Of a stretch of DNA of 50,708 nt, positions 1-50,708 are shown in pieces. A program made the translations under genes and the position numbers. Every line of letters begins with the position of its first letter. Positions within the stretch are counted from its first letter, which is position 1. The stretch is from a bacterium (GTDB lineage Bacteria > Vulcanimicrobiota > Xenobia > Xenobiales > JADMJV01), in assembly GCA_030149525.1 (NCBI GenBank), contig JASBRJ010000393.1:1-50708 (forward strand). The letters are read 5' to 3'. The notes beneath the pieces are model-generated. The model had not been told where the DNA came from. It ran no database searches and was given only the letters and a program-made list of their open reading frames with translations.

Positions 1-2047
1 GTTGACTGGCTGTAAACGGTTTCTTTAGAAAGCCCTGGAACTCAGGGAGTTCCCGGGGGTCGATGGAGTTCTGGGAAAAGCCGCTGGCAAGAATCACGGG
101 CAGGTTTGGAAAATCCTGACGAAGACGTTTCAGCGTCTCCACTCCCCCGAGCTTAGGCATGGTGAGATCGAGGATGATGAGATTGGGAACGGGCTTACGG
201 GACAAGCGCTCCAACGCTTCCATTCCATCGCAGGCGGTGACCACCTGGACCCCCGAGGGTGTGAGTATCTTCTCATAGAACATCCTCACCGCAGGTTCAT
301 CGTCCACCACCATAATCAGGGGACAGTGGGCCGAAGAGAGTTTCCCGTCGCTTGTGCCGATCGTTGCAGGCAACTCTTTATCCACAAGGTTTGCCACCGG
401 CAGTGTCACTCGCATGGTGGTCCCGCTACCCGGGGTACTGGCGACGTCAATCTTCCCGCCGTGGCCCTGGGCGATTCCAAAAACAGCCGCCAGTCCGAGG
501 CCTCTACCCGTGAACTTAGTGGTGAAGAACGGGTCGAAAATGCGCTCCACTGTCTCCTGATCCATTCCGCAGCCGGTATCGGCCACGCTCAATTCCAGCC
601 AACCGCCATTTCGGGAGGTTCTCACCTGAACCACTCCCCCGTCGGGCATCGCCTCGGCAGCGTTGAGAATCAGATTAAGAACAACCTGGCGAAGCTGGGA
701 ATCATCGCCCACAAGCTCCATGGGCCCTTCCCCTAGCTTGAGGTCGATCCCAACATTAGGCCCGGTACTCACCGAAAGAAGCTGAGTCATTCGAGAAATC
801 AAACGGTTGAGACAGAACTTCTCCTGACGGAAAGCCTGTCGACCGGCATAGCTTAAGAGCTGATCGCACAAACCCGAAGCCTCCATTGCGGAGCTTTTGG
901 CCAACTCCAGTTCGGGCATAAAGGGCGCATCATCGCCGGCTTCCAAGGCAATAAGTTCTAGGCTTCCAACGAATGCGGTCAGCAGGTTGTTAAAATCGTG
1001 GGCCACACCTCCGGCCAACAAGCCGAGAGTGTTGAGCTTCTCGGCCTGCTGCATCTGTTGTCGCCATCGCTCTTTTTCTTGGGCAGCCTCAATCTCAGCC
1101 GTAACGTCGTAATAGGTGCCGGACACCCGACTGGCCCTTCCCTGAAAACGACGAACCACTCGTCCTCTCAAACGGAAAACGACTGAGGCATCGTTCTTTC
1201 CCCGAATGGAGATATCCAGCTCGAAGCCTCCGGGTTTCCCCCGAAGGTAGTCTCTAAAGATCGCCCAGTTGGCCGCCTTCTCCCGAGGATGAGCCCGCTC
1301 CCAAAGAACCTCCAAAGCCCCATCCTCGGGCTTATCAAGACCCAGAGCATCCCACACTTTGTGGTCGGTGATCAGGGCTTCTTCCAGGGGGAACCAATCG
1401 AAGGTGCCGAGGCTTGAGCCCTCAACCACCATTTCCAAACGTTCCCGAGCAGCCTCCAGCTCCTCAACCTGGGTCAGGTCGTGCCGAACCCGAGTATGAA
1501 AAATATGGCTCTGCTGGCTGCCGAAGAAAATCATCAGTGTTGTGAAGGCGGCAGCCATAATGCCGCTGGCCTGAGCTGTCTGATCGGGAAGGAGGAGAAG
1601 GGCTATGATACCGGGGAGAGTGATGAGTGCCGCATATTTCGTGTAGAGGTGATTATTGCTAGGAACCAGAGAGGAAATGGCCCCCCCCGCTAGAGCCCCA
1701 ACGACGGCGACCAGCATCCAGCGAGTTAAATCTGTGTGAGTAAAGATTCCCCAGGCTGCAAGAACACCGAAGGTAAAGCATGACGCCAGTGTGCACTTCT
1801 CAAGATCTCTCACCTCCTTTTCGCATCCCACTCCGGAGCGCGCCTTCACAAAAAGTGCAGCTCGGTAGCGACAACGAGAGAAATACAGAATCAGACAGAA
1901 AAAAAACGAGAACCCCAATGTGTGTCCTCGAAAATAAGGGCTCCAAAAATACAGAATCGTTGCCGCGAAGATATAAACAAGAGTGCCCCCCGTGGCACGG
2001 GAGGCGAGCTCATAATTTGCTAAGTCTTTGCAGCGCTGTGGTATCAC
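1..2047 (-). CDS. Membrane-bound hybrid sensor histidine kinase (C-terminus outside window)
   Basis: Sensor kinase that should autophosphorylate a histidine and pass the phosphate to its own receiver domain. I read it from a GTG at 2047, right after an in-frame TAA; AAGAG lies immediately upstream, so the start is likely but its ribosome site is too close to be typical. Residues 1-165 are hydrophobic with about five membrane segments; a PAS-like domain follows at about 180-310. The phosphoacceptor box has H350 in AHDFNNLL, the ATPase domain shows NLILNAAEA, DTGCGM and GRGLGLAAV, and the receiver has D627 in LDLTMP and a final KKP. The reading frame leaves the window at base 1, a few residues past the receiver's KPF motif. 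The ligand is unknown. The same HDFNN-type core recurs at 30723-33560. Confidence 0.9.
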   Translation of the reverse strand, partial: MIPQRCKDLANYELASRATGGTLVYIFAATILYFWSPYFRGHTLGFSFFFCLILYFSRCRYRAALFVKARSGVGCEKEVRDLEKCTLASCFTFGVLAAWGIFTHTDLTRWMLVAVVGALAGGAISSLVPSNNHLYTKYAALITLPGIIALLLLPDQTAQASGIMAAAFTTLMIFFGSQQSHIFHTRVRHDLTQVEELEAARERLEMVVEGSSLGTFDWFPLEEALITDHKVWDALGLDKPEDGALEVLWERAHPREKAANWAIFRDYLRGKPGGFELDISIRGKNDASVVFRLRGRVVRRFQGRASRVSGTYYDVTAEIEAAQEKERWRQQMQQAEKLNTLGLLAGGVAHDFNNLLTAFVGSLELIALEAGDDAPFMPELELAKSSAMEASGLCDQLLSYAGRQAFRQEKFCLNRLISRMTQLLSVSTGPNVGIDLKLGEGPMELVGDDSQLRQVVLNLILNAAEAMPDGGVVQVRTSRNGGWLELSVADTGCGMDQETVERIFDPFFTTKFTGRGLGLAAVFGIAQGHGGKIDVASTPGSGTTMRVTLPVANLVDKELPATIGTSDGKLSSAHCPLIMVVDDEPAVRMFYEKILTPSGVQVVTACDGMEALERLSRKPVPNLIILDLTMPKLGGVETLKRLRQDFPNLPVILASGFSQNSIDPRELPEFQGFLKKPFTASQ

Positions 2048-2078
2048 CTCTTAAGACTTCGGTCGATTTCGACGAAAC

Positions 2079-2768
2079 TTAATGCAGCTGGTATCCGTAA
2101 CGATGACCGCCGTGGCCGAAGCAGGGCGGAAAAGGTCGAGGCCCGGGGAAGGGAGGATTCCACCAGTTGCGATTGCGGCTGGTTCGACTTCCCCAGATAG
2201 GATCCACAGAGTCCAAACGACGACTGTTGCAACCGTCATACCATTTTCCGGGAATATTGTAGGGGGAGTGAAGCTCGTTCTGGCTGATTCCGCCGCCGCG
2301 GGATTTGTCGACCCAGACTTTCCCGCCGCCTGCTGCGATTTCGTGGGTGTCCAAGCGACCGTCGCGATTGCGATCTAGGCGAGCGTACTGGTGACGAAGG
2401 AAAGCTCCTCGACGCCGTTCGCAGCAGCTGACTCTACCATCTCCGTCGAAATCATAGTTGCCGCCGGCTGCCTTCATCATATCGTTGGTGGAAGCCACGT
2501 CGCGCTGGTCGTATTTACCGTCTCGGTTAGTGTCGAAAACCAGAACTCCATCCTGTCCGCGGTCGTAGCGACCGTTGTGATTCTGATCGATGACGTAGCC
2601 GGTGTTGCGGTTGAAGGGGCTGGTGTTCCACCAGTTGCCGACCCGCTGGTCGGGAAGGTTGCGGTGATATTCGGTGCCGGGACGAGGTTGAGGCCTCCAA
2701 GGGAGTGGACGAAACGTTCCAGGGAAGGGGCGATATCCGATTGAGCTGTTTCCGTTATAGTGACACAT
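2079..2768 (-). CDS. EF-hand/dockerin-like calcium-binding repeat protein
   Basis: A 229-residue protein rich in Trp, Pro, Arg and Gly. It carries four Asp-rich loops of the D-x-N-x-(D/N)-G-x-x-(D/S) kind at about residues 61-69, 79-87, 106-114 and 132-140, and a degenerate fifth at 154-162 (DKSRGGGIS). Such loops bind Ca2+ in EF-hand and dockerin families, so Ca2+ binding is a reasonable inference; the flanking helices of true EF-hands are not obvious. There is no signal peptide or membrane segment. The ends are Pro/Trp/Gly-rich (NWWN occurs at about 45 and again at 201). GGAGG lies about 10 bases before the ATG. The role is unknown. Confidence 0.65.
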   Translation of the reverse strand: MCHYNGNSSIGYRPFPGTFRPLPWRPQPRPGTEYHRNLPDQRVGNWWNTSPFNRNTGYVIDQNHNGRYDRGQDGVLVFDTNRDGKYDQRDVASTNDMMKAAGGNYDFDGDGRVSCCERRRGAFLRHQYARLDRNRDGRLDTHEIAAGGGKVWVDKSRGGGISQNELHSPYNIPGKWYDGCNSRRLDSVDPIWGSRTSRNRNWWNPPFPGPRPFPPCFGHGGHRYGYQLH

Positions 2769-2951
2769 TTGAGTTGAGACCTCCGAGTTTATTTGCTAAG
2801 AACTTTGACCGTTCTCTTGACTTCTGAGGCTATTTTCACACCCGTAAAGCATCCATCTAGATGTTGATTGTAAACAATTTGTTAAAACAAAAAAATTATG
2901 AACGATACTTTCTCAAACAAGACTTTCGCGACACAATTAAGTGTCAGCAAC

Positions 2952-3887
2952 TCAAATATCAACCCCAACGAGACCGTGACGCCAAGCGAGCGGCCAAGCG
3001 TCTTCGCCGTGAAAGGCACCCAGCAGAGCTCCAAGCACGGCTCCCCGATAGCAGTTGTCGCCACCCAGGTTGGTGTTCACTTCCAGAGCTCGTGCCGGTT
3101 GCTCAAGGTACTTGGCTAGCAGATAGAGGACGGCAGGCCAGGATTCTTCCACATAGCAGACCGTAGAAATTCTCATCCCTATCACCTCTTCGTCGGGGAG
3201 AGTCAGCCAACTCATCCGCCGTTTGCCCAGGTATTGCCGCACTTTATCAATCACATCACCTCTCTGGAGGCACACTTCCAACACGTCCAGGACCTCCGTC
3301 CCTGTCTGCTTCATTTTGCGGCCGGCATGCGTACAGGCCATATGCTCCAGGGCCATCGCTGTGTTACGGGTCGAGAGATAGACGGGGAAAAGGTGACACA
3401 AACCTCCAATGTGTTTCTCTTCCACGGCGCATTTCAAGGGATCTTTCCCCCGAGCGTAGTTGGTGAAGAAACCCCTGTGATATTCTTCCAGGTAGGTATC
3501 GTTGTGACTGCTGGGGCAGCGCATGAAGGCGATGTATCGGTTGATATACTCTTCCTTGGAGTACCCCTCCTGAAGCAACTTCCAGGAAAGTTGGCAAAGC
3601 TTCAGATTGACCGTGTTCTCTCCGGGCTTGAGAAACTGATGATAGTGAACATCCCTCTCTCCCCAATATCGGGCCTGATGGTGGAGGATCTCTCCTTTCT
3701 CGTTGACGGGCTGGTAGTGAGAACGCCAAAGAATGCTATTGGGATGGGGGTTCTTGGGGGCTAGATAGCTGTCCACCCAGCCGTAATCTCTGTTGAGAGC
3801 CGCCCGGTCGTAGTACCAGTGAACCGGCATGGCTAGAGCGTCGCCGATGTAGAGTCCGTAAAGAGAGCCTTTGACTTTGTTGTTCAT
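2952..3887 (-). CDS. ADP-ribosylglycohydrolase family protein
   Basis: The family removes ADP-ribose from proteins or small molecules using two Mg2+ ions. The protein opens with KGSLYGLYIGDALAMP (metal-ligand D16) and ends with NLGGDNCYRGAVLGALLGA, matching the first and last conserved motifs. Classical DraG-type enzymes read GGD-T-D at the last motif; here it is GGDNCYRG, so the second aspartate is missing, as in a subgroup of ADP-ribosylglycohydrolase-like proteins. The start is set at the ATG at 3887: homology begins exactly there, and a longer version from 4019 would run through the divergent neighbour. It is divergent from the ABM monooxygenase with 90 bp between them. Activity is not assured. 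Confidence 0.85.
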   Translation of the reverse strand: MNNKVKGSLYGLYIGDALAMPVHWYYDRAALNRDYGWVDSYLAPKNPHPNSILWRSHYQPVNEKGEILHHQARYWGERDVHYHQFLKPGENTVNLKLCQLSWKLLQEGYSKEEYINRYIAFMRCPSSHNDTYLEEYHRGFFTNYARGKDPLKCAVEEKHIGGLCHLFPVYLSTRNTAMALEHMACTHAGRKMKQTGTEVLDVLEVCLQRGDVIDKVRQYLGKRRMSWLTLPDEEVIGMRISTVCYVEESWPAVLYLLAKYLEQPARALEVNTNLGGDNCYRGAVLGALLGAFHGEDAWPLAWRHGLVGVDI

Positions 3888-3977
3888 ATTGTCAAGATTC
3901 CACCCTGGGGCGAGATTTAGACCCTTAAGAGCCGGTTGCCCGACAGGCCTTGGTAAAACAGTGGCAAACGCTCCCCT

Positions 3978-4298
3978 ATGATTACAGTATCCAATCGAAT
4001 TCCTGTTCACCCCGACCACTCCGAAGCGTTCGAAAAGCGCTTTCAGGAGCGCCTCGGACTAGTGGACAAAATGGACGGCTTTATAGCCTATCGACTCCTG
4101 CGCCCCACCAAGGAAGATCAGCCCTATGTGGTCCTTACTTTCTGGGAGTCCGAGGAAAAATTTCGGGCCTGGACCAGCTCAGACGAATTTCGCGAACAGC
4201 ACAAGAAGGAGCGAACGCTGGGGCCGGAGGCTTTCACCGGACCGGTCCAGCTTGAAGTTCATGAGATCGCTCAGGAGAGTGGAGCGACTCTCTCGTAA
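3978..4298 (+). CDS. ABM-domain (antibiotic biosynthesis monooxygenase / HmoB-like) protein
   Basis: A 106-residue dimeric alpha-beta barrel type protein. The MITVSNRIPV start, the central YVVLTFWESEEKFRAW strand-helix and the FREQHKK helix are typical of the ABM family, which includes haem-degrading and quinone or antibiotic monooxygenases. These act without metal or flavin cofactors. The substrate cannot be told from sequence. It is divergent from the ADP-ribosylglycohydrolase and its last 28 bases overlap the end of the convergent glycosyltransferase gene. Confidence 0.8.
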   Translation: MITVSNRIPVHPDHSEAFEKRFQERLGLVDKMDGFIAYRLLRPTKEDQPYVVLTFWESEEKFRAWTSSDEFREQHKKERTLGPEAFTGPVQLEVHEIAQESGATLS

Positions 4299-5959
4299 AT
4301 GGTGAGCTTTTCGTCTCGGAACACTTCCTTGTAGTTCTTTTCCACATACTCTTTCAACTCCGGGAAGCTGTCTAGACCAAAGAGGGCGCGATCCTTGTAG
4401 AGAAAGGCCCGAGTCGCATCCACAATCACCGGTGGCTGGGATTGCTTGAGTTCTCGAAGGTAATCCCTGCGAAAATAGCTCAAGTCATAGCGAGGCTCCA
4501 ACATTCGTTCGCAAATGATGTCACGGGTGGCCGGAAGCGTCTGGGTGCCGACGTAGAGGCGAGGAAGCCAGCCCCAAACCGCAATGCGCTGACCCGACTC
4601 CACGAAGGGCCTGAGCTTTTTCACGCCGGAATGAATCAGAGGTTTTGGCCATTCGGTGGACTGCTCGATCAGAACCTCGGGGACCAGGGCGAACGGGTGA
4701 CTCTTAGACAAAGCCGCCCGCTCCCCCAGCCAGGGAACCAACATGAGTGCTACGAGAAAACCACACAAAACCTTTTGCCGCCGTGCCGGGAGCCCCCCCA
4801 GCATAAGACCGATCAGCAACATGCAGGGAGCCAAAAGAGCCCGACTGTAGTGATCGTAAGCGTGGCCTGGAAGCACCACGATGTAGAGGCAGGACAGCAA
4901 CAGCCCCAAGGCCGCCGGCACCGCCCGGACCGCGCTCTTGCCCCGAATAAGAAGACCGCCCAGGGCAAGCATGGAGAAGCCCGCAGCCCAGAAGAAAGAG
5001 CGCAGTTCCACCTCTTTTAGCAAAAGAATGTCGGCAGAGTAGGCGATCCGGTCTATCAGAGGGTAGGTATCAGGGAAGATTAAGTCCGTTCCTCGGTAGA
5101 TACGAGGGTGTTCGGCGTGGGCCAGATTAGCCACGATGTAGCGCTGCCAGAAATCGTTCCAAGCACCCGACGCCAAAATCCAACCGGTGAAGAGCAAAGG
5201 AACGGTGAGCAAGCCGAGGGCGGCAAATCCAAGGCTTCTCCACCGCCCCCTTTTCCATGTCCAGGTCCCCCAGAACAGGAGAATAAAAGCTGCCACCGGC
5301 ACGAATTGAAGCTTCAGGTAGGGAATCGCCCCGGCGGCAAGCCCCCCCAGATAGGCTCGTCGAGAATCCGCCGGATCCCCGCATGAGAAAAGCCACACCA
5401 TAGCGAAGATGAACACCATGGGCACCTGTTCGGTGCTGTAGGAAACCAGGCCGGAGTTGGTGGCCAGAGCTTCTATGGTAAAGAGAATAGCCGTCACGAC
5501 CTTGGCCACGAAATCTCCGGCTCTCGGCCTGAGGCTGAGAAATAAGAAGAGATAGGTGAGACAAACCGCGCCGAGCCCCTCAAGACGAAGCAAGGGATAA
5601 TCGAGGGAACCTTCCATCGGCAGAGAGGGCGCAAGAGAGAGGTAGTAGAGCAAGGGCCCTTGAGTGGTTCCATCGGCCCCTATGAAAGGCGTGGGGTTGT
5701 GCTCCAGCAGGCGCGCCCCCACCACGACCTGGGATTCATCGGGATTAAACTCAAGGGGCAAGAAACTGGGCCAGCGAGCCCAAAGAAGCGTGACGAAGCC
5801 TACTGCGAAAAAGACCCCATAGGAGTCTATCCCCGAGGGGGCATTCTCCTTTGCCAGGGAACGAACCACCAGAGACCAGAGGCCCACGAGACCCAGAAAT
5901 AGCGGAAAGAAATAGAACCAGGGGTTTCCCGAACTCAGTTCATAGAGTGAGAGCCCCAT
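4271..5959 (-). CDS. Multi-pass membrane glycosyltransferase (GT39/ArnT-like fold)
   Basis: A 562-residue integral membrane protein with around ten to twelve hydrophobic segments in the first 400 residues and a soluble C-terminal domain from about 430. The first extracytoplasmic loop carries FNPDESQ (D74, E75), the acidic pair expected for polyprenyl-phosphate-sugar transferases of the GT-C fold. This family moves sugars from a lipid carrier onto lipids or proteins at the outer face of the inner membrane. Only 5 bp separate it from the upstream nucleotide-sugar gene, so the two are probably co-transcribed and may act in one glycan pathway. Donor and acceptor are unknown. Confidence 0.75.
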   Translation of the reverse strand: MGLSLYELSSGNPWFYFFPLFLGLVGLWSLVVRSLAKENAPSGIDSYGVFFAVGFVTLLWARWPSFLPLEFNPDESQVVVGARLLEHNPTPFIGADGTTQGPLLYYLSLAPSLPMEGSLDYPLLRLEGLGAVCLTYLFLFLSLRPRAGDFVAKVVTAILFTIEALATNSGLVSYSTEQVPMVFIFAMVWLFSCGDPADSRRAYLGGLAAGAIPYLKLQFVPVAAFILLFWGTWTWKRGRWRSLGFAALGLLTVPLLFTGWILASGAWNDFWQRYIVANLAHAEHPRIYRGTDLIFPDTYPLIDRIAYSADILLLKEVELRSFFWAAGFSMLALGGLLIRGKSAVRAVPAALGLLLSCLYIVVLPGHAYDHYSRALLAPCMLLIGLMLGGLPARRQKVLCGFLVALMLVPWLGERAALSKSHPFALVPEVLIEQSTEWPKPLIHSGVKKLRPFVESGQRIAVWGWLPRLYVGTQTLPATRDIICERMLEPRYDLSYFRRDYLRELKQSQPPVIVDATRAFLYKDRALFGLDSFPELKEYVEKNYKEVFRDEKLTIYERVAPLS

Positions 5960-5964
5960 CCATT

Positions 5965-6918
5965 TTAGACCTTGCTGGACAGAACTTTATCGAAATAAGC
6001 GATGGTCTCGCTGAGCCCTTCCTCAAGACTGACCTCAGGCTGCCAACCCAACTCCTTTTTGGCCAGAGAAATATCCGGCTTACGGCGCTTGGGGTCGTCT
6101 TCGGGGAGGGGGAGAAACTGGATCTTCGAGGTGGAGTTGGTGAGTCTTATGACTGTTTCGGCCAGATCCAGCATGGTGCGCTCCTGAGGATTCCCAAGGT
6201 TGACAGGACCGGTGAATTCACCAGGAGTTCGGTTCATCATCGCTTTCAGTCCACGTATGAGATCACTGACGTAGCAGAAGGCTCGAGTCTGGTTGCCCTC
6301 GCCGTAGATAGTGATATCCTCTCCCTTGAGAGCCTGAACGATAAAGTTGCTCACAACGCGACCATCATTGAGGGCCATATTCGGCCCGTAGGTGTTGAAG
6401 ATTCGAACGATTTTGACCTGAACTCCGTTGTTCCGTTTGTAGTCCATACAGAGAGTCTCCGCCACTCTCTTACCTTCATCGTAACAGGCTCTCGGACCGA
6501 GACAATTGACGTTTCCCCAATAATCTTCGGTCTGGGGATGGACCTCCGGGTCGCCATAGACCTCCGAAGTGGAAGCCTGGAGCATCTTGGCCTTCACTCG
6601 CTTGGCTAGACCCAAAGCGTTGAGAGTTCCCAAAACATTAGTCTTGACCGTCTTGACCGCGTTGAACTGGTAGTGAACAGGTGAGGCTGGACAGGCGAGG
6701 TTGTAGATCTGATTGACCTCAAGAAGAATCGGATTCTCCAGATCATGACGTATCAACTCGAAGTTCAGGTGCCCCCGCAGATCGGCCACGTTGGCTTTTC
6801 TTCCAGTGAAAAAGTTGTCCAGACAGAGCACCTCGTGCCCCTCGTTCAGTAGAGAGCGACAAAGGTGTGAGCCGATGAATCCCGACCCGCCGGTAACTAG
6901 AATGCGCTGCTGTTCCAT
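5965..6918 (-). CDS. UDP-glucuronate decarboxylase-like NAD-dependent epimerase/dehydratase
   Basis: A 317-residue extended short-chain dehydrogenase. It has the NAD-binding GGSGFIGSH loop (G10-G16), the [14 protein letters not shown] strand and the catalytic pair Y146 and K150 in YDEGK. Together with NLACPASP and [10 protein letters not shown] this pattern is that of UDP-glucuronic acid decarboxylases, which make UDP-xylose. Close relatives (dTDP-glucose dehydratases, UDP-glucose epimerases) have other signatures around the active site. It lies directly upstream of the glycosyltransferase and probably supplies its sugar. No Shine-Dalgarno is visible; a 13-bp perfect palindrome lies 8 bases upstream of the ATG. 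Confidence 0.88.
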
Positions 6919-6925
6919 GGCTTTG

Positions 6926-6938
6926 TGGTTTTAAACCA
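6926..6938. promoter_or_regulatory. Perfect palindrome upstream of the UDP-sugar gene
   Basis: TGGTTTTAAACCA reads the same on both strands around a central T. It sits 8-20 bases before the ATG at 6918, where a ribosome site would be expected. It could be an operator or a small hairpin; nothing further supports either. Confidence 0.3.
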
Positions 6939-6973
6939 GTCTTGGAGTTCCTACCTTTGCGGCCCGCAACCCG

Positions 6974-7849
6974 TTATTTGGAACTCGCCAGATTCGGCCA
7001 CATGCGCTTCTTCAGCTCAAGAAGCTCCTTCTGAGTCTCGAAGCGAGAATCGGGAGTGATCCTCAACAACGGGGCATACAGAAGCTCCTGAAGCCCAATT
7101 TCATCATTCTGAATGGCGTCGTACAGAGCGGTGAATTGCTCCACCGGAACAGCGCCCTCGCCCTCAGGCTCTTCGATTTTTTCGTTCTCCAACGACTCCA
7201 GTCGCCGACCGACTTCGCTGTAGAGGTGGAGCACATGCCGAATCTTGGCGTCTTCGGGACTCTCCTTATTGAGGAGTCCGCGAAAATAACGCTCTAAAAC
7301 CTCTAGCTTGGCGTAGATCTCGTAGGCCGCTCGGTGTTCCAGGTACTTCGAACGAACTCCCACAAAAAGAGCACAAAACACCTCTTCTCGTCGAGTCACC
7401 AGTTGAGCCAGCTTCTTGTCTTTGAAGCGCCGTCCGAATTGGGAAAACAGTTTGGAAACGCGACTTCTGACGCCGCCCTCCTCCTCTTTGGCCAAGACTC
7501 TCTCAACCGACTTGAGGAGATACTTCAGACTGAACGGCTTGAAAAGATAGTCGTCGACCTGCATCCGCATGGCCCTCACGGGAGTGTCGGCACTGGCGTA
7601 GCCGGTGATGACAATCGACTTGAGAAGCGGCCCTGATTCCGTTTTCTTGAGAGCCTCTACCACCTCGATTCCGTCCATGCCGGGGAGTCGAACGTCGGTG
7701 ATGATCAGATCGAAGCTCGTCCGCTTAGCAAGCTCGAGAGCCTCCTGTCCGTTAAAGGCCGCCGTGACCTGATGTTCTTCATCCTCGAGAGTCTCCACCA
7801 ATATTTTGTTCATGGATTCGTCATCTTCGACGATCAGAATGCAAGCCAT
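6974..7849 (-). CDS. Response regulator with receiver domain and helical C-terminal region of unknown type
   Basis: A 291-residue protein. Residues 1-120 are a full receiver: acidic pair E8/D9/D10, phosphoacceptor D52 in IITDVRLPGMDG, T82 and K104 in KPF. The remaining 170 residues are charged and helical, with no recognisable DNA-binding, GGDEF, HD or kinase domain, so the output is unknown. The start at 7849 is fixed by GGAGGAAAG just upstream; a longer reading from 7984 would run into the neighbouring gene. It is 56 bp downstream of the PNPOx-like gene and could be the partner of the hybrid kinase three genes upstream, but that is only inference. Confidence 0.85.
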   Translation of the reverse strand: MACILIVEDDESMNKILVETLEDEEHQVTAAFNGQEALELAKRTSFDLIITDVRLPGMDGIEVVEALKKTESGPLLKSIVITGYASADTPVRAMRMQVDDYLFKPFSLKYLLKSVERVLAKEEEGGVRSRVSKLFSQFGRRFKDKKLAQLVTRREEVFCALFVGVRSKYLEHRAAYEIYAKLEVLERYFRGLLNKESPEDAKIRHVLHLYSEVGRRLESLENEKIEEPEGEGAVPVEQFTALYDAIQNDEIGLQELLYAPLLRITPDSRFETQKELLELKKRMWPNLASSK

Positions 7850-7905
7850 GCTCTTTCCTCCGTGTAAAGGCGGTTCGGCGCAGCTATGGACACTCCTAGG
7901 GCGGC

Positions 7906-8430
7906 CTAGGGCACCAACCAGCGGCCCTCTTCGGGACCCTGAAAAAAAGCGCGGAGGTGGCCTTCTCGACGCAGCTTGAGCCACTCCAATTTGAAGAGTT
8001 CGATTTTGATCAGGGCGAAATGCCCTCCTCCTGTCAGATCAAGCTCCAAATCCTCAGGCTTTTCCAGCGTTGCTCCCGGGGGCCGCTCAGCGAAGTAGTC
8101 AGCTCTTGCCCCCTCGGAGACGCTCGACAGAGCCTCTTCCCAGTCTCGCCCTGAAGTGATCACCTCGGCTTTCCCTTGGAGCCGTATCTGGACTCGAGAG
8201 TCGGGGTCGTAAAAGACCAGACTGACTCTCGGGTCGGCCTCAACGGCTTCCACCTTGGGAGTTCTTGAATCCGTATACATGGTGGCTTGCGGCCATCGAT
8301 AAGAACGGAGAACGACTACTCGAGCGGCTGCTCCGTCGGGACCTGCGGTGGCCAAGACCGGAAGCCTCCAAGGACCTTCAGGCCTTTCCAAAAGCCTTTG
8401 ACAAGTCTTCCAAACTGTCTTCAGTTCCAT
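7906..8430 (-). CDS. Pyridoxamine 5'-phosphate oxidase-like FMN-binding protein
   Basis: A 174-residue split-barrel flavoprotein. The stretch from WRLPVLATAGPDG through RVVVLRSY, MYTDSRTPKVEA and VSLVFYDPDSRVQIRLQGKAEV follows the N-terminal FMN-binding part of the PNPOx family. The classical enzyme's C-terminal dimer/PLP segment is not evident, so true PNP oxidase activity is doubtful. I chose the ATG at 8430 because AGGAGAAGAG precedes it at good spacing; the next in-frame start (8448) lies inside the upstream gene. It overlaps the 472-aa gene by 10 bp, indicating translational coupling. Confidence 0.75.
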   Translation of the reverse strand: MELKTVWKTCQRLLERPEGPWRLPVLATAGPDGAAARVVVLRSYRWPQATMYTDSRTPKVEAVEADPRVSLVFYDPDSRVQIRLQGKAEVITSGRDWEEALSSVSEGARADYFAERPPGATLEKPEDLELDLTGGGHFALIKIELFKLEWLKLRREGHLRAFFQGPEEGRWLVP

Positions 8431-9839
8431 TGCTCTTCTCCTAAACAAAACGTATCCTGGTAGCTCTCTCGCCGCTGCGCCGATTCCAGATAGCGGGAAA
8501 GAGCAGCATTTCTCTTCGCTCCCTTTTGCTGCAACAAGACCTGCATATCGTCAAGGGACCGCTTGGGGTCGTAGTACGGCTGGGCCTTGAGTTGGAGGAG
8601 AAACTCCAAAAGCTCCTCCACTTGAACGGTCGATTCCGAGGAGATGGCTCGCAGAGTTCTCAAGAAAGCTACGGGATTGAGTTCTTCTCCCTCACGTCGA
8701 ACATGGAGTCTTCGGCTTTGCACCCATTGGAAACGCCGACTCATTTCTGCATGACCTTTCTCTTCCAAACCGTAGACCTCCCAGGCGAAGAAGAAAAGCA
8801 TGGGCTGATGAATCCCCGCCGACTCGGCAAAGCGAAGACACGCTAAAATCTTACTCAACTCCCCTTGCGCTACAGCGGCCGCGAAGGGGCGGGCGAGAAA
8901 GCTCCGGTGTCGAACGACCAGGGTCTGGATAGAGGGAGGAGCCTCGCGGAGAAGAGCTTTGATCAAGAAGGACTCGAGTCCCGGCGCAATCAGCTGTTGA
9001 TATTGCTGCCCGATCTGCCGACACGGAAGCTGCTCAAGTCCACGAATATAGAAGTCTCGGCGAAAAGCTTGCGTCACGGGAAGTTCCGGGAAGTCGCGCA
9101 GCAGAAAGGCAAGGCTTTCATCGATCCTCGCGTTTTGCTCGGGACTTCTTTGCACAGAAAGCAGAAGGAGGACCAACACTTGTTTTCGGGGCTCAAGCTC
9201 GTCCACGGTGCCGCCCGGCAACCCCTCCAACTCCGACCAGAGAGAGCTGGAAGAACAGGAACTTAAAGCGGCTGTGAGACAGCCGAGAAGCGCCTCGACC
9301 CCATCCTGACGGGAAACCAGCCCTCTCAGAAGATCGTGCGGCTCTTTCATCTCCAGGAGGCTCTTGACCACCAGATCGGCCTGGGCTGCCGGCACTTCTC
9401 CGCAGAGCGACAGCAACTCCAAGAGTTCGAAGGTCTTTACGGAGGCTCCCTCTCCAGCCAGAGACTCTATGAGGCGAGTCGCTATCCAGCCGGCTTGCAC
9501 CCTGGGAACGTCATCGCATTTGCGAAGAAACTCGATGACACCGCGAAAACGGGTAGGCAGCTTTCGTTTCTGAAGAATCCTCAGAGTTCGAGACGGCCCG
9601 AGCCTCTGCAGGGCGAGATCGGTGTAGCGATGGGCTTGGTCCAGGCCGATGATGAGTGGCTCCAAGAACTGCTCCACCGACTCGACGCTCAGAGAGTCTC
9701 CTAACAGAAACCGCCGGAGTCGAGAAAACAACAAGACCTGGTCGCCGGCCAGGTGTGCTTTCACCACTTCTCGGGACACCTCCGAAAAGGTCCCATCCTG
9801 AAGAGAGACCTCCAGAGCCTGAACGATCTGTTTACTCAT
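8421..9839 (-). CDS. Hypothetical all-helical protein coupled to a hybrid kinase
   Basis: A 472-residue protein I do not recognise. It is leucine-rich and predicted almost wholly alpha-helical with repeated amphipathic helices, giving the look of a HEAT-like solenoid; there is no signal peptide, membrane segment or catalytic motif. A run of small residues, SSCSSSS, interrupts it at about 200. Its ATG overlaps the stop of the upstream hybrid kinase by 8 bases and its own end overlaps the PNPOx-like gene by 10, so kinase, this protein and the flavoprotein should be made together. A scaffold or partner of the kinase is possible but not shown. Confidence 0.6.
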
Positions 9840-11913
9840 GATGGTGAGAAGGGATGTATTTTTCTAGCAGTCTCTTCAACTGTCCAGGCCTTAACGGCTT
9901 GGTGATATAGTCGTCCATCCCCGCCTCCATGCACTTCTGTCTGTCCTGGACACTGGCGTTGGCCGTGACCGCAACGATAGGGAGCTCCCGACGAGAAAAA
10001 AGCTTTCGAATCTCTTTGGTGGCTTCCACGCCGTCGAGGATCGGCATGAGGTAGTCCATCAAAATCAAGTCGTACCGCTCTCTCTTAACCATCTCAACGG
10101 CCTCGAGACCGTTGATAGCAAGATCGTATCGACAACCTTGTTTTTCCAGAATGCGCGCCAGGAGCTTTTGGTTCACCTCATTGTCCTCCACCACTAGAAC
10201 TCGACAGTTGCTTATCCTAGACCGCTCGGCGCCCGACAAGCGGCGCTCCGAGGAGTCTCCCACGCTTCTTCCCACTAGAGACGCGACCACAAGAGCCAAA
10301 GGTTCGTGCCGAATAGGAGAAACCAGAATCCTGGTCAGGGAACGGAGTTCGTCCTCACCCTTGGCGACGGTATCGTAGCCGGACGAAACCAGAACCCGTG
10401 GCCCTGGAAAGCTTTCGATTCGCTGGAGGTTGGATTTTATGCGGTCCGCCCCTGTCTGTCCGTCCACTAGCGCCATTTGGCAGCCCTCAACCTCCTCCGG
10501 GAAGAGACACCCAAAATACCGGAGCTGTTCGGAAATGGAAGCACGGAAAATGGGGTCGTCGGAGGAGAGGTAAACCTTTATGCCGCTGAGGTCGGGAACC
10601 CGGGGCGACGGCTCCTCTCGACTGGGCAGAGCCAACTCAAACCAGAAAGTCGAGCCTTTTCCCTCCTCACTCTCCACGCCGATACGCCCGGACATAGCTT
10701 TCACCAGCCTTTGACATATGGCCAGACCGAGCCCGGTACCGCCGAAACGCCGGTAGGTGGAGGTGTCGACCTGCGTGAATTCTTGGAAAAGAGTCTCAAA
10801 TCTCTCTTTGGGAATGCCCACGCCTGTGTCATGGACCTCAAACCTCATGACTCCAGGGCGTTGAGCCGGAAATACCTCCACATGCACGGTGCCCCGACTG
10901 GTGAACTTGACTCCGTTGGAGAGAAGATTCAGCAGGATTTGGCGAAGCCGGACAGGGTCTCCGTTGACTTTTGACGGAAGTCGATGATCGACCACCAGGC
11001 TCAGGCCGACCCCTTTCTCCTGAGCCTGATAGTAAAGGAGATCCACCACGTCTTCGAGAGCCGTTCGCAGATCGAAACCGACCCATTCCAACTCCATCAT
11101 GTCGGCTTCCAGTTTGGAGAAATCGAGAATATCGTTAATGATGGCCAAAAGCGCCTCTCCCGAGCGACGGATAGTCGAGGTGTAGTCCTGTTGCTCTCGG
11201 TTGAGGGGCGTGTCGAGAAGAAGACCTGTCATGCCTATAACACCGTTGAGAGGAGTGCGAATTTCGTGGCTCATGGTGGCCAGAAAGAGTGAACGAGCTT
11301 CCACCGCCGCCTCCGCCTTTACTTTCGCTCGTTCTAACTCCACTGTCTTCTCTTGAAGCTTTTCCTGATTCTGAAAACCGAGACAAAGCCACTGGAACTG
11401 CTTCTGCCCCTGACTCAGGAGATAGACGAAAAAGAGCAGGAGAACCAGAGCCACGGGAAAGTTCGCCACCAGGATTGAGGTTGTGATGGTGGGGCCCATA
11501 ACCAGAGTCAGAAAAAGACGCAAGGAGGTGAGATCGGGAGCCAGAGCGGTGGTTGCGCCTGCACAGAGGCCTCCCATCACCATAAGAGTGAACAGTGCCG
11601 CCCAGTGAAAACTATCGAGATAAACGGCAAAGGAACTCAGAGCGCCCCAGGCAGTGGCCATCCCCAAAGTGTAGACCCTGAAAATGCTAATGAAGTCTGG
11701 TCCCGGTTGGCTGAGATGAGCGCGAACCAACCTGAGCCTGAGAAACGCTACTATCGTTAGCCCGATCAACGCAGTCCAGGTTGGAGCGGGATGCTCGTAG
11801 GCAAGGCGGGTGCTGAGAATGACAATGAGGCAAAGCAAAGGCGACACGAAAGAAGCGTCTATGCCCCGCCTGGCGAGAGTCTTATAGAGCTCTTTCTGAA
11901 GTCTTGCGTTCAA
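9832..11913 (-). CDS. Membrane hybrid histidine kinase with degenerate and intact receiver domains
   Basis: A 693-residue sensor kinase. Residues 1-170 hold about five membrane segments and no large periplasmic loop. A coiled coil leads into HisKA with H216 in [11 protein letters not shown]; the ATPase domain has [16 protein letters not shown] and GGTGLGLAI. Residues 445-548 look like a receiver that has lost its lysine (SPIR in place of KP). The last domain (570-690) is a complete receiver with D620 in [10 protein letters not shown]650 and K672. The start is a TTG preceded by AGGGG. Its stop overlaps the 472-aa gene. It faces the TPR/ankyrin gene across a 175-bp divergent gap. Confidence 0.9.
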
Positions 11914-12088
11914 ATATTCGTCCCCTAGCGAAACCCTTTTGGACGTCTCTTCGAGGGAAAAACGAAAAAATCTGTTCCATGGCTCTCCCTTTTCTGGGCA
12001 GGCGACGGCCCCGGTCAGGCGAAGTATTAAGGGCCAATCACCATTTTGCAGGGGGCCCGTTCTGTCAGAAGACAGCGATAATCAGAAT

Positions 12089-14059
12089 ATGGAGATACTC
12101 GTATCTCTGCTGCTTGCCACAACGCTAGGCTGTGGAGTTGTGTCCTGCATTATGCTGATGCTGTTCTACAAGTTCATCGCCGGTGCGCTCTTTCCGTTTA
12201 TCGCCGGCGGCCTGATGTACGGTAGCTATCGCGCCATGGAGGCGATCAAGCCGCGCCCTCACGATCCCAAACACATGAGGATCCAGCAGAGCGTCGTGAT
12301 CGGCGGGTTGCTGGCCGTGGTGCTCGCCTATGTCGTGAGCGATTCGATCACACCAAAGGAACTGCTTTACGCAGGTGGAGGCATGAGCTTCCTAGCGCTG
12401 CTCTCTATCGCTCTCGACCAGTCTCGGATCGCAAGTTCAAGGCGCCAAGCCGATACGGCTATGAAGAACACCTTGGAAGCTCAGAAACATATCCGAGAGG
12501 GTGAAAACAAGACGGGCGAGGAGATGCTCCAGGAGGCCCTACTGGTGACCGAAGTGGCTTACGGCTCCTTCCATCCCCAGGTCGCCACCATCGTGCTCTA
12601 TCTGGCCGATCTTATGCGTCAGACCGAGAGGTTCGAAGCCGCCGGCATCCTTTACGAACGAGCCGTGGGTGTCTACGCCACACTGGGCTATGAGGGTCCC
12701 GAGTTCGTCAACGCCCTGACCGCCTACGCCGAGCATCTGCGACGCAAGGGAGAGTACGACTCCTGCTACGCCATGGCCGCAAGGGGAGTAACGGAGAGCA
12801 AGAAACTCCCTAACCGCAACGATCTCACAGGTCGCTGCTACATTATGGTCTCCCTGGCCCAAGCCGCCCAGGACAAACTGCAAGAAGCTTACGACTCCGC
12901 CCAACTGGCAACGGATCTCCTGGTTCGCTCCCTGGGCAAGGAGCATCCGGACACTCTCAGAGCCCGTGGAGTTACCGCCAATCACTGCGTACGACTGGGC
13001 CGCGTCGCCGAGGCGGAAAGAATCCTTCGAGAGGTCATCCTGGAGAAGCAAAACCTGGGCCAGGATGAAGACTCGGCCTTTCTGGGTCTGCTCATTGACC
13101 TCTCCCTGGTGCAGAAGGCCAAGAAAGTCTTCGAGGAACAAGCCTACAATCAGAATATGCTCAAGGCCGTGCGCCTCTACCGTGCCAGTGTAGGCCCTGA
13201 GTACGAACGGTCGGAGGAGTTGACCGAAATTCTCCCCGAGTATTTGGCTAAGGGAAAAATGCCGGAACTCCGAGAGTTCTACGACGCACTCTTCAAGCGG
13301 GAGTATTCGGCGGCCAGACGAGTTCTAGACCGATGTGAAGCCATTGCCAAGACGGCGGACAATTCCGATTGGACTCCTCTGCAATGGTGCAGCTTTTTTG
13401 ATGTGAGCGATCTCGCCTCAAGCTTGCTCTCTCGCGATGCCGACATCGAGTACGGTAAAGGCAAAGACCTCCCCGCCTACTACATCGCGGCCCGCTGGGG
13501 CTGTCGCGCAGTTCTCACCATGTTAGGGCGCAGGGATTGCGATTTCGAAATCCCCACCGGAGACGGCTCCCAGCCCATTCACGCTGCCGTCCGTTCCGGC
13601 GATCAACTGACCTTCGACACAGTCGTTACGAAACGCGTCACTCTGGATCGTCCCAACAAGCGGGGATGGACCCCCCTTCACGAAGCCGCCTACTGCGGAG
13701 AAAGAAAATTCCTCACAACCCTCATATCTAAAGGCCTAGACGTCAATTTTCAAGCTCCGGACCGCAATGAGTCTCCTCTCCACGCCGCCGTCCTTGGCGG
13801 GGACAAGGGTACGGTGGAAATTCTCATTCTCAATATGGCCGACCCCAACACACCCGACGCCCAATATGTTACTCCCCTGGGATTAGCCGAACGTCTCGGT
13901 CACAAGGATATTGCCGCTGCACTCAAGGCCTACGCAGAGAGTCAGCGAAAAGAGGCGACCGAAGAGGCTGAAGCAGAAGCCCGCGCCAAAGCAAAAGCGC
14001 GAGAGGCCCAGGCAAAAGCAGAAGCGGAACAGGAAGCAACGGTTAAGGAGGAAGGCTAG
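12089..14059 (+). CDS. Membrane-anchored TPR and ankyrin-repeat protein
   Basis: A 656-residue protein. The first 110 residues contain four hydrophobic segments (about 3-25, 30-47, 68-86, 92-108). Residues 130-340 hold TPR-like helix pairs of the kinesin-light-chain kind (FEAAGILYERAV, SLGKEHPDTLRARG). Residues 425-615 hold five or so ankyrin repeats, the clearest being RGWTPLHEAAYCGERKFLTTL and ESPLHAAVLGGDKGTVEIL. The end is a long Ala/Glu/Lys coiled segment. Both repeat types bind other proteins, so a membrane-attached scaffold is likely. I start it at the ATG before EILVSLL, where the membrane segment begins; no strong ribosome site is seen. It is coupled to the next gene. Confidence 0.8.
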   Translation: MEILVSLLLATTLGCGVVSCIMLMLFYKFIAGALFPFIAGGLMYGSYRAMEAIKPRPHDPKHMRIQQSVVIGGLLAVVLAYVVSDSITPKELLYAGGGMSFLALLSIALDQSRIASSRRQADTAMKNTLEAQKHIREGENKTGEEMLQEALLVTEVAYGSFHPQVATIVLYLADLMRQTERFEAAGILYERAVGVYATLGYEGPEFVNALTAYAEHLRRKGEYDSCYAMAARGVTESKKLPNRNDLTGRCYIMVSLAQAAQDKLQEAYDSAQLATDLLVRSLGKEHPDTLRARGVTANHCVRLGRVAEAERILREVILEKQNLGQDEDSAFLGLLIDLSLVQKAKKVFEEQAYNQNMLKAVRLYRASVGPEYERSEELTEILPEYLAKGKMPELREFYDALFKREYSAARRVLDRCEAIAKTADNSDWTPLQWCSFFDVSDLASSLLSRDADIEYGKGKDLPAYYIAARWGCRAVLTMLGRRDCDFEIPTGDGSQPIHAAVRSGDQLTFDTVVTKRVTLDRPNKRGWTPLHEAAYCGERKFLTTLISKGLDVNFQAPDRNESPLHAAVLGGDKGTVEILILNMADPNTPDAQYVTPLGLAERLGHKDIAAALKAYAESQRKEATEEAEAEARAKAKAREAQAKAEAEQEATVKEEG

Positions 14060-14476
14060 TTGGCGCAGTCCGAGATTCAGGAGCGCGTAGCCAAGCTCAA
14101 CACACAACTGCGTTTCGGACGCAAAAAGCCGGCTCTCCTGGAGGCCTATAAGCTGCGCGCGTATCTGCAGCTCAATGGCCTAAAGACTCAAGAGGCGCAG
14201 CGCGAAATCGCACGTGTTGAGAAAGTTATCGCCAAGCTGGAAGGTTCCAACGTCGGGGGCATTCAGAGATTGGTTAATTCCATTGTGAGCACCGTCAAAC
14301 AGTCTCTCAATCCCACCGAAGAAGAGTCCACACAGACCCTTCTCGACAAGATTGCCGAAGAGGAATGGAGAGCTCAGGATGAAGCGGAAGCGGCAGCCCG
14401 AGCCGAAGCGGAGGCGGCAGCTCAGGCCAACGCCGAAGAGTCTTCCGCGTCAGAAGAAGCCTCTATTTCACCTTGA
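14060..14476 (+). CDS. Hypothetical small helical protein coupled to the TPR/ankyrin gene
   Basis: A 138-residue, highly charged, helical protein with no known domain. Its TTG start follows the TAG stop of the upstream gene with no base between, and AAGGAGGAAGG lies just before, so it is probably translated by ribosomes finishing the upstream gene. The C-terminal third is an Ala/Glu-rich coil (repeats of EAEAAA type) like the C-terminal tail of the upstream protein, which hints that the two tails interact or share origin. The last 14 bases overlap the convergent lipoprotein gene. Confidence 0.6.
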   Translation: MAQSEIQERVAKLNTQLRFGRKKPALLEAYKLRAYLQLNGLKTQEAQREIARVEKVIAKLEGSNVGGIQRLVNSIVSTVKQSLNPTEEESTQTLLDKIAEEEWRAQDEAEAAARAEAEAAAQANAEESSASEEASISP

Positions 14477-15248
14477 AGCTGACGGAAGCGACTTCTTTCC
14501 CCTTGGAATCACTGTCGTAGATACGGACGTCGTAGTCTCCGGCTTCGGCGGGCGCTTTTAGCGAGGCGACTCCCCGCGACCGACCGTCCAGAGGTTGATA
14601 CACTAAATCGGCGGCATCTCCGTCTTCCTCTGATCCGTGAGCCGTCGCCGAGGGGACGACCCCAATCCAGGCGTCTTCGGCAAAGCTTGTGGGGACCTCG
14701 AAAGTGATATCCATGACGGAACCGGCTTCGACTTCAGCCGGAGGCTCCCAAGTGATACGCGGATCGTTGACCGGGTTCGGATCGGGTTCGACTTTGAAGC
14801 TTCGGCTGGCCACCTCTTTCCCGTCGGCGTCGTCATCGTTGAATCTGACGTCGTATTCACCGGGCTTATCGGGAGCCACGAGAAAAAACTTGGAACCATC
14901 CCTCAGGTAGTGAAATCCCAGATCGTTGGAGTCGTTGTCGGACTCCTTACCGTGAGGGATCTGTGAGGGTACAACCCCGATCCAGGCAGAATCCGCCAGC
15001 CCCGTGGCCACCGCCGTGACATTGATCTGTTCACCGGGCCGATAGACTTCTTTGTCCATTTGAACATCGGGCTGGAGAGCGCCCGAGACCATGCCGACCT
15101 CACCGCCGGGAGTTGCCGTGGCCCCAGGACTTGGAGAGGAGGCCACAGGAGGCCTAGGAATCGCTGTCTGCTCTGGAACAGGCTCCTTCTGACAACCGAA
15201 AACAAGCGGAACAAGAGAAACGATGGCGATGGCAAGTGATTTCTTCAT
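14463..15248 (-). CDS. Lipoprotein with two tandem copies of a beta-rich module
   Basis: A 261-residue lipoprotein: signal peptide MKKSLAIAIVSLVPLVFGC with the lipid-bearing Cys at 18-19, then a Pro/Ser/Thr linker. Two copies of a module of about 90 residues follow (about 66-155 and 163-261). Each copy contains AWIGVVPS, then H-G-(K/S)-E, an Asp-rich stretch, G-(E/D)-YDVR, and a final DGKEVAS or KGKEVAS with SFKV. The module resembles Ig-like or C2-like beta sandwiches but I cannot name a family; the acidic patches suggest Ca2+. An upstream ATG at 15269 has a better ribosome site (GGAGGG) and is an alternative start. It is divergent from the HtrA gene. Confidence 0.7.
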   Translation of the reverse strand: MKKSLAIAIVSLVPLVFGCQKEPVPEQTAIPRPPVASSPSPGATATPGGEVGMVSGALQPDVQMDKEVYRPGEQINVTAVATGLADSAWIGVVPSQIPHGKESDNDSNDLGFHYLRDGSKFFLVAPDKPGEYDVRFNDDDADGKEVASRSFKVEPDPNPVNDPRITWEPPAEVEAGSVMDITFEVPTSFAEDAWIGVVPSATAHGSEEDGDAADLVYQPLDGRSRGVASLKAPAEAGDYDVRIYDSDSKGKEVASVSFKVK

Positions 15249-15322
15249 AACAGGTGGTTTCCAATCCATGCGGCAATGCCCTCCAGCGAAACTTTCCGAG
15301 CCGAGTTGAATTGATAGCAAGA

Positions 15323-15339
15323 GCGGGAACTTATCCCGC
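15323..15339. promoter_or_regulatory. Stem-loop just upstream of the HtrA gene
   Basis: GCGGGA and TCCCGC form a perfect 6-bp stem with a 5-base loop, ending a few bases before the GAGAGGAG ribosome site of the protease gene. It could be an operator in the divergent 112-bp region or a leader hairpin. Confidence 0.3.
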
Positions 15340-15360
15340 CCCAGAGAGGAGTTACCGAGC

Positions 15361-16767
15361 GTGAAAACAGGTCAGTTCTTTATCCAATCCGTTCTTCTCA
15401 GCAGCCTCGTCTTCGGAGGATCGGCCGTCCTCGCCCAGCCGGTGGAACAACCGACCCTCACCCTTCAGCGAAATCGACAGGTGGAGCGCGAAATGGGCAC
15501 TTTCGCCCAGCTCGCGAAAGAATTGAAGCCCACGGTCGTCAATATCACCGTTTCCAAAACCCAGGTTTCCAGAACCTCTAGCCCCATGCCGATTCCGGAG
15601 CGATTTCGGGAACTCATTCCCAAAGAGATGTGGCCTGAGTTTCGCAACCCATCGCCCCAGCGCCGCCTGCAAGGCCAAGGCTCGGGTGTCATCATCTCCA
15701 AAGACGGGCAGATCCTTACCAACAACCATGTGGTGGACGAGGCCGACGACATCGAGGTCAAGCTTCACGACGGACGCGTCTTCAAAGCTCAAGTGGTCGG
15801 TCGAGACCCCAACACGGACCTCGCGCTGATCAAGCTGGAAAATGCCAGGGAACTGCCGGTCGCCGTGCTGGGCGACTCCGAATCGATGGCCGTCGGTGAC
15901 TGGGTTATGGCCATCGGCAACCCTTTCGGACTGGAAGCCACCGTAACCGTTGGAGTCCTTTCCGGCAAAGGTAGAACCATCGGAGCCGGACCTTACGACG
16001 ACTATCTGCAGACCGACGCCTCCATTAATCCGGGCAATAGCGGCGGGCCTCTCTTCAATATCGGGGGCGAGGTGATCGGAATTAACACCGCCATCGTTCG
16101 TGGGGGTCAGGGTATCGGCTTCTCCATCCCCATCAATCTGGCCAGAGACATCGCGACTCAGCTGAGGGAAGATGGAAAGGTTCACCGCGGCTATATCGGG
16201 GTGGGCATACAGCCGCTCACACCGAAACTGCGGTCGGCCCTATCTCTGGCTGCCGATGTGGAGGGTGCCCTGGTCTCAGCGGTGATGCCCGACGGACCGG
16301 CAGCGGCTGCCGGAGTCAAGGTTTCCGACGTTATCACGGCGGTCAATGGGGAGCCTGTGGCCAACAATCGCGAGCTGCTCAAAGAGGTCGCCAAACTTCC
16401 CCCCGGAAAAACCGCTCCGGTGACCATTCTCCGCGGCGACAAGACCATCGAGCTGAAGCTGAAGATCGCCGAGCGTCCCGTGGCCTTCGCCGAGGAGAAC
16501 GAAAGCACGCCCCCCGACGAAGATAATCAACCGACCATCGGGCTCAGCGTGCAGGAACGCCCCGACGGGAGCGGAGTCGTGGTCAGTGGCGTGCAGGCTA
16601 ATTCCCGAGCGGCCCGCGCCGGGCTCCGACCAGGGGATATCATTCGCCGGGTGGGGAAAACCGTGGTCAACAATCTGGCCGACTATCGAGCAGCCTTGAA
16701 AGGTCGTGACGATCTGGCCTTCCTGGTGGAGAGAAACGGTCGAACCGGCTTCGTTCTGATCGAGTAA
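15361..16767 (+). CDS. htrA: Periplasmic serine protease of the HtrA/DegQ family
   Basis: Protein quality-control protease of the periplasm (family S1C), 468 residues. The signal peptide ends at about ALA-QP (25/26). The catalytic triad is visible: H123 in TNNHVVD, D153 in NTDLALIKL and S227 in NPGNSGGPL. Two PDZ domains follow at about 276-368 and 390-466 and should bind unfolded chains or build the oligomer, as in DegP/DegQ. The start is a GTG with AGAGGAG upstream; residues 2-4 supply the positive charge of the signal peptide. It is transcribed divergently from the lipoprotein gene and converges on the metalloprotease gene. Confidence 0.95.
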   Translation: MKTGQFFIQSVLLSSLVFGGSAVLAQPVEQPTLTLQRNRQVEREMGTFAQLAKELKPTVVNITVSKTQVSRTSSPMPIPERFRELIPKEMWPEFRNPSPQRRLQGQGSGVIISKDGQILTNNHVVDEADDIEVKLHDGRVFKAQVVGRDPNTDLALIKLENARELPVAVLGDSESMAVGDWVMAIGNPFGLEATVTVGVLSGKGRTIGAGPYDDYLQTDASINPGNSGGPLFNIGGEVIGINTAIVRGGQGIGFSIPINLARDIATQLREDGKVHRGYIGVGIQPLTPKLRSALSLAADVEGALVSAVMPDGPAAAAGVKVSDVITAVNGEPVANNRELLKEVAKLPPGKTAPVTILRGDKTIELKLKIAERPVAFAEENESTPPDEDNQPTIGLSVQERPDGSGVVVSGVQANSRAARAGLRPGDIIRRVGKTVVNNLADYRAALKGRDDLAFLVERNGRTGFVLIE

Positions 16768-16788
16768 AAAACAACCCGCCGATCATGG

Positions 16789-19419
16789 CTAGCCTTTACG
16801 AGGGTTCAGCGCCTCGTCGATCTGGTGGCTGCAGTCCTCCAGGTGAGCTCGCTGCTCCAGGCTCATCTCACCCTTTAAGGATGCGTCGATCTCAGCTTTC
16901 AGCTTACCGCTGATATAGCGCATGATGCTGCGAGCTTCACCGGGCGCCTTGCTGTCTTCGGAGATGATTTCCGAGGCGACTTTGATGTATTCTCTTTGCA
17001 ATTCACGGCGATCATGGGAGATCTCGTTCTTGCTGGAGAGTTCCGACCAGACAGCCGATTTCACCGTTTGATAGACTTCCGAGAGACGGATTTTCGGAGC
17101 GTCTTCCGGAAGCTTCTCGGGGTTATCGATCAAGCGCTGGGCAATATCGTAGTCGAGCATAAGCCCTTGCAAAACCCGCGACTGAACGCGATTGACCATT
17201 TTCCCCACATGGATGTTTTGGTTGCCCCAGTTGTCGAATCGCTCTCTGGCCAGGCGAGAAACAAACTCAGGCTTGAATTTGAAGTTTCCGGCTGAGAAAA
17301 CATTCTCGGTTAACTGCTGAAGAGCTTCTCTCTGTTTGTCTGCGGGCACCGGCTCGTAAACGGCGTTCTCGGTACCGGCCCGGTCACGCCGAATGGTCAT
17401 TCCGCCGATGTAACGGGTCATGAGACGAGAGGCCTGGGCAACCTTGTTGAGACCGGAACTGAACGCTCGGGTCAGCTCTTTGTAGGAAGCATCCTTAGGC
17501 AGCTCACGATTCTGCGCTCGATCCCACAGTTCGTGGGCCAGAGACATCTGTTTTTCAGCAAAGACAAGTGGATCACTTCCCAGGTCGAAACGAGTCACGG
17601 TGGGGTCCATGTCGTCGGCCGCTTCGTCGGTCTCGTAGGAGAGTTTAGGATCCACGGTCGTCTGTCGAGCAATCTCATTGAGGGTCTCGGCCTCTTTGTT
17701 TTCGGGCAGCTGCTCGTAGGCATACTTCACGGCAAGGTAGTCGTAGGCACCCAGGGTGGACATGACGTACTCGCCCTGCTTCTCACCAGGTCCTGCCAGG
17801 TTGAAAGGGTGATAATCCATGACCGACGAGCCAAGCCCGTTTTGCTTGGTGAATTCTGCGTCTTGCAGCTGCTCCGGAGTATGGACGGTTGAGCCTCTGA
17901 AGTTATGGCGCAAGCCCAAAGTGTGACCCACTTCGTGCATAACAACGTCTTTGACGTAGGCTTGAGCCAATTCTTCGGTGGCCTCGACATCACCGCGAGC
18001 CTCAAGAAGGCTATTGGCAAACATTTGCTCGGCGCCGGCGTGCGCCTGGTATTCACAAGCGTGGTGCCCGTGTCCATGGCTATGGCCGTGAATGTGACCG
18101 TGCTCTTCGTGGTTGTGTCCCATTTCATGCTCATCGGCCGGGTTATCGACCAGAAAGCGTCGAGCCGATCGGCCGAAGATGTCGGCCATTCGAATATCGG
18201 CATCCAAAATTTCGCCGCTCCGGGGGTCGACATGGCTAGGGCCCACCGCAGAACCAACATCGGCGGCGGTATACCAGCGAACGGAGGCGTGGCGCGCATC
18301 CAGGGTGTCGAACTGATCCTTGTCGGTCTGCTGCTGAACCTGAATAGCGTTCTTGTAGCCGATGGCTTCAAAAGCTTTGTTCCACTCTAGGATGCCCTCT
18401 TTGACCGCTTCGCGATAGTTCTCCGGAACATCTTTGGCCACCCAGTAGGTGATCGGTTTGACCGGTTCGGAAAGCTTGGCATCCGGGTCTTTCTTCTCTA
18501 GACGCCAGCGATTGACGTAGCGAACGATACCGTCGCCCTCATCTCCGGTGTAGTCCTTGCGAGTGGTTACGAAGTGACCGATTCGCTCGTCGGCCATACG
18601 CGGCTTCATAGGTTCGTCGGGAAGTTTCAGAAAGTTATATCGAAACTCCGGCATAACACTGTTGGCTACAGGCGTCGTGGAAGGTAGGTCTCCGGGTGGC
18701 AGGGAGGGACCTTGATAGTGAGCTTCCACTCCAAAGCTTGTTTGGATATCGGAATTGTCGATCTGGGTAAAGTGTGTGTTGGCCGTATCTAGAGCGAAGG
18801 GAGTCTTGTAGGCGTACTTCAGACGGGCCTGATAGTTGGGGATATCCTTGAACAGCAAGACGTCGGCAGGAACAAGGAACTCGCCTGTATCGCCGGCCTC
18901 CATTGTGGGTGCACTGGAAATCAGACTATCGGCGTAGCCCTCTTCCACGAATTGCGCCTGGGGAGTGTTGGGCTGGGCGAAATTTTCCGTATGCAGCGCC
19001 ACCAGTTGAACTTTGTCGTCGACCTTCCGAAACTCGGCCAGGTAAGAGTCGCCCATCTCCGAGCCCACAAGCCGCTTTTCGCCGATACTTTTCGAGACAT
19101 TGGCACTGAAAAAGAAAGGTTTATTGAACTGCTCCGGCTTGATAGAGAACCAGGTATTGCCGTCCTTCTTGAGGATCTTGAACATGCCGGGAATCTCCTC
19201 GGCACCTTCGGCGGGGTTCGGTTTAGCGGCCTCCTTGGGCGCCTCCGCGCCTTTGCTCTCAGAAGGGCCCGGTTTAGAGATCTCAGCCGTGTCGACGGGA
19301 GCTTTGGCCTCGGCCCTTTTCCCTTTGGATTTTTTAGGCTTACTCTTGCCTTTCTTTGCAAGAACCTGCGGAGCGATGTGAGAGTGATTTTGAGTTGAGC
19401 GAGTAACAGCCAATGTCAA
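16789..19419 (-). CDS. Zinc-dependent metalloprotease of the metzincin type (DUF5117/DUF4953-like)
   Basis: An 876-residue protease. The zinc site is HEVGHTLGLRH (H495, E496, H499, H505), followed by SSVMDY (531-536), which fits the Met-turn of metzincins. The domain arrangement, with a beta-rich N-terminal part beginning near FKILKKDGNTWFSI and a conserved C-terminal helical part, matches the zinc-dependent proteases annotated as DUF5117/DUF4953. No signal peptide is seen; residues 20-75 are a low-complexity Lys/Ala/Pro tail. A His-rich insert at about 431-460 (some thirteen His in 30) lies between the first conserved block and the active site and could hold metal. GGAAGG precedes the ATG. 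The substrate is unknown. Confidence 0.85.
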   Translation of the reverse strand: MTLAVTRSTQNHSHIAPQVLAKKGKSKPKKSKGKRAEAKAPVDTAEISKPGPSESKGAEAPKEAAKPNPAEGAEEIPGMFKILKKDGNTWFSIKPEQFNKPFFFSANVSKSIGEKRLVGSEMGDSYLAEFRKVDDKVQLVALHTENFAQPNTPQAQFVEEGYADSLISSAPTMEAGDTGEFLVPADVLLFKDIPNYQARLKYAYKTPFALDTANTHFTQIDNSDIQTSFGVEAHYQGPSLPPGDLPSTTPVANSVMPEFRYNFLKLPDEPMKPRMADERIGHFVTTRKDYTGDEGDGIVRYVNRWRLEKKDPDAKLSEPVKPITYWVAKDVPENYREAVKEGILEWNKAFEAIGYKNAIQVQQQTDKDQFDTLDARHASVRWYTAADVGSAVGPSHVDPRSGEILDADIRMADIFGRSARRFLVDNPADEHEMGHNHEEHGHIHGHSHGHGHHACEYQAHAGAEQMFANSLLEARGDVEATEELAQAYVKDVVMHEVGHTLGLRHNFRGSTVHTPEQLQDAEFTKQNGLGSSVMDYHPFNLAGPGEKQGEYVMSTLGAYDYLAVKYAYEQLPENKEAETLNEIARQTTVDPKLSYETDEAADDMDPTVTRFDLGSDPLVFAEKQMSLAHELWDRAQNRELPKDASYKELTRAFSSGLNKVAQASRLMTRYIGGMTIRRDRAGTENAVYEPVPADKQREALQQLTENVFSAGNFKFKPEFVSRLARERFDNWGNQNIHVGKMVNRVQSRVLQGLMLDYDIAQRLIDNPEKLPEDAPKIRLSEVYQTVKSAVWSELSSKNEISHDRRELQREYIKVASEIISEDSKAPGEARSIMRYISGKLKAEIDASLKGEMSLEQRAHLEDCSHQIDEALNPRKG

Positions 19420-19574
19420 TTTTTCCTTCCTGTAGCCTTATCAGTGTAGGTTGGCATCCTTAAAAAATTCTGACTTCCCGCCGGGAGCCCTTGATCTTAA
19501 CGGATTTAAACGTTGAATTATTAAGGCGTAGGAATGACAGACTTTACAAGCAGTGGGTCTGGTCTTACTTAGCC

Positions 19575-20567
19575 CTACTGCTTTAGACTGCAAACACAGC
19601 TCTCGTCGTTAGGTTGCTTGTGGTAGATCGGCCAATGAAACCATGAGCAGAACGTGTCGTCCCAGACCTTGACGCCAAGATATCCTTTCTTGATCATCTC
19701 CGCCTTCATCGGATAGCCGAACACCTGAGCGATCACATCAGCGCAACTATCGAGCCCCAACCCCTGCCCCTCGCTGGTCATCCCAGCTTGGAAGAGAACA
19801 AGGCCGTTGTGAGCCAGTTTATCCGAGAGCCATTTCTTTTGAGACTCGGAGATCGAATTGAGCAGACACCAGCGAGTGACAGACTCACTTGCTTTCAAAA
19901 TGACCAATTCGACCGTGTCACCATGGGAATATCGACACGCGTTGTTGGTGAGATTCACCAAAACTCGTTCCAAAGCCGACGTTTCCACGCAGCGACAACT
20001 GATGTTACCGTCGAACAAGCTCTCCGCTTCCACCTTTACCTGCCGTCCGTCTTTGAGAACAGTTCGATTCTTCCAGGCTCTCAGGACGGCATCGACGGAA
20101 TGCACGGAAATTTGAGACTCTTCCTCATGCGACTTTTGGGGATCCAGATGGGGAAAAAGGCCCCGCAAAAACTTCATCTCTTCGGCGGCGACCATTCGAA
20201 GTTCTGAAAGAGAAACACACTCGTATAAAAACTCTCTTCCTCCTCCGAGAAGCCCGAAAACCGTGCCGCCTCTAATGTCGTGAACTGTCTTTCCACTTTG
20301 GGGGAAATTCTTCTTGAGAGCCAAGGTCAGTTTGTCCAAGGCTTTGCGAACGTCGTCCGGCTCAAACTCTTCCCAGAGACCGTCATAAGACTTCGCATTC
20401 AAAAGTCGTTCAAGATATCCATAAAGACTCCCGGCCGCCTCCCTGACCTCATCGTCCAGGTCGGGACCGGAAAAAGAGTCGTGAACCGACTTGTATCGCA
20501 GGTCTCCCTGAACGGCTAAATTTCTTGGAGCGAGCTCCATCAATCTGTTCGTGCTATCAAAATCCAT
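19575..20567 (-). CDS. Stand-alone histidine-kinase-like ATPase protein
   Basis: A 330-residue protein whose last third is a GHKL ATPase: N-box LERVLVNLTNNACRYS (about 199-215) and a glycine loop SEGQGLGLDS (265-274). The region before it is helical; H96 in KTVHDIRGG could be the phosphoacceptor but the surrounding box is unlike common HisKA types. There is no sensor, membrane or receiver domain. I set the start at the ATG at 20567, because the longer reading from 20672 would translate through a strong terminator hairpin. The ribosome site is weak. It follows the Gld-type ABC genes but is probably a separate transcript. Confidence 0.6.
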   Translation of the reverse strand: MDFDSTNRLMELAPRNLAVQGDLRYKSVHDSFSGPDLDDEVREAAGSLYGYLERLLNAKSYDGLWEEFEPDDVRKALDKLTLALKKNFPQSGKTVHDIRGGTVFGLLGGGREFLYECVSLSELRMVAAEEMKFLRGLFPHLDPQKSHEEESQISVHSVDAVLRAWKNRTVLKDGRQVKVEAESLFDGNISCRCVETSALERVLVNLTNNACRYSHGDTVELVILKASESVTRWCLLNSISESQKKWLSDKLAHNGLVLFQAGMTSEGQGLGLDSCADVIAQVFGYPMKAEMIKKGYLGVKVWDDTFCSWFHWPIYHKQPNDESCVCSLKQ

Positions 20568-20620
20568 CTCAACCCGATCTACTCTAAAGCTCTCGCCGTT
20601 CCCTGGGAAGCCAAAGAATA

Positions 20621-20649
20621 GGGCCGCCTCCCCGAGGGGGAGACGGCCC
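20621..20649 (-). terminator. Strong rho-independent-type hairpin after the Gld-type ABC operon
   Basis: On the minus strand GGGCCGTCTCCCC pairs with GGGGAGGCGGCCC (13 bp with one G-T pair, 3-base loop) and is followed by TATTCTTT. It lies 23 bases past the stop of the DUF4340 gene, so it should end the ABC transcript. Confidence 0.75.
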
Positions 20650-20672
20650 GCCACAAGAGACAGCCCCGGCAC

Positions 20673-21569
20673 CTACTCTTCGGCCTTCTGCTCTTCCTCA
20701 TCGGTTGAGACAAGCGCTTGAGCGTCGACACCCCTCAGCTTCTCAGCAATGGACTGGGGAAGCTTGAAACGCACCCCGTGATCCTCGCGAAGGACGGTGT
20801 GTTCTCCACCCTTCTGAGAGAAATGATAGGTTCTTTGCTCACCGTTTTCAGTTGTAGCCGAGAGCGTAAAGTCAGGCTCGATATCCTCATCCGACACATC
20901 GAAGACCTGGAGATTCTCGAGGAGCGAGACAAGCTCTTTCACTCTTTTTTGATCTAACTTGAGTTGATCGCTCTTCCAGATACCGTTCTCCAGGGTCAGA
21001 ATCATGTCTGGGAACTTGATCTCTTTGAGTTTTCCGGAAGCGAGAAGGCCTCGATCAAACCAGGCGCTCCCCCTGGCCTGCAGAGCTGAGCCACTCCAGC
21101 GGACGGCGAAGACATCGTTCTTACCGTCCAACCGGACGTACTGTTTACCAAAGGACGGGCTCTTCCCGACCCATAGATGAGCAAGCTCTTCATCGCCTGC
21201 GTAAAGATGCACCTCAGCCACGGCCTTGTCGGGAGCAACTTCTAGCCGCTGATGGCTTGACTCCGTAGTGGCCACCAACTCAGTAGCCTTGAGTTCACCA
21301 AGATCGGTGAGCAATTCGTCCAACTTCGCCTTCTCTACGGGCAAATTGTGAAATCCGGGGAGAGTCCAATTTCCTTCCGACTTCACTAGTTCCGTCTGAT
21401 CCTCGCCGCGCTTGACGGTCAATCGATCAACCTTGCTCTTCTCAAAGGTTAGCAAAGGCTCCGCCCTACCTTGGGTGGTCTGCCGGTGATGAGCCATTCC
21501 CCACAAACCGGCGGCAAGAACCAGCTGACAAACCAAAAGAATGGACAGTTTCTTGCGTAGTTGTTTCAT
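20673..21569 (-). CDS. DUF4340 domain protein of the Gld-type ABC cassette
   Basis: A 298-residue protein with an N-terminal signal anchor (about 6-26, after MKQLRKK) and a long extracytoplasmic beta-rich region. The pattern of repeated short units (VKRGEDQTELVKSEGNWTL, then DLGELKATELV, later VRLDGKNDVFAVRW) is that of DUF4340 proteins, which are regularly encoded after GldF/GldG-type transporter genes. AGGAGA precedes the ATG, and only 10 bases separate it from the permease-GldG gene, so it is the last gene of that operon. It probably works with the transporter at the outer face of the inner membrane; the exact role is unknown. Confidence 0.8.
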   Translation of the reverse strand: MKQLRKKLSILLVCQLVLAAGLWGMAHHRQTTQGRAEPLLTFEKSKVDRLTVKRGEDQTELVKSEGNWTLPGFHNLPVEKAKLDELLTDLGELKATELVATTESSHQRLEVAPDKAVAEVHLYAGDEELAHLWVGKSPSFGKQYVRLDGKNDVFAVRWSGSALQARGSAWFDRGLLASGKLKEIKFPDMILTLENGIWKSDQLKLDQKRVKELVSLLENLQVFDVSDEDIEPDFTLSATTENGEQRTYHFSQKGGEHTVLREDHGVRFKLPQSIAEKLRGVDAQALVSTDEEEQKAEE

Positions 21570-21579
21570 GGCTTGTCTC

Positions 21580-24378
21580 CTAACTTCCCAATAGACTTCG
21601 GTACAACTTCTTCTTGGCTTCTGTGCGATATCGCTGGAAACCGGCGATGATGGCAAGCATCAGAAGAGCCATGAAATAGTTGAGATATTCCCACATCATC
21701 TGTTGACGACGATCCAGTGGATAGAGAGTTCGCTTGAAGTGGCTACGGCTGCGTATGCTGAGAAGAGACTCATCTTGAGAGGCCCAGTCGATGACGTTGG
21801 CTGCGAAGGTGAGGTTACCCAGAGCGTCACCCGCTCCCATGCCCGCGAAAAGCCTTATCATTTCATCTCCGAACATACTCGGAGAAGAAACCACAATGAG
21901 CTTGGCGCTGGAGGGGGAACTGGACAGATTCGCCGCAGTCAGACCTTCCAACTCGCCCGCCAACGCCTTTCCTTCGTCACTCTCAAAATAGGACGGAAAC
22001 GAACCTTCTGCCAGAACGCTGAGAGTGTGCCTCTTCTGCACACCCATCGGGGTCACAACGGCTCTACCGCTGTCGTCCACTTGTGGCATGACGAAGGTAC
22101 TGGGGTTGAGCCAGGAAGATTCTGAACTCTTGAGCAGCTCGGTAAACTTCAACTCACTCCCCTCCGGCACTTTGTACCGAATGGGAGACGCCCAACTCAA
22201 GGTGAGGCGGCCAAGATCGCCGAGAATCGTATGATCGGCGAACCCGTCCTCTCGAACATCCACGAAGTAAGGATAGCTCAGGAGCCGCACTTCCTGCATC
22301 TGATAGCCCCCGACATAACGGGTCACCGGGATAGGAAGAGCGGCGCACTGGGTATCCTCCACCAAAGTTTGGTCGATCTCAATGCCGTGAAAAGCGAGCC
22401 ACTTTTCGAGTCCGGTTTCCGTCTTGTCGAGCTTGAGTTCTCGAGCCGACTGGTCGACCTTGAAGGGAGAGGTGGCAGCTATGACCGTGCCTCCTCGCAT
22501 GAGAAATTGATCGACGGCAAAGAGTTCTTTACTGGAAAGCTTCTCACCGGTCATCAGGAGAAGGGTATCAGCTGCCGCCGAGACGGAACCGTCGGTCAGA
22601 TCCTCAGTTTCAATGTTCAGTTCGTCCCCCAGATAGCTTCGTAGCTGATTCAAAGAGGTGCCCCCTTTTGAAGCCAGAGCGATCGTCTTGGTGAATCCCG
22701 ATCCGAAGCGTTTCAATCCTGCGTTGAAGTTGCGCTCGAAGGCCGTTTTGGAACGATCGTCGAGGGGTAGTTGAAGCACTTTCTCCCCCTGATTCAACAG
22801 GATGTAGAAGTAGAAGTTCTTTCCATCCAGGAGGCTGGCGGTCATAGGCTGCAGGCCATACTTCTCCGCCAATCCTCGGGCCTCTTCTTGAGTGTCGGGG
22901 TCGAGAATCTTCACCTGAAGTTTTCCCTGAGAGTTCTTCGCCAGTTCCTCGGACGTGTCTACCACGATGCTCCGAAAACTTTGGAGAATCTCAGGCAGTC
23001 GCTCCTCCGACGAAAGGATCAGCTGAAGTTTCACGGGCTCGGAAAGTGTGTCGAAAAGCTCGCCCTCCTTCTGGTAGGAGTCCACGACCTTCTTAACCCC
23101 TCTGGTGATATCGTACTCCGGGTTTCGAAGCTTCACATCGATATTCTCCATGGCGTGACCCTTCACTTCGATGAGGTCCTTAAAACCAAGGGTTTCGAAG
23201 GAGTCACCGTACTTGAGAACGACGTTGAAGTAGGAACTCACGATGGAGGCTTGATAGCGGTCGGCAACTTGAAAAGGAATCGGTTCAATCCCAAACTCTT
23301 GTTTAGCCTCCTGCTCCATCTCCGGGTTCTCCTGAGGATCGATGATCTCCACTCGGACTTTGCCCGGAGCAAGCGCTTCATACTCTCTCAAGAGGTCCTT
23401 CATCTGAGGAACCAGCGGCGCCAGCAAAGGATGGGTCTTCTGGCTGAAATAGCCTCGAATGAGGAGCGGTTCCGTGAGGCTTTCCAACTCCTTCTCGGTG
23501 GCCTCCGACAGGGAATATTGCTGCCCCTCGGTCACGTCGAGGCGAAGACCTCTGACCTGGCCTAACCACAAATTGAAGCCGATAGCGTTCAGCACCAGGA
23601 GCAAAGCGACCGCTCGCCAGTCTTTGGAGCGCTCGCTACGGCGAGCCTGACTCCACCGCTCGGCCTCCAGAGCCAGACCGTTCAGAGTCAGGAATATGAG
23701 AATCAGCCCGGCGTAGTAGGCCAGGTCTCTTAGGTCGACAACCCCTCGCGTGATCGACTCAAATCGGGCACCGGTCCCGAGAGAATGCAAAACCTCGGCG
23801 GTACTCTGGTCGAAGAGGTCTGTCACTTGATCTGAGCCGACCAGATAGAAAAGCCCCCCCAGACCCACCGAGGCGAGTAAGGCCACGATCTGATTAGAGC
23901 TTTGTGAACTCACGAAGAGACCGATAGCAAGGTAGACCGCCCCAAGCAGGAAGGTGGCCAAATAGCCTGCTAAGACCGGACCCCAATCGAGATCTCCGAG
24001 AAAGCTCACGGTCACTGTGAAGGGCAGAGTCACCAGAAGGGCACAGCCGAGAAGGGATAAGCAAGCCAGAAACTTGCCCGCCACGAAACAGAAGATCGGC
24101 ACAGGCGTCGTGAGCACATGCTCCAAAGTGCCCGTCCGCCGTTCCTCACTCCAGAGCCTCATGGTGAGAGCCGAAGCTAAGAAGACGAGCAACACCGGCA
24201 TCCATTCAAAGAGTGGACGCGTGTCGGCGATGTTACGGGCAAAGAAAGACTCCCCCCAAAAGACGATAAACAGGGAGAGAGCTGCAAAACCGGCCATGAA
24301 AAGATAGGCTACGGGAGAGGCAAAAAAGAGCGCCTGCTCTTTCGCAGCTATGCGTCGAATATGAGACCAATTAGACAC
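21580..24378 (-). CDS. Fused ABC-2 permease (GldF-like) and GldG-like auxiliary protein
   Basis: A 932-residue fusion. Residues 1-235 form a six-segment ABC-2 permease with the KEQALFFASPVAYLF start and RLWSEERRTGTLEHVLTTPV loop usual in GldF-type proteins. After a membrane segment at about 265-285 comes a large extracytoplasmic GldG-like domain (DVTEGQQYSLSEAT, then RVEIIDPQENPE), closed by a last membrane segment near 895-915. In many bacteria the two parts are separate genes. I choose the GTG at 24378: GGAGG lies 7 bases upstream and its codon overlaps the stop of the ATPase gene by 8 bp; a longer reading would lie inside that gene. Gliding is not implied; the substrate is unknown. Confidence 0.87.
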   Translation of the reverse strand: MSNWSHIRRIAAKEQALFFASPVAYLFMAGFAALSLFIVFWGESFFARNIADTRPLFEWMPVLLVFLASALTMRLWSEERRTGTLEHVLTTPVPIFCFVAGKFLACLSLLGCALLVTLPFTVTVSFLGDLDWGPVLAGYLATFLLGAVYLAIGLFVSSQSSNQIVALLASVGLGGLFYLVGSDQVTDLFDQSTAEVLHSLGTGARFESITRGVVDLRDLAYYAGLILIFLTLNGLALEAERWSQARRSERSKDWRAVALLLVLNAIGFNLWLGQVRGLRLDVTEGQQYSLSEATEKELESLTEPLLIRGYFSQKTHPLLAPLVPQMKDLLREYEALAPGKVRVEIIDPQENPEMEQEAKQEFGIEPIPFQVADRYQASIVSSYFNVVLKYGDSFETLGFKDLIEVKGHAMENIDVKLRNPEYDITRGVKKVVDSYQKEGELFDTLSEPVKLQLILSSEERLPEILQSFRSIVVDTSEELAKNSQGKLQVKILDPDTQEEARGLAEKYGLQPMTASLLDGKNFYFYILLNQGEKVLQLPLDDRSKTAFERNFNAGLKRFGSGFTKTIALASKGGTSLNQLRSYLGDELNIETEDLTDGSVSAAADTLLLMTGEKLSSKELFAVDQFLMRGGTVIAATSPFKVDQSARELKLDKTETGLEKWLAFHGIEIDQTLVEDTQCAALPIPVTRYVGGYQMQEVRLLSYPYFVDVREDGFADHTILGDLGRLTLSWASPIRYKVPEGSELKFTELLKSSESSWLNPSTFVMPQVDDSGRAVVTPMGVQKRHTLSVLAEGSFPSYFESDEGKALAGELEGLTAANLSSSPSSAKLIVVSSPSMFGDEMIRLFAGMGAGDALGNLTFAANVIDWASQDESLLSIRSRSHFKRTLYPLDRRQQMMWEYLNYFMALLMLAIIAGFQRYRTEAKKKLYRSLLGS

Positions 24379-25336
24379 CGGCCACCTCCTTCTCTTCGGC
24401 GGCACCAACCTGTCGGACCAGGGCTTCCAGATCGCGGGAAACAAGCTTGAGTTCAAAGACTCTTCCGCCGGCCTCCACGACCTTGGCGATCAAGGTCGCG
24501 CCTACCAGGTGGCGGGAGGCTTCGGAATCGAGAGTCAATCGATACAGGAAGTAATCGTCGGGACGGTCCGGAGGAAGAGAAACCTCTTCTTGACTGGACT
24601 CAATCTCTTTCATCTCCTGGAAAACGGGCGCCAACTTCTCAGTCGACAGGTCGGTGGCCAGAAGAACCTCCCGGCCCTTTCTCAACTCTTCAAGATCGGC
24701 GTCCACAGCGAGACGACCGGACTTTAAAATGAGCACACGATCGCACAGAGCATCCACTTCCTGCATAATATGAGTGGACAAAATCACTGTGGCCTTTTTA
24801 GAGATATCACGGATGAGCTTTCTCATCTGTTCTGTCTGTGAGGGGTCCAAACCGTTTGTCGGTTCGTCCAGGATCAAAAGCTTCGGCTTACCCAAAATCG
24901 CCTGCGCCACCCCAACTCGCTGTTTATAGCCTCGGGACAACTCAGAAATGGGGGACTCAAGTTTCTCCTGAATACCCGTCTCATGAATCACCCGCTTCAC
25001 TTCCGACAGTTTATCGTCGCCTGTGATCCCTTTGAGATCGGCGGAGTAGTCGAGATAATCGAGCACCGACATCTCCTGGTAGACAGGCAGACTCTCCGGC
25101 AGATATCCTAAACTCGACTGAAACTGGTTGAGGTCGTCTTCGATGGGTGTGCCGTCCAGACTTACCGACCCGGAATCCGGCTCCAGGTAGCCCGTCAACA
25201 TCTTCATGATAGTTGTTTTCCCAGCCCCGTTGTGACCGAGCAGGCCCACTATCTGACCTGGCTCAATGGTGAAACTCACGTCGTCCACAGCCCTAAAATC
25301 ACCGTAGCTGCGGACCAGGCTGTCAGCCTTCAGCAT
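24371..25336 (-). CDS. ABC transporter ATP-binding protein (GldA-like)
   Basis: A 321-residue ATPase that powers the downstream permease fusion. Walker A is GHNGAGKT (34-41), the signature is LSRGYKQR (132-139), Walker B is LLILDEP (152-158) and the switch histidine is H188 in STHIMQE. Beyond residue 220 is the C-terminal extension typical of ABC-2 exporters. AAGGAGAAG lies before the ATG. It is the first gene of a three-gene operon (ATPase, permease-GldG, DUF4340) with overlaps or gaps of 10 bases or less. Confidence 0.92.
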   Translation of the reverse strand: MLKADSLVRSYGDFRAVDDVSFTIEPGQIVGLLGHNGAGKTTIMKMLTGYLEPDSGSVSLDGTPIEDDLNQFQSSLGYLPESLPVYQEMSVLDYLDYSADLKGITGDDKLSEVKRVIHETGIQEKLESPISELSRGYKQRVGVAQAILGKPKLLILDEPTNGLDPSQTEQMRKLIRDISKKATVILSTHIMQEVDALCDRVLILKSGRLAVDADLEELRKGREVLLATDLSTEKLAPVFQEMKEIESSQEEVSLPPDRPDDYFLYRLTLDSEASRHLVGATLIAKVVEAGGRVFELKLVSRDLEALVRQVGAAEEKEVAGV

Positions 25337-25424
25337 GGTCTTCTCCTTTATCGCTTCACGGATAATTTGCGGTGCTTAGTCATAGGCACCTGGCAAGAGG
25401 GTCGGAAACACCCGTACGCTGCAA

Positions 25425-25476
25425 GTGAGAATCCCACCCTTGCGATAGCATGAAAAAGAAAGGATGAGAATCTCAT
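25425..25476. promoter_or_regulatory. Paired dyad motifs in a divergent intergenic region
   Basis: GTGAGAATCCCAC (25425-25437) and ATGAGAATCTCAT (25464-25476) share TGAGAATCYCA; the second is a perfect palindrome around a central A. They lie 39 bp apart between the ABC operon and the secreted-protein gene. A dimeric regulator could bind both; the regulator is not known. Confidence 0.35.
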
Positions 25477-25541
25477 TTGTGATTTGTTAGCAAACTGTTT
25501 GAGTGGATGAATTGTTCGTTTCAGTTCGAAGACGACCGCGT

Positions 25542-26132
25542 ATGTCGAAACTGTTCCACTTCACATTTCTCCTCTCATGGCTTCTCCTCATCAGCCTGGA
25601 AGCTCTGGCCGATGATATCTGGGAGACCACTCGCCAACGTTTACTCTCGGCCGAAGCGTATAGGCTCCACTATGATTACACCGGCGAGGAGGGGACCTTT
25701 CACTTTCGCTACACTCTAGTGGACAAGGGAGAGCGAATTCTCACCGAGGTCTTGGACGGCTCGGCTCGTGGCTCGGGAACGAAAATCTATTTCGACAAGG
25801 CGAAAGACAGCCAAAACGTCGCCATGGACACCGGCTATTTCACCTTGAGGAGATCTCTGGGAGCCAGAGATATAAAGGGAACGTCACTCTACCAGCCCTA
25901 TTTTACTCTCATGATCGAGGATCTTTCTTCCCAAAAGCCTACAAAAATTCAGAAAACCGATCAGGGCACTCTCTTGTTCTTCGGTCAACGAGGGGAATCC
26001 GAAGATAGACTCCAACTTGATCCCGAGGGGAATCCCATCACTTATCGCCGTCTCGAGAAGGGCAAGGAGATCAAGAAAATGGAAATCAGAAAATTGGAGT
26101 GGGGAACTTTTCCCATTGACTGGAAAAAGTAG
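25542..26132 (+). CDS. Secreted protein of unknown function
   Basis: A 196-residue protein with a clear signal peptide (MSKLFHFTFLLSWLLLISLEALA, cut near residue 23) and a beta-rich mature part with many charged residues. The pattern of alternating strands (FHFRYTLVDKGERILTEVL, KIYFDKAKDSQNVAM, LLFFGQRGESEDRLQLD) faintly recalls LolA-like or outer-membrane lipoprotein-sorting folds, but I do not recognise the family. The ATG at 25542 is chosen because the signal peptide starts there. Its TAG stop is followed at once by the TTG start of the macro-domain gene, so the two are translationally linked. Confidence 0.6.
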   Translation: MSKLFHFTFLLSWLLLISLEALADDIWETTRQRLLSAEAYRLHYDYTGEEGTFHFRYTLVDKGERILTEVLDGSARGSGTKIYFDKAKDSQNVAMDTGYFTLRRSLGARDIKGTSLYQPYFTLMIEDLSSQKPTKIQKTDQGTLLFFGQRGESEDRLQLDPEGNPITYRRLEKGKEIKKMEIRKLEWGTFPIDWKK

Positions 26133-26729
26133 TTGCCCGATTTTCAGAGCAAAGAACTCTTGGGTTGCCGCCTTGAGGTTCGCCTCGGCTCCCTAATAGA
26201 GCAGACCGACCTTGATGCCGTCGTTGTCCCTACCAATAAGCAACTTTCCCTTGGCTGGGGTTCTCATATCGCCGAAGCCGTTCTTCAACAAGGTGGACAT
26301 GATATTGAGCAAGAGGCCTTGGAAGCGGTTAAGATACAGTATCCTCGAGGGTGTCCACTGGGTGGAGCGGTCCTCACGGGAGCAGGCAAACTCCCGTTCA
26401 AGCACTTGATCCATGCCGCCGTCCTGGACAAGTTCAATATGAACCCTCTCATATTCTTGAGACTGCGCCAAAGAACCAGTGACTCGACCCTGATTGAAGC
26501 CGTTTGCTCCTCGCTTTCCCGAGCCGACGACTCCAACATTCGGTCCCTGGGGTTCTCCCTGTTGGGCACCGATGTCGGTGGAATGAAAAAACAAAAGTGT
26601 GCCCACATCTTGATTCGCACCTGCGAAGACTACATCTCTCAAACCCATACCAAGCTCAATCTGATCACCTTCGTAGCCCCGAAGGCAGAGGACGCTGAAA
26701 TTCTGGAGCAGACTCTTCACCAGGAATGA
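26133..26729 (+). CDS. Macro domain protein (ADP-ribose-binding fold)
   Basis: A 198-residue protein of the macro fold, which binds ADP-ribose and in several branches removes it or deacetylates O-acetyl-ADP-ribose. LIEQTDLDAVVVPTNKQLSLG gives the first strand and the catalytic-loop Asn; IAEAVLQQGG is the phosphate-binding helix start; GGAVLTGAGKLPFKHLIHA is also typical. The second loop (LLGTDVGGMKKQK) departs from the common I-S-T-G-V-Y-G, so activity may differ. The start is a TTG touching the TAG of the secreted-protein gene; a second in-frame TTG is nine codons later. It converges on the DUF1801 gene with 3 bp between. Confidence 0.75.
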   Translation: MPDFQSKELLGCRLEVRLGSLIEQTDLDAVVVPTNKQLSLGWGSHIAEAVLQQGGHDIEQEALEAVKIQYPRGCPLGGAVLTGAGKLPFKHLIHAAVLDKFNMNPLIFLRLRQRTSDSTLIEAVCSSLSRADDSNIRSLGFSLLGTDVGGMKKQKCAHILIRTCEDYISQTHTKLNLITFVAPKAEDAEILEQTLHQE

Positions 26730-26732
26730 ATC

Positions 26733-27446
26733 CTACTTTGCTAAAGCCGCCAACTGCTTTTTGCTGGCCACTTGGGCAAAGCTATGAGCCACCAATTCAG
26801 ACACCTGTTCCCAGTTGGTGTCTTCATCTATGCGGATGGAAATCCAACCTTTGTTGGCCATGTAAGGAGTGGGAAAAAAGCGTTCGTCACCCTCGAGGTC
26901 AGCCTGAAGCTGAATATCGGCCTTGAAAGCCACCGACGGCGAATAGATACCGTAAACAGCAAAACTCTTTTTGCCGACCTTGAAGGTGGGGTGTCCGTGG
27001 GAGAGGGCCTCGCTTGAATCGGGGTAGGCCAAACAGATCTCTCTGAGCCTCTGCACCGCATCTTCTAAGACTTTAGCATCCGGCTGTCTTTCCCATGCCT
27101 GACGAATCAATTCTCGTAGTTCCGACCGCCCCACATCGGCAAGCTTTTTTATCTTCACGTGGCGTTGTCTTTTTCCCGAGCCCTGGAGCAGTCCCGTAGG
27201 GTCCTTCAGTTCCGACCCCTCGGCAAAACCGAGAGACACATGTTTCTTATGTGCGCTGAGATAGCAAACGGTATTACCCTCTTTGGAAGCGGTCTTGAAA
27301 AGCAGGAAGCCTCCCCAGGCGGTTTCCAGCCCCAACCAGGCATCCGGATGGATATCTAGGACGAGGTCCGCAACGGCTCCGGCCAGCTCCCGGATCTCAG
27401 GGTCGTAGTCTACGATGAGTTCAAGAAATTCTTGGCTTGCGTTCAT
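26733..27446 (-). CDS. DUF1801 and MmcQ/YjbR-like fusion protein
   Basis: A 237-residue protein made of two small domains usually encoded alone. Residues 1-115 match DUF1801 (YdhG-like): LGLETAWGGFLLF, then CYLSAHKKHVSLGFAEG and RHVKIKKLADV. Residues 125-235 match the MmcQ/YjbR family: SEALSHGHPTFKVGKKSFAVYG and NKGWISIRIDEDTNWEQVSELV. Both families have no firm biochemical role; the YjbR fold resembles DNA-binding or type III chaperone-like proteins. The start is an ATG. It is divergent from the GHKL-like gene with 49 bp between. Confidence 0.8.
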   Translation of the reverse strand: MNASQEFLELIVDYDPEIRELAGAVADLVLDIHPDAWLGLETAWGGFLLFKTASKEGNTVCYLSAHKKHVSLGFAEGSELKDPTGLLQGSGKRQRHVKIKKLADVGRSELRELIRQAWERQPDAKVLEDAVQRLREICLAYPDSSEALSHGHPTFKVGKKSFAVYGIYSPSVAFKADIQLQADLEGDERFFPTPYMANKGWISIRIDEDTNWEQVSELVAHSFAQVASKKQLAALAK

Positions 27447-27495
27447 CCTTAAAGCTTCTGCGAAACATCTAGGTTATCTTCTTTGATCGAGCGAA

Positions 27496-28914
27496 GTGGC
27501 AGCCGTGGATCTAGCGAGGTATTTGGACGAAAAAGGCGCGGAAGGCAAGGTCGATAGCGAGGGAAGCTTTAGCGTCAATCAAGCCGAGGCCGCCCGCAAG
27601 TTGGCGAGGTTTGCCCTGCCCGACACATACAGTTGGGCCCTCAAACTCGTTCAGGCCGCCATAGCCTACGGCTGTTCCGAGATCAAAGTCACTCAGGAAA
27701 GAAATACCACCACTTTCTTCTTCCGCCCGAACTCCCTGGAAGATATCCCCACACCTAACGATGTCGTTCAAACCATTATTTCCAGCGATATCGGCGGTGA
27801 TTCTCCACTCCAACGAACGGTGCTGGCTCTGAGGGCTTTGGTAGAGCAATCGGACTTCTCGTTTCTTCTCTCACTCTGCCGGGAGGTGAGCCGGTGTGAA
27901 ACTCTCTACGCCGGTCACGACTTCGGTCTTATGGGAGAATCGGAACGAGAGAGATTAGGAAATATTGTCCAACCAGGCATTCAAATTCGAGTCTCTCTTC
28001 TGCGCTCTAGTGAAGGAAAGACGGGTCGGTTTTTAGGAGGCCTTCTTATAGGGCCGCGCAGGGACATTCTTTTGTGCAAAGAGCTCATTGATAAAGCCTA
28101 TCTTTGCCCGATCCCGCTCCTGGTGGACGGACTCAGAGTCAACCGGCTTTTCACGCATCCCCGGTTTGGTTTTGTGGAGAAAAGGCGTCCGTTGGTTTTG
28201 GGGGGCGTCGACTGTCCAAAGTCTATGCCCGTCCTCAGTTGCTCAGAGCTTGAGCGCAAAGAGATGAGTATTCATACCGACGCCAGGAGAGCGGAGCGCC
28301 CCTACACCGGCTCAACCCATCATCACGCCTGGTATGTCCTGAACGTCGATCTCAATGAGAACCAGGAGAAAATCGAGGGGAGCCGCCATATCACCATCGA
28401 TTGGCACCGAGACGGTGTGGTAGTGCAGCGAGAGAAAAAACCGATCGCCCTAACGTCACGCTGCCACCTCACCATATTTCTTTCCGCCGAGGGACTGCAA
28501 ACCGATCTCACCGGCTTCCGTCTGCAAGAAACAGAGGAGAAGACAGAACGCGTGAAACAAGCTTTTGGAGCCGTGGTCAGCGATCTCTTTAGTCTCATGA
28601 GCGAGCCTGAGCGATTTCTCCGTGAAGACACAGACGACCAGTCGGAAAAAGACCGTGAGATGCGAAAGCTGGAACGAAGCCAAAAAAGGGTCAAGAAATT
28701 AGGGCCGGTCGCTGTCCCACTTCTTCTGGGCCTCTTCGTACCACCCTACGCCCTCCTGGCCCTGGCCGGTGGGGCCTCCGTCTACGTCGCGGACTTCTGG
28801 CCGAATTCCCTTCAGCTCAAATCGAGCCAAAAAGCTCTCCTGAAGGCCCTCACCGAAGACACCAATAAATTCATTCGGGCCTACCAAGACGAGACTAAGA
28901 GCACTAATCATTGA
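27496..28914 (+). CDS. GHKL ATPase-like protein with C-terminal membrane segment
   Basis: A 472-residue protein I cannot name. FSVNQAEAARKLARFALPDT (24-43) leads into WALKLVQAAIAYGCSEIKV (47-65), which looks like the N-box helix of GHKL (Hsp90, histidine kinase) ATPases and resembles a family in which L-V-Q-A-A-V follows a FTLD-type start. The DxGxG motif and a glycine lid are not visible, so ATP hydrolysis is doubtful. The middle is beta-rich; a hydrophobic hairpin spans 403-435 (GPVAVPLLLGLF). The start is GTG with a weak upstream site. The end overlaps the cytochrome c peroxidase gene by 11 bp, convergently. Confidence 0.5.
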   Translation: MAAVDLARYLDEKGAEGKVDSEGSFSVNQAEAARKLARFALPDTYSWALKLVQAAIAYGCSEIKVTQERNTTTFFFRPNSLEDIPTPNDVVQTIISSDIGGDSPLQRTVLALRALVEQSDFSFLLSLCREVSRCETLYAGHDFGLMGESERERLGNIVQPGIQIRVSLLRSSEGKTGRFLGGLLIGPRRDILLCKELIDKAYLCPIPLLVDGLRVNRLFTHPRFGFVEKRRPLVLGGVDCPKSMPVLSCSELERKEMSIHTDARRAERPYTGSTHHHAWYVLNVDLNENQEKIEGSRHITIDWHRDGVVVQREKKPIALTSRCHLTIFLSAEGLQTDLTGFRLQETEEKTERVKQAFGAVVSDLFSLMSEPERFLREDTDDQSEKDREMRKLERSQKRVKKLGPVAVPLLLGLFVPPYALLALAGGASVYVADFWPNSLQLKSSQKALLKALTEDTNKFIRAYQDETKSTNH

Positions 28915-30367
28915 CCGGCAAGCCGCTGGGAACGTTGGCCGGAACGTCCGTCGCCCGCTGCACGGCTGTCGGGTCGGTGAGGGCGTTGAGGAAGGCAACG
29001 ATATCAGCCACATCCTGATTGTTGAGCGGAATAGGAGTGCGCAGAACGGGATCCAGATTAGTAAGAATATCGGCATTCAACTGCTGCTGGGTAAAGACCA
29101 GCGACTGCAGGTCCCCTCTCAATTGATTCGCGTTGTAGTTTTGCAATGAGGTGGCGGGATTGCGATAGTGACCTACCACCGCTTCCAAGCTCGTGTAGGG
29201 ACCGGAATGCATCCATGGACCAGTGAGGGAGACGTTGCGCAAGGGGGGAGTTCGAAAGCGGAACCGGTCGGCGTTTTGGCCGGTTTCCTCAAATCGACCG
29301 AGATCAAGCGGTGCGTTCGCTCCTACGCCCGGGCCGATCTGAGGAGTGGCGATGTTGTGAAACTGAAAGTCGCTGAGAAGCGCGCCCCGATGACAAGCGG
29401 CACAACGAGCGCGGCCGTAGAAAAGAAGAGCCCCTTGCTTCTGCTGATCACTCAGGGCCGTATCATCGCCACCGATATAGCGATCAAAGGGTGAGTTGAG
29501 AGTCCCGAACTGATCAATCTCAAAGGCTGCTATAGCATTGGCTGCGTGCTCAAAGCCCAGGTTATTCGTGGCTACTCCCGGATAGGCCGACTGAAAAAGA
29601 GCCACGTATCCGGGAACGGCGCGCAATCGGTCCATGAGGGCGGTCCACTGACTCTGGAGATCTGCGTCGCTTATAGCCGCAATCTCATTGATCCGGCTGT
29701 CCACGGCCACATCTCCCGATTGACCGCGCATCTCATCTCGGTTGGTCACCGGGAACATGGCCTGGGCGGCAAGCGCGGATTCTAAGCCGGGCGGCAAGAG
29801 ATTGTCGGCAGGAGTCTCCAGAGTCCCATTGTTGCTGTGCACCCGTCCGTCCCAGAACAGAGAATCTACATTGTTCAGATTATAAAGCGGCGGAGCGTTG
29901 CGAGCGATAAAGTTACGCCCTGCTCCCAACAACCGATTCTGCCCGGCACCAACACCGCCGGTTCCGATAGACACCGAAAGGGCGTCGCCGGTTCCGAGCC
30001 CCGGTGCATGACAGGTGGCACAGGAGACGTCCTTGTTGCCGCTAAGGATCTTATCGAACATCAAAGCCCGGCCTAGCGCCACTTTGTTGGGATCCTGGAC
30101 GGCGGGCGCCGCAGCCGCCACCACGCCGGCGTTGTTCAGAGCAGCCCGCAGATCGATATCCACCTGGGACGAAACAGGCGTAGTAACTACATTGGCTCCG
30201 GTATTGACAGCAGCCGGGCTGGTTATCGTGTTGGCAGCTGCAGCGACCTGCTCGCTACCACCTGTAGCACCGATGGCCGGGTCACCGCTCCCTCCCCCTC
30301 CGCAGCCTACAAAAAACAGGGAAAAGCTTAGTAACGAAGCCGGTAGCTTCTTGGAAAAAGCGTTCAT
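28904..30367 (-). CDS. Di-haem cytochrome c peroxidase family lipoprotein
   Basis: A 487-residue exported protein of the CcpA/MauG family, which reduces H2O2 or oxidises partner proteins with two c-type haems. The lipobox FFVGC puts the lipidated Cys at 22, followed by a Gly-rich stretch and an Ala/Val/Thr linker to about 90. The haem sites are CATCH (116-120) and CAACH (322-326). RNAPPLYNLNNVDSLFWDGR, FRTPPLRNVSLTGPWMHSGPYTSLEAVVGHY and the last block NNQDVADIVAFLNALT are family hallmarks. GGAGG sits about 7 bases before the ATG. The lipid anchor suggests attachment to the inner or outer membrane. No partner cytochrome gene is nearby. Confidence 0.9.
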   Translation of the reverse strand: MNAFSKKLPASLLSFSLFFVGCGGGGSGDPAIGATGGSEQVAAAANTITSPAAVNTGANVVTTPVSSQVDIDLRAALNNAGVVAAAAPAVQDPNKVALGRALMFDKILSGNKDVSCATCHAPGLGTGDALSVSIGTGGVGAGQNRLLGAGRNFIARNAPPLYNLNNVDSLFWDGRVHSNNGTLETPADNLLPPGLESALAAQAMFPVTNRDEMRGQSGDVAVDSRINEIAAISDADLQSQWTALMDRLRAVPGYVALFQSAYPGVATNNLGFEHAANAIAAFEIDQFGTLNSPFDRYIGGDDTALSDQQKQGALLFYGRARCAACHRGALLSDFQFHNIATPQIGPGVGANAPLDLGRFEETGQNADRFRFRTPPLRNVSLTGPWMHSGPYTSLEAVVGHYRNPATSLQNYNANQLRGDLQSLVFTQQQLNADILTNLDPVLRTPIPLNNQDVADIVAFLNALTDPTAVQRATDVPANVPSGLPVND

Positions 30368-30454
30368 GATTTGACCTCCACGACAAGATAAACAACTCTG
30401 CCTTGAGGCTAATGGGGGAATGTGAGGAAAATATGGAGCTTAATTTTGTAAGCG

Positions 30455-30481
30455 ATCCTCCGTTGAGGGTAGGCGGAGGAT
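30455..30481 (+). promoter_or_regulatory. RBS-sequestering hairpin before the small membrane peptide
   Basis: ATCCTCCG (30455-30462) and CGGAGGAT (30474-30481) form a perfect 8-bp stem with an 11-base loop. The right arm contains the whole GGAGGA ribosome site of the gene starting at 30487, so the folded RNA would hide it. This is the expected shape of a translational switch, such as an RNA thermometer or a protein-bound operator. Confidence 0.5.
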
Positions 30482-30486
30482 GCCCT

Positions 30487-30591
30487 ATGCGAATCTATTT
30501 AAAAAAGGCCGGAACCTACAGTTTTCTATTTTTCCTCGTGAAGGGTCTGCTCTGGCTCGCCGTTCCCGTGGCGCTCTCTATGCTCGACTGA
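30487..30591 (+). CDS. Small membrane peptide, 34 residues
   Basis: A peptide with a basic start (MRIYLKKAG), one hydrophobic segment rich in Phe and Leu (about 11-31) and the end SMLD. It has its own strong GGAGGA site 6 bases before the ATG. The length, composition and the GTYSFLFFLVKGLLWL core look like a single-span small protein rather than a chance frame. The function is unknown; it could act on a membrane partner. The surrounding 355-bp gap between the peroxidase and the kinase gene shows no other open frame; bases 30592-30722 contain only a short AGCGGC/GCCGCT hairpin and the kinase ribosome site. Confidence 0.55.
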   Translation: MRIYLKKAGTYSFLFFLVKGLLWLAVPVALSMLD

Positions 30592-30722
30592 AGCGGTTGC
30601 GGTTTGTCGAGACAGCCAGGCCGATTTAGCAGCGGCCGTCGCCGCTGCCCCACCTTTCCAGTTCCCAGCATGCCCTAAACGATTCATGAAAACGGTCGAT
30701 ATGATGCCCGAGGAGTCTCATT

Positions 30723-33560
30723 GTGTCAAAGGATAAACTGATCGCCGAACTCAGGGCTCAGCTCAAGGCCGCTCAAGAAGAAGCACGCGCAACACAGGAA
30801 ATGTTTCAGTTGGCGATCGACAGCATCCCCAGTTGCATCTTCTGGAAGGATAAAAACGGGACTTATTTAGGGGTCAACCGGCTGTTGGCCGAGGCCTCCG
30901 GATGCTCTCATACGAGCGAGCTGATCGGTGGCAACGACTACGACTTCTGGGCTGCCGAGGATGCTGCCAAGTATCAGGCCGACGACAAACGGATCATGGA
31001 GAGTGGAGTCGCCGAGTATGGCCTCATTGAACAACAGATCCGTGACGGCAAGGTTCACTACCTGGAAACAAACAAGGCCCCTCTAAGAAACGCCCAGGGT
31101 GAAGTCGTTGCCGTCCTCGGCACCTTCCAAGATGTCACCGAACGACTGGAGCTTCAAGAAGAGGTTCGTCGACATCGAGACGAGCTAGAGCAGTTGGTGG
31201 AGGAGAGAACCAAAGAACTTCAGGAGGCCAACGACGCCCTGGTGGAGGCGGAAAAAGCGAAGAGTGAGTTCTTTGCCAACATCTCCCACGAACTGAGAAC
31301 TCCACTCACCCTTATTCTGGCTCCTTTGGAGTCCGCTTTAGACGGTTCTTACGGCGAACTAGAGCCGTCGCTCAAGAAATCCCTGGAAACCGTTCATCGT
31401 AGCGGGGTTCGACTACTCGATCTCGTCTCCAGCATCCTCGACGTCTCCAAACTTGAAGCCGGTCATATGAAAGCCAAAAGGCAGGCCTGTCACCCCGACG
31501 TTCTCATGAAAAACATCGTAGCGGACTTCACTCCACTGGCTCTCAAGAACTCCCAGAAACTCCAGTGCGACATCCGGGAGACCGGAACACGGTTGCTCGA
31601 CCCGTATCTATTGGAGCGAATTATCTTTAACCTGGTGTCCAACGCCTTGAAATTTACGCCCGAGGAAGGCACCGTGGAGGTGAAAAGTTGGAATGACGGC
31701 GATCTCCTTTTCTTTGAGGTCAGAGACACCGGAATCGGAATTCCGGAAGAGGCCCAAGCCAATCTCTTTCGTAAGTTCTACCAAGTAGAGAGTTCCTCCA
31801 CCCGCCGCTACGAAGGGACGGGTCTGGGTCTTGCCATGGTCAAAGATTTTGCCCAACTTATGGGAGGCGATGTGAAACTGCAAAGCGTGCCTGGTCAGGG
31901 GAGCACTTTCACCGTGACCCTGGCGGCCCCTGAGTGTGAGATTGATACGGGCGTTGCACCGGAGGGTACCGTCACCCGGCGAGCAACAGCGCCCGAGAAT
32001 TACTACCTCGACCTCACCCAAAACGACCAGGGGCCCGTTATTCTCATCGCCGAGGACAATATCGAGTTGGCCCGCTATATCGCTGAAGTCCTGGACCCTC
32101 TGGGGCGAGTCAGCTGGGCACCCAACGGCAAAGTTGCCCTGGAAATGGCCCGAGAGCTTCAACCCGAACTGATTCTCTCCGACGTTATGATGCCGGAGAG
32201 AGACGGCATCTGGCTGTGTCAAAAAATCCAAGAAGAATTTCGAGATGAGGGACCATCGATAGTCCTTCTCACGGCGCTCTCCGACCGAGAATCCCTGCTC
32301 CGAGGCTGGGAGGCCGGAGCGGCTGACTTCCTAAGGAAACCGTTCCATCCCTTGGAGCTCACTACCAGAATCCAAGCGCTCATCAAAGCACGCCGAGAGC
32401 GAGTGAAGGCCGCTGAAGAGAGACGACTGCTGGAAGCCCGCCTCTTCGAGTCGCAACGACTGGACAGCCTGGGAATCATGGCCGGCGGAATCGCTCACGA
32501 CTTCAACAATCTTCTCGCCATAGTCAGTGGAGAGCTGGAGTTAGCGATGCTGGAGCAACTTAAGCCGACTACTCAAGAATGCCTGAGGGAAGCCGAACTT
32601 GCCGTGCGCCAAGCCTCCGGCCTCTCCCAACAGATGCTTGCCTATGTGGGCCAGATTCCTCAAACAAAGAGTGTGGTGGACCTTGCGGAGATGGCCGAAG
32701 AGACGGCCCGTATCGTGGGACGGGGACTTATTCCCAAGCCACTTTTCGAATTTGACCTGGCCGGCGCTCCCATCGAGGCCGACCGTAACCAGATGTGCCA
32801 GGTTGCTCTGAATCTTATTACAAACGGTGCCGAGGCCGTGCCGCAAGGCACTCGACCTGTGATCAAAATCTCCACCGGTGTCCGAGAGTTCAGTGCCGAG
32901 TTCCTGGGGCGAGAGTCCGCCCAGACTTGCAGCTTCTTGAGAGTGGAAGATAACGGAGCGGGCATGGATGAGGAAACCCTCAAACGCGTCTTCGACCCGT
33001 TCTTCACGACCAAATTCACCGGACGTGGTCTTGGCCTTGCCGCTGTTTACGGCATAACGACCTCCCATTCCGGGATCTGCAAAATCGACTCCAAACCCGG
33101 TCAGGGAAGCACTTTCTGGATTCTTTTCCCGCCAACCGCTCTAGAGTCCAAGGTTGAGGCGGCTCCCGAGAGCATAGAAGGCGCGGGGCACGGAACCATA
33201 TTGGTCGTAGACGATGTGGCTCAAATGCGCTCCACGGTGGGGAAAATGCTTGTTAAGTGGGGCTTCAAGGTTGTTGAAGCGGAATCTGGGAGAGAGGCGA
33301 TGGAGAAAGTCAGGTTGGAAGCGGGGAATATCCGAGCAGCTCTGGTCGATGTGATTCTCCCCGACACCAACGGCTATCAACTAGCTTCCACGCTGCAAAA
33401 TATCGATCCGGGCTTACAATTTCTGATGTTTTCAGGCTATCGAGGTGAATCTATCGAAATCGGTCCCTTCAAATTTCTTCCCAAGCCGTTCAAGTTAGAA
33501 GACCTACGTCACGACCTCTTCCATCTTCTGGACACAGATAAAAGCCACTCGAAGACTTGA
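30723..33560 (+). CDS. Hybrid kinase with two complete kinase cores and two receivers (PAS-HK-REC-HK-REC)
   Basis: A 945-residue cytosolic sensor. A PAS domain (about 24-140) binds the input; a coiled coil follows. Core one has H189 in NISHELRTPL, ATPase N-box NLVSNALKF (303-311), DTGIGIP and EGTGLGLAM. Receiver one has D487 in LILSDVMMP and K539. Core two has H592 in GGIAHDFNNLL, N-box NLITNGAEAV, DNGAGM and GRGLGLAAV. Receiver two has D876 in ALVDVILPD and a final LPKPF. The two cores are of different H-box types, so they are not simple duplicates. The start is a GTG with GAGGAG 7 bases before it. No membrane segment is seen. Confidence 0.93.
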   Translation: MSKDKLIAELRAQLKAAQEEARATQEMFQLAIDSIPSCIFWKDKNGTYLGVNRLLAEASGCSHTSELIGGNDYDFWAAEDAAKYQADDKRIMESGVAEYGLIEQQIRDGKVHYLETNKAPLRNAQGEVVAVLGTFQDVTERLELQEEVRRHRDELEQLVEERTKELQEANDALVEAEKAKSEFFANISHELRTPLTLILAPLESALDGSYGELEPSLKKSLETVHRSGVRLLDLVSSILDVSKLEAGHMKAKRQACHPDVLMKNIVADFTPLALKNSQKLQCDIRETGTRLLDPYLLERIIFNLVSNALKFTPEEGTVEVKSWNDGDLLFFEVRDTGIGIPEEAQANLFRKFYQVESSSTRRYEGTGLGLAMVKDFAQLMGGDVKLQSVPGQGSTFTVTLAAPECEIDTGVAPEGTVTRRATAPENYYLDLTQNDQGPVILIAEDNIELARYIAEVLDPLGRVSWAPNGKVALEMARELQPELILSDVMMPERDGIWLCQKIQEEFRDEGPSIVLLTALSDRESLLRGWEAGAADFLRKPFHPLELTTRIQALIKARRERVKAAEERRLLEARLFESQRLDSLGIMAGGIAHDFNNLLAIVSGELELAMLEQLKPTTQECLREAELAVRQASGLSQQMLAYVGQIPQTKSVVDLAEMAEETARIVGRGLIPKPLFEFDLAGAPIEADRNQMCQVALNLITNGAEAVPQGTRPVIKISTGVREFSAEFLGRESAQTCSFLRVEDNGAGMDEETLKRVFDPFFTTKFTGRGLGLAAVYGITTSHSGICKIDSKPGQGSTFWILFPPTALESKVEAAPESIEGAGHGTILVVDDVAQMRSTVGKMLVKWGFKVVEAESGREAMEKVRLEAGNIRAALVDVILPDTNGYQLASTLQNIDPGLQFLMFSGYRGESIEIGPFKFLPKPFKLEDLRHDLFHLLDTDKSHSKT

Positions 33561-33575
33561 CAAGATGGCGTTGCT

Positions 33576-34184
33576 CTAGGAGATAGCGGTTAGCCGCCCT
33601 ATGAGAGACTCGAGCGTCTGCTGTTCGGATTCCAGCTGCCGTCCGGTTTGCTCCATAACTACCAACGAGGTTTCGAAGAGATCCCAGATCGGCTTGCCAT
33701 GCTCACTCACATCCCTACCCGGCTGGTCGTTTTCCACAGCTTCAAGCCTGGGCCTACCCTCTTCTGAAAAAGCCTTGCGAAGCCCGGTCGCCTGCTCTTC
33801 TACCCGGGTGTCCGCCGAGAGGGTTCTGAGCTCTTGAAGAATTTGGGAGAGTTTCGCCTTTTCATCGTCGGCCGACTGTTTGACCGCCTGGCCCAAAAAT
33901 TGATCGGCTTTTGCGAGAGCGTTGTTATAGGCGGACTGGTTAACCTCTGCCCGGCCTAAGTAGCGGTCTCCCTTTCTCAGCTTGACCGACAGTTCTCGGC
34001 CCTGATGCACCATGCTTCTGTCGCCGTTATCGTTTCGGATGTTCATGGCCGGACCCACGTAATCGTCCATGGCAAGTTCCGCTTTGGCCACAACTTCTTT
34101 GCTGCGGTCGGTATAGTACTTCCCCTGGGTCAAATGCTTGAGAGCCGTCCGAGCGGGATTCTGGTCTGCTTGAGATATCCTCAC
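33576..34184 (-). CDS. Hypothetical helical protein
   Basis: A 202-residue, highly charged protein, almost all helix, with no motif I recognise and no signal peptide. Its end is 15 bp from the end of the double kinase (convergent), and it is divergent from the diguanylate cyclase with 118 bp between. Start at a GTG (34184) preceded only by a G-rich stretch, so the true N-terminus is unsure. It may be a coiled-coil accessory protein; no function can be inferred. Confidence 0.5.
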   Translation of the reverse strand: MRISQADQNPARTALKHLTQGKYYTDRSKEVVAKAELAMDDYVGPAMNIRNDNGDRSMVHQGRELSVKLRKGDRYLGRAEVNQSAYNNALAKADQFLGQAVKQSADDEKAKLSQILQELRTLSADTRVEEQATGLRKAFSEEGRPRLEAVENDQPGRDVSEHGKPIWDLFETSLVVMEQTGRQLESEQQTLESLIGRLTAIS

Positions 34185-34302
34185 CCCACTACTAAATCAC
34201 GACCGACTCGCACTGTGTTTACCTTTGTGTTACCAAAGTGTCGCCTCAGGGCGGAACAGGAGCAAGGCAGTGCCTCCAGAACTCTTAGGGTAGAGGATCA
34301 TC

Positions 34303-35259
34303 ATGGCTAGTGACTACATTGGCAGAATAAACAATCGGCAAGAGATCAAGGGGAGCCCCGAAACCAACCTCCCGGCAGCCCCTATTGTCCATGGAGATCC
34401 GGCCCTGAGCCGACTCCAGCGCACCGAGAGCGGTCAACCGGTTCGACCCTCCGACGCATCCCGCATGTCCTCCGAGTTGCATCATGAGATGCAAACCCAT
34501 CAGGCCGATCTCACCCCGACTCAAAGCCGCTTCCCTTTCACCCGGCCTCAGGTCACTCGAGCTCTTGCCGTGGGGGGAATGCTTCTCACCTGTGCCACCG
34601 GAGCTTTCGCTCTTGGAGGGGCGGGATTCTTCCTGGCCATGGCGGCTGAAGCACTCGCCTTCGCAGGTGGCCTTCTCAGCGCCAATTCCAGGTTGAAAGA
34701 GTTGGAAGAAGAGAACCAACGGCTGCGTGAAAAAGCGACCCAAGACCCTCTGATCGGTATCAACAATCGAGGCGCTATCGATGAAATCTTGAGAGAACAC
34801 CTTCTCAGAGCCCCCTTCCGTCAGACCTCCGTCTCGGTCATTATGGCCGATGTGGACCATTTCAAAAAAATCAACGACACCTACGGACACCAGGTGGGTG
34901 ACGAAGTGCTCATCGAGGTGGCCGAACGGGTATACGAGAGCCTTCGAGGCGAAGATGAGGTGGGAAGATACGGGGGAGAAGAGTTTCTCATGGTCTTGCC
35001 CGGTATCGGCGGGACTCAGGCTGTGCTGATCGCCCATCGGATTCGCCTGGCTATTGCCGAGGAGCCCTTCTACACCGAAGCAGGCGATCTCGACGTTACC
35101 ATGAGCCTTGGAGTCTCAAGCACCGACTTTCCGGAGTTGGTTGGCCCTGAGCTTCTGGTGAAAGCCGCCGACCAGGCGCTTTACCAGGCCAAGAACGACG
35201 GGCGGAACCGGGTTTGCATGAATCTGGTAGCACAGCTCCCGGAAGCAGCTGCTAATTAG
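34303..35259 (+). CDS. Membrane-anchored diguanylate cyclase (GGDEF domain)
   Basis: Makes the second messenger c-di-GMP from two GTP. The 318-residue protein has a polar, disordered N-terminus, two hydrophobic segments (about 86-103 and 107-125), a short coiled coil and a GGDEF domain from about 147. The active site is GGEEF (224-228). An inhibitory I-site RxxD is present (RGED, 215-218), exactly five residues upstream, so product feedback is expected. The VDHFKKINDTYGHQVGDEVL block is intact. AGAGGA precedes the ATG. There is no sensor domain, so input is probably through the membrane hairpin or a partner. Confidence 0.93.
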   Translation: MASDYIGRINNRQEIKGSPETNLPAAPIVHGDPALSRLQRTESGQPVRPSDASRMSSELHHEMQTHQADLTPTQSRFPFTRPQVTRALAVGGMLLTCATGAFALGGAGFFLAMAAEALAFAGGLLSANSRLKELEEENQRLREKATQDPLIGINNRGAIDEILREHLLRAPFRQTSVSVIMADVDHFKKINDTYGHQVGDEVLIEVAERVYESLRGEDEVGRYGGEEFLMVLPGIGGTQAVLIAHRIRLAIAEEPFYTEAGDLDVTMSLGVSSTDFPELVGPELLVKAADQALYQAKNDGRNRVCMNLVAQLPEAAAN

Positions 35260-35268
35260 GGCCGCCGT

Positions 35269-35835
35269 TCAGAGGTCAACACCCTCGTAAACTTCACTCA
35301 TTGGCAATTCCACATCAAGAGCTGCTAACGACAGAACCGACCCGACGCCTCTCACTACTTCTCGTTCAAACCCGTTCTCTTTCCGCCGATAGAGAATAGC
35401 CACAGGCTCCTCCGGTTCCACCATGAGGTAGAAATCAAGGGATGGGATAGAAAGATAGGCTTCACACTTCTCGCCGGAGTCGGTACGACGCGTGGAGGTC
35501 GAGAGCACTTCTACCACCAGCGAAGGCTGATCTTGAAAATGATCACGAGGGGGGTTAGGCCTACATATCACAGAGACGTCCGGGTAATAGAAGCGAGTGT
35601 GAACAGGCTGCCTGATCCGGATCTTCGTGTCGGAATTGTAGACCCGGCAGGGACCGCCTCTCAGCTTATTCCATAGGGATGCCGATAAGTTGGTAGCGAC
35701 CAGGTTATGAACGTTTCTTCCGCCACTCATGGCGTAGACCACTCCGCCGATATATTCGTGGCGCGTATCAGAGCCTTCCTCGAGTCGGAGATACTCCTCC
35801 ACACTTATGAAATCGAACTGCTCGGCGGTGCTCAT
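35269..35835 (-). CDS. Uma2 family (DUF820) PD-(D/E)XK nuclease-like protein
   Basis: A 188-residue protein of the Uma2 family, which has the restriction-endonuclease fold; the true role is not known. The order ISVEEYLRLEE, RHEYIGGVVYAMSGGRNVHNLVATNL, then YYPDVSVIC (D of the PD motif) and SLVVEVLSTSTRRTDSGEKCEAYLSIPSL with the E-x-K type pair is typical. I start at the ATG at 35835, where homology begins; other in-frame starts exist upstream (for example 35868) and none has a clear ribosome site. It is divergent from the EF-hand gene. Confidence 0.82.
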   Translation of the reverse strand: MSTAEQFDFISVEEYLRLEEGSDTRHEYIGGVVYAMSGGRNVHNLVATNLSASLWNKLRGGPCRVYNSDTKIRIRQPVHTRFYYPDVSVICRPNPPRDHFQDQPSLVVEVLSTSTRRTDSGEKCEAYLSIPSLDFYLMVEPEEPVAILYRRKENGFEREVVRGVGSVLSLAALDVELPMSEVYEGVDL

Positions 35836-35943
35836 GATAGTCAGTCTACGCTCTAGAACGTGATTCATCAAGAACCGGAATCGGCGAGTGCTCTTCACAA
35901 AATCTTCGAACTCTTCCCAATTCTCTTCAAAACAACCCGATAG

Positions 35944-35969
35944 ACTCCGTCTCATCAAAGAAACGGAGT
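35944..35969 (+). promoter_or_regulatory. Hairpin covering the ribosome site of the EF-hand gene
   Basis: ACTCCGT (35944-35950) pairs with ACGGAGT (35963-35969) across a 12-base loop. The right arm contains the GGAG ribosome site of the ATG at 35974. A 7-bp stem is short, so it may be chance, but the layout copies the one at 30455-30481. Confidence 0.35.
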
Positions 35970-35973
35970 TCCC

Positions 35974-36276
35974 ATGATGAAGGAATTTATGACCTCTACT
36001 CTGCTGACCCTGACTCTGTTGGGTGGACTGACCGGCGCAAGCACGGCCCAGACCACTCAACCGAGCCAGACCGGCGGGCAGCTCAAAGCCAAATACGACA
36101 CCAACGGCGACGGCGTTCTGGACGAGAAGGAAAAGGCTGCCGCCAGGCAAGATCTGATCAAAAGATTCGACACCAACGGCGACGGCCAACTCTCAGATGC
36201 CGAAAAGGAACAGGCCCGCAAGACAGTTCGGGAAGCCCTCCAACGACGCCGCGGACAGGGCAACACACGGCGCTGA
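35974..36276 (+). CDS. Secreted EF-hand calcium-binding protein
   Basis: A 100-residue exported protein: signal peptide cut near AST-AQ (25/26), then two full 12-residue EF-hand loops, DTNGDGVLDEKE (42-53) and DTNGDGQLSDAE (66-77), each with the D-x-N-x-D-G-x-(L)-x-x-x-E ligand pattern and flanking helices. The C-terminus is Arg-rich. The loops are encoded by a nearly identical DNA stretch of 18 bases, which suggests a recent internal duplication. It should bind Ca2+ in the periplasm or outside; a partner is not known. GGAG lies 5 bases before the ATG, inside a possible hairpin. Confidence 0.85.
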   Translation: MMKEFMTSTLLTLTLLGGLTGASTAQTTQPSQTGGQLKAKYDTNGDGVLDEKEKAAARQDLIKRFDTNGDGQLSDAEKEQARKTVREALQRRRGQGNTRR

Positions 36277-36300
36277 AGCCCCGGCAGCAGGCCGATTTGG

Positions 36301-37278
36301 CTACAGCTCTCGCCCGGTCGTTACCCCTTCCTCAAAGGCACTTAAGTTCTCCAGGGTCACCCGGGCGATATTGGTCAGCGCCTCCTGAGTTAAGAAGGCC
36401 TGGTGGCCGGTGATCAAAACGTTGGGGAAGGTGAGAAGACGCGCGAAGGTATCGTCTTGCAACACAGAGCCCGACTGGTCCTCAAAGAAAAGTTCTTCTT
36501 CTTCCTCGTAGACATCGATGCCAAGCCCTCCTAGATGTCCGGACTTCAGAGCCTCAATGACGGCAGGCGTGTCCACAAGACCACCCCTACTGGTGTTGAT
36601 CAGCAGTGCACCGGGCTGCATCGAGTGGAGAGCTTGAGAGTCTATAAGGTGATGCGTTTGGGGCATTAGGGGGCAATGCAAAGAGACGATTCGTGACTCT
36701 TGAAGGAGCCGCTCAAGCGTCACGTACTCGGCGGAACATTCGGCGCTGGGATAAGGATCGTAAGCCAGAACCCGGCAACCCAGCCCCTTCATATTGCGAG
36801 CCATAATTTGCCCGATCTTGCCTGTTCCGATCACACCGACCGTCGCTTCATTCAGGTCAAATCCGGCGAGGCCCACCAGAGAAAAGTTGAGCTCCCGAAC
36901 CCGATTGTAGGCTTTATGAAGGCGTCTATTCAGAGCCAGAATGAGAGCGAGTGCGTGTTCAGCCACGGCGTAGGGTGAGTAAGCCGGCACCCGGGCCGCC
37001 GTCATCCCAAGCTCCTTGAGCTTGCTTCGATGGAGATTGTTGAACCCGGCACACCGAAGCGCCACCATCCTCACCCCCAACTCGTTGAGCAAAGTCAGGA
37101 CTTCAGGCCCAAGGTCATCGTTGACAAAACAACAGACGGCGTCGTGACCTCCTGCCATCAGAGCAGTCTTGATGTTGAGGCGGCTCTCAAGATAGGTGAA
37201 CTCGTGCTTGGCGGCGGAATTCTCCCGGTCCAGAAACTCTCGGTCGTAGGCTTTTGTGCTATAAACGGCTATCTTCAT
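36301..37278 (-). CDS. ldhA: D-lactate dehydrogenase (2-hydroxyacid dehydrogenase family)
   Basis: Reduces pyruvate to D-lactate with NADH, in fermentation or redox balance. The 325-residue protein has the NAD loop VGVIGTGKIG (147-156), the substrate Arg in NTSRGGLVD (R231), a Glu in GIDVYEEEEELFFED and the catalytic H292 in GHQAFLT. The KIAVYSTKAYDREFL start and RCAGFNNLH are typical of LdhA rather than of phosphoglycerate or formate dehydrogenases. AAAGGGGAA precedes the ATG. It is divergent from the DapB-like gene with 60 bp between. Confidence 0.92.
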   Translation of the reverse strand: MKIAVYSTKAYDREFLDRENSAAKHEFTYLESRLNIKTALMAGGHDAVCCFVNDDLGPEVLTLLNELGVRMVALRCAGFNNLHRSKLKELGMTAARVPAYSPYAVAEHALALILALNRRLHKAYNRVRELNFSLVGLAGFDLNEATVGVIGTGKIGQIMARNMKGLGCRVLAYDPYPSAECSAEYVTLERLLQESRIVSLHCPLMPQTHHLIDSQALHSMQPGALLINTSRGGLVDTPAVIEALKSGHLGGLGIDVYEEEEELFFEDQSGSVLQDDTFARLLTFPNVLITGHQAFLTQEALTNIARVTLENLSAFEEGVTTGREL

Positions 37279-37338
37279 AATTTTCCCCTTTGGGAGCGGA
37301 GTCCAAGGTGCCTCCAGGGCGAAAGCGAACCGTGGGGC

Positions 37339-38334
37339 GTGGAAAAAATTCGTGTTGTATCAGTGGGCCTCGGCCCCATAGGAATGGCTGCGGCCAAACT
37401 CGCCCTGAGTAAATCTTCGCTCCAAGTCGTGGGAGCCGTCGACCCGGACCCGAAGAAGAGCGGACAAGACCTTGGAAAGCTGTTGGGACAGGAGCCGAAC
37501 GGCATTATCGTCTCCTCCGATGCCGCTAAGCTTTATTCTGAACTGCGCCCGGACGTCATCCTACACTGTACGTCGTCTTTCTTGCCCCGAGTGAAAGAGC
37601 AACTGATCCAGGCTCTGGACGCAGGGGTCAATATCGTTTCCAGCACCGAAGAGTTGCTCATGCCGTATCACAGCGACCCCGAGCTTGCCCGAGCCCTGGA
37701 TAAAAAGGCCAAGGAAGTCAACGCTACGCTTCTCGGCACCGGTGTCAATCCCGGTTACGCCATGGACTTTCTAGCTGTGGTGGCCTCCGCTGTCTGCTTC
37801 GAGGTCAATGGTGTGAAGTGCCGGCGTGTGGTAGATGCAGGGACCCGTCGTCTTCCCCTTCAGAGAAAAGTGGGAGCCGGACTTACGGTGGAAGAGTTCA
37901 AAGCCCGGGAAGCGGCCGGCGGGTTCGGGCATATCGGAATGGAAGAGTCTGTGGCTCTGGTGGGACGGACCCTGGGCCTTGAGCTTGAGCGGATTGAGCA
38001 GAGCCTGGAAGCCGTGGTGGCCTCCCAGGAATTTCAAACGCCCTTCTTGACGGTGGGGCGGGGCCAGGTGGCTGGAATTCGCAATATCGGGCGAGGATGG
38101 AAGAACGGCACCTCCTTGGTGGAACTGGATCTGACCATGGCTGTGGGCTCGGAGAATCCGGGCGATACTATCGAGATTGTGGGTGAACCACCCATCAAAA
38201 TGCACTTCGAAGGCGGAATTCCCGGCGACCAGGCCACTGCCGCCATCCTGGTCAACAGCCTCCAGGGCGTCGTTGAGGCCGGCTCGGGACTGAAAACCGT
38301 GGTGGATCTTCCACCAGCGCGAATCGCGCGCTGA
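37339..38334 (+). CDS. DapB-like NAD(P)-dependent dehydrogenase (2,4-diaminopentanoate dehydrogenase-type)
   Basis: A 331-residue oxidoreductase with a Rossmann start (IRVVSVGLGPIGMAAAKLAL), a DapB-like N-terminal domain (HCTSSFLPRV) and the block TGVNPGYAMDFLAVVASAVC with RKVGAGLTVEEF. This set fits the dihydrodipicolinate reductase-like proteins grouped with 2,4-diaminopentanoate dehydrogenase of ornithine breakdown rather than true DapB, which is shorter. No other ornithine-degradation gene is in the window, so the substrate is open. I choose the GTG at 37339, from which homology starts; the upstream frame runs into ldhA and has no better site. It converges on the RND pump gene. Confidence 0.72.
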   Translation: MEKIRVVSVGLGPIGMAAAKLALSKSSLQVVGAVDPDPKKSGQDLGKLLGQEPNGIIVSSDAAKLYSELRPDVILHCTSSFLPRVKEQLIQALDAGVNIVSSTEELLMPYHSDPELARALDKKAKEVNATLLGTGVNPGYAMDFLAVVASAVCFEVNGVKCRRVVDAGTRRLPLQRKVGAGLTVEEFKAREAAGGFGHIGMEESVALVGRTLGLELERIEQSLEAVVASQEFQTPFLTVGRGQVAGIRNIGRGWKNGTSLVELDLTMAVGSENPGDTIEIVGEPPIKMHFEGGIPGDQATAAILVNSLQGVVEAGSGLKTVVDLPPARIAR

Positions 38335-38355
38335 GAGCCAAACGACTCGACCTTT

Positions 38356-38390
38356 TTTGCCTCGCCGGAGTTGATATCCGACGAGGCAAA
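38356..38390. other. Stem-loop between convergent genes
   Basis: TTTGCCTCG and CGAGGCAAA pair around an inner CGG/CCG. It lies between the ends of the DapB-like gene and the RND pump gene. No T-run follows it on either strand, so it is not a typical terminator, but it may slow both polymerases. Confidence 0.4.
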
Positions 38391-38405
38391 CCGGTCACGG
38401 GGGGC

Positions 38406-41400
38406 CTACCGCCGGCGCGTAAGCTTCTCAGCCCCACCCTGAATCAGCACGTAGAGGGCTGGGATAACGAAGACCCCCGCCACGGTTGCGAACGTCATTC
38501 CGGCCACAACCGCGATGCCCAAGGAGGCCTGAGAGGCAGCACCTGCTCCGTCGGCCAAGGCCAATGGCACCACACCGAGGATGAAGGCGAACGAGGTCAT
38601 GAGAATGGGCCGAAACCTCAGGCGAGCTCCTTCAATGGCCGCATCCACCAAAGACTTGTCACCGCCCTCGTACTCATTCTTGGCAAACTCCACAATCAAG
38701 ATCGCGTTTTTTGCGGCTAAACCGATGAGGGTGATGATACCGATCTGGGCGTAGACGTTGCTGGTATCACCGGCCAACAGAAGTCCTCCGTAGGCTCCCA
38801 CAATCCCCAGCGGCAAACCGAGAAGAATCGAGAAAGGTACGGCCCAGCTTTCGTATTGAGCAGCGAGGAACAGAAACACGAAGACCAGGGCCAGGAGCAG
38901 AACCTGCCCCTGTTGACCGCTTGAAATCTTCTCCTGATAGGCTGTTCCTGTCCACTCAAATCCGTAACCCTCTGGAAGCTCCTGGGCCGCTAACTCCTCC
39001 ATGGCAGCAATAGCGTCGCCGGAACTCAATCCCGGTGCGGGGCCGCCGTAGACCTCTGCGGTCCGATAGAGATTGTAGCGCTGTATCAGGTCGGGCGCGG
39101 TGGACATCTTCGCTTGGGTCAGAGTGCTGAGAGGAACCATTTGGTTATCTCGGCCTCTCACGTAGAGGTTACCGATATCGGAGGGTTCCCGCCGATACTC
39201 GGCTTCCGACTGGACGTAGACACGCCATGTGCGACCGAACTTGTTGAACAGATTGATGTAAGCTCCACCGAGATTCACCTGGAGCGTGCTAAAGACTTCG
39301 TTGAGAGCCACTCCAAGCAGTTTGACCTTGGTTCGATCCACTTCAAGCTTTATCTCTGGAACTGCGGTCGAAAACGGTGTGAACAAGCCTGTTAACCGCT
39401 TGTCCTGGCGAAGCTTCCCGAGAAAGCCCTGCGTGACAGCCTCGAGATCCTCAGGCGAATTGCCGCTTCGGTCTTGCAGTTCGAAGACAAACCCTCCCGA
39501 TAAACTGAGGCCGGGAATAGGTGGAGGGTTGATAGGGAGAACGGTGGCTCCTTTGATGGTGCTGAATTTCCCGTACAGGGCCCCGGTAATGGCATCGGCC
39601 GATTGGGAGGGGTCGTGCCGCTCTTCCCACGACTTGAGGATCACAAAACTGAACGCGTAGCTGGGGCCTCGAGCACCGGTCAGCAGATTGGACCCGCCGA
39701 ACATGACCATGGAACTCACCCCGGGAGTCTCCAGGGTCATCTTTTCCACCATAGAGGTCACTTCGTTGGTGCGCTCCAGTGAGCTCCCGGGCGGCAAAGA
39801 GATGCTGAGTAAGAGGTATCCGTTGTCCTCGGCAGGCACCAGCGCGGTGGGCACAGCTTTCTGCATTCCATAGAGGGCGAAGAACGCGATACCCATGGCC
39901 AAGACGACGAAGAAAAGCTTTCGCACCGCTATGCTCACCAGATAGGTATAGCCTCCGGTGACTTTTTTAAAGACTTTCTCGAAAGCTGAAATGTACCAAC
40001 CGAACGGCCCCGGCGGTAAGACCTTGGGTTTAAGAATCATCTGGCAGAGTGCCGGCGTGAGAGTCAGGGCCACGATGGCCGAGAGGAGTACCGATGCCGA
40101 CATAGTGATGGCGAACTGGCGGTACAACTCCCCGGTGAGACCTCCCAAGAAAGCTACCGGAACAAAGACCGAGGACAAAACCAGAGCTATAGAGATCACC
40201 GGAGCCGCCACTTCGGACATAGCCTGATGGGTGGCCTCAAGAGGGGATAACCCTTCCTCTATATGATGCTCCACAGCTTCCACCACAACGATGGCGTCGT
40301 CGACCACAATACCGATAGCCAAAACCATGGCCAGCAGCGTTAGGGTGTTAATGGAGAAGCCGAAGGCAAAAAGGACGGCAAAGGTACCGATCAAGGAGAC
40401 CGGCACGGCCAGCATGGGGATGATGGTCGCCCGGAAACTCCCGAGGAAAGTGAAAACTACCACCACAACGAGCAGAAACGCTTCCACCAAAGTTTTCAAA
40501 ACCTCGGCAATGGAGGCTTGCACAACAAGGGTAGCATCATAGGTGATATCAACATCCAGATCGTCGGGGAAGTCTTGTTTGAGGCGTTCGATCTCTTGCT
40601 TGACCTGATCCGCCACTTCCAGTGCGTTGGCCCCCGGTCTTTGGAATATGATAACCGGGATGGCTTCCTGGCCGTTGCGTCGACCGAAGGAGTCGTAGGT
40701 TTCCGCTCCGAGTTCGGTCCGGGCCACGTCATGAAGGCGAACAATATTGCCGTTTTCGTCGGCCCGCACCACCACGTCTTCGAATTCTTCTTCCGTGGTC
40801 AACTGACTCTGAACCGAAACGGGGTATTGAAACTGTAATCCGGAAGCCTGAGGCTGTTTACCGAGACTTCCGGCAGCCGCCTGAATGTTCTGCTCTCGAA
40901 TGGCGCTGGTGATATCGGTGCTGGTGACCCCCATTTTGGCCAGCTTGTCGGGCTTGACCCAAATTCGCATAGCGTAATCGGCAGCCCCCGTTCGGACTTC
41001 GACGCCACCAACGCCGGGTACGCGGCCCAGCGGGTCCATCATATTGATGGAAACATAGTTACTGATAAAAAGCTTGTCGTAAGTCTCCTTGGGAGAGTAG
41101 ATGGTGGCCACCATGAGAAACTGGGTGGACTGCTTGGCCACATTAATTCCGTTTCGGATGACCTCTTCAGGCAGGCTTGAGGAAGCGCGATTCACCCGGT
41201 TTTGCACATCCACAGCGGCGAGATCGATGTCCGTCCCCACCTTGAAAGTGACCGTGAGTTGGTAGCTTCCGTCGCTTGAGGACTTGCTCGACATGTAGAT
41301 CATGTGCTCGGCGCCGTTGACCTCTTGCTCAATGAGACTGGCCACGGTCTGCTCCACCGTGACTGCGCTGGCTCCAGGATAGTTGGCGGTGACAAGAACC

Positions 41401-41528
41401 GTGGGAGGCACCAGGTCGGGGAAACGCTGAACGGCCATGTTGGGAATGGCGATGGCCCCGACCAGGGTGATCAAGAGTGAGATAACGATGGAGAGAACCG
41501 GGCGTTCAATAAAATTCTTAACAAACAT
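38406..41528 (-). CDS. RND multidrug efflux transporter, AcrB/HAE1 type
   Basis: Inner-membrane proton-driven pump, 1040 residues, near the usual length of AcrB (about 1050). The start [23 protein letters not shown], twelve expected membrane helices and two large periplasmic loops fit the HAE1 class. The proton-relay pair D410 and D411 is in [10 protein letters not shown]. The conserved second-half [15 protein letters not shown] and [14 protein letters not shown] are present. Its ATG overlaps the stop of the adaptor gene by one base (TGATG), so the two are coupled. With the adaptor and the divergent TolC-type gene it can form a full tripartite pump; the substrates are not predictable. Confidence 0.96.
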
Positions 41529-42868
41529 CAGGCCGCTCCGCTGTCTTTTACGGTCACCCCGGGACGAACTTTTTGAAGGCCCTCAACTACCAACTTTTCG
41601 CCGGGCTTGAGCCCCTCTGTGACAACGATCTCTCCCTCCAGGCGAGGTCCCAAAGTGATCTGCCTCTGCTCCACCTTGTTCTCCTGATTGACCACGTAGA
41701 CCGCATCTAAAGACTGAAGCGTTGTGAGGGCCTTTTGAGGGATGACGACGGCGTCTGCCAATCGCTCCTTGAGCATTCTGACCCGTCCAAAACCTCCTGG
41801 CTTAAGCAGGCCTTCAGGATTGGGGAACTTCGCTCTCACCGTGAGGGTCCCCGTATCCTGATTAAGCTCCCTGTCGACCAGGACGAACTTTCCCGGCTCC
41901 TGATACTCCGTACCGTCGGCCAGAGTGAGACTGTAGCTGTTATTCTGAAAACGATTGTCGCGGGAGAGCTTCAAATACTCGGTTTCACTCACAGGAAAGT
42001 CGGCATAGAGAGTGGCGTTCCGAGAAAGGGTTGCAAGTCTCGTCTGACCGGGAATCACCAGGCTACCCGGATCGACTCCGAGAGTTCCGATAACTCCGTT
42101 GAAAGGGGCCCGAATAACGCAGTAAGAGAGATTCAGTTCGGCTTTCTGCAACCGGGCCTGGGCCGTCTGGACAGCGGCTTGCGCGGCCACCACCTCGGCT
42201 TGGGCCGATTGCACGTCGGCCTCGGCCACACCCACATCGGCCCGATCGCTCACTCGGGTATTCTTTTTACGGGCGGCCACATTCTCATACTCCGCCTGGG
42301 CCACATCAAAACTATCCTTCACCTCGTCAAAGCGCTGTCCGGGGATAGCACCTTGGGCAACGAGAGGACGGTATCGCTCCACTTCACGACGGGCAGCTTC
42401 GAGATTGGCTTTGGCTCGCGCCACCTCCGCGTCCACCTGCTCCAGGTTGACCTGAGTCTGAGCTCTCTTCAGCTGCGCCCGAGACTGAGCCAATCGCCCG
42501 CGGGCCGCAACCAATCGACCGTTGGCCTGAGAAAGCTCGCCCCGGGCGGTGGCCACTTCCGCTTCGTAGGGTCGTGGATCGATCTGGAAGAGTACCTGAT
42601 CTTTCAGGACCACTCCGCCCTCTTGGAAGGTATAGTTCAACAGAACACCCTCGACCCGGGAACGAATGTCTGCGGTCTCCACAGCTTTCAACTGGGCGGG
42701 ATACTCGGCGTGAACCTCCACAGGCTTCTGCTTGACGGTGCCTGTCACCACCTCGGTGGGCGGCTGCTCACCTCCGGACGGGGCCTGAGCCGGCTTCTGG
42801 TTGGCACAACCGGCAAAGACTCCAACGAGGAGTAGCGCCACCAAAGGGGCGTAATATTTCCTGAACAT
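41528..42868 (-). CDS. RND efflux periplasmic adaptor (membrane fusion) lipoprotein
   Basis: Links the RND pump to the outer-membrane channel. The 446-residue protein is a lipoprotein (VFAGC, Cys21). It has the barrel-sandwich halves ([20 protein letters not shown] and [20 protein letters not shown]) around an unusually long Ala/Gln-rich coiled coil (about 105-245) that should form the hairpin contacting the channel. The beta-barrel and membrane-proximal parts follow. GGAG precedes the ATG, 15 bp after the tetR stop, so tetR, adaptor and pump form one operon. Confidence 0.95.
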
Positions 42869-42883
42869 GTAAGCTCCAAATCG

Positions 42884-43474
42884 CTATGCGTCGATTATGG
42901 CTTGAAGGTTCTTGCTCAGAAGGTCTTTGACGGTATTCCGGTCCGCTTCCATGACGCAGGCGGCACCGATCATCTTGTGTATCAGAATAAATCCGAAACA
43001 GCTGGAAACGACCAGGGCCGCTTTCTCCACAGCTCGCTCCTGACCCGACAGAGCCCTCAAAAGAGGCCCGGTCAGACGTTTCGCGATCACCTCACGCAAC
43101 ATGGGGAGCGCCTCTTGACACCCCACGGAGCGAAGCATCATCAGCGTTCTGTCGGTGCGAACGGGAAGTGTCCCCCCGGAGCGAGTGCGAAGTTCCCCCT
43201 CGATAACGAAGCGGGCCAATCGCTCGCCAAGCTCCGAGAGCGGCACGTCGTAAAGCTCGTCATACTCTTCCAACTCCGAAAAAAGCTCGTCGAAAAGCCC
43301 CATCTTCGAACCGAAGTAACGGTTGACCATGGCAGCGTCGACACCCGCCCGAGAGGCGATTTCTCGAACCCCGACCTGATCAAAACTCTTCTCTTGAAAG
43401 AGCTCCTGGGCCGACTCGAGGATAGCCTCCCGAGTGATTTCCGACTTTTTTCTTTTGGAAGTTGATCGGGTCAT
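42884..43474 (-). CDS. TetR/AcrR family transcriptional repressor
   Basis: A 196-residue regulator with an N-terminal helix-turn-helix (about 13-63: [43 protein letters not shown]) and a helical ligand-binding domain. As first gene of the pump operon and divergent from the TolC gene it most likely represses both. The intergenic region holds two copies of a matching dyad, one downstream of each promoter, so autoregulation is expected. AGGA lies about 11 bases before the ATG. The ligand is unknown but is probably a pump substrate. Confidence 0.92.
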
Positions 43475-43487
43475 AACTCATAATTCC

Positions 43488-43501
43488 TGACTGAGCAGTC
43501 A
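43488..43501. promoter_or_regulatory. Predicted TetR operator, tetR side
   Basis: TGACTGAGCAGTCA is a near-perfect dyad (TGACTG/CAGTCA) in the 5' leader of tetR, between the predicted transcription start (about 43509) and the ATG. It shares TGA-N-TGA-N-CA-N-TCA with the site at 43585. Confidence 0.65.
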
Positions 43502-43515
43502 TTCAAACTGCCCCC

Positions 43516-43544
43516 AGGATAATTGTGAAAAACAAAAAAGTCAA
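43516..43544 (-). promoter_or_regulatory. Predicted promoter of the tetR-pump operon
   Basis: On the minus strand a -35 box TTGACT (43544-43539) and a -10 box TATCCT (43521-43516) are 17 bp apart, the ideal distance for sigma70. The -35 box is one arm of the central palindrome. Confidence 0.6.
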
Positions 43545-43560
43545 CAGGTGTTGACTTTTT
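43535..43560. repeat. Palindrome holding both divergent -35 boxes
   Basis: AAAAAGTCAACA, a GG spacer and the exact inverse arm (12 bp each). Each arm ends in TTGACT pointing outward, giving back-to-back promoters whose -35 boxes are only 6 bp apart. It could also bind a regulator. Confidence 0.7.
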
Positions 43561-43580
43561 GAAAATTGCGGACTAATAAT
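43551..43580 (+). promoter_or_regulatory. Predicted promoter of the TolC-type gene
   Basis: -35 TTGACT (43551-43556), 17-bp spacer, -10 TAATAA (43574-43579). This is a near-consensus sigma70 promoter. The start of transcription is expected at about 43586, one or two bases before the ATG at 43588. Confidence 0.7.
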
Positions 43581-43584
43581 CTAC

Positions 43585-43598
43585 TGAATGAACATTCA
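43585..43598. promoter_or_regulatory. Predicted TetR operator across the TolC start codon
   Basis: TGAATGAACATTCA is the core of a perfect 18-bp dyad (43583-43600, ACTGAATG/CATTCAGT). It covers the predicted transcription start and the ATG, so a bound dimer would block polymerase. Confidence 0.65.
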
Positions 43599-45063
43599 GT
43601 CAAAACATTGTTCCCTCTTCGCCTGGGCATTATTCCTCATCTTGAGTCTCACTCCGGCGGGTGCCGATGTCCCCGAACCGGCCACTCCGGGTCTCTTGGC
43701 GCCGCCTCGTCAGGTACCCCAAGAGAAAGTCTTGCCTGGACCCGTTCAAGAGCCGCGTATCCACTTCAATCTGAGTCAGGTCTTGGAGCGCACTCTCAGC
43801 CAGGCACCCAGTCTTGAGGAAGGACTGGCCCGGCTCAGACAACGTTCCCACGAAATTGACGAAGCCTACACGCTCATCAACCCAAAAGCGAGCTTCCAGA
43901 GCCAGTATCAAAGGATTGAGCCTCCCGTGAGCTTTCCCGGAGGCCCTGTCATCCAGCCCGCGGACAACTACAGTTTCGCTCTCACATTGAGCCAACCGAT
44001 CTATACTTTTGGCCGTCTTCGGTATAGCACTCTGGCCGCAAAACTGAGCCGGCGGAGTGAGCAAGAAACTTACCTACGCACCCTTCAAGAACTGATCTCC
44101 GGCGCGGCCGACCTCTACATCAGGGCGCTTCTGGCCAACGATGCGGTCACTATCGCTGAAGACCAACTGGCCGCTCAAAAAGCGAACCTCAAGACCTCTA
44201 CCCTTCTCGCCGAGCAGGGCGTGGTGGCAAGGTTCGACGTTCTCAGAACAGGCGCCGCGACCAGTGAGGCCGAGCAAGATCTTATCGAAGCCAAAACCTC
44301 CCGAGAGCTGGCTATCAAGCAGCTCAAATCGGTCCTCAATCTCAACTTTCAGCAACCTGTCGATCTTCAAAAGCTTGAGCTCACCGCCCCGCCCCAACTG
44401 GATCTTGAGGAAAAAAAGACTCGGGTGCTTGAACAGCGCTCGGATCTGCGAGCTCTCCGCTGGGCGGTGGAAGCGGCCCGCGCGCGAGTCCATCTGGCTC
44501 GTTCAGAGAACTCACCCAGTCTCTCGATTCAAAATCAAACCGTCAATCGAAACGCTACCGGCTTATCACCGGGGACACAGAACACCACGTCGCTCGTCTT
44601 TTCCATCCCGCTCTCCGACGGCGGCGCCTCCAAAGCCCGGGCCCTCCAGGCCGAAGCTCAGGTCGACCAGATGTTGGCCCAGCTTGAAAATAGGGAGCGA
44701 CAAGTGATGTTGGAAGTCGAAGAAGCTTACGCCCGACTGCAAGACCGCTGGTCCTCCATCCAGGTGACGGAAAACAATGTGAGTCAAGCCGAGGAGGCCG
44801 CTCGCATCGCCAAGCTACGTTATCAAAACGGGCTCTCCACCAGCGTCGAACTGTTGCAAGCTCAAGCGGACCTTTCCCGGGCTCGATACTCCCTCAACCA
44901 GGCCCAAGCGTCCTATCATCAAGCGTTGTGGCAATGGTATCGGGTCGGCGGGGAAGAGTTTCCCGTGGAAGTCCCGCTCCCTCCGGAAGTGCGGGAACGG
45001 CTGGAGACGGCAAGGCTCGAGTCCTCCGGCCGGTCTACATTAAGAATTCGGGCTGAGCAATAG
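43588..45063 (+). CDS. TolC-type outer membrane efflux protein
   Basis: Outer-membrane channel of the tripartite pump, 491 residues. The signal peptide (about 1-26, ends TPAGA) is followed by two repeats of the OEP fold: long coiled-coil helices (QVLERTLSQAPSLEEGLARLRQR; EAARARVHLARSENSPSLSIQ) and beta strands such as NYSFALTLSQPIYTFGR and TTSLVFSIPLSDGG. No Shine-Dalgarno exists before the ATG, and the promoter places the RNA start almost on it, so the message may be leaderless. It is divergent from tetR and shares the operator region with the pump operon. Confidence 0.93.
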   Translation: MNIQSKHCSLFAWALFLILSLTPAGADVPEPATPGLLAPPRQVPQEKVLPGPVQEPRIHFNLSQVLERTLSQAPSLEEGLARLRQRSHEIDEAYTLINPKASFQSQYQRIEPPVSFPGGPVIQPADNYSFALTLSQPIYTFGRLRYSTLAAKLSRRSEQETYLRTLQELISGAADLYIRALLANDAVTIAEDQLAAQKANLKTSTLLAEQGVVARFDVLRTGAATSEAEQDLIEAKTSRELAIKQLKSVLNLNFQQPVDLQKLELTAPPQLDLEEKKTRVLEQRSDLRALRWAVEAARARVHLARSENSPSLSIQNQTVNRNATGLSPGTQNTTSLVFSIPLSDGGASKARALQAEAQVDQMLAQLENRERQVMLEVEEAYARLQDRWSSIQVTENNVSQAEEAARIAKLRYQNGLSTSVELLQAQADLSRARYSLNQAQASYHQALWQWYRVGGEEFPVEVPLPPEVRERLETARLESSGRSTLRIRAEQ

Positions 45064-45274
45064 GGCGAAGATTTGGGCGAGAAATTATGGGAGGGGTATA
45101 AATGTCGACAGGCCCTAACCGAAAAACCAAACGAAGGTCACAAGAATGCACCAGGGCGCGAGGGCGCGCAGAAGATTCCTCATGTCTCTTTTGACCCTAT
45201 CTCTTGAAGTCATAAATCGGCAGCATCGCTTTCTCACATAGTCTCATCGGCCAAAGGCGGCCACGCTTAAGGCG

Positions 45275-48200
45275 ATGTGCTACCCACGGTGCTTGAGGGT
45301 GAAACCTACTTCAAGGTTTCTAAAAAGTATACAGGTCCTCACTCTGACTTACCGAAAACCGTTGTCAGAAAAGGATTCACCCTTGCAGAAAAGTCTTCTA
45401 AGACTGGCCCGCCTTGCTTTAAAAGTTGACGGAACTTCACTCGTTATCCCTGAGATGACACCGCTGGGTGATCCTCTCCCCTGGCCACCGGACGAGATTC
45501 TTCAGTCGGTGAGTCAAGGCGTGCTGAAAACGCCCAGCCGTTTGATTTGCCCTGTGCTCAATGGAGCCTTCGTTGTCTGGAGCACTCTCGACCGGGAGTG
45601 GACCGAACACGACCTGGACCTGGCTCAAAATTTCGCCGCCGAGATGGAACCGAGACTCACCCGGGAAGGGATGCTGTCGGCCCTGGTAGACGGCACTGAG
45701 GCAGCCATCTATGTGAAGGACAAATCAGGCCGATACCTGGAGGCGAATCCCGCTACGGCGAAAGTCGTGGGTCGGCCCAGAAGCGACATTCTGGGCAAGA
45801 CCGACTTCGAACTTCTTCCCTCTGAAGCAGCCCAGAGGCTGACACGCAACGACCGGGAGACTTTTCACCAATCGTCCACTCTCAAATTTGAAGAAATTCT
45901 GGAGATCGAGGGTAGAGAGACGATCTTCCTATCCTCCAAGTTTCCTCTGGTTTTGGGGGGCGAAACGGTCGCTGTCTGCGGCATCAGCACCGACATTACA
46001 GATCATGTCGGTCTTGCCACTCGACTGGCTCGAACCCAGCAAAGGCTCAATCTCGCCTTGGAAGGCGTGGGCCTCGGCATTTGGATGTGCGATCTTCCGT
46101 TCGGGGAACTCCAATGGAGCGATCGCTGCAAGCAACATTTCGGCCTCCCTCCAGACGCCTCCGTGGATATAGATATGTTCTACGGTCTGCTCCATCCGGA
46201 CGATAGGGAGCCGACACGGCAAGCCCTGGAGGCGGCCTTGCAAGGGGACGCCCCCTACGACGTGGTGTATCGCACCCAGGGACCGGACGGTGTGACTCGA
46301 CACATCCGCGCAATCGGGCGCTGCTCCTTCACCAAGGAAGGCACACCGTTTAAGATCGACGGTCTGACCATCGACGTCAGCGAGAGCATGGAATCAGACA
46401 GGGCGCTCCGCCTCAGTGAGAAGCGCTATCGTTCTCTGGTGTCGGCCACCGCGGCCATCGTTTGGACCTCCGGCCCTCAAGGTGAATTTCAAGTTCCCCA
46501 ACCGGAGTGGGAAAACTACACAGGCCAGACCCAGCAAGAGTATCTTGGCATAGGCTGGCTGGAAGCCCTTCACCCCGACGACAGAGAGCGATGTCGGGAG
46601 GGCTTTCGACAGGCCTTGAAAGAGCGGACTCTCTACAAAGCCTCCGGGCGCCTTAAGCATGCAGCCAGTGGAGATTACCGCTATTTTGAAGTGAACGCCG
46701 TTCCCGTGATCGTTTCCTCGGAGATAAAAGAATGGGTCGGTATCGTGGTCGACATCCATGACCGGGTGGTATCTGAAAGAACGGCTCTGGAGAGTTCGTT
46801 GCGCTTCAAAGCTGCTCTCAATCAATCGGTAGGCTTTATCGGAGTCCTTTCACCTGAGGGCGTTTTGCTTGAGATCAACGACACTCCCATCCACATGGCC
46901 GGTCTCCAACGGGAAGACGTGCTGGGAAAACTGTTCTGGGAAACACCCTGGTGGGAAGGCCGACCTCAGGCCCAAGAGAATCTGCGCCGGGAATTTCAGC
47001 AAGCCCTCGTCGACGGACCGGTGAGGAGCGAGTCCGTCTACTACCTGGCCGATGGAACAGAGCGCATTGCTGATCGTTGCCTGACCAGTTCGAAAGGCCC
47101 CGACGGAGAGGTCCTTTTCGTGCTGGCCGAAGCCATGGATGTGACGGAGCGCGTTAAGGCGGAGCGACAGGTTCAACTCATGGCCGACGGAGGCGAAGCC
47201 CTTGCCGGAACCCTCCTGGAAGAAGAAATGATCGACGACTTCCTCGATGTTCTCATTCAAGACTTCGCCGATGTCGCCATCTGGGAGCTTGAGACCGTCG
47301 ACGGCAGAAGACTGAGAACCTGGAGAAGCCGCAACCCCGAACTTGCCGAGTTCTCCAGCGAACTCCTCAATGAGGTGGACAGTCTGATTTCGGTGGCTGT
47401 GAGGGGTCGAAGTCGCCGGCTGGGCTCCTTAACCGTGGCTCTACTGGGAGAGGTCGGGCAGCACTACGACAAGTCCGATCACGAAGTTATGGAAGAGCTG
47501 GCCACCCGTTTGGGGATGGCGCTAGAAAGTGCTCGTTTGTACTTCCAGGTCTCTCAAAGTGAGCAACGCTTTCGCAAACTTTCTCGCCAGCTGGCAGACG
47601 CTCGAGACGAAGCGCTCAGGGCTAATAAGATGAAGAGTCAATTCTTAGCCAATATGAGTCACGAGATCCGAACACCCATGGCGGGAGTTCAAGGCATGCT
47701 CGAACTCCTCTCCGGGACAAGTCTCAGCGGTGAGCAACGAGAACTTGTCGATACGGTTCGCGATTGTTCCCAATCTCTTCTCATCGTCCTCGATGATGTG
47801 CTGGATCTGGCTCGAATCGATGCCGGCAAAATGGTGATCACCAATCGCCCCTTCCGGCTGGAGTCGGCTATTAAAGGGACTCTTTCTTTATTCGAGCTTC
47901 AAGCTCAGCAGCGCAGGCTCGATTTGCGAGTGAAAATCTCCGATGAACTTCCGGAAAGGCTCCTGGGTGACCCGGACCGACTCCGCCAGTTGCTGGTGAA
48001 TCTGGTCAGTAACGCCATGAAATTCACTCCTGAAGGCCATATCGAGATCCGGGTTTTTCCTCACGAGAACTGGCTCAAGGTGGAAGTGGAAGATTCGGGC
48101 ATCGGCATTCCGGCCGACAAGCTCGACACTCTTTGGATGGCCTTTGAGCAGGTCGACAACAGCGCCTCCCGCCGCTATGAGGGCGCAGGGCTCGGTTTGA

Positions 48201-48739
48201 GTATCGTTCGACGACTGGTTGACCTCATGGGCGGTCAGCTGGGAGTCCGAAGTGAGCTGGGACAAGGATCGACCTTTTGGTTCTCCTTGCCGCTGGAAGA
48301 GTACGATTCGGATTCCGGAGAGCACGAGGCCCTGGCAAAAACCGGAACAGCGGTGTTACCGACTCATGATTTTCACATATTGGTGGCGGAGGACAATCCG
48401 ATTAATCGAAGAGTGCTGGTCACCCAACTGGAAAGTCTCGGCTACAGGGTCAGCGAGGCCAAGAACGGTAAAGAAGTCTTGAAGCAGATGGTCAGCCACG
48501 ATGTGGACTTGATCTTCATGGACTGCCAGATGCCGGAACTCGACGGCTATACCGCCTCTCAGGAGCTTCGCAAGCAGGGCTTCAAGAAACCCATTCTGGC
48601 CTTGACTGCCCATGCCATGTCGGGAGAGCGAGCCCGATGCCTGGAAGCCGGCATGGACGACCATCTGACCAAACCGCTGGCGAAAGCTGCACTGGTTTCG
48701 ACTCTCAACCGATGGCTTCCTGAAGCACCGGCGTCCTGA
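45275..48739 (+). CDS. Four-PAS hybrid histidine kinase
   Basis: A cytosolic sensor of up to 1154 residues. PAS domains lie at about 133-247, 254-375, 381-497 and 510-632, followed by a GAF-like segment (about 632-765). The kinase core has H796 in [11 protein letters not shown]-box NLVSNAMKF, DSGIGIP and EGAGLGLSI; the receiver has D1083 in LIFMDCQMPE and a final TKPL. No membrane segment is seen, so the inputs are probably intracellular ligands or redox/light cofactors. The start is unsure: the ATG at 45275 has AAGG only 3 bases before it, whereas a TTG at 45383 has AAGGA at 7 bases. The 211 bp upstream hold no clear gene. Confidence 0.9.
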   Translation: MCYPRCLRVKPTSRFLKSIQVLTLTYRKPLSEKDSPLQKSLLRLARLALKVDGTSLVIPEMTPLGDPLPWPPDEILQSVSQGVLKTPSRLICPVLNGAFVVWSTLDREWTEHDLDLAQNFAAEMEPRLTREGMLSALVDGTEAAIYVKDKSGRYLEANPATAKVVGRPRSDILGKTDFELLPSEAAQRLTRNDRETFHQSSTLKFEEILEIEGRETIFLSSKFPLVLGGETVAVCGISTDITDHVGLATRLARTQQRLNLALEGVGLGIWMCDLPFGELQWSDRCKQHFGLPPDASVDIDMFYGLLHPDDREPTRQALEAALQGDAPYDVVYRTQGPDGVTRHIRAIGRCSFTKEGTPFKIDGLTIDVSESMESDRALRLSEKRYRSLVSATAAIVWTSGPQGEFQVPQPEWENYTGQTQQEYLGIGWLEALHPDDRERCREGFRQALKERTLYKASGRLKHAASGDYRYFEVNAVPVIVSSEIKEWVGIVVDIHDRVVSERTALESSLRFKAALNQSVGFIGVLSPEGVLLEINDTPIHMAGLQREDVLGKLFWETPWWEGRPQAQENLRREFQQALVDGPVRSESVYYLADGTERIADRCLTSSKGPDGEVLFVLAEAMDVTERVKAERQVQLMADGGEALAGTLLEEEMIDDFLDVLIQDFADVAIWELETVDGRRLRTWRSRNPELAEFSSELLNEVDSLISVAVRGRSRRLGSLTVALLGEVGQHYDKSDHEVMEELATRLGMALESARLYFQVSQSEQRFRKLSRQLADARDEALRANKMKSQFLANMSHEIRTPMAGVQGMLELLSGTSLSGEQRELVDTVRDCSQSLLIVLDDVLDLARIDAGKMVITNRPFRLESAIKGTLSLFELQAQQRRLDLRVKISDELPERLLGDPDRLRQLLVNLVSNAMKFTPEGHIEIRVFPHENWLKVEVEDSGIGIPADKLDTLWMAFEQVDNSASRRYEGAGLGLSIVRRLVDLMGGQLGVRSELGQGSTFWFSLPLEEYDSDSGEHEALAKTGTAVLPTHDFHILVAEDNPINRRVLVTQLESLGYRVSEAKNGKEVLKQMVSHDVDLIFMDCQMPELDGYTASQELRKQGFKKPILALTAHAMSGERARCLEAGMDDHLTKPLAKAALVSTLNRWLPEAPAS

Positions 48740-48747
48740 AACGGCTA

Positions 48748-50436
48748 TCAGCGGTTGGCCTGAAGAGGCTGGTTGAGTTCTTTACCCGATCTCCGGTCTT
48801 GCCGATAAATGCTCCAAATCATGGACACTCCACCCCCTGCGGCCAGAAGAAAGCAGATCATGGAGAAGAGCGGAAAGCCCAAAAGTCTCGGGCCGCTCAC
48901 GTCGGCACTCATCATCAAGGATGCTCCCAAAATAAGGGCACCTATGATGAGACTCATTCCTATTCGATTGGCGATCTTTTGAAAGCTTACAAGCAGTTCA
49001 CGCTCGTCCACCGCATCCACTCGAACCTTAAAAGTCCCCCGTTCAAGGTCCCGCAGAATGTTGTTGGCCAATCTTGGCCCGTCTTTGACCAAAGTTCGAG
49101 TTTCCAGATAGCCGTCCAGCAGAAGTTTGGGAGTAAAGTCTCGAGTGAGTCGCTTCTGCAGAATGGGCGCCGTGTGCCTTCGCAGCGCGGCCGACGGGTC
49201 AAAATGTGGGTCTAAACGAGCGCCGATCTGGTCGAGATTCATGAGGGTCTTAGCCAACATAGTCAGTTCGTAGGGGATAAGTATTCCGTTTTCACCGGCC
49301 GATTCGGTGATCTGAAGAATCAGTCTTCCGGCTTGCATTTCCCCCAGCGGCTGCCGGTGATAGCTTGCCAGCAGGTCGCCTATCTCGCGACGGAACTTGG
49401 ATTCATCGGCGTCTTCGGCACGACCACTTGCGTCGAGGGCCGTTTCGGCTGCAGCGTCCCCGTCTTCTTCAGCGATAGCGATGAGGAGCCTGGCCAGAAT
49501 GATTTGCAGGGAGCCTGGCATGTTGCCCACCATACCGAGGTCCAGCAAACAGAGACGGCCCTCCGGCGTGATCAGAACATTGCCGGGATGAGGGTCGGCG
49601 TGATAGGTCCCTTCATAAAGCACCTGAGTGAGATAGACCCTGAAAAGTTCATCGGCCAGGAGGATTCCGTTCACGGAGCCCAGCTTTGCGGCTCCTTCGG
49701 TGGGCAACTTGGTACCGTCCACGAAATCCATGGTCAGAACACCCTTAGACGTGTACTGGGGATAGGAACGTGGGACAAAGATGAGCTCGGACTCTTCCAG
49801 CTGCTCCGCCATCTTGGAGAGATTCTTCTCTTCCATGCGGTAATCGAGCTCACGCTTGAGAGAGCGTGAAAGCTCCTCCACTATTTCCACAAGCCTGTAG
49901 CGCTGAGCTCTCTTGGAGTGCTTTTCCATGGCCTCACTGACCTCGGCGAGCACTTTGAGTTCTCTTTCGACGCGCTCTTCAATATGGGGGCGCTGAACCT
50001 TGATGATCACCTCCTGGCCGTTATGCAGTCGAGCTCTATGGACCTGACCCAAAGAGGCAGCGGCAAGAGGCTCGGGCTCGATGTGAGCGTAGATGGAATC
50101 AACGGGTGCGTCCAATTCTTCCCTAATCCGTTCCATCACATCTTCGAACGGGACCTTCTCAACCTGGTCTTGGAGACGTTCCAGAGCTTTCAAGTAGTCT
50201 TCTGAGAGAAAGTCGGCTCGGGTGGACAGCAGCTGTCCCAGCTTAACGAATGTAGGCCCGAGGCGCTCCAAGTCGTCGGCCAGGGCTTCTGATTCAGCCT
50301 TGTCTTCTTCACTGGTCACCCAGCTGTCAAGATGAGCTTTTTCGGCGACAAATTTGCCACCGTGACGAGCCACCACCGAGGCCAGTTCTCGGTAGAGCTC
50401 AAATGATGTGGGTGATTCTTTAGCGACGGTAGTAAT
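48748..50436 (-). CDS. ABC1/UbiB-family atypical kinase with C-terminal membrane anchor, probable ATT start
   Basis: An atypical protein-kinase-like ATPase of the UbiB family, which aids ubiquinone synthesis or lipid-related processes. It has the KLGQ motif (LGPTFVKLGQLLSTRADFL), the Ala-rich loop AAASLGQVHRA in place of a P-loop, the Lys in VIIKVQRP, HADPHPGNVLI and the metal-binding DLG in CLLDLGMVG. Two membrane helices end the protein. The first ATG/GTG/TTG in frame is a GTG at 50376, but residues before it (FELYRELASVVARHGGKF) match the conserved family start. An in-frame ATT at 50436 has AGGAG 8 bases before it and a TGA just upstream. Confidence 0.85.
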   Translation of the reverse strand: MTTVAKESPTSFELYRELASVVARHGGKFVAEKAHLDSWVTSEEDKAESEALADDLERLGPTFVKLGQLLSTRADFLSEDYLKALERLQDQVEKVPFEDVMERIREELDAPVDSIYAHIEPEPLAAASLGQVHRARLHNGQEVIIKVQRPHIEERVERELKVLAEVSEAMEKHSKRAQRYRLVEIVEELSRSLKRELDYRMEEKNLSKMAEQLEESELIFVPRSYPQYTSKGVLTMDFVDGTKLPTEGAAKLGSVNGILLADELFRVYLTQVLYEGTYHADPHPGNVLITPEGRLCLLDLGMVGNMPGSLQIILARLLIAIAEEDGDAAAETALDASGRAEDADESKFRREIGDLLASYHRQPLGEMQAGRLILQITESAGENGILIPYELTMLAKTLMNLDQIGARLDPHFDPSAALRRHTAPILQKRLTRDFTPKLLLDGYLETRTLVKDGPRLANNILRDLERGTFKVRVDAVDERELLVSFQKIANRIGMSLIIGALILGASLMMSADVSGPRLLGFPLFSMICFLLAAGGGVSMIWSIYRQDRRSGKELNQPLQANR

Positions 50437-50472
50437 GGTCTTTTCTCCTAAGGTTTCTCATCTGATGATAAA

Positions 50473-50498
50473 GGACCGACCGCAAATGTGGTCGGTCC
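50473..50498. terminator. Bidirectional hairpin upstream of the UbiB-like gene
   Basis: GGACCGACC and GGTCGGTCC form a perfect 9-bp stem with an 8-base loop; TGTTTGT follows on the plus strand and TTTATC on the minus strand. It probably ends transcription from a gene beyond the window, or acts as a leader hairpin of the UbiB-like gene. Confidence 0.55.
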
Positions 50499-50540
50499 TG
50501 TTTGTATCGATTCAGGCTATCCTCATGGGTGCAACCTATA

Positions 50541-50567
50541 CACCGCGACATAAAAAATGCGGCGGTG
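50541..50567. repeat. Small inverted repeat
   Basis: CACCGC and GCGGTG pair across a 15-base AT-rich loop. It stands in the 270-bp non-coding stretch at the right end, next to the nested hairpin below. Confidence 0.4.
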
Positions 50568-50608
50568 TCTAGTGGTCTGTCACGTAAAGATTTTGGGCCG
50601 AGACCGCC

Positions 50609-50695
50609 CCAGAGGCGGCCGTAGCCTCACCGATTTTTCCTCACGTGCGGCCAGGCACGCCGCGGAAAAACCGGTGAGCCCACAACCACCTCTGG
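50609..50695. repeat. Nested inverted repeat, probable intergenic repeat or MITE-like element
   Basis: Three nested pairs: outer CCAGAGG/CCTCTGG (50609-50615 and 50689-50695), middle CTCACCGATTTTTCC with its inverse bearing one mismatch (50626-50640 and 50664-50678), inner CGTGC/GCACG (50644-50659). No open frame crosses it. Just to the left, TAGTGGTCTGTCACG resembles ends seen in some insertion sequences, but no transposase is visible before the window stops. Confidence 0.45.
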
Positions 50696-50708
50696 AACGC
50701 CCTCGACT

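Follow-up and report, generated by a model that had tools for sequence, protein, structure and literature searches.

The DNA analysed here, called the window throughout, is a contig of 50,708 nt that contains a 34-codon open reading frame (ORF) whose Shine-Dalgarno (SD)-like sequence lies in one arm of a perfect hairpin. This arrangement raises the question of whether so short a frame is a gene, from which ATG it is translated, and whether the hairpin controls its translation. An initial annotation had read it as a single-span membrane peptide gated by an RNA thermometer or another translational switch.

Genomic context of the small ORF

The contig is part of an 8.27-Mb genome, and the GC and tetranucleotide profile of the window match those of 20 other stretches of the same genome. 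The tetranucleotide similarity was 0.975-0.982 between the window and these stretches and 0.952-0.979 among the stretches themselves, and contamination of the contig was ruled out because its composition fits the genome. The small ORF and its two neighbours are arranged as follows:

30487-30591, + strand: 34-codon core ORF of the FFxxKGxxW family, peptide MRIYLKKAGTYSFLFFLVKGLLWLAVPVALSMLD, identified by translation, profile and codon score
28904-30367, - strand: MauG-like di-haem protein gene, divergent, left of the small ORF
30723-33560: PAS hybrid histidine kinase gene, right of the small ORF, 131 bp past its stop

The initial annotation had placed the gene next to a stress-type kinase. The neighbour is a kinase, a PAS hybrid histidine kinase, but nothing links it to stress or to the peptide. 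It belongs to a very large paralogous set: the genome contains 136 matches to it, of which two or more are located elsewhere in the window. The MauG-like protein resembles the type associated with His-Xaa-Ser systems, although its score of 301.8 bits is under the model cut-off of 340. A homologue with 60% identity was found in a genome of the same order (G006), where its neighbours differ from those in the window, and none as close was found in the same family. When the same-family genomes were searched with the peptide, the kinase, the MauG-like protein and 501 bp of DNA, no conserved neighbourhood was found. The window also encodes a 472-aa protein (27496-28914, + strand) and a 202-aa protein (33576-34184, - strand), each without any Pfam match.

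The small ORF encodes a predicted single-span membrane protein

The frame from ATG 30487 ends at the stop at 30591 and encodes 34 amino acids. When the family profile was built without the window, it gave this core a score of 53.4 bits, and the codon score of the 34 codons fell on the 76th percentile of real gene segments. That codon score was matched by 0.17% of 2322 spurious in-gene ORFs and by 2 of 521 small gap ORFs, while the comparison with stop-free gap segments of equal length gave a weaker figure, 6.1% of them reaching it. Aligned with the homologue L106, the 27 codons compared comprised 15 synonymous changes, 10 non-synonymous changes and 2 identical codons, and the corresponding synonymous and non-synonymous counts were 12 versus 10 for L107 and 9 versus 10 for L109. 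Three pairs of homologues gave 13 versus 7, 12 versus 6 and a level 8 versus 8, so that synonymous changes predominate in most of the comparisons. The peptide has a hydropathy maximum of 2.09 over 19 residues, and an AlphaFold model from the single sequence of a longer, 52-aa form (described below) showed one helix at residues 20-51 after a low-confidence N-terminal tail, with a mean pLDDT of 69.4.

It is highly improbable that the ORF is spurious. It is short and is missing from all the other 148 genomes of its phylum that were searched, but the profile homology, the codon usage and the synonymous change all argue for a gene, as does the FF..KG..W motif, which occurs just once across the six frames of 444 kb of the genome. 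Judged from its sequence, the short gene at 30487-30591 is real and encodes a predicted single-span membrane protein, which would be inserted into the membrane; homologues, codon usage and synonymous change bear out this part of the initial annotation.

An unnamed family with an invariant lysine and glycine

Neither the 34-aa peptide, up to an E-value of 10, nor the 52-aa form, up to an E-value of 0.1, matched any Pfam or NCBIfam family, and the peptide had no match in PHROGs either. Literature searches with the core motif letters and for small membrane proteins gave no fitting family name, and the plasmid and phage records searched contained no match. In 369 gammaproteobacterial genomes, sampled from the class to which a Colwellia genome belongs, the peptide alone as query found matches in 16 genomes at E ≤0.01 (best 2.2e-7, with 61% identity), and the profile found them in 22 at E ≤0.001. 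When the FF.KG motif was required, 17 ORFs remained, spread over 15 of these genomes. Eight loci (L121 and L149-L155) were left out of the membership count because no FF.KG motif was present in the extraction. In the order of the best gammaproteobacterial match, the gene is present in 2 of 11 genomes. Motif-bearing family members are also carried by six viral contigs; L163 is the contig of L161. Searches of the other 148 genomes of the phylum of the window, with both the single sequence and the profile, found no credible copy. The best other profile match in the phylum (E 0.003) lies within a 211-codon frame, and weak matches to the peptide (L003, L005, L082 and L083) were dismissed because they are in unrelated frames.

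These comparisons place the peptide in an unnamed family of very small membrane proteins with a scattered occurrence among bacteria and phages. Such a patchy distribution points to lateral transfer, and the small gene was probably acquired horizontally as a single gene.

Residues F15, F16, K19, G20 and W23 (34-aa numbering) are invariant in 22 alignment rows, although the invariance of the two Phe, the Lys and the Gly is partly by construction, since members were selected by the FF.KG pattern. The Lys sits mid-way in the hydrophobic helix of the family core, and an invariant Lys-Gly within the helix points to a specific, testable partner or function. The genes flanking the homologues vary between the loci read, so that no partner can be named; a conserved operon partner was rejected on the same ground. 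From its size and layout, our guess is that this small protein assists or regulates some larger membrane protein. It resembles the CydX-type small accessory membrane proteins, as described in the available text of PMC4325964, in having 30-50 residues, one helix and invariant polar or aromatic residues in that helix. It differs from CydX as given there in that its motif is not YxxWxxGx15E/D, it has no fixed partner operon and it has no Pfam match; CydX and other small proteins of Pfam or NCBIfam were ruled out by the absence of a model match.

The family is thus conserved across distant bacteria and viral contigs, yet Pfam, NCBIfam and PHROGs hold no model of it, and such genes are therefore likely missed or left hypothetical. 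We regard the FFxxKGxxW family as the more lasting result. In two of the six viral contigs, both T4-like (L161, around 2007-2129, with genes checked by profile, and L162, around 2917-3102, with genes read by eye), the tiny membrane gene directly follows a late sigma factor gene and is itself followed by an SbcD-like nuclease gene.

A perfect hairpin over the SD-like sequence

The hairpin in front of ATG 30487 consists of the following elements:

30455-30481, + strand: hairpin B, arms ATCCTCCG (30455-30462) and CGGAGGAT (30474-30481), eight Watson-Crick pairs
30475-30480, + strand: SD-like GGAGGA, inside the 3' arm of hairpin B, six nt ahead of ATG 30487

The claim that a perfect 8-bp stem locks the GGAGGA before the short gene was confirmed. 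The UCCUCCG/CGGAGGA pairing is perfect, without mismatches, the loop is 11 nt, and RNAfold puts in two further G-U pairs. Hairpin B has a predicted energy of -15.6 kcal/mol at 37 °C, and in the model the fold persists up to 85 °C. The structure of the whole 96-nt segment is ordinary (z -0.11).

When we examined 444 kb of the 8.27-Mb genome as background, none of 110 gene starts with a good SD had a perfect stem of at least 7 bp over it, the longest there being 6 bp (2 of 110) against 8 bp in the window. Among 109 GGAGG-N4-9-ATG sites of any kind, the window alone has 8 bp, and one other site has 7 bp. With the upstream 45 nt shuffled, 0.23% of such sites gave 8 bp or more, which corresponds to a chance expectation of 0.25 sites in the 444 kb examined and of about 4.7 genome-wide. 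The stem of hairpin B is therefore unusual for a start in use, but a single site of this kind is nothing remarkable in a genome of this size. The exact palindrome is found once in the window. The pattern CCTCC...GGAGG...ATG was counted 72 times in this genome against 18 for the reversed pattern, with similar ratios in relatives, but the reversed control loses the SD signal and no inference was drawn from these numbers.

The initial annotation had proposed conservation of the peptide and the stem in relatives as the check on its reading. In the closest relatives searched, five genomes of the same family, neither was found, and the leader DNA as query matched no more than short pieces of the kind expected by chance. 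Distant bacteria and phages keep the peptide but not the stem: 20 of 21 homologues have no stem of at least 7 bp over the start region, and no stem is common to the 21 leaders. The window has no match in Rfam.

These results do not bear out an RNA thermometer, since the stem is far too stable, perfectly paired and not conserved. Like the ROSE-like and fourU thermometers, of which the Pseudomonas ibpA leader is an example in the available text of PMC3669281, hairpin B holds the SD within a hairpin just 5' of the start. It differs from them in being perfect, GC-rich and 8-11 kcal/mol more stable, with no mismatches or U-run and no conservation. The thermosensor hairpins in that text have energies of -4.1 to -7.6 kcal/mol, and perfect pairing of the SD made a variant inactive at low and high temperature alike. 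A ROSE- or fourU-type thermometer governing the 34-aa peptide, for which the pairing of the SD in a hairpin speaks, is accordingly hardly credible with a stem of -15.6 kcal/mol at 37 °C that stays folded to 85 °C in the model, with no fourU run opposite the SD and no Rfam match; on stability it is refuted, save for a strongly thermophilic organism.

A competing helix and the choice of start codon

Upstream of hairpin B, the frame stays open over 73 codons and contains the in-frame ATGs 30433 and 30412, and three further elements bear on how the hairpin is to be understood:

30410-30419 with 30456-30465, + strand: competing helix A, upstream arm in AATGGGGGA, which would occupy the anti-SD and free GGAGGA
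30433-30591, + strand: longer gene form of 52 codons from ATG 30433, with an open frame, an SD-like site and the length of homologues
30424-30428, + strand: SD-like GAGGA at a good distance from ATG 30433

Helices A and B compete for the same CCTCC. In a transcript of 30400-30500, whose ends are assumed, they are 0.1 kcal/mol apart, with helix A at -29.7 and helix B at -29.6 kcal/mol. Hairpin B is ahead by 1.8 kcal/mol in 30368-30591 (-58.6 versus -56.8 kcal/mol) and by 5.0 kcal/mol in 30400-30591 (-57.3 versus -52.3 kcal/mol). The pairing of the upstream arm of helix A with the anti-SD amounts to -13.1 kcal/mol; pairing at least as strong was obtained with 1.65% of shuffles and with 1.5% of random gap segments.

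Initiation at ATG 30433 is the reading that we favour, with about an even chance of being correct. The protein would have 52 residues and, as in the bacterial homologues, a disordered tail at its N-terminus. Hairpin B would then begin 22 nt past the start, within the coding sequence, the GGAGGA at 30475-30480 would be the Gly-Gly codons of the tail, and the hairpin would only keep ribosomes away from the internal ATG 30487 and would be no thermometer. The gammaproteobacterial members, with start codons chosen by us, have 45-53 aa and a distance of 27-35 from start to Lys, compared with 37 from ATG 30433 and 19 from ATG 30487 in the window. The viral members include short ones (35 aa with Lys at 19, and 34 aa with Lys at 18), so that 34 aa is also within the family range. 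A Cys-Pro just ahead of the helix, noticed after the fact, is shared by the window tail with 7 of 17 gammaproteobacterial members, but occurs near the end of only 18 of 2000 random extensions. That none of the 110 starts with a good SD has a stem like hairpin B also speaks for ATG 30433. The SD is slightly stronger at ATG 30487 than at ATG 30433 (-9.5 versus -8.8). Against the longer form, the extra 18 codons score like non-coding DNA, with only 3% of real segments and 3 of 45 gene N-termini scoring as low. Extension to 52 aa brings no gain in profile score (53.2 versus 53.4 bits), 79% of random extensions being equal or better, and the AlphaFold model does not discriminate between the starts.

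If translation starts instead at ATG 30487, hairpin B could act as a translational switch that closes GGAGGA by default and is opened by AATGGGGGA through helix A, by a ligand, by a small RNA or by an upstream ribosome. We consider this possible but rather unlikely. The near equality of the helices in 30400-30500, an arm pairing stronger than about 98% of shuffles, the rarity of stems over the SD at real starts and a codon signal that begins at 30487 are in its favour, but helix A was noticed after the fact, hairpin B wins by about 2 to 5 kcal/mol in longer transcripts, no orthologous leader was found for covariation, Rfam has no match in the window, and the homologues have no such stem, bar a different 12-bp repeat in one of 21 (L106). 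Bistable translational leaders, with riboswitch- or attenuator-like anti-anti-SD layouts, form two mutually exclusive helices with one common arm. The window leader is like them in that the predicted helices A and B are mutually exclusive with one arm in common, and unlike them in having no ligand domain, no Rfam match and no supporting covariation. The more specific proposal, in which AATGGGGGA and GGAGGA compete for UCCUCC in a bistable leader and so act as a translational switch for a small membrane protein that has a mid-helix lysine and relatives in T4-like and other viruses, seems doubtful to us; if true, it would add a ligand- or RNA-controlled member to an undescribed protein family common to bacteria and phages. 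It is similarly improbable that ATG 30487 is used with no RNA control, the stem being due to chance or a DNA palindrome that serves the divergent MauG-like gene as an operator. In favour of this are the roughly 4.7 sites of this kind that chance alone would produce in the genome, the lack of a conserved stem in the family leaders, and the position of the palindrome, 88 bp in front of the divergent start. However, SD-hairpin stability counts 1.4 kcal/mol per 10-fold in the available text of PMC3669281, by which hardly any translation should begin at an unregulated start preceded by a stem of -15.6 kcal/mol; such a stem is found at 0 of 110 SD-bearing starts, and the exact palindrome just once in the window.

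Hairpin B may thus be part of the coding sequence of a somewhat longer gene, as it would be if ATG 30433 is used, and it should be kept in mind that a strong stem locking an SD-like site can fall within a coding frame that is slightly longer than assumed. In the leader of the L106 homologue, we also observed a structure that is unrelated to hairpin B and absent from the sister L107, namely a perfect 12-bp inverted repeat with a 3-nt loop, ending two bases before the start.
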